A stretch of DNA of 22,489 bases, taken from a virus. Shown here piece after piece: positions 1-22,489 of this stretch. The notes beneath the pieces are model-generated. The model was not told where the DNA came from. It did no database searches and saw nothing but the letters and a program-made list of their open reading frames with translations. A program made the position numbers and the translations under genes. The first letter of the stretch is position 1. Every line of letters begins with the position of its first letter. The stretch is taken from positions 1 to 22,489 of the IMG/VR virus record IMGVR_UViG_3300017742_000136. The stretch is one strand, 5' to 3'.

Positions 1-1
1 T

Positions 2-463
2 ATAGCGCCCGATAGCCTAACAGAAAAAATATGTTTTGAGCTAGACTATACGCCCTACGCTTATAGTGGGGCACGTGTATTGTTCCAGGATAGGCTAGGT
101 AGCTTTATAGGGTATAACTTTAATTTAAAACGCGCCCGTAGAATTACTACGAGTACCGACGGTTTTGAAAAGGACGTAGTAAGTATAGAGCCTTTAGATA
201 CAATTACCCGAGGCTTTGAAACTATACAAAGCTCTTATACCGAAGAGTGGGACCTATTAACCGAGTATATAAGCGAAGAGGACGCCAAATATTTAGAACA
301 GTGTTATACCAGTCCTAATATATACGTAGAGTTTAAGGGCGAAGTATACCCGGCTGTAATTAAGCCTAAGACCCAGCTAGCAAAAGAAAAGGAAAATACG
401 GACCTACGCCAGGTAGATATTACTATAAGGGTAAACCGTACGCAATACACACAAAGAAATTAG
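2..463 (+). CDS. Tail or baseplate protein, C-terminal part (5' end outside window)
   Basis: The reading frame is open from the first bases of the window, so this is the end of a longer gene; 153 residues are visible before the TAG stop. A TTG at 80 lies inside this open frame and is not a convincing start. The visible part has no transmembrane segment. It is mixed alpha/beta in character, with an aromatic- and glycine-containing stretch (LFQDRLGSFIGYNFNL) of the kind seen in virion proteins of Bacteroidetes phages. The 779-residue tail-tip gene starts 6 bases after its stop, which suggests cotranscription and a role at the distal tail. I recognise no enzymatic domain. The tail assignment rests mainly on context and is moderate. 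Confidence 0.6.
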   Translation: MAPDSLTEKICFELDYTPYAYSGARVLFQDRLGSFIGYNFNLKRARRITTSTDGFEKDVVSIEPLDTITRGFETIQSSYTEEWDLLTEYISEEDAKYLEQCYTSPNIYVEFKGEVYPAVIKPKTQLAKEKENTDLRQVDITIRVNRTQYTQRN

Positions 464-469
464 TATACT

Positions 470-2809
470 ATGGAGTTAGTGACAGCTAAGGGCCGGGTAG
501 AGCTATACGAAAATTTTAACTATTCGCTTAATTTTACTACGTCCGAGGTAACAAATTTAACGAAGAGAAAAACGAGCTATACGAAAACTATAACGGTACC
601 GTATAGCCGTGGAAATTCTAAAATATTTCAAGGGTTAGACCAGGCTAATAGCGATAACGTAGGCTACGATACGCGCCAGGCGCTTACTTGTTTTTTACAG
701 CATAACGGCCGGGTACTTATGGAGGGTATTGTAATAGTATTAGACTGGTCTAAACTAAAGGAACGCCAGGAAATACAGTTACAAATTATACAGCGTACTA
801 AGGCTATCGTAAAGGACTTAAAAGGGGTAAACCTTAATACTTTAGACTTTTCTAAATTAAACCATACGTATAACCTTGAAAACGTAGAACAGTCTTATGA
901 CGGCTTTAACGTAGTTAACGGGGTACTACAGCCTTACGCTGGTTACGTATACCCGTTAATAGATTACGGAAAAGACGATACTACGCCTAACCGCTGGGAC
1001 TTGATCGACTTACGGCCGTCTCTATTTTTACGAGAAATTATAGACGTAATATTTTTAAGCGCTGGACGTACTTATAGTAGTGACTTTTTTAATAGTACCT
1101 ACTTTTTAAGCTTAGTACTAATTAATACCCTGGACCGTATACTATATACCGACGCCCAGCGGTTACCCTACGAGACTAACCTAGACTACTCTACTGAGTG
1201 GTACAGTAAAGGGCTACCCGATACGGACCCAATACCGTCGCCACCCTTAAACCCCTGGTGGGATTCGGTAGCCGGATTAACTACCCCTATACCTTTTGAT
1301 AATATAATAACAGACGTAAACGCTCAGTGGGACCTAACCCCAACAGCTTACGACGCTGAGCTAACAGTACAGCGTACAGGTAAGTATAGGATAATATTTT
1401 CTATGGAGTACTATATGGAAACATATTTGAACGTACCCGAGTATAACGCTAATTACTGGTTTCTTTGGACCTTACCCCATACAGCCGTACAGGGCGAAGT
1501 AACTAACAGTATTGAAATACTTAAAAACGGTATAGTATACGACTTTATAGACGCAAAGTATACGCCTGTAAATAGCTTATGGACCGGTACACAATTAGGC
1601 GAGCCCTGGCAAGCTTACCCAAACCCTACCCAGTTTTTAACCTGGACCGTAGAAATTGATCTAATAGCTGGCGAAACTATTAAGCTACAACAGCACTTAC
1701 TACCCTACAACGAAAGCGGGCTAGATAGGTTTTTAAATAGTAGATTCGTTACCCAGTATAACGAAATTAAGACCGAGCTAGTAGAGGCTACGGTACTACC
1801 AGGGGACGAGCTTAATTTTAGTAACTACATACCGGAAATAAAAGCGGATAAATTTATTAATACTATACTTAATACTTTTAACCTTTGGGCAATAGACGAC
1901 CCTTATAACCCTGATAACTTAATAATAGAGCCCCGTACTAATTTTTTCGATTTAGGGGGCTTTGTGGACTGGTCCGGTAAATACGACGCTAGCCGTAAAC
2001 TAACTAACGACTATCTAGCCGACACTTTGCCAGCTAGATACTTATATAGATTTTCGGATAGTGAGGACGTAGCTATAAAACGCTTTACAGAATTAAATAA
2101 CCGGGGGTACGCCGACTACGATAGCGAGGTAGATACTAATATAAGTACCGAAGAGCAGACCGTAAAGGTAGAGCTAACGCCGTTAAAGGTAACAGAACAA
2201 AACAGCCTACTATACCCCTTACTATTTAAACAGGACGACGGTAGTAGCGATAAGCGTAACCTGGGTAAAAAGCTGAAAATAGGTTTTGTAAGTGAGCAAA
2301 TAGGCGACTATCAAATAGACGACGGTACAGTTAATAATTTAAGCCGGTATATATGCTGTAGCGAATTCGATAACCCTAGAAAGCCCTTATATAGTTTAAC
2401 TTTTGGACCACCTGAAACGGACCTACTACAAACTCAGCCGGCGTACTGGACTTTATACCGCTTATTTCATCAATTAACCGAAGAGGAAAAGACTAGGCCA
2501 GGGGCGAAAATAGTAGAGCTATTTGTATATTTGAATGAAAATGACATTTCGCTTTTAGACTTACGTAGAGTAGTTTATATAAACGGCGTCTACTATAGAA
2601 TAGTAGAAATTTCTAATTTTAACCCGCTTACAAACGCGCCCACTAGGTTAAAGCTTTTACAAATAGACGCTGTTAAATACGACTTTACAAGTAACGAAAT
2701 AATATTTAAGAACGCTACAGACGGGGGTACTACTAAAGTACTAGCGACTAATAAGGGCCAGCGCGAACTAATAATAACAAATAAAAATATAAATGTATCG
2801 AACCACTAA
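470..2809 (+). CDS. Large tail-tip/baseplate protein, 779 aa
   Basis: This is a long soluble protein rich in Tyr, Asn, Asp and Trp, without signal peptide or membrane segment. The N-terminal 100 residues (start MELVTAKGRVELYENFNYSL, then VPYSRGNSKIFQGLDQ) resemble large tail proteins encoded next to the tape measure in Bacteroidetes siphophages. Such proteins are thought to form the tail hub or baseplate, but I know no verified function. The ATG at 470 lies 6 bases after the upstream stop and gives a full-length frame. The last 17 bases overlap the following fibre-like gene, consistent with coupled translation. A part in the tail tip or adsorption apparatus is inferred from size, composition and position. 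The family name is uncertain. Confidence 0.68.
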   Translation: MELVTAKGRVELYENFNYSLNFTTSEVTNLTKRKTSYTKTITVPYSRGNSKIFQGLDQANSDNVGYDTRQALTCFLQHNGRVLMEGIVIVLDWSKLKERQEIQLQIIQRTKAIVKDLKGVNLNTLDFSKLNHTYNLENVEQSYDGFNVVNGVLQPYAGYVYPLIDYGKDDTTPNRWDLIDLRPSLFLREIIDVIFLSAGRTYSSDFFNSTYFLSLVLINTLDRILYTDAQRLPYETNLDYSTEWYSKGLPDTDPIPSPPLNPWWDSVAGLTTPIPFDNIITDVNAQWDLTPTAYDAELTVQRTGKYRIIFSMEYYMETYLNVPEYNANYWFLWTLPHTAVQGEVTNSIEILKNGIVYDFIDAKYTPVNSLWTGTQLGEPWQAYPNPTQFLTWTVEIDLIAGETIKLQQHLLPYNESGLDRFLNSRFVTQYNEIKTELVEATVLPGDELNFSNYIPEIKADKFINTILNTFNLWAIDDPYNPDNLIIEPRTNFFDLGGFVDWSGKYDASRKLTNDYLADTLPARYLYRFSDSEDVAIKRFTELNNRGYADYDSEVDTNISTEEQTVKVELTPLKVTEQNSLLYPLLFKQDDGSSDKRNLGKKLKIGFVSEQIGDYQIDDGTVNNLSRYICCSEFDNPRKPLYSLTFGPPETDLLQTQPAYWTLYRLFHQLTEEEKTRPGAKIVELFVYLNENDISLLDLRRVVYINGVYYRIVEISNFNPLTNAPTRLKLLQIDAVKYDFTSNEIIFKNATDGGTTKVLATNKGQRELIITNKNINVSNH

Positions 2810-3665
2810 AATATTTGAACTACCCGAGGAATTAAGCGCCGGCCCTAACCAGTACCTACCTATAGACGTACCGGACGTAGGTAGCCCGACCGGATGGACT
2901 ACTAAAAGAATTTTAACCCGTGAGGTTAGCGGTAGTATTAACCAGGACTTAGAAACTACCCTACAAGTAGGTAGCGTTACGGGTACGAACCGTTTACAAA
3001 TTAGCGACCCCTTAAACCCGTTAACGTTTTTAGATACCGCTAACCTAACTAAATTAGATTTAGTACAGCCCACAATGTTAGCCGATTTAGTAATAAACTT
3101 ACCGAGTACTAGCGGGACCTTAGCGCTAGCTGGCGCCGGGGGTACTAGTTTAGCGACGTCGGACCAGGCAATAAACCAAACCGGGGCCCGTATTATTACC
3201 TTGGGCGGTAGTTTAGGAACTGATAAGCTACAAACTAAAACCCTGGGCGGTACTACTGTTACAGAAGTAAAAGGCGACAATACGCTAACTGTACCTACTG
3301 GCTACTTAGGAGTAGGTACTAATAACGTAGGCGGGGGCTTTGGGGGTCATAAATTAACAGTAGTTAACGGTACAAGCTCAAGCGGGGTATACGTACAACA
3401 AGGAGGCGCAAATGGAAAGGCTGTAGATATCTTAATGAGCGCGAGTTCAGCAAGCTCTTACGGTTTATACGTTACTAGCAGAAATAGCGGACCGATTCAA
3501 AAGTACGGTATTCGCGTCGATATTACGGGTGCAAATGGCTCAGCCAAAAATAGAGCTATATACGTAGAAAACGGTTTAATAATTTCCCCAAATATGCCGA
3601 CTTCTTCAGCCGGACTACCACCCGGTACCTTTTGGAATAACGGCGGGGTAATAAATATAAAGTAA
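2793..3665 (+). CDS. Putative tail fibre / receptor-binding protein, 290 aa
   Basis: This protein is rich in Gly, Thr, Ser, Asn and Val, with short beta-type segments typical of trimeric phage fibres. The N-terminal 60 residues are less repetitive and could attach to the tail tip. The middle (about 95-180) is a low-complexity G/T/L region. The C-terminus ends in PGTFWNNGGVINIK, close to the short glycine-containing endings common on fibre proteins. There is no chaperone or enzyme motif. The ATG at 2793 is inside the end of the tail-tip gene, a 17-base overlap in another frame, with an A-rich run before it. Host-receptor binding is inferred from composition and neighbourhood; a structural tail appendage without receptor function is the main alternative. 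Confidence 0.62.
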   Translation: MYRTTKIFELPEELSAGPNQYLPIDVPDVGSPTGWTTKRILTREVSGSINQDLETTLQVGSVTGTNRLQISDPLNPLTFLDTANLTKLDLVQPTMLADLVINLPSTSGTLALAGAGGTSLATSDQAINQTGARIITLGGSLGTDKLQTKTLGGTTVTEVKGDNTLTVPTGYLGVGTNNVGGGFGGHKLTVVNGTSSSGVYVQQGGANGKAVDILMSASSASSYGLYVTSRNSGPIQKYGIRVDITGANGSAKNRAIYVENGLIISPNMPTSSAGLPPGTFWNNGGVINIK

Positions 3666-3681
3666 AAAAAATAAATAAATT

Positions 3682-4041
3682 ATGCAATTAAGAACTAAAA
3701 ACCCAGTAGTATATAACGACGGTATGGCTGGAAATATCACGGGGCTATTAACTGGAATAATTAAAAACTATAGCCGTATAGAAAATAGCTATTTTGGTGC
3801 TAACTACCTATATAACGATGAACACGAAAAGCCTAAATTCGAGGGTAGTTTTACCCTTAATACACGCCAGGAAATTATAGATACCTACGATTTAATTAAG
3901 GGCGACCTACCAGCGTACGACGAAACACCCGAACCGGACTATGAGGAACTAAAAACTTTGTACGCCTTTAGGTTAAAAATGTACGAGGAATTACTAACCC
4001 TAAACCCTGGGCTATTAATTACTGATATAGAAATAGTATAA
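3682..4041 (+). CDS. Small tail-region protein of unknown function, 119 aa
   Basis: I do not recognise the family. The protein is acidic, soluble, and has no signal peptide or membrane segment. The C-terminal third (EPDYEELKTLYAFRLKMYEELL) is likely helical. The ATG at 3682 follows an A/T-only leader of the type seen before other starts here. The gene lies between the fibre-like gene and the tape measure gene. In many siphophages the gene just before the tape measure encodes a tail assembly chaperone, so that is one possibility. However, the frame closes 20 bases before the tape measure start, and I see no long overlapping frame of the kind expected for a programmed frameshift. Confidence 0.6.
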   Translation: MQLRTKNPVVYNDGMAGNITGLLTGIIKNYSRIENSYFGANYLYNDEHEKPKFEGSFTLNTRQEIIDTYDLIKGDLPAYDETPEPDYEELKTLYAFRLKMYEELLTLNPGLLITDIEIV

Positions 4042-4060
4042 ATAACTAAACTTTAAAGCT

Positions 4061-6847
4061 TTGGCTACTAACGAAACGGTAAATATACAGGTACTAATAG
4101 AGGCGACTAAGAGCGCTAAAACTTTAGGGCAACTAGAGAAGAGTATAGACGACGTAAACGACGCGCTGATTAATATAGAGGACCAGTGTAGCGACGCCTT
4201 TAAGTCTCTTAGTAAAGCTAGTACTATAGCTAACGATAAAATAATAGACTTAGCGCTAAGTACCGATACAGCTAACGCTACTATAGGGGACTTAGAAAAG
4301 TCGGTAGAAGTATTAAGCGATAAGTTAAAGGGGGTAGACCGTGGTACCGAGGAATTCGATAGGTTAAGTAGTAAGCTAATAGAAACTAACCGAGAACTAA
4401 AAAACGTAGAGCTAAGCCTAGAGGCTTTAGATAGCGAACAGGTAGCGAGCGAGCTAGGAAGTGTAGCGGGCGCGGTGGGCGACGTTACTACCAGCTTTAT
4501 ACTACTGAGTGGAGAAGGTAACGAAACACTAGAGGAAATAGCCAACAGAGTAGAAACGGCTATAGGTGTAGCCGTAGGGTTTAAGGGCGCTATAGAGGGT
4601 ATACAGTCCGGGCTAAAATTATACCGTAACTTTAGCGACAGGGTAAAAGAAAGCGCCGTATTTTTGAAATTACAGACGGTAGCTCAAAACGGACTAAATA
4701 CAGCTACCGCCTTATTTAGTAAAGCGGTAGGCGGTGGGACTAAGGCCGTTAAAGGTTTTAGGACCGCCTTAATAAGTACAGGTATAGGGGCTATAGTAGT
4801 AGCTGTAGGCTTATTAGTAGCTAATTTTGACAAGCTTAAGAACTTAATGGGCGGTGTAACTGACGAACAAAAAGCTTTTAACGACGTAAAAAACAAGGCG
4901 GTAGAATTAGCGGGCGACGAGCTAAGCGCTATAGATCAATTAACCGATACGATTAACCAAGAAGGTATAAGTCGTAAGGACCGTAACGAGGCTATAAGCG
5001 AGCTACAAAAAAAGTACCCGGACCTACTGGCTAATATCGACCTAGAAAAAACTGGTACCGAGCAATTAAATAGCGAGATAAAAAAGTATACGGCCCTGGT
5101 ACAGTTACGCGCCGAGGCTGAGGCTACAGCCGAACTACGCGCCGAGTCGTTTAAGGAAATAATACAGAACAATACCGACGCCCAAACACAGCAAAATAAA
5201 ACCTTTAGTACCTGGGCTACCTCGTTGGTTACGAATGTAGAACAGCAAAAAATAGCTAATGCACAGACTAAAGTAAATAACTCCGAAATACAAAAACAAA
5301 TAGATATTTTAGACGACCTAGATAAGGCTAACCAAACAAAAATAAAAAACTTAGAGCTAGAGCTAGGGCTAGACAAATCTAGTATAGACGCTAAAAAAGA
5401 CAAAGAGAAGGCCGATAAAGAGGCTAAAACAAAAGCCGACGCGTTAGCTAAGAAAATACAACAGCAAGCACAGGAAAGAGCGCGAGCCGAAAAGCAAAGA
5501 ATAAAAGACTTAGCTATACTACGAGAGGAAATTTTTCAGCAGACAATAACAAGCGCCGAGGACCTAGAGGCTAGACGCCTTACCCTGGAATTCGAGGCCC
5601 AGCGTAAACGTATAGAGCAAGTAGTAAAAAACGACGACGAGCGTAAGCTTTTGCTATTGCAAAGCGAAGAAACGTTTTTTAAGCAACTAGAGGAAATAGA
5701 AAAAAAGTATAAGGACCTAGACGACGCTAAACAAAAAGAGCTACAAAATAAGGCGGTAACTAACGCTACGGACCTATTAATTATAGAGGAAAAGCTACAG
5801 CTAGCTAGCTTAGATAATACGAAAGATAACGCTGTAGAGCGCGCTAAAATAGAAAAGAACCTACTAGACTTACGTATAAAACAAATTAACGAAAACGCTA
5901 GTATAAGCTTACAAGCTGAGGACCTAACAAAAGACGAACGTATAAAGATCGAAAAAGAGGCCCAGCTAGAAATAGCCCAAATAAAACAGGACGCCAGGGC
6001 TAAGGACTTACAAGCTAGTAAGGAGGCACTAAGTAAACAGGCCGAGCAACTAAAGGAACAACAGGAACAACTCAAGGACGCTTTAATAGGGCTAGCTTTA
6101 GATACAGCACAGCAAATTTCTAATACATTTTTTGAGATTAGCCAGGAACAGGGCGAGCGGGAAAAGGAAAGCCGTATAAGTAAATTAAATGAAACTTTTG
6201 AGGAAGAGGTAGAAATACTAAACGAGCGAGTAGCTAACGGTATAATAACGCAAAGGCAAGCGGACCGGGAACAGTTAAGGCTAGAAAAGGACCAGGCAAA
6301 AGCCCAGGAAAAAATAGAGCGAGACGCGTTTAACGAGGCAAAGAAACGGCAAAAGGCCCAGGCTATTATTAACGGCGCCCTGGCTTTTACTAATGCTTTA
6401 GCTACTACCCAGCCGTTAGTACCTTTAGGTTTATTAGCTGGCGCTGGCGTACTTGTTTCTACCGGCTTACAGATAAGTAAAATAGATAGCCAAAGCTACG
6501 CAAAAGGTGGGATACTTAACGGACCTAGCCACGCTAACGGCGGTATAAAAACGGGATACGGCGAACTGGAAGGGGGCGAGGCTGTAATAAATAAGCGTAG
6601 TACTAAATTATTTAAAACAGAACTAAGTAGAATAAACCAGGCCGGCGGGGGGCGACGTTTTGCTACAGGTGGAATACTAGGCGAACCAACTACGGCCAGT
6701 AACGAGACTACAGGCGCCGGTATAAGTGGGGTACTAGGACAGCTAAACGATGTACTGAGTAAGCCGATAAGGTCCTACGTAGTAGAACAGGATATAACAG
6801 AAAGCCAGGCCCGAGTTAGTAGCCTAGAGTCTAACGCCGAGTTATAG
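4061..6847 (+). CDS. Tail tape measure protein, 928 aa
   Basis: This is the scaffold that sets tail length in long-tailed phages, and probably travels with the DNA during ejection. It is the longest protein in the window and has the usual architecture. A helical N-terminal region is followed by a hydrophobic segment at about 236-256 (GIGAIVVAVGLLVANF). A very long Lys/Glu/Gln/Ala-rich coiled coil spans about 430-730, and a second hydrophobic stretch lies near 767-806. A glycine-rich tail (AKGGILNGPSHANGGIKTGYG, then FATGGIL) is typical of these proteins. No in-frame ATG exists near the beginning: an in-frame TAA at 4043-4045 is followed by a TTG at 4061, which I take as the start. The small gene before it ends 20 bases upstream. 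Confidence in the function is high; the start is less certain. Confidence 0.92.
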   Translation: MATNETVNIQVLIEATKSAKTLGQLEKSIDDVNDALINIEDQCSDAFKSLSKASTIANDKIIDLALSTDTANATIGDLEKSVEVLSDKLKGVDRGTEEFDRLSSKLIETNRELKNVELSLEALDSEQVASELGSVAGAVGDVTTSFILLSGEGNETLEEIANRVETAIGVAVGFKGAIEGIQSGLKLYRNFSDRVKESAVFLKLQTVAQNGLNTATALFSKAVGGGTKAVKGFRTALISTGIGAIVVAVGLLVANFDKLKNLMGGVTDEQKAFNDVKNKAVELAGDELSAIDQLTDTINQEGISRKDRNEAISELQKKYPDLLANIDLEKTGTEQLNSEIKKYTALVQLRAEAEATAELRAESFKEIIQNNTDAQTQQNKTFSTWATSLVTNVEQQKIANAQTKVNNSEIQKQIDILDDLDKANQTKIKNLELELGLDKSSIDAKKDKEKADKEAKTKADALAKKIQQQAQERARAEKQRIKDLAILREEIFQQTITSAEDLEARRLTLEFEAQRKRIEQVVKNDDERKLLLLQSEETFFKQLEEIEKKYKDLDDAKQKELQNKAVTNATDLLIIEEKLQLASLDNTKDNAVERAKIEKNLLDLRIKQINENASISLQAEDLTKDERIKIEKEAQLEIAQIKQDARAKDLQASKEALSKQAEQLKEQQEQLKDALIGLALDTAQQISNTFFEISQEQGEREKESRISKLNETFEEEVEILNERVANGIITQRQADREQLRLEKDQAKAQEKIERDAFNEAKKRQKAQAIINGALAFTNALATTQPLVPLGLLAGAGVLVSTGLQISKIDSQSYAKGGILNGPSHANGGIKTGYGELEGGEAVINKRSTKLFKTELSRINQAGGGRRFATGGILGEPTTASNETTGAGISGVLGQLNDVLSKPIRSYVVEQDITESQARVSSLESNAEL

Positions 6848-6895
6848 AAAAGTATACTAACTGTTACGATAATTAGATTAAAAGCTTTGTAAGAT

Positions 6896-8491
6896 ATGGA
6901 ACTACATAACGGGGCCCCGGTCCTTAATATTACGGTAGATAAATTACACCAAGGTACGAATAAGATAAGCCTAGTAGACTTACCGGCTATGGAATTTGAC
7001 TGGCTAAAATTCTCTAAGGATGAAAGCGGGGTAGATTTACATAGCGTAGTTTTTAATTTTGAAGAGCTAGCCAGCCAGCAAAAGCTAGCCGGCCCTTTTA
7101 TTATACCCGGTAAAGTTATACCACGTAAGCACCCGGAAACGGGCCAACTATTTTACGTAAGGTTTAGCGCTGAGGTAGTACGCGAAATAGCCGACAGGTT
7201 TAACGCTAACCTATACGGCGGTAATTTTAATACCGACCATAGGGACGACGTAGACGGGGTACACGTTAGCGAAAACTGGGTAATAGAAAACAGTAAGCTA
7301 GATAAAGCAAAATATAAATTTGGGCACGATTTACCAGTAGGTACTTGGTACGGCGTAGTTAAGGTAGATAATTCTAAGTTATGGACCGAGGAAATAGCTA
7401 CGGGTAACCTTAGAGGGTTTAGCGTAGAAATGCTAGCCGGCTTAAAGTTAGCTATGGATAACGCTATAATAGAAGAGACGGCCCTAAGTAAAATAGAAGA
7501 GCTAGGCGAGGTACCGGGCGAAAACTGGAAACTAATAAGTACGGACGATATAGCTAACAACGAGGACGAACTAACGGACGAGGAAATACTAAACGCCCAG
7601 GAATTTAGAATAGTAGCAAAGCCTAACGAGGACAGCACACTAGACAAAAATAAGGCCGACGGTAGCGGTACCTGGAAAGTACGCTATAGATACGACGGGC
7701 CACTAGACGGTAAAAACCGTAATTTTTGTAGTAAGGTTTTAAAATACCAGGGCCGTACCGGTAAGGTATTTAGAAAGGAAGATATTAACGCTATGAGTTT
7801 TAGGGGAGAAAATAAAGACTTCGGCACCTATTCAATATTTAAATATAAAGGTAGCTACGGCTGTAGACATAAGTGGAAACGTTTAATATTTTTTGCAGAC
7901 GCCGACGACGGCGAGACTAGGCAAGTAGGAAACGTACCAGGGGTTAAAAAGACAGAGGCCGACGAACAGGCTACAGAAACTAACCCGAAACCAAAAAAAG
8001 AAAATTTTAATAAGTTAAATATGTACAAAGAAAACCAAAAGTACGCGAAAGTTACAGAAATGGACGCGGGCGACCGAGTAAAAGGCGCTAAGGTAGACGA
8101 CGAAAACGGCGAGGTAGTCGTAGAAGGAGTTACCTACGTAGTTACTGACGGCGAAATAATGGAGGTAAAAGCCCAGGACGAGCCAAAGGGCAACGAACCA
8201 AAAGCGGATGAGCCAGCGGGCGAATTTGAAACAATGGTAACGGAAAAGCTAGCAGAGCTAGACGCTAAAATAGAGGCTTTAACCTCTAAGATAAGCGAGG
8301 GCGACGCTGGTACTACTGAGGAATTTAGTAAGGTAGTAGCGGAGTTACTAGGAAAGTTTAAGGCCGAGCTAACGCCAGGAAAGGACGATAAGAAAACGGA
8401 CGACAAAAAAGACGACGCCGATATTAAAGTAAACCTTTCACAGGCTGAGGTAGTAGCTAAGAAACTAGACGAAATGCGTAAACGCAACTAA
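6896..8491 (+). CDS. Capsid maturation protease (XkdF-like) fused to Cys/His domain and scaffold, 531 aa
   Basis: Residues about 50-190 resemble the XkdF-like putative serine protease family that processes prohead proteins. Candidate catalytic residues are His115 (in NTDHRDDVDGVHVSENW) and Ser176 (in LRGFSVEM). Residues about 255-335 form a second unit (RYRYDGPLDGKNRNFC to GCRHKWKRL), with Cys278, Cys323 and His325. It vaguely recalls the C-terminal part of MuF/gp7-type minor head proteins. Residues about 376-531 are charged, Lys/Glu/Asp-rich and likely coiled coil (about 443-475), as in scaffolding proteins. The gene is immediately before the major capsid gene, the usual place for protease and scaffold. 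An in-frame ATG at 8021 could start a separate scaffold. Protease identity is likely; the middle domain is tentative. Confidence 0.8.
   Translation: MELHNGAPVLNITVDKLHQGTNKISLVDLPAMEFDWLKFSKDESGVDLHSVVFNFEELASQQKLAGPFIIPGKVIPRKHPETGQLFYVRFSAEVVREIADRFNANLYGGNFNTDHRDDVDGVHVSENWVIENSKLDKAKYKFGHDLPVGTWYGVVKVDNSKLWTEEIATGNLRGFSVEMLAGLKLAMDNAIIEETALSKIEELGEVPGENWKLISTDDIANNEDELTDEEILNAQEFRIVAKPNEDSTLDKNKADGSGTWKVRYRYDGPLDGKNRNFCSKVLKYQGRTGKVFRKEDINAMSFRGENKDFGTYSIFKYKGSYGCRHKWKRLIFFADADDGETRQVGNVPGVKKTEADEQATETNPKPKKENFNKLNMYKENQKYAKVTEMDAGDRVKGAKVDDENGEVVVEGVTYVVTDGEIMEVKAQDEPKGNEPKADEPAGEFETMVTEKLAELDAKIEALTSKISEGDAGTTEEFSKVVAELLGKFKAELTPGKDDKKTDDKKDDADIKVNLSQAEVVAKKLDEMRKRN
8021..8491 (+). CDS. 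Possible nested scaffold product from internal start (156 aa)
   Basis: An in-frame ATG at 8021 (Met376 of the protease fusion) follows an A/T-only leader (AAAATTTTAATAAGTTAAAT), much like the leader before the major capsid gene and others here. Initiation there would release a 156-residue acidic, helical scaffold-like protein without the protease, as phage lambda does with C and Nu3. This is inference: an in-frame Met in a linker could also be incidental, and the A-rich bases also encode ordinary Lys and Asn. Confidence 0.4.
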   Translation: MYKENQKYAKVTEMDAGDRVKGAKVDDENGEVVVEGVTYVVTDGEIMEVKAQDEPKGNEPKADEPAGEFETMVTEKLAELDAKIEALTSKISEGDAGTTEEFSKVVAELLGKFKAELTPGKDDKKTDDKKDDADIKVNLSQAEVVAKKLDEMRKRN

Positions 8492-8500
8492 ATACAAAAC
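8490..8500 (+). promoter_or_regulatory. AAATACAAAAC motif in leader of capsid gene
   Basis: A copy of the shared motif (here continuing GT, as at 13569) lies 69 bases before the ATG of the major capsid gene and overlaps the stop of the protease gene. The 78 bases between the genes are extremely A/T-rich. I could not find a convincing -33/-7 promoter in them. Confidence 0.35.
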
Positions 8501-8569
8501 GTTTAATAAAAAAAGCTACAATAAAAAAAAGCAATTAATTAATAAAAATAACCTTAAAAAAATTTAATT

Positions 8570-9457
8570 ATGGGAGTAATTATTACTAAACCAGACTATA
8601 GAGGCGAAGAGCTTACAGGCTTCTATACTACAGCGTTTTACCGTAAGAACGCGGTAGACCGTTTTACATTATTACCAAACGTAAAAGACAAATTTGGTAT
8701 GAACTTTTTAAATTTCACAGGTACAGTACTAGGGGTAGCTGGTTGTGACTTTAACGCTAACGTTAATACGGCGCTTACTGAAAAGTTAGATAATATTAAT
8801 AGCTACGATATTAATTTTGAGGAATGTATCGAAACTTTTGAACAAAGTTATTTAGCTGAGGAATTAAAAGCGGGGGCTAATTCTGTAGAGTTTCCGGCGT
8901 CTTTTGAGGAATGGCTAATGAGTAAGCTACCGGAGGCTATCGGGGACGAGCTAGAGCGTAAAGCGTTTACGGAATTAGAAACAGAGCTAACAGCCGACCT
9001 TAATAATATCGACGTCACTATTTTACCTATTACAGCTAATAACGCTATAGATGAATTAGCCAAAGTATACCAGGCTATACCTGGCGAACTTATGGGCGAC
9101 CCCGAGCTAGTAATTATGATTAACGCGAATTCTTGGAAATATTTTCAAATCGCCGCTTTTGATACAGCCGTACCTCAATTAATTACTGACGGTATTAAAA
9201 TGTACTTTTTGGGTATTGAGTTAGTACTTGCACCGGTGTATAACGCTGGAAAAGGCGGGGGCTTAAACGACGACGTAGTAATAGCCGGTAAGATTTCTAA
9301 CTTTGTTAGAGCTTCGGACCTTTTAAGCGACGACACCGAGCTAAATATTATTGACCTTAGACAGTCTACAGGCGATAAAAAGCTAAGAGTAGTAGGGTCC
9401 TTAAAATTCAAATGTACTTACGCGATTAGCGAAGAAATAGTACACGCTCACGTTTAA
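8570..9457 (+). CDS. Major capsid protein, 295 aa
   Basis: This is the main shell subunit, presumably of HK97 fold. It is the length of a small HK97-type capsid protein without a long N-terminal delta domain, consistent with a separate scaffold upstream. An N-terminal arm is followed by a long acidic helical stretch (about 80-140, with FEEWLMSKLPEAIGDELERKA). A mixed alpha/beta C-terminal half follows (GELMGDPELVIMINANSWKYF and the closing strands). It sits directly after the protease-scaffold gene. The ATG at 8570 follows an AT-rich leader. Codon use differs from its neighbours: 15 of 23 Ile codons are ATT and only 4 are ATA, as expected for the most highly expressed gene. A hairpin terminator follows its stop. 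I am confident of the role though not of a family name. Confidence 0.85.
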   Translation: MGVIITKPDYRGEELTGFYTTAFYRKNAVDRFTLLPNVKDKFGMNFLNFTGTVLGVAGCDFNANVNTALTEKLDNINSYDINFEECIETFEQSYLAEELKAGANSVEFPASFEEWLMSKLPEAIGDELERKAFTELETELTADLNNIDVTILPITANNAIDELAKVYQAIPGELMGDPELVIMINANSWKYFQIAAFDTAVPQLITDGIKMYFLGIELVLAPVYNAGKGGGLNDDVVIAGKISNFVRASDLLSDDTELNIIDLRQSTGDKKLRVVGSLKFKCTYAISEEIVHAHV

Positions 9458-9477
9458 GCGAATTAAACAATATTAAC

Positions 9478-9513
9478 GGGGTAGCCCTGGATTAGCCAGG
9501 GGCCCCTATTTTT
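9478..9513 (+). terminator. Intrinsic terminator after major capsid gene
   Basis: An inner stem CCCTGG (9485-9490) pairs with CCAGGG (9496-9501) around the loop ATTAG. An outer GGGG (9478-9481) can pair with CCCC (9503-9506). A T-rich tract (TATTTTT) follows at 9507-9513. It lies between two late genes on the same strand, so it is more likely a partial terminator or a 3'-end stabiliser than an absolute stop. Confidence 0.72.
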
Positions 9514-9534
9514 AAAAACCTAAAAACAAAAAAT

Positions 9535-10077
9535 ATGCCTTGTATTTGTGCAAATTTGTTAACTGAGGGTATAGATGTGTTATGTGAAAATAACGCCGGC
9601 GGGGTACTAAGAATTTTAGTAACTGATAAGTGCCAAGTAGCAGACTATACCGAGACAGTACCGGGGGTTATTGATTCCATAACAATGGAAACAGGGGCCC
9701 AGTTTTTCGAATTAAATACGCAACGCCTAACGGCTAGCTATGAGGAAAACGAAACTAATAATTTTGATAACGGTAGTAAATATTTCGACTACATTATTAA
9801 TCTAGTAGTAGCACGTAGAGACGTAGCTAGACGTAACGCTTTAGCCGGACTAGGTGCCGGTCAAAAAGACTTGGTTTTTATTATCCAGGATAGCAACGGT
9901 ACCGAGTGGGCTATAGGATTCGAAGAGGGTATGAAGTTAGCGACTACTACCGGAGGTAGTGGGACTAAAAAAGAGGACTTAAACGGGTTTACTATTCAGT
10001 TTACCGGCCAAGGGTCCGAACTTATGCCGACAGTAGACAGCGCTATTATTGACGCTTTGCTAATTCCAGCGCCATAA
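9535..10077 (+). CDS. Major tail (tube) protein, 180 aa
   Basis: It probably forms the tail tube. The order of features fits tail tube proteins of Bacteroidetes siphophages as I know them: a Cys-containing N-terminus, a GGV/GGI strand, a Phe/Asn-rich middle, a NGTEWAIGFEEGM turn and a final FTGQGSEL strand. There are no membrane or signal sequences. Cys3, Cys5, Cys17 and Cys33 are clustered at the N-terminus. Ile codons favour ATT (10 of 14), as in the capsid gene and unlike most of the phage, which supports very high expression. The gene is isolated between two terminators. Its position next to the capsid gene and away from the tape measure is unusual, so a head decoration protein remains an alternative. 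Confidence 0.7.
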   Translation: MPCICANLLTEGIDVLCENNAGGVLRILVTDKCQVADYTETVPGVIDSITMETGAQFFELNTQRLTASYEENETNNFDNGSKYFDYIINLVVARRDVARRNALAGLGAGQKDLVFIIQDSNGTEWAIGFEEGMKLATTTGGSGTKKEDLNGFTIQFTGQGSELMPTVDSAIIDALLIPAP

Positions 10078-10100
10078 GCGAATTAATTCAAATTTGAAAA

Positions 10101-10127
10101 GGGCCGTACCAGTACGGCCCTTTTTTT
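10101..10127 (+). terminator. Strong intrinsic terminator after tail tube gene
   Basis: A perfect 8-bp stem GGGCCGTA / TACGGCCC (10101-10108 with 10113-10120) has loop CCAG and is followed by seven T (10121-10127). It lies 23 bases after the tube gene stop and 13 bases before the next start, on the same strand as both genes. Downstream portal expression therefore needs read-through, another promoter or antitermination. Confidence 0.9.
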
Positions 10128-10140
10128 ATATATTTACAAT

Positions 10141-10407
10141 ATGTTACACTTAGATAACAGTAGTACAGAAATTTACCAGTATAGCGGTAGGCCGGACCTG
10201 GTAAACTGGACGCTAGAAATAGGCCGGGTAAAAGGTAGACAAACCGAAAGCTACGTAGTAGTTTTAGCCGTTGACTACTTCGGTAATAGTTTCTATAAGT
10301 TAATACTGGGTACAATGCCAGCACTAGACCAGGCCGAGTATAGCTATACTCTAAAATCTGGAAACGAAACAATAGATAAAGGTATTTTAAGATATGGGGC
10401 TATTTGA
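10141..10407 (+). CDS. Small virion-region protein of unknown function, 88 aa
   Basis: I cannot name this protein. It is soluble, Tyr-rich and probably all-beta (WTLEIGRVKGRQTESYVVVL, then YSYTLKSGNETIDKGILRYG). This resembles short proteins found among head and tail genes of Bacteroidetes phages, which may be decoration or joining proteins. The ATG at 10141 lies 13 bases after a strong terminator, so it is the first gene of a possible read-through segment that continues with the portal. It overlaps the portal start by 14 bases in another frame, suggesting translational coupling. Confidence 0.6.
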   Translation: MLHLDNSSTEIYQYSGRPDLVNWTLEIGRVKGRQTESYVVVLAVDYFGNSFYKLILGTMPALDQAEYSYTLKSGNETIDKGILRYGAI

Positions 10408-11734
10408 TTTTTTAAAGACAACTAAGGGACCGGTAAAGGACCTAAACGAGTACCAGGGTAACTATAGCGTACCAGGTAAAAACGGTAGCAACCTTACGGA
10501 CGCTATACGTATAGACAAAGATACCGGCAAAGGAATCTATAAATTTGGTTTAAGAAACGACTACCCTAATACGTTAATAAGCTTATATGATGCTAGCCCA
10601 ACTAACCAGGCGGTAATTAACCGTACGGCCCTAATGATAGCCGGGGGTAATACTGAGCTAGACGTAAAAGACGAAAATAACCTTTTTGATTTAGTACAGG
10701 TATTAAGCTTACAGAAGTATACGAACGAAAACCAAAATATAGAACAGGTATTAAGCTCTTTAAGTTTTGACTTAAAACTACACGGTAGATATGGGATAGT
10801 AGTTACCTGGAACGATGCACACGAAAAAGTAGTACAATTACACGCGGTAGACGTACAAGGCGTAAGGGTAGGGCTAGACGATAAAGGTAAAAAAGTATAC
10901 CGATACTGTAAAGACTGGACCGACACAAAGGCCGAAATAATACAGTACGAACCTTTTGATAAGTACGGTAAGAAAACTAGACAGCTTTTATACGTTCAGC
11001 TTATGAGGTCCGGCCACGAGGTTTACGGACTACCTGACTATTACGCTAGCCTCAACTGGATTGACTTAGAAACTAAAATAGGTATACATTATAGCACTAC
11101 AGCCAGCGAGGGCTTTAGCCCTAAATTAGCCGTAGTCTTTCCTGGTAAGCCTGACAGCGAGGACCTAGAAAACGAAATAATGGATAACTTAAACAAGAAG
11201 TATACCGGCGCTAGGGGTAAGAAAATTATAGGGGTATTTAGCCCACGGCCTGAGCTTATGCCAAAATTCGACCCGATAAGCGTAGAAAATATTGATAAAC
11301 AGTACCAAGTAATAGACGACCAAACCCAGGCGAAAATACTAACCGGCCACGGGGTAGTTAGTCCTATGTTATTCGGAATTAAGACAGCCGGCCAGCTAGG
11401 GGGTACTACTGAGTTACAGACGTCTTTTAATATTTACCAGTCTACCGTAGTAGGTCCTTATCAAAATTTAATTCAAAGATCGATAGACCAAATACTAGAC
11501 GCCAGCGGAAACCCTAACCGTATTAACCTTACTACTTTTGATATTATTACCGAGCAAAATATAGATAACGAAGAGGGTAACAAAGTGGCCGACGCGCTTA
11601 ATAGTATGAGCCCCTTAGTAGCTACTAAGGTACTAGAGAATTTAACGATAAACGAAATAAGGGCACTAGGTGGGCTAGAAAGCGTAGCCGACGGCGATAT
11701 AGTTAAAAGCCAAATTCAAGCACCAAATATTTAA
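10394..11734 (+). CDS. Portal protein, 446 aa
   Basis: The portal is the dodecameric ring at one capsid vertex through which DNA is packaged and ejected. Length and layout fit HK97-type portals: an N-terminal MGLFDFLK segment, a central alpha/beta body with LKLHGRYGIVVTW and YGLPDYYASLNWIDLETKIG (about 215-235), and a helical stem. A late segment (TGHGVVSPMLFGIKTAGQLG, about 315-335) leads to the C-terminal helices, as in portals that carry a 'lt-G-v-p-p-lfG' type sequence. The ATG at 10394 overlaps the preceding gene by 14 bases. A connector gene begins 3 bases after its stop. Finding the portal downstream of the capsid and tail tube genes, next to the lysis genes, is unusual. Confidence 0.85.
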   Translation: MGLFDFLKTTKGPVKDLNEYQGNYSVPGKNGSNLTDAIRIDKDTGKGIYKFGLRNDYPNTLISLYDASPTNQAVINRTALMIAGGNTELDVKDENNLFDLVQVLSLQKYTNENQNIEQVLSSLSFDLKLHGRYGIVVTWNDAHEKVVQLHAVDVQGVRVGLDDKGKKVYRYCKDWTDTKAEIIQYEPFDKYGKKTRQLLYVQLMRSGHEVYGLPDYYASLNWIDLETKIGIHYSTTASEGFSPKLAVVFPGKPDSEDLENEIMDNLNKKYTGARGKKIIGVFSPRPELMPKFDPISVENIDKQYQVIDDQTQAKILTGHGVVSPMLFGIKTAGQLGGTTELQTSFNIYQSTVVGPYQNLIQRSIDQILDASGNPNRINLTTFDIITEQNIDNEEGNKVADALNSMSPLVATKVLENLTINEIRALGGLESVADGDIVKSQIQAPNI

Positions 11735-11737
11735 GCT

Positions 11738-12226
11738 ATGGAGTTTTTAATAGATACAAATTATTTTGAAAATTTTACGGTAATAGATACCGACTTCGAC
11801 GCGAACAAAAAGCTTAATACTCATATGGTAGACGCCCATAAGGTACAAGTATACGAGCTACTGGGTAAGGACCTGTATAATAGGTTACAGACCGCGCTAC
11901 CTAGTCCAGGTACAGACCCGGACGCCGACGCACTGGCGAGCCTCAGCGATCTAAAAGACTTTACCCTAAAGGCTGTAGAAATAAATTTAATACCTTTCTT
12001 AAACGACCCGGTAACCGCTAAAGGTACCCAGGAACGTACGGGTAACTTTTCACAAAGCGCCAGCGGTACAGACAAAGGGCTAAAGCTAGATAAGGTACGC
12101 GCCTTACTAGAGGTTTACGCTATGAGGGTTAGGGACTACTTAAAGGAAAACGCCAGTAAGTACCCGGAGTATAACCGCTGTAAACGTGCGGACCAAAATT
12201 TTTATACAGGAATTTACGGAGTATAA
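11738..12226 (+). CDS. Putative head-tail connector (gp6-like), 162 aa
   Basis: This is a predominantly helical protein directly following the portal (3-base gap). It resembles the small head-completion proteins of Bacteroidetes phages related to DUF6712, which are placed in the HK97 gp6-like adaptor group. Supporting features are the N-terminal FLIDTNYFENFTVIDTDFD, helices around YELLGKDLYNRLQTAL, and a later pair of helices (VRALLEVYAMRVRDYLKENA) ending in a Tyr-containing tail. In the virion such a protein would sit under the portal and close the head before tail joining. The family assignment comes from memory and needs a profile search; the structural role is well supported by position. 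Confidence 0.62.
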   Translation: MEFLIDTNYFENFTVIDTDFDANKKLNTHMVDAHKVQVYELLGKDLYNRLQTALPSPGTDPDADALASLSDLKDFTLKAVEINLIPFLNDPVTAKGTQERTGNFSQSASGTDKGLKLDKVRALLEVYAMRVRDYLKENASKYPEYNRCKRADQNFYTGIYGV

Positions 12227-12231
12227 ACAAT

Positions 12232-12241
12232 AAATACAAAA
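12232..12241 (+). promoter_or_regulatory. AAATACAAAA leader motif before endolysin
   Basis: This is one of several intergenic copies of AAATACAAAA(C). It ends 4 bases before the ATG at 12246. It probably acts as an A-rich translation-initiation signal replacing a Shine-Dalgarno sequence. Confidence 0.5.
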
Positions 12242-12245
12242 ATAT

Positions 12246-12941
12246 ATGAACGCTAATAAGATCGTAGAAACGGCTAAAAGTTTTATAGGCCAGGCCGAAA
12301 TTAAGGGTAATAAAGGTTTTGAAAGTAAAGAATTCGAAAGCTTAATGCTAAGGGTAGGCTGGCGTACCGGCTGGGCCTGGTGTAGTTTATTCGGCGAGCT
12401 AGTACTAAAACTAGCGTATAAAGAAAACGAGGACGTAACAAAAGAACTTAATAAGCTATGTAACGCCTCAGCGGTAAAGACACTACAAAATTTTAGAAAC
12501 GCCGGGTATAAAGTAAGCGCAAAAGCTACGCCTGGCGCTTTGGCTATTTGGCAAAGTAAAAGGCGCGGGGCTAAGTCCTGGACCGGACACGTAGGCGTAG
12601 TTACTAAAGTTCATAGTACGTACTTCGAAACTGTAGAGGGTAACACTGGTAGCGGTGGAGTACGCGAGGGCGAAGTAGTAGCAACGCGTAAACGAAAATA
12701 TAGCTTTAACGTATATAACGGCCTAGAATTACAGGGGTTTATTTGGCCTATAGGGGACCAAGTGGCCGAGGCTGAGCCCTGGCCGTTTACCACTAAAGCA
12801 AAAGGTAACAAGTTTAGGAAATGGGTAAACGATGAGTACCCAGCGATAGCTAAAGAGATCGACCTAGACCGTACCGGGTCCAATACTAACGACTATATAC
12901 GCCGAGCTTATGCGAGACTTAAAGAACTTTATACAGCGTAA
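12246..12941 (+). CDS. CHAP-domain endolysin, 231 aa
   Basis: It cleaves host peptidoglycan at the end of infection. Residues about 1-150 have the order of motifs of a CHAP/NlpC-type cysteine amidase: Cys46 in GWAWCSLFGE, His115 in WTGHVGVVT, and Glu131 with Asn133 in TVEGNTG. After a short linker, residues about 175-231 (NKFRKWVNDEYPAIAKEIDL, then TGSNTNDYIRRAYARL) look like a small C-terminal wall-binding domain found on flavobacterial lysins and secreted proteins. No signal peptide is present, so it needs a holin or another route across the inner membrane. The ATG at 12246 follows an A-rich leader. The next gene starts inside its 3' end (32-base overlap), forming a lysis cassette. Confidence 0.88.
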   Translation: MNANKIVETAKSFIGQAEIKGNKGFESKEFESLMLRVGWRTGWAWCSLFGELVLKLAYKENEDVTKELNKLCNASAVKTLQNFRNAGYKVSAKATPGALAIWQSKRRGAKSWTGHVGVVTKVHSTYFETVEGNTGSGGVREGEVVATRKRKYSFNVYNGLELQGFIWPIGDQVAEAEPWPFTTKAKGNKFRKWVNDEYPAIAKEIDLDRTGSNTNDYIRRAYARLKELYTA

Positions 12942-13155
12942 TAGCGCTATATTTGTAACTATATACGTAGTAGTAACTTTATTAGTAATAGGTTTACTAT
13001 CGTATAAGTTAATATATAATAAATGCAAGCCAGTAAAAAACGAAATTATACTACAAAATGAATACCGCGAAAAAATTAACGAGATTAACGGGGCCGAGGA
13101 CCGCGCTACTGTTGATAGCCTTTTGTTGGACTTTTACGGGTTTAGCTCAAAATAA
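12910..13155 (+). CDS. Small membrane protein of lysis cassette (holin or inner-membrane spanin candidate), 81 aa
   Basis: A single hydrophobic segment at about 13-34 (IFVTIYVVVTLLVIGLLSYKL) is preceded by a charged N-terminus. A 45-residue polar, partly helical tail follows. This topology (short cytoplasmic end, one membrane helix, periplasmic tail) is that of an i-spanin such as lambda Rz, though shorter, and is also possible for a small holin. It starts within the endolysin gene and overlaps the next gene by 98 bases in another frame, an arrangement typical of Rz/Rz1 pairs. Function is inferred from topology and context; no sequence motif settles it. Confidence 0.6.
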   Translation: MRDLKNFIQRNSAIFVTIYVVVTLLVIGLLSYKLIYNKCKPVKNEIILQNEYREKINEINGAEDRATVDSLLLDFYGFSSK

Positions 13156-13402
13156 AAATGATAGTATTTACTCTTTTACTCATAACCAGGTACAGCACTT
13201 TCTAAGGGTAAAGGTAGAGCTAGACAACGCGCTAGAGACTAACCACCTACTAGTTAATAGGCTGGCCGGATGTCAGAACCGCGAGGCAAAGCTACAGGCT
13301 GAGGTAGAAAACAAAAAAAAGAAACTAAAAAGGACGCGCTGGATAGCTGGCGGGTCCGGTGCCTTAGCTTTATTATTTACTGTATTTACCTTTAGTAAGT
13401 AA
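13058..13402 (+). CDS. Exported coiled-coil protein with C-terminal membrane segment (spanin candidate), 114 aa
   Basis: The N-terminus is a convincing signal sequence: basic MNTAKKLTRLTGPRTA, hydrophobic LLLIAFCWTFTG, then GLAQ as a plausible signal peptidase I site near 31. Residues about 45-90 are helical and charged with coiled-coil character (VELDNALETNHLLVNRLA, then a run rich in Lys). The C-terminus has a second hydrophobic segment, about 95-111 (WIAGGSGALALLFTVFTF). An outer or periplasmic start plus a C-terminal inner-membrane anchor resembles a unimolecular spanin, but no proper lipobox is present (Phe precedes Cys25). Residues 1-32 are encoded wholly within the preceding gene in another frame. 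A disruptor of the outer membrane at lysis is the best guess. Confidence 0.58.
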   Translation: MNTAKKLTRLTGPRTALLLIAFCWTFTGLAQNKNDSIYSFTHNQVQHFLRVKVELDNALETNHLLVNRLAGCQNREAKLQAEVENKKKKLKRTRWIAGGSGALALLFTVFTFSK

Positions 13403-13462
13403 ATTATAGGTATATTCGCTACGTTTTGTAGCACAATTTTGTTCTACGTTTTGTATTTGGGG

Positions 13463-13499
13463 GCCCCTAGTAATTCTATTACTGGGGGCTTTTCTTTTA
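13463..13499 (+). terminator. Very strong intrinsic terminator ending the late region
   Basis: A 12-bp stem with a single G-T pair, GCCCCTAGTAAT (13463-13474) with ATTACTGGGGGC (13478-13489), has loop TCT and is followed by TTTTCTTTTA. It lies between the lysis cassette and the first early promoter, separating late and early transcription. Only the + strand has the downstream T-tract. Confidence 0.93.
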
Positions 13500-13530
13500 T
13501 ACACCTTTTTATTTTTATTTTTGTTAATAA

Positions 13531-13571
13531 CTTGCATAGTATACTTTTTTATACTATTATTGTAAGACAAA
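13531..13571 (+). promoter_or_regulatory. Early promoter P1 with internal operator
   Basis: A Bacteroidetes-type promoter: TTG at 13532-13534, a 20-base spacer, then TATTATTG at 13555-13562 as the -7 element (consensus TAnnTTTG). The spacer carries the inverted repeat TAGTATA (13537-13543) / TATACTA (13550-13556), extended in this copy to 8 bases per arm with a 6-base centre. Repressor binding here would block polymerase. A start of transcription near 13566 would give a leader of about 22 bases before the ATG at 13588. It matches the element at 16186-16226 at 37 of 41 positions. Confidence 0.8.
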
Positions 13572-13587
13572 TACAAAACGTAATAAA

Positions 13588-13815
13588 ATGAAAAATCAAT
13601 TTTTAATTATTGGACTAACTGAGGGGACTATAGTAACTAGCGCCTGTTTAAGCTCTAGCGGTATTAGTATCGAAGAAGAATTTTTAATTCAAGAAAACCA
13701 CCTACAAACGGTAGACACTGAGGCCGAGGCTATAGAAAGGGTAGGCGAAATACTTAACGAAACGGGTAACGAATTCGAACACGGTATAACTATACGTAAA
13801 ATATGGGTAAAGTAG
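13588..13815 (+). CDS. Small early protein of unknown function, 75 aa
   Basis: This is the first gene of the early operon behind promoter P1. It is acidic and soluble. A hydrophobic strand at the N-terminus (QFLIIGLTEGTIVTSACLSS) is too short and too near Gly/Thr to be a clear membrane helix. A helical, Glu-rich C-terminal half follows. I do not recognise a family. The ATG at 13588 lies 8 bases after an AAATACAAAAC leader element. The next gene begins within its last 13 bases. First early genes in phages are often host-takeover or regulatory proteins, but nothing here shows that. Confidence 0.65.
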   Translation: MKNQFLIIGLTEGTIVTSACLSSSGISIEEEFLIQENHLQTVDTEAEAIERVGEILNETGNEFEHGITIRKIWVK

Positions 13816-14021
13816 TAGTAATAGACATAGCGGAAACTTTACCGATAGCTACGTATAAGGACCAGTATATAATTAACTGGTGGAAAAAACATGGCACAAT
13901 AAATATAACACTATACGAAAAAATAAAACTAATTAAGTACGGTACAAATGAAACAAGACGAAGAAAACTATACTATAGTCGACTGGATAAGGTACGCCGG
14001 ATATCACAAAACTATAAGTAA
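13803..14021 (+). CDS. Small basic protein of unknown function overlapping the DnaA-like gene, 72 aa
   Basis: I do not recognise this protein. It begins with a beta-type segment (MGKVVVIDIAETLPI), has a Trp-Trp-Lys-Lys motif in the middle, and ends in a strongly basic stretch (NETRRRKLYYSRLDKVRRI) that could touch nucleic acid. It overlaps the preceding gene by 13 bases and the next by 74 bases in other frames. Codon choice in the unique part (13816-13947) follows the phage's ATA/GTA habit, which favours a real gene. The basic tail is encoded in the overlap and could be constrained by the other frame. Confidence 0.5.
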   Translation: MGKVVVIDIAETLPIATYKDQYIINWWKKHGTINITLYEKIKLIKYGTNETRRRKLYYSRLDKVRRISQNYK

Positions 14022-14370
14022 CGCGCCCTACGAGTTAACCGAGGACGACCTAAAAGAGATACAAAACGAGGAATACCTAGTAACTAGATCGAGTATAAAA
14101 AGGATAGTACTAGAGATAGTAAAAGCTAATAATATTAACGACGGGACCCGTAAGCGTAAACTAGTAGACCAGCGTAGGTATCTTTACTACATACTTAAAA
14201 AGCGGGCCGGCTTTACTTATGAGGCTATAGGGTTATTATTTCATAAAGACCACGCTACAGTTATACACTCACTAAAAAAAATACAAGATTTAGACAAGGA
14301 TATAGAATATAATGAAACTATAAGCTACCTAAAAGAGTTTTTTAATAACCCTATATATATCGATTTATGA
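13948..14370 (+). CDS. DnaA domain IV-like DNA-binding protein, 140 aa
   Basis: The C-terminal half (about 75-113) matches the DNA-binding domain of the bacterial replication initiator DnaA. RRYLYYILKKRAGFTYEAIG is followed by LLFHKDHATVIHSLKKI, where DHATVIHSLKKI corresponds to the DnaA signature that contacts the DnaA box. The AAA+ ATPase domain is absent: the whole protein is 140 residues, with an unrelated acidic N-terminal 50 residues. It could mark the phage origin, recruit or compete with host DnaA, or act as a regulator. I saw no canonical DnaA box (TTATCCACA) in the window. The ATG at 13948 gives a 74-base overlap with the preceding gene and is the only ATG in the early part of this frame. 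Confidence 0.8.
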   Translation: MKQDEENYTIVDWIRYAGYHKTISNAPYELTEDDLKEIQNEEYLVTRSSIKRIVLEIVKANNINDGTRKRKLVDQRRYLYYILKKRAGFTYEAIGLLFHKDHATVIHSLKKIQDLDKDIEYNETISYLKEFFNNPIYIDL

Positions 14371-14591
14371 GTAACGAAATACAAAAAGCGTACGCGGTAC
14401 AGGTTACCGTATACTTAACGGCTAACGACGACCTGGACGCGGTACAGAAGTCTATAGAAATTAACGATATGATAAAAGAGCTAACCGGTAACGGCGCCTA
14501 TACTCATCGTATAAAAGAAATAGATAAGACTAATAAAGGTAGGCCCGTAGATTTAGTAGAAAATGTTAATAGGATACTGGCCGACAATTAA
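14367..14591 (+). CDS. Small early protein of unknown function, 74 aa
   Basis: This is a soluble, slightly acidic protein with no membrane or signal segment. It looks like a small alpha/beta fold: an N-terminal strand (KAYAVQVTVYLTA), a helix (LDAVQKSIEINDMIKEL) and a C-terminal helix (VDLVENVNRIL). I recognise no family. Its ATG overlaps the stop of the DnaA-like gene by 4 bases (ATGA-type junction), so translation is probably coupled and the two proteins may work in the same step. Confidence 0.62.
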   Translation: MSNEIQKAYAVQVTVYLTANDDLDAVQKSIEINDMIKELTGNGAYTHRIKEIDKTNKGRPVDLVENVNRILADN

Positions 14592-14613
14592 AAAAATATA
14601 TATTTAACCCCAC

Positions 14614-14624
14614 AAATACAAAAC
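14614..14624 (+). promoter_or_regulatory. AAATACAAAAC leader motif
   Basis: An intergenic copy of the shared leader motif, ending one base before the ATG at 14626. It probably aids ribosome loading in the absence of a Shine-Dalgarno sequence. Confidence 0.5.
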
Positions 14625-14625
14625 A

Positions 14626-14913
14626 ATGGATAAAACTTTCAAACAATACCACCAGGATAACCCGGAAATATACGAGGCTTTTAAGCGTATAACGTTTAAC
14701 CTTATCGACAAGGGGCGACAGTACTACGGCGCTAAGGGTATTATAGAGGTAATAAGATACCACACTATAACGGCGTCGAAAAGCTCAGCAATTACTAATG
14801 ACTTTAAGATTAATAACAACTACGCCCCGGACTACGCCCGTAAATTTATGGACGACTACCCGCAGTACTTCGGCTTTTTTAAAACTAGAGTACTAAAGAA
14901 CCTAAGACAATAA
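14626..14913 (+). CDS. Conserved-type small phage protein, 95 aa
   Basis: The sequence has a pattern I associate with a widespread small phage protein of unknown function: YEAFKRITFNLIDKGRQYYG, AKGIIEVIRYHT, then FKINNNYAPDYARKFMDDYP and GFFKTRVLKNLR. It is basic, helical and aromatic-rich, and could be a small nucleic acid-binding fold, but no catalytic motif is visible. It sits in the replication operon between the DnaA-like protein and a replication-type protein, so a part in DNA replication or its control is plausible. The ATG follows an A-rich leader immediately. Confidence 0.68.
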   Translation: MDKTFKQYHQDNPEIYEAFKRITFNLIDKGRQYYGAKGIIEVIRYHTITASKSSAITNDFKINNNYAPDYARKFMDDYPQYFGFFKTRVLKNLRQ

Positions 14914-14924
14914 ACCCCGATACA

Positions 14925-15602
14925 ATGAACAAAACAAAAAAAGAAAGTTTTTTACTATATAAAGACTTTTACCACGCTGTAAAGCATTTGAACGACGAAA
15001 CCCTAGGTAAATTATTTAGATCGTTACACGAGTACCAAATAGAAGGAATAGAGCCGGAAAAGGAAAACCCGGCCTACGTGCCTTTTATGTTTTACAGTAA
15101 CCAGTTTAGGGTAGATGATAAGAAATACCAGGCTATAGTAGAACGAAACCAGCGAAACGGCGCTAAAGGTGGACGACCTAAAAGCGAAACCCAAGAAACC
15201 CAAACGGTAAAAACGAAACCCAAAAAAGCCGATACTGTTACTGGTACTGTTACTGGTACTGATACAGGTACTGGTAAAGAAACTGTAAAGGAAAAGACTA
15301 AAAAAATAGTACTACCCTTTTCTAGCGAAAAGTTTAGTACGGCCTGGGAGTTATGGAAAAAATATAAAAAAGACCAGTTTAAATTTAGTTACAGGTCAGC
15401 CGTAACAGAACAGACAGCACTAAAAAAACTAGCCGAACTATCGAAAGGCGACCAGAAAACGGCCTTACTAATTTTAGAGCAAAGCGTAGGTAATGGTTGG
15501 GCCGGAATATTTGAACTAAAAGAAAAAACTAAACAAAGAGGCCAGGCCCCAGGGGTAGACGCCGATTATATGAACGAATTAAACCAGCGACTAAATGGGT
15601 AA
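14925..15602 (+). CDS. Replication-type protein (DUF6291-like N-terminus), 225 aa
   Basis: The N-terminal 85 residues (FLLYKDFYHAVKHLNDETLG and QYQIEG-like helix, then VERNQRNGAKGGRPK near 77-91) resemble the DUF6291 domain found at the start of phage replication proteins. A low-complexity linker (about 92-125, Thr/Gly/Lys-rich, repetitive at the DNA level) follows. The C-terminal part (about 130-200, with WELWKKYKKDQFKF and a helix ending in GNGWAGIFEL) resembles the end of phage replication initiators that recruit the helicase. Binding of origin DNA or primosome assembly is inferred. The start at 14925 lies 11 bases after the previous stop. The next gene overlaps its end by 8 bases. No ATPase motif is present. 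Confidence 0.65.
   Translation: MNKTKKESFLLYKDFYHAVKHLNDETLGKLFRSLHEYQIEGIEPEKENPAYVPFMFYSNQFRVDDKKYQAIVERNQRNGAKGGRPKSETQETQTVKTKPKKADTVTGTVTGTDTGTGKETVKEKTKKIVLPFSSEKFSTAWELWKKYKKDQFKFSYRSAVTEQTALKKLAELSKGDQKTALLILEQSVGNGWAGIFELKEKTKQRGQAPGVDADYMNELNQRLNG
15186..15275 (+). repeat. Short tandem repeats in linker of replication-type gene
   Basis: Three copies of GAAACCCAA (15186-15194, 15195-15203, 15215-15223) are followed by a 12-base unit ACTGTTACTGGT repeated twice exactly (15234-15245, 15246-15257), once imperfectly (15258-15269) and once in part (15270-15275). They encode a Thr/Val/Gly linker, and its length may vary by slippage without breaking the frame. Confidence 0.8.
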
Positions 15603-16143
15603 TATACAAAAGGCGAAAAGCCACGAGATAGCAATAATAAATAAAGAGGAATTTATACAAAAGTATGAGCCCGTACGTATGGTTATGAAGTACCGGCACG
15701 TTAATACTATAGTAAAAGCTATAGAAGAGGACAGCCAAGCGCTAAGTTTTTACGTAAAAACTTTAGGGTACGACGGCGTAAGCGCGCTAGTAGAGTTACA
15801 CCTAGTAGCGTTAAACCAGTCGGTAAACGTGGGCCAGCCTCTTAGTAAATTCCAAATAAAAGAGATAGCCGTAGAGCTATTAGCTACTTACTTCTACCTA
15901 AGCCCTGTAGAAATTAATCTAGTACTTCGTAAGATCAAAAGGGGCGACTACGGTAAGCTGTACGGCGCGCTAAATATGCCGGACTTACTAAGCTTTTTTA
16001 ATATGTACGCCGAGGAAAGGGGCCAGCACTTTATTAACGAAAGTACTAAGGACAAGCATAACGACCACACGCTAAGAAGTGAGGAAAGGAAAGTACTAGA
16101 GCGCCACGAAAAAATCATAAATAAAAACCAGCCCCCAGGATAA
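15595..16143 (+). CDS. Possible helicase-loader-like replication protein (DUF6633-like), 182 aa
   Basis: The last two thirds have a pattern I associate with a conserved Bacteroidetes phage family (DUF6633). Helices (FQIKEIAVELLATYFYLSPV) are followed by EINLVLRKIKRGDYGKLYG, then MPDLLSFFNMYAEERGQHF. Members lie beside replication genes and have been regarded as candidates for delivering the host helicase, but that role is not established. The protein is soluble and helical with a charged C-terminus. The ATG at 15595 overlaps the preceding gene by 8 bases, consistent with a joint role. No Walker motif is present, so it is not a DnaC-type AAA+ loader. The family assignment is from memory. Confidence 0.55.
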   Translation: MGNIQKAKSHEIAIINKEEFIQKYEPVRMVMKYRHVNTIVKAIEEDSQALSFYVKTLGYDGVSALVELHLVALNQSVNVGQPLSKFQIKEIAVELLATYFYLSPVEINLVLRKIKRGDYGKLYGALNMPDLLSFFNMYAEERGQHFINESTKDKHNDHTLRSEERKVLERHEKIINKNQPPG

Positions 16144-16160
16144 CCAAAGGGCTAAAAGCT

Positions 16161-16170
16161 AAATACAAAA
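16161..16170 (+). promoter_or_regulatory. AAATACAAAA motif, not next to a start
   Basis: A copy of the shared leader motif located 77 bases before the next ATG and upstream of promoter P2. Its distance from a start makes a translational role here doubtful. Confidence 0.3.
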
Positions 16171-16185
16171 AAATATATATAAATA

Positions 16186-16226
16186 CTTGCGTAGTATAAT
16201 ATTTTATACTAGTATTGTAAGACAAA
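16186..16226 (+). promoter_or_regulatory. Early promoter P2 with internal operator
   Basis: The second copy of the promoter-operator module: TTG at 16187-16189, a 20-base spacer, -7 element TAGTATTG at 16210-16217, then GTAAGACAAA as in P1. The spacer holds TAGTATA (16192-16198) and TATACTA (16205-16211), 6 bases apart. Compared with P1 only 4 of 41 bases differ: two fall in the spacer centre, and two are at the matched positions just outside the arms. Predicted transcription start is near 16221, giving a leader of about 26 bases that contains four CAAAA units (16223-16242). Confidence 0.8.
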
Positions 16227-16242
16227 ACAAAACAAAACAAAA
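16223..16242 (+). repeat. (CAAAA)x4 simple repeat in P2 leader
   Basis: Four exact CAAAA units end 4 bases before the ATG at 16247. They provide an unstructured A-rich leader for translation, and copy number may change by slippage. Confidence 0.75.
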
Positions 16243-16246
16243 TAAT

Positions 16247-16732
16247 ATGAAACTTTACACCCACAAAAAACTAATAGAAAAGGCGACCGCTATACTAGAG
16301 GTAATAGCCGACGCTGAGCGACGTATAAAAACGCGCGAGGTAAACCTAAAAAAGTACCAGGTATTTACTGGGCTAGTAGAAAAGTATAAACAGGATAACG
16401 AAAATACTAAGCTAGCTAAGGCCCGCCTAGAAAGTTACTATAATAATACTATTTTAAAAATACAGGAAACTATACTAGGAGATCGAAATATAAACGAAAA
16501 TATAGACGCTATAGAAACGTATAACACTGTAAGCGCTGAGGACCTAGAAACTACTGTAAGAGTATTATACGTTACTACTAGTAAGTTAAAGGCTGAGGAA
16601 AAAAAAGAATATCACGAATTTAAGCGTACAGGTAAAGGTATTAATTTTGATAACGTTAACGGCTTTAGAGATTCGGGCAACATATTAGCCAGCGCTATAA
16701 ACCTTATACTAAATTACAGCAATGGAAAATAG
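16247..16732 (+). CDS. Coiled-coil early protein of unknown function, 161 aa
   Basis: This is a highly charged helical protein with likely coiled coils at about 8-75 (LIEKATAILEVIADAERRIK to TKLAKARLESYYNNTILKIQ). A second helical part follows, with a basic segment EEKKEYHEFKRTGKGINF near the C-terminus. It has no membrane segment. I do not recognise a family. It is the first gene behind promoter P2, ahead of the recombination genes. I chose ATG 16247 over an in-frame TTG at 16187, because that TTG is the -33 element of P2 and would lie upstream of the transcript start. A 59-residue gene overlaps its last 11 bases. Confidence 0.7.
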   Translation: MKLYTHKKLIEKATAILEVIADAERRIKTREVNLKKYQVFTGLVEKYKQDNENTKLAKARLESYYNNTILKIQETILGDRNINENIDAIETYNTVSAEDLETTVRVLYVTTSKLKAEEKKEYHEFKRTGKGINFDNVNGFRDSGNILASAINLILNYSNGK

Positions 16733-16901
16733 ACAACTAAACAAAGAAATAAACGTACTAAGCGATAGGCTAGCCCGTTTAGTCGAAAGGTTTAACCGTA
16801 GCTATAATATGACTATCGCCGTAGAGATAACAGAAACCCGTAGACTATTAAGGGAAAAAAAGGAAAAACTGGCCCAGGTAGAAACCGTAGGCCCATATTA
16901 A
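16722..16901 (+). CDS. Small coiled-coil protein, 59 aa
   Basis: This is a short gene (ATG 16722, stop TAA 16899-16901) overlapping the preceding gene by 11 bases and followed 18 bases later by the ERF gene. The product is almost entirely helical and charged (start MENRQLNKEINVLSDRLARL, later EITETRRLLREKKEKLAQ), consistent with one coiled coil. Codons follow the phage's ATA/GTA/CTA habit. Without it the interval before the ERF gene would be an unexplained 187-base gap. Function unknown; a partner of the coiled-coil protein upstream or of the annealing protein is possible. Confidence 0.68.
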   Translation: MENRQLNKEINVLSDRLARLVERFNRSYNMTIAVEITETRRLLREKKEKLAQVETVGPY

Positions 16902-16906
16902 CAACC

Positions 16907-16917
16907 AAATACAAAAC
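16907..16917 (+). promoter_or_regulatory. AAATACAAAAC leader motif supporting GTG start
   Basis: The motif ends two bases before the GTG at 16920. Its presence at the same place as in other genes supports this non-ATG start. Confidence 0.5.
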
Positions 16918-16919
16918 AA

Positions 16920-17597
16920 GTGAAAAACGAAAAGCAAAACGATAAACCGGCTAACCTGGTAGACGCTATTAACTACGTAATGAGTAAAGCTAGAAACGTA
17001 GAAAAAAACCTAACAGTAGGTACTGGTAATAATTCGTACGCCGGCGTAAGCGATAAGGACGTAAAGGAACTACTACAGCCGTTACTGGTAGAGGCTGGCC
17101 TAGTAATATTACCTATAGGTATAGAGCCTACCGTAACAGTGGACCGCTGGGAGGAAAAGGGTATATTATACGGTAAAGAGGTTATACGGCAAAAAATGAG
17201 AGTATTAACCGAGACGAAAGTAACCTATAAAATAGTACATACTAGCGGGCAAAGTATGGAATTAATGAGCTACGGCCACGGTATAGACACCCAGGATAAA
17301 GCACCAGGTAAGGCCACTACGTACGCATTAAAGTATTTACTACTTTATACTTTCTTAATACCTACCGGACAAATAGACGACGCCGATAATAAGGCTAGCG
17401 AACCTACTACGGTACCAGTAGAAAAGAAACATATAAGCCCCGAAAATTTTACTAAGGCCCTAAACCTGGTAAGGTCCGGTAAATTTACGGCCCAAAAAGT
17501 AAACGACCAGTACAAGCTAGAAGAGGACCAGCTAACAGAGCTAAACTATTTAGCTAATGAATTAAACGCAAATAAAAAAATAGATGCTAAAAATTAG
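16920..17597 (+). CDS. erf: ERF-family single-strand DNA annealing protein, 225 aa
   Basis: It anneals complementary single strands during phage recombination, as P22 Erf does, working with a 5'-3' exonuclease. Family features in order are: an N-terminal helix (LVDAINYVMSKARNVEKNL), a Tyr-containing loop and helix (NNSYAGVSDKDVKELLQPLL) near 38-58, a beta-sheet core, the Gly/His segment LMSYGHGIDTQDKAPGKATT (about 118-137), and YALKYLLLYTFLIPTGQIDDADNK (about 138-161). The rest is a charged helical tail. The start is a GTG at 16920 preceded by an AAATACAAAAC leader; the next in-frame ATG would cut into the N-terminal helix. Its 3' end overlaps the exonuclease gene by 14 bases, so the two are very likely a functional pair. 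Confidence 0.88.
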   Translation: MKNEKQNDKPANLVDAINYVMSKARNVEKNLTVGTGNNSYAGVSDKDVKELLQPLLVEAGLVILPIGIEPTVTVDRWEEKGILYGKEVIRQKMRVLTETKVTYKIVHTSGQSMELMSYGHGIDTQDKAPGKATTYALKYLLLYTFLIPTGQIDDADNKASEPTTVPVEKKHISPENFTKALNLVRSGKFTAQKVNDQYKLEEDQLTELNYLANELNANKKIDAKN

Positions 17598-18456
17598 ATC
17601 AAGTAGCGTAGGGTATTTAATGACAAACCCACGCGGTAAGAGTAACCTAGAAAAGTATAACGAGGCGTTAATAAAATTAGCTAGTAAACAGAAAAGACTA
17701 GACGGGCTAGGCCCAAAGGCTGAGGTAAGCCGTAATAAATTAACTAACATAGAAATACCAGCTATTGAACAATTAATAAAACAGCTAGAGCCAGTAAAGG
17801 ACGAGGTAATACTAAGCGAAACAGCTAAGGAGTTAATAGTACGTACCTACTGGGAAAACGAACACGGTATAAAAAAAGAATTTACTAGTAAATACTTTGA
17901 TAAAGGAAACGACGCCGAGGACGTAAGTATAGAACTGGCCCAGCGAGTTAACGGCTGGGACGCCCAGGCCCATAATAATAAGGGGTATAAAAACGAATAT
18001 ATAACAGGTACCCCGGACCTAGTATATAAGGAACTTATACCGGATATAAAAACTAGCTGGACCGCTTTAAGCTTTCCACTATTCGAAAAGGAACTACCTA
18101 ATGAATTATACTACTGGCAAATACAAAGCTATTTAGCTTTAACCGGGCGCGAAATGGGGGTAGTATCTTACTGTTTAGTCGATACGCCCGAGCTTTTAGT
18201 AATGGACGAAATATATAAGTACGCTAGAATTAACGGGCTAATAGAAACGCCGGCCGAGGCTGAGCTAGAAATACGCCACGCCCATAACTACAGCCGACTA
18301 CCCGAGGCTATGCGAGTTAAAAACTTTTATATAGAGCGAGATGAGAGCGCTATACAAAAAATATACGAGCGAGTAGAAAAGGCTAGGCTATTCTATAACG
18401 ACCTTTTAAGCCTCGACAACTGGCGAAACGTATACCGCTTAAAGTCAGTAGATTAA
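17584..18456 (+). CDS. YqaJ / lambda-exonuclease-like recombination nuclease, 290 aa
   Basis: It is a PD-(D/E)XK-fold nuclease predicted to resect DNA ends for the annealing protein encoded just upstream. The active-site pattern is complete: an acidic helix KGNDAEDVSIELAQ (Glu112 and Glu117 as candidates), ITGTPDLV with Asp145, DIKTSW with Asp154 and Lys156, and YYWQIQSYLALTG with Gln179 and Tyr183. An extra helical N-terminal stretch (about 20-80) precedes the core. ATG 17584 overlaps the annealing gene by 14 bases, consistent with translational coupling. Codon bias is extreme here: 18 of 21 Ile codons are ATA and 13 of 16 Val codons are GTA. Confidence 0.88.
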   Translation: MLKIRSSSVGYLMTNPRGKSNLEKYNEALIKLASKQKRLDGLGPKAEVSRNKLTNIEIPAIEQLIKQLEPVKDEVILSETAKELIVRTYWENEHGIKKEFTSKYFDKGNDAEDVSIELAQRVNGWDAQAHNNKGYKNEYITGTPDLVYKELIPDIKTSWTALSFPLFEKELPNELYYWQIQSYLALTGREMGVVSYCLVDTPELLVMDEIYKYARINGLIETPAEAELEIRHAHNYSRLPEAMRVKNFYIERDESAIQKIYERVEKARLFYNDLLSLDNWRNVYRLKSVD

Positions 18457-18496
18457 TATAACTATAAGTAAAAATAAATATATTAAAATATATTTT

Positions 18497-18718
18497 ATGT
18501 CAACAAAGAAACGGACCTATAAGACTAACGCCGACCTTATGAGCTTCGGGCGCTACCTGGTAAGCGACCAGCGTAGGCTAAAGCTACAAAGAGAGTGCCG
18601 GGCTAAATTAAAGGCCGGCACTATTAACCCTATACCCTGGTCGATAGCTGAGCGTATAGTAACTAAACAGGACGTAAAAGACTGGGAAAACTGGGAAAAA
18701 TTAACCTGTAATAAATAG
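18497..18718 (+). CDS. Small basic early protein of unknown function, 73 aa
   Basis: This is a Lys/Arg-rich soluble protein with a helical middle (MSFGRYLVSDQRRLKLQREC) and a C-terminal part with three Trp (PWSIAERIVTKQDVKDWENW). The phrase AERIVTKQDVKDWE has helix-turn-helix-like spacing but is too short to be sure. The ATG at 18497 follows an AT-rich leader. The gene lies between the nuclease and a run of tiny genes. Nucleic acid binding would fit the charge but is not shown. Confidence 0.62.
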   Translation: MSTKKRTYKTNADLMSFGRYLVSDQRRLKLQRECRAKLKAGTINPIPWSIAERIVTKQDVKDWENWEKLTCNK

Positions 18719-18722
18719 ATAT

Positions 18723-18821
18723 ATGTATAATCTACAAACCGCTTTATACTTGGATTTAATAACCGTTCAAGAATTTTACAAGGCTTTAAAAGAACTTAGA
18801 AGTTTAGACCCTAATAAATAG
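18723..18821 (+). CDS. Very small protein, 32 aa
   Basis: An ATG at 18723 four bases after the previous stop opens a 33-codon frame ending in TAG. The product (start MYNLQTALYLDLITVQEFYK) is one or two amphipathic helices. The LDLITVQEFYKALKEL part recalls the SHOCT-type short helical motif, though weakly. It fills the space between two other genes exactly: the next ATG lies 4 bases after its stop. Compact packing suggests it is translated. Confidence 0.5.
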   Translation: MYNLQTALYLDLITVQEFYKALKELRSLDPNK

Positions 18822-18825
18822 ATGT

Positions 18826-19071
18826 ATGCAAAAAACCAAAAAGAAACCCGAAGAGGTAAAAATATTACCCCACGTAATACGCCGTAAAAAAATATATAAG
18901 GGTAAGGTAGCTAAGACTGGTACGCTGTATATAGAGCTAACCGTAACAGACGGCCGGCGTAAGTATCAAATAGCGAAATTAATAGAGGGGGGCCAGGGCG
19001 AAAAGGCCGAGGGTATTATAGTTACTATTATGTACCAAACCCTAAGAAAAAAATATTTTCCTAACGACTAG
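18826..19071 (+). CDS. Small basic protein of unknown function, 81 aa
   Basis: This is a strongly basic soluble protein, probably beta-rich: a Lys-rich N-terminus (MQKTKKKPEEVK), strands around HVIRRKKIYKGKVAKTGTLY and IELTVTDGRRKYQIAKLIEG, then a helix near TIMYQTLRKKYF. It could bind nucleic acid. I recognise no family. It is the last gene before a terminator at 19078-19104, so it ends the operon started at promoter P2. The ATG at 18826 is preferred over an ATG at 18822 that opens a different, shorter frame. Confidence 0.62.
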   Translation: MQKTKKKPEEVKILPHVIRRKKIYKGKVAKTGTLYIELTVTDGRRKYQIAKLIEGGQGEKAEGIIVTIMYQTLRKKYFPND

Positions 19072-19077
19072 AAAACC

Positions 19078-19104
19078 AAAGGGCCAGGATATACCCGGCC
19101 CTTT
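19078..19104 (+). terminator. Intrinsic terminator ending the P2 operon
   Basis: The stem AAAGGGCC (19078-19085) pairs with GGCCCTTT (19097-19104). The loop can be tightened by pairing GG (19087-19088) with CC (19094-19095) around ATATA. The T-tract after it (TTTACTTACC) is weak, so read-through is possible. Eighteen bases of it recur exactly in a gene at 20304-20321. Confidence 0.72.
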
Positions 19105-19139
19105 ACTTACCTAAATACTTTACTATTATTTTATAGCCA

Positions 19140-19171
19140 TTTGCTTAGAACTGGTAAATATAATAAATTTA
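19140..19171 (+). promoter_or_regulatory. Candidate promoter P3
   Basis: TTTG at 19140-19143, then 20 bases, then TAAATTTA at 19164-19171 matches the Bacteroidetes -33/-7 pattern in 11 of the 12 bases compared, counting the two free positions as matches. The predicted start of transcription falls within one or two bases of the ATG at 19177, so the transcript may be leaderless. It lacks the TAGTATA inverted repeat of P1 and P2. Confidence 0.6.
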
Positions 19172-19176
19172 AAACT

Positions 19177-19281
19177 ATGAAACGAATATATACACTACTA
19201 AAAAAAATACACGCGTATACTATTTATATTAATAGCGAGGTAGAAAAGGCTAGGGTAGAAACTAAAACAGGTAAGGTATAA
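19177..19281 (+). CDS. Very small protein, 34 aa
   Basis: ATG 19177 to TAA 19279-19281 encodes a basic peptide beginning MKRIYTLLKKIHAYTIYINS. The first half is an amphipathic or weakly hydrophobic helix and the second half is charged. It has its own candidate promoter immediately upstream and lies between a terminator and the palindrome before the helix-turn-helix gene. It is too short for a family assignment. It may be a small regulator, or this stretch may simply be a leader; codon use (ATA, GTA, CTA) matches the phage. Confidence 0.42.
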   Translation: MKRIYTLLKKIHAYTIYINSEVEKARVETKTGKV

Positions 19282-19295
19282 AATATATAGATAAA

Positions 19296-19314
19296 TTATA
19301 CTAACTTAGTATAA
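19296..19314. promoter_or_regulatory. Perfect 19-bp palindrome before the HTH gene
   Basis: TTATACTAA (19296-19304) and TTAGTATAA (19306-19314) are exact reverse complements around one C. The arms contain the same half-sites TATACTA and TAGTATA that form the operators in P1 and P2, but back to back. A second, degenerate pair in the P1/P2 spacing (TAGTATA at 19307-19313, TACACCA at 19320-19326) overlaps it. It is 31 bases before the ATG of the helix-turn-helix gene, as expected for autoregulation. Confidence 0.65.
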
Positions 19315-19345
19315 AATTTTACACCATAAAAAACCTAATTAACAA

Positions 19346-19561
19346 ATGGAAAACGGAAATAATACGCCGGCCTTTGTATCTACTGAGGACCGAGTAAAGG
19401 CCACGATATATAACTTTTGCGTAGAAAATGGGCTAAATTATTCTAAGCTTTGCGGGTTAGCTGGGGTAAATAAAAATATATTATATCCTTTTATGAACGG
19501 TAAAAGGTCGATAACCCTAAGTACACTAGAAAAAATAGAGCGCTTTATATATGAATACTAG
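19346..19561 (+). CDS. Small helix-turn-helix regulator (XRE/Cro-like), 71 aa
   Basis: The product is about the size of a Cro-type repressor. After a 12-residue polar N-terminus, helices follow in the order expected for the lambda repressor-like fold. VKATIYNFCVENGLNYSKLC is helix 1 to 2, and LAGVNKNILYPFMNGKRSIT is helix 3 with the G-x-R-x-I-T turn. STLEKIERFIYEY is the last helix. There is no dimerisation or protease domain. It lies directly after the 19-bp palindrome that shares half-sites with P1 and P2, so it is the leading candidate for the protein that binds them. Its stop overlaps the ninG start by 11 bases. Target and effect (repressor or activator) are inference. Confidence 0.75.
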   Translation: MENGNNTPAFVSTEDRVKATIYNFCVENGLNYSKLCGLAGVNKNILYPFMNGKRSITLSTLEKIERFIYEY

Positions 19562-20099
19562 CCAGCAAATTAAAGCGAAAAAATGCGCTATTTGTAGTAA
19601 GAACTTTACCCCGTATAAGTCTACAGATAGGGTATGTAGCTACGCCTGTAGCAATAAACACCAGGACCAAAAGGCCGAAGAGAAAAAAAAGCGCGACCAG
19701 GACCGAGAAAAAAAGGCCCAGGAATTCCATAACGTACTAACCTACTGGTATAACCGGTATATAAGGCTACGCGATAGGGGTAAGGACTGTATAACCTGTA
19801 CGACTAGCTTAGGCTGGGACGTATCGAAATACGACGCGGGCCACCGGTTTAGCGTAGGGGCTTACCCTGAATTACGTTACCAGGTCCTAAACGTAAACGG
19901 CCAGTGTAAAAAATGCAACCAGGACAAAAAGGGAAACTACGAAATATACGCTTTAAGATTACCGGACAGGATAGGACAGGACCAGTATAACGACCTAATA
20001 CTTCTAAAAAATATACCCCGAAAGTATAGCGAGTACGAGCTAAAAGCGTTAATTTTAAAATATAAGAAACTTTGTAAAACTTTAACGAGTGACATATAA
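19551..20099 (+). CDS. ninG: NinG/Rap-family recombination endonuclease, 182 aa
   Basis: In lambda, NinG (Rap) is a structure-specific nuclease that cuts recombination intermediates. Two metal-binding regions are visible. An N-terminal zinc-finger-like Cys12-x2-Cys15 ... Cys29-x3-Cys33 is followed by a charged linker (about 38-58). A C-terminal HNH-like part has Cys80-x2-Cys83, Asp95-x2-His98 (DAGHRFSVGAYPELRYQ), and Cys119-x2-Cys122 followed by Asn. This order and the GHRFSVGAYP motif are diagnostic of the family. ATG 19551 overlaps the HTH gene by 11 bases, and the next gene overlaps its end by 11. It complements the annealing protein and nuclease encoded about 2 kb upstream. Confidence 0.88.
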   Translation: MNTSQQIKAKKCAICSKNFTPYKSTDRVCSYACSNKHQDQKAEEKKKRDQDREKKAQEFHNVLTYWYNRYIRLRDRGKDCITCTTSLGWDVSKYDAGHRFSVGAYPELRYQVLNVNGQCKKCNQDKKGNYEIYALRLPDRIGQDQYNDLILLKNIPRKYSEYELKALILKYKKLCKTLTSDI

Positions 20100-20367
20100 G
20101 GAGGCTATAAATATAATAGAAAGCTACGGCGACGTAGCGGTAGACGGCGACCACTTACTAGTACTATCTACTGGCGACTGGGTAGCTGTAAATAACGAAA
20201 CTATAAGCTACCTAAAAGCTAGGGGCGAGGACCTTAACAGTAGCCACGTAGCGAAAAGAGTATATAAAAACGCGCTACTTATAGTAGAGTCTTTAGAGGA
20301 CCCGGCCAGGATATACCCGGCGGGTACTGTAATTAGCCGTAAAAACTCAATATACCCACTAGGTTAG
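20089..20367 (+). CDS. Small protein of unknown function, 92 aa
   Basis: This is a soluble, probably alpha/beta protein: helix (YKEAINIIESYGD), strands (VAVDGDHLLVLSTGDWVAVN), helix (ETISYLKARGEDL) and a final beta part (RIYPAGTVISRKN). There is no recognised family. The start is a GTG at 20089 within the end of ninG (11-base overlap); no nearby in-frame ATG exists. The codons for DPARIYPAG contain an 18-base stretch identical to part of the terminator at 19078-19104. Confidence 0.6.
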   Translation: MTYKEAINIIESYGDVAVDGDHLLVLSTGDWVAVNNETISYLKARGEDLNSSHVAKRVYKNALLIVESLEDPARIYPAGTVISRKNSIYPLG

Positions 20368-20370
20368 CCT

Positions 20371-20943
20371 ATGAAATTCGACGAATATATAAGGCTAGAG
20401 TACGACGACCTACTAAAAATAGCTACCGGTATATATGGTAGGACAAAATTAGACCCCGCCGAAGTACTCAGCGAGTTATATATAGACGTTAGAAAGCGAG
20501 ATATAGAGCCAACTAGAAACGATTATAGAAAGTACTGTATACGCTGGCTAAAAAACGCTACCTATTGGCAAGGTGGAAACCCTGTAAAAAAGCTATATAT
20601 AAAAGAACAAATAAACCATAAATACAAGGAAAGGCAAATAGATATAATAAATACGCCCGAGCTTAACGGGTCCGAAACTGTAAAGGACCTACAGCGGGTA
20701 GGCTTTACCGAGGAACAGGGCGAAAACTTAGAGAGATGTATAGACGCCAGTAAGAAACTACCACTATACTACCGTAGGCTTTTCGAATTATACTATATCG
20801 AGGGTTACAGCTTAAAAGAAATAGCCGATAGCATAGTTATAACCGATAACCAAAAAGGACCCAGGACTATACCAAAAGTAGCGATACACCGAGACGTTAA
20901 AAGCGTAGTAGCTGAGGTACAAAAAATTTTAGAAAATGAGTAA
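20371..20943 (+). CDS. Sigma-70 region 4-like transcription factor, 190 aa
   Basis: The C-terminal 65 residues (LPLYYRRLFELYYIEGYSLK, EIADSI, then PKVAIHRDVKSVVAEVQKIL) form the helix-turn-helix layout of sigma region 4. The first helices precede an insertion (VITDNQKGPRT), and the recognition helix follows. The N-terminal half (LDPAEVLSELYIDVRKRD, then YCIRWLKNATYW) has a loosely sigma region 2-like pattern, but the polymerase-binding signature is weak. A role as a phage-encoded sigma factor or late-gene activator fits its place near the end of the early region. ATG 20371 is 3 bases after the preceding stop. The next small gene overlaps its end by 8 bases. Confidence 0.7.
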   Translation: MKFDEYIRLEYDDLLKIATGIYGRTKLDPAEVLSELYIDVRKRDIEPTRNDYRKYCIRWLKNATYWQGGNPVKKLYIKEQINHKYKERQIDIINTPELNGSETVKDLQRVGFTEEQGENLERCIDASKKLPLYYRRLFELYYIEGYSLKEIADSIVITDNQKGPRTIPKVAIHRDVKSVVAEVQKILENE

Positions 20944-21103
20944 TAAAGCTATAAAGGGTTTACTAATTGGGTCCGTATTTGGGTTAGCTATTATTTTGTT
21001 ATCTTTGGCTATACTAACAAAATGTAAAAGCGGGCGCCTCGATAATGTAAACCAGGACCCACCTATAAGAAACGAAATAAATAAGCATATAAAATGCAAA
21101 TAG
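20936..21103 (+). CDS. Small membrane protein, 55 aa
   Basis: ATG 20936 (overlapping the sigma-like gene by 8 bases) to TAG 21101-21103 (overlapping the next gene by 10). One strong hydrophobic helix at about 8-28 (GLLIGSVFGLAIILLSLAIL) is followed by Thr-Lys-Cys and a short polar tail ending HIKCK. The Cys after the helix is not in a good lipobox context (Lys before it). The basic N-terminus suggests N-in topology. The tight overlaps on both sides support translation. Function unknown; it may work with the membrane protein downstream. Confidence 0.65.
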   Translation: MSNKAIKGLLIGSVFGLAIILLSLAILTKCKSGRLDNVNQDPPIRNEINKHIKCK

Positions 21104-21369
21104 GTATAGAATTCTTAACGCTACTACTAGGAATACCGGCCGGGGTCGTTATTCTTATGCATTTCTTAGAGATACTAGGCGTACGTATTTGGCCCTTAGT
21201 GGTAAAAGTATTAAATTTTAAGCCGTTTACGTGCGAGCTTTGCCTAACCTTTTGGGTACACCTGGTAACCGCTGGCCTATTAAACGGCTTTACAATATAT
21301 AACCTTTTAGCTAGTTTCTTAGCTGGCTTTATCGGTTACTTAATGAGTACTAAAATACTAAAATTCTAA
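21094..21369 (+). CDS. Membrane protein with Cys-x-x-Cys motif (DUF1360-like), 91 aa
   Basis: Three hydrophobic segments are visible: about 4-28 (GIEFLTLLLGIPAGVVILMHFL), 50-66, and 67-86 (NLLASFLAGFIGYLMS). Between the first two is PFTCELCLTFWVHLVTA with Cys47-x-x-Cys50. This layout resembles DUF1360, small membrane proteins with a CxxC next to a Trp-containing helix found in bacteria and phages; no function is known to me. ATG 21094 overlaps the preceding gene by 10 bases. A redox or metal role for the cysteines is only a guess. Confidence 0.65.
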   Translation: MQIGIEFLTLLLGIPAGVVILMHFLEILGVRIWPLVVKVLNFKPFTCELCLTFWVHLVTAGLLNGFTIYNLLASFLAGFIGYLMSTKILKF

Positions 21370-21372
21370 CAT

Positions 21373-21687
21373 ATGATAACGGGACTAATGAGCTTTACAG
21401 AAAAGGCAAAAGCAGACACTAAGCTAAGGGCTAAAGTAATAGATATAGTACAGAAAGTAGAGGCTAACGGCTTACCGCGTACTATTGAAGGGCTTAAAGA
21501 TATGTACGAAACCTATAACGAGGTATACGGTAAAAACAAAAAAGTAACTAACTGTATATACTGTAGGCGCTCAGTAGCGGACTACCTGGCTAAGGCGGTA
21601 CTATTATTAGAAATTAAACCGAAAGCTAAACGAGTAGCAAAAGCTAAGGCACCGGCCAAACCAAAAAAACGCAAAGCTAAAAAGTAG
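21373..21687 (+). CDS. Small Cys-x-x-Cys protein with basic tail, 104 aa
   Basis: This is a soluble protein. The first 55 residues are helical (LRAKVIDIVQKVEANGLPRT, then IEGLKDMYETYNEVYG). A motif NCIYCRRSVADYLAKAV at about 61-77 carries Cys62-x-x-Cys65 and could hold a metal with other ligands or form a disulfide. The last 25 residues are almost all Lys, Ala, Pro and Arg, like disordered nucleic acid-binding tails. It follows the CxxC membrane protein by 3 bases. I recognise no family with certainty; DNA binding is inferred from the tail. Confidence 0.62.
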   Translation: MITGLMSFTEKAKADTKLRAKVIDIVQKVEANGLPRTIEGLKDMYETYNEVYGKNKKVTNCIYCRRSVADYLAKAVLLLEIKPKAKRVAKAKAPAKPKKRKAKK

Positions 21688-21690
21688 GGT

Positions 21691-22398
21691 ATGGGCTTTG
21701 TTTTATTTTTAGTATCGATTATACTAGGCGCTGTACTATTTTCGTTTAGCCTTGTATTTACACCCATATACTACTTAATAACTTTAAAGTGGAAAACAGG
21801 CGGTAAGAAGTTAAACCGGTATTTTTATTTATGCGCTTTAGCTGTAGACCAGTTAGGTAATAGGCTAACCAGTGAGGTACTTAACGTAACCCTGTTAAAG
21901 AAAAGGGCCGGCGACTTTTTAGAGGTAAACAAAGAGGACGAAATACTAGATACTCAGCTAATAGACTGGCCGGGTATGGAATTCGGCGAGGTAGACGATA
22001 CTATAAGCTACGTACTAGGGGTAAATTACTATACCGGCAACCTTACAAAGGTCGGCCTATTCCTGGTAAGGCTACTAAATATTTTAGAAAAGTACCACGT
22101 AGAGCGCGCCCTATGCTACAAATACCTAACGGACCTAGACGGGGCCCTACGTTTACATACAGATTTTTATTATAGGCTAGATACTTTACGTACCAGTAAG
22201 GACCCTAAACTAGTAGCGCTAGTATATGAGATACTAAGCGAGGCACCAGGACAGGAAAGCCCCAAAGATCAAAACAAAGGGCTAAGGGACCTAGATAACC
22301 TAGAACCTAGAACCGAAACTTTACAGAATATAGTAGAGGGCAACGTAGAACCAACTAAGCGAGGTACACCAAAACCACCATTAAGACGTAAAGGGTAA
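21691..22398 (+). CDS. Conserved-type phage membrane-anchored protein, 235 aa
   Basis: An N-terminal hydrophobic segment (about 3-32, FVLFLVSIILGAVLFSFSLV) anchors or targets the protein. A soluble domain with RYFYLCALAVDQLGNRLTSE, FGEVDDTISYVLGVNYYTGN and LTKVGLFLVRLLNILEKYHV (about 43-140) matches a pattern I associate with proteins of unknown function in Bacteroidetes phages. The second half (about 145-235) is charged and becomes disordered, ending in a Pro/Arg/Lys tail. It is the last gene before a terminator. Membrane association and a small aromatic core suggest a role at the envelope, but nothing fixes it. Confidence 0.66.
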   Translation: MGFVLFLVSIILGAVLFSFSLVFTPIYYLITLKWKTGGKKLNRYFYLCALAVDQLGNRLTSEVLNVTLLKKRAGDFLEVNKEDEILDTQLIDWPGMEFGEVDDTISYVLGVNYYTGNLTKVGLFLVRLLNILEKYHVERALCYKYLTDLDGALRLHTDFYYRLDTLRTSKDPKLVALVYEILSEAPGQESPKDQNKGLRDLDNLEPRTETLQNIVEGNVEPTKRGTPKPPLRRKG

Positions 22399-22399
22399 G

Positions 22400-22466
22400 G
22401 ACCGGCCAGCGCGCCCCCTTAGTTACCCCCATTATACCGGCGTAGCCGGTCGCGGTCTTTTTTTTT
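22400..22466 (+). terminator. Intrinsic terminator with alternative pairing
   Basis: The compact hairpin ACCGGC-GTA-GCCGGT (22436-22450) is followed by CGCGGTC and nine T (22458-22466). A second arrangement is possible: GACCGGC at 22400-22406, just after the gene stop, can pair with GCCGGTC at 22445-22451 and would break the compact hairpin. It ends the downstream operon, perhaps conditionally. Confidence 0.8.
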
Positions 22467-22489
22467 CATTCAAAAGCCCACTACAGCAA

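Follow-up and report, generated by a model that had tools for sequence, protein, structure and literature searches.

A conserved putative promoter-operator module at the head of the replication and recombination operons of a phage, with a candidate cognate regulator

Genes and signals of the locus

The window, meaning the whole stretch of DNA that was analysed, is a viral record 22,489 bases long, and all the genes identified in it lie on the + strand. Its left part contains tape measure, portal and endolysin genes. After the late genes follow a terminator-like stem, the P1 operon, the P2 operon, a second stem, a gene for a small helix-turn-helix (HTH) protein, NinG, and a gene for a protein resembling ECF sigma factors. 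The contents of the two operons were assigned by HMM matches.

13463 to 13489, + strand: terminator-like stem of the late operon, before P1 (GCCCCTAGTAAT-TCT-ATTACTGGGGGC, then TTTTCTTTT), read from the sequence and aligned in all three phages considered below
13588 to 16143, + strand: P1 operon, with small ORFs, a DnaA domain IV protein and a DUF6291/O-like replication protein
13948 to 14370, + strand: DnaA domain IV protein, 140 amino acids, mainly this domain (Bac_DnaA_C, E 1.5e-10)
14925 to 15602, + strand: DUF6291/O-like replication protein (DUF6291, 2.8e-21; replication initiation O-like, 1.5e-8)
16247 to 18456, + strand: P2 operon, with small ORFs, an Erf-like annealing protein and an exonuclease
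16920 to 17597, + strand: Erf-like annealing protein (phrog_155, 4.3e-21; Pfam ERF, 3.5e-11)
17584 to 18456, + strand: exonuclease (phrog_5715, 9e-45)
19078 to 19104, + strand: terminator-like stem (AAAGGGCC-N11-GGCCCTTT) between the P2 operon and the regulator region
20371 to 20943, + strand: ECF-sigma-like protein, 190 amino acids (Sigma70-ECF, E 1.1e-9, below the cut-off)

The initial annotation placed the two copies of a 41-base module at the heads of operons for replication and recombination, and this is borne out by the HMM matches to DnaA domain IV and O-like proteins behind one copy and to Erf and exonuclease behind the other. The DnaA domain IV protein is 54% conserved in both relatives. 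It was considered as the regulator of the module and rejected, given that its KDHATV signature points to DnaA boxes and no match to a DnaA box was found within the window. The ECF-sigma-like protein, judged from its sequence and position, is probably a late-gene sigma factor. The six (fragmentary) phage records searched yielded neither a tyrosine integrase nor a resolvase.

Some smaller features accompany these genes. A stem resembling that at 19078-19104 is present in two records of the related phages (L007 at 10217, L004 at 5430). The direct repeat ACGTTTTGTA occurs at 13421-13430 and 13446-13455, ahead of the late terminator and P1, and is largely kept in all three phages. The A-rich motif AAATACAAAAC lies immediately 5' of several start codons (13569-13579, 14614-14624 and 16907-16917) and may serve as a signal for translation initiation, given that this phylum lacks Shine-Dalgarno sequences.

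The repeated module and its conservation

The module comprises a predicted promoter and an inverted repeat, the putative operator, and is found before each of the two operons.

13531 to 13571 and 16186 to 16226: the two module copies, read and compared directly
13532 to 13562, + strand: promoter P1, with TTG at 13532-13534, a 20-bp spacer and TATTATTG at 13555-13562; predicted start at about 13567-13568 (from the sequence, the -33/-7 rule of PMC6847099 and orthology)
13537 to 13556, no strand assigned: operator dyad O1, TAGTATA-CTTTTT-TATACTA (from the sequence and the conservation of the arms)
16187 to 16217, + strand: promoter P2, with TTG at 16187-16189, a 20-bp spacer and TAGTATTG at 16210-16217; predicted start at about 16222-16223 (from the sequence and orthology)
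16192 to 16211, no strand assigned: operator dyad O2, TAGTATA-ATATTT-TATACTA (from the sequence and the conservation of the arms)

Direct comparison of the two 41-base copies confirms the 37 identical positions of the initial annotation, and the likeness spans 47 nt at 87% identity. This pair is the top 41-mer self-match of the whole window, whereas six second-order Markov sequences as long as the window reach only 29-30 matches in their best pairs, and the agreement is far above chance. The sequence TAGTATA-N6-TATACTA occurs in the window exactly twice, at O1 and O2, against an expectation of 0.0 per window. If any arm sequence is allowed, perfect 7-N6-7 dyads are no rarity (6 in the window versus 2.6 expected), so that a lone dyad would prove little; the evidential weight is carried by the repetition and the conservation, not by the dyad as such.

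In promoters of F. johnsoniae, T at -8 is nearly invariant, G at -10 almost never occurs, and the start lies 4-5 nt from the box (PMC6847099). Both window copies have A at -8, and the P2 copy has G at -10. With respect to the Bacteroidetes primary-sigma box TAnnTTTG (-12 to -5), the upstream TTG is present, and TATTATTG, TAGTATTG and, in the related phage B, TATATTGT are each off consensus, being of the form TAnnATTG in the window and phage A and TAnnTTGY in phage B. The TTG, 20-base spacer and TA-N-TATTG box previously described are all present, although the boxes are imperfect and the exact TA-N-TATTG is lost in phage B. Transcript starts had been placed near 13566 and 16221, and the 4-5 nt rule moves both by one or two bases, to the predictions listed above. 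The dyad does lie between the -33 TTG and the -7 box, as annotated, except that the final TA of its right arm doubles as the TA of the box. A second dyad near the start, TTGT-AAG-ACAA (13560-13570), is accounted for by the -7 TTG and the leader ACAAA. The reading of the module as an RNA hairpin was also rejected, because the operator dyad is upstream of the predicted start and the module would thus act as DNA, not RNA.

Related phages were identified by a search with the Erf protein, which is independent of the motif and gave L004 (76% identical), L006 and L007 (both 68%) and weaker matches of 42-52%; L003, L005 and L016 were added through motif searches. All the phage records are fragments, and they were grouped by overlap into phage A (L003, L004 and L005; L003/L004 overlap by 95 bp at 100%, L005/L004 by 876 bp at 99.5%) and phage B (L006, L007 and L016, more than 99.8% identical). 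Orthologues of P1 are found in L003/L005 and L006/L007/L016, and those of P2 in L004, L006, L007 and L016, such that the module is kept at both promoters in both phages. In the six copies from the three independent phages (window, A and B), all 14 arm columns are invariant, which agrees with the earlier statement that the differences spare the 7-base arms, while five of the six centre columns vary and the length of the centre is always 6 (CTTTTT, ATATTT, GATTTT, CAATAT and CAATTA are the centres in the alignment). The difference in variability between arms and centre gives a Fisher p of 4e-4, a value to be read with caution since the copies share ancestry. Because the arms are invariant while most of the spacer columns vary, this alignment indicates that selection acts on the dyad.

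Phage B adds to this, given that one base has been lost between the right arm and TATTG at both of its promoters, which changes the box from TAnnATTG to TATATTGT. The class of the box has shifted with the arms intact, and the dyad therefore appears to be constrained separately from the promoter. The gene behind P1 in phage B is a different one, unrelated to the first gene of the window, yet the module is retained. The predicted P1 start in this phage coincides with the A of an ATG (L007 5334-5371), which suggests that the transcript could be a leaderless mRNA.

Relatives with the same genes had been expected to carry the inverted repeat; it is kept in the close relatives A and B and is absent at the P1 position, the stretch after the late genes, of a more distant relative (L044, portal 60% identical). 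The weaker Erf relatives have no such module in the DNA examined. A blastn search of the whole region against named phages gave no match, and an Erf search of genomes and an HTH search of named phages gave no additional relatives. Two further motif matches were discarded: L015 is a prophage region of the Firmicutes type that has a longer dyad of its own, placed between repressor genes, and L017 is unrelated.

A third site, the candidate regulator and the control proposed

19297 to 19326, no strand assigned: site O3, TATACTA-ACT-TAGTATA-AAATTT-TACACCA, directly upstream of the HTH gene
19346 to 19561, + strand: Cro/C1-type HTH protein, 71 amino acids (Pfam HTH_26), candidate regulator

Site O3 had been overlooked in the initial annotation. 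It consists of an everted pair of half-sites and a decayed inverted pair, and no recognisable -33/-7 promoter is found there. When an operator matrix built from the six copies was run across each record, the match at 19307-19326 reached 20.5 bits, the best in the window after O1 and O2; in the Markov control, the median best score was 11.5 bits and 1 of 60 random sequences exceeded 20.5. The orthologous site of phage A (L004) also scores 20.5 bits and likewise ranks next. That of phage B (L007) ranks third with 13.1 bits, which is not significant alone against the random median best of 11.5, and it is outscored by a 14.4-bit site elsewhere on the phage B contig, outside the L007 stretch (L021 19799). 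O3 is nonetheless aligned in all three phages; its everted pair is free of mismatches in the window and in L004, and has one mismatch in L007. Lone half-sites occur often in this AT-rich genome (32, with 25 expected).

Wherever a record has an HTH_26 match, the protein encoded next to O3 is the only one. In the window it scores E 2.9e-4 and 21.5 bits, just under the cut-off of 22, and the L007 orthologue scores 23.6 bits, which is above it; the match to HipB(Lp) (8ezt) has an E of 1.4e-4. It has 71-75 amino acids over the three phages and shares 94% and 73% identity with its counterparts in the two relatives. The core of helix 3 (NKNI.YP) and the last 17 shared residues (SITLSTLEKIERFIYEY) are, like the arms, identical in all three. 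The AlphaFold model of the window protein is poor (mean pLDDT 57). On these sequence grounds, the HTH protein is the best candidate for the regulator.

We consider it fairly probable that P1 and P2 are promoters of a Bacteroidetes siphophage used by the host polymerase, each with an operator that is bound by a dimer, and that they are shut in a Cro-like manner by an HTH protein that controls itself. Host RNA polymerase would read P1, for the replication operon, and P2, for the recombination operon. The symmetry and conservation of TAGTATA-N6-TATACTA suggest that each operator takes one dimer, with one subunit per arm. Because this dimer would fill the interval from -33 to -7, and cover the TA of the -7 box as well, its binding is expected to exclude RNA polymerase and thus to repress. 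The HTH protein would be this dimer, and it probably regulates itself through the operator variant upstream of its own gene. After entry, the early genes would start, the HTH protein would build up, and both operons would be shut as the late genes take over. The Cro-like role is likely because the HTH gene comes after the P2 operon and no integrase was detected. The earlier proposal that the arms are bound by a protein, and that one regulator serves two operons, gains support from the dyad being present at both orthologous promoters in two phages, and one viral protein probably switches the replication and recombination genes together, on or off. A bolder version, which is possible but rather doubtful, is that this one tiny HTH protein uses two half-site layouts, the inverted one to shut two promoters and the everted one (TATACTA-N3-TAGTATA) at its own gene, and that such a Cro-type switch, lacking a C1 partner, sets the timing of an exclusively lytic cycle in Bacteroidetes; no lysogeny genes were detected in the phage records examined, which are fragments.

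The dyad might instead be the site of an activator, made by phage or host, with a weak -7 box that needs a protein bound in the spacer as in MerR-like regulation, which we regard as unlikely. Its position centred between -33 and -7 would suit such a role, although the 20-bp spacer is in the usual range for promoters of the Bacteroidetes class and not specially long. Early promoters must moreover fire when no phage protein has yet been made, so that an activator would have to come from the host, and no MerR family protein turned up in the six phage records; the deviation of the -7 boxes from TAHHTTTG at near-invariant positions (PMC6847099) does speak for this reading. It is quite improbable that the operator is the site of a host regulator borrowed by the phage. 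A scan of 84,980 species genomes for the arms returned 18 scattered matches, none of them a relative, of which seven have the G6 centre TAGTATA-GGGGGG-TATACTA (L026, L029, L031, L032, L035, L038 and L040). The two of these that were examined precede cellular genes of the CsoR/FrmR type (L031 before frmR-frmA-like genes, L026 before a CsoR-like gene), as a borrowed site would suggest; the phage centres are, however, A/T-rich, only 1 of the 18 matches is in Bacteroidota and that one is without a TATTG box, and the phage owns a candidate with an operator-like site adjoining.

An alternative sigma factor, perhaps the phage protein at 20371-20943, could also read P1 and P2, the conserved sequence then being mostly promoter. 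The Sigma70-ECF match of this protein and its 74-77% conservation are in line with this, and the phage B box TATATTGT fits the SM5 motif (TAnnTTGY), which in F. psychrophilum has been ascribed to an alternative sigma factor (PMC9723704). We still find it very unlikely, given that a site recognised by a sigma factor is not expected to be a perfect two-fold dyad whose centre is free to vary, that the dyad stays the same from phage to phage while the class of the -7 box does not, and that the gene is on the packaging side, followed by terminase in L004/L007, as expected of a late-gene factor. There is only a very slim chance that P1 and P2 are alike only because an ordinary promoter, functionless dyad included, was duplicated recently. 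The two are alike within each relative (85-86% over 59-80 bp), and the copies are perhaps partly homogenised, but a comparison of the phages shows invariant arms amid changing flanks and centres; the two promoters appear older than the split of the phages, because P1-like and P2-like upstream flanks persist in every one of them.

Comparison with known systems

The nearest named phages found are Nonlabens P12024S and P12024L (Inhavirus), which infect Flavobacteriia; their exonuclease and portal are 38% and 26% identical, and the order endolysin, Erf, exonuclease, sigma-like protein and terminase is similar. None of the promoter-like sites listed for P12024S contains such a dyad, and the site at 16257 has only ACTTGCATAGTA in common, with an ordinary TACATTTG box. 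The TTG, the 20-bp distance and the TA...TTG box resemble promoters of the Bacteroidetes primary sigma (TTTG/TAnnTTTG) and SM5, which phage B matches; the host promoters differ in not being defined by a dyad in the spacer, and the window and phage A differ from them by the A at -8.

Judged by the letters of the operator, the closest known element is the CsoR/FrmR type 1 site, whose arms can be identical to those of the phage; even TTGCATAGTATA at the left edge is shared by L026, L031, L035 and L040. Type 1 sites of CsoR/RcnR are defined by a 3-8 bp G/C tract flanked by AT-rich arms (PMC3902906, PMC5146963). The assignment to this class was rejected, since the phage centres are without a G/C tract, and neither a PF02583 gene nor any other sign of a CsoR-type regulator was found in the phage records.

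The sequence comparisons argue that the promoter-operator module is real and conserved, and a cognate regulator is plausible. In a limited literature search, no operator-regulator pair was found described for the early genes of a Bacteroidetes phage. If the proposal is right, a 41-bp module and a 71-amino-acid protein would form a compact pair, a possible repressible promoter for a phylum with promoters unlike those of E. coli, and a simple case of co-ordination of replication and recombination in a phage without detected lysogeny genes.

In lambda, the promoters PL and PR serve recombination and replication genes and contain the dyad operators OL and OR, on which Cro acts. The arrangement described here is similar in having two promoters, for recombination and for replication, a dyad operator inside each, and a small Cro/C1-type HTH candidate. 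Neither a C1 repressor nor an integrase nor a divergent immunity region was found in this phage, and an immunity region of the lambda type was set aside, given that there is one dyad per promoter, all the identified genes are on the + strand, and the divergent layout with three operators is absent. It differs from lambda in that the promoters point in the same direction and have one operator each in place of three, the regulator gene is downstream of the P2 operon, and the promoters are of the Bacteroidetes class. This kind of control is already known, and its occurrence here is new.
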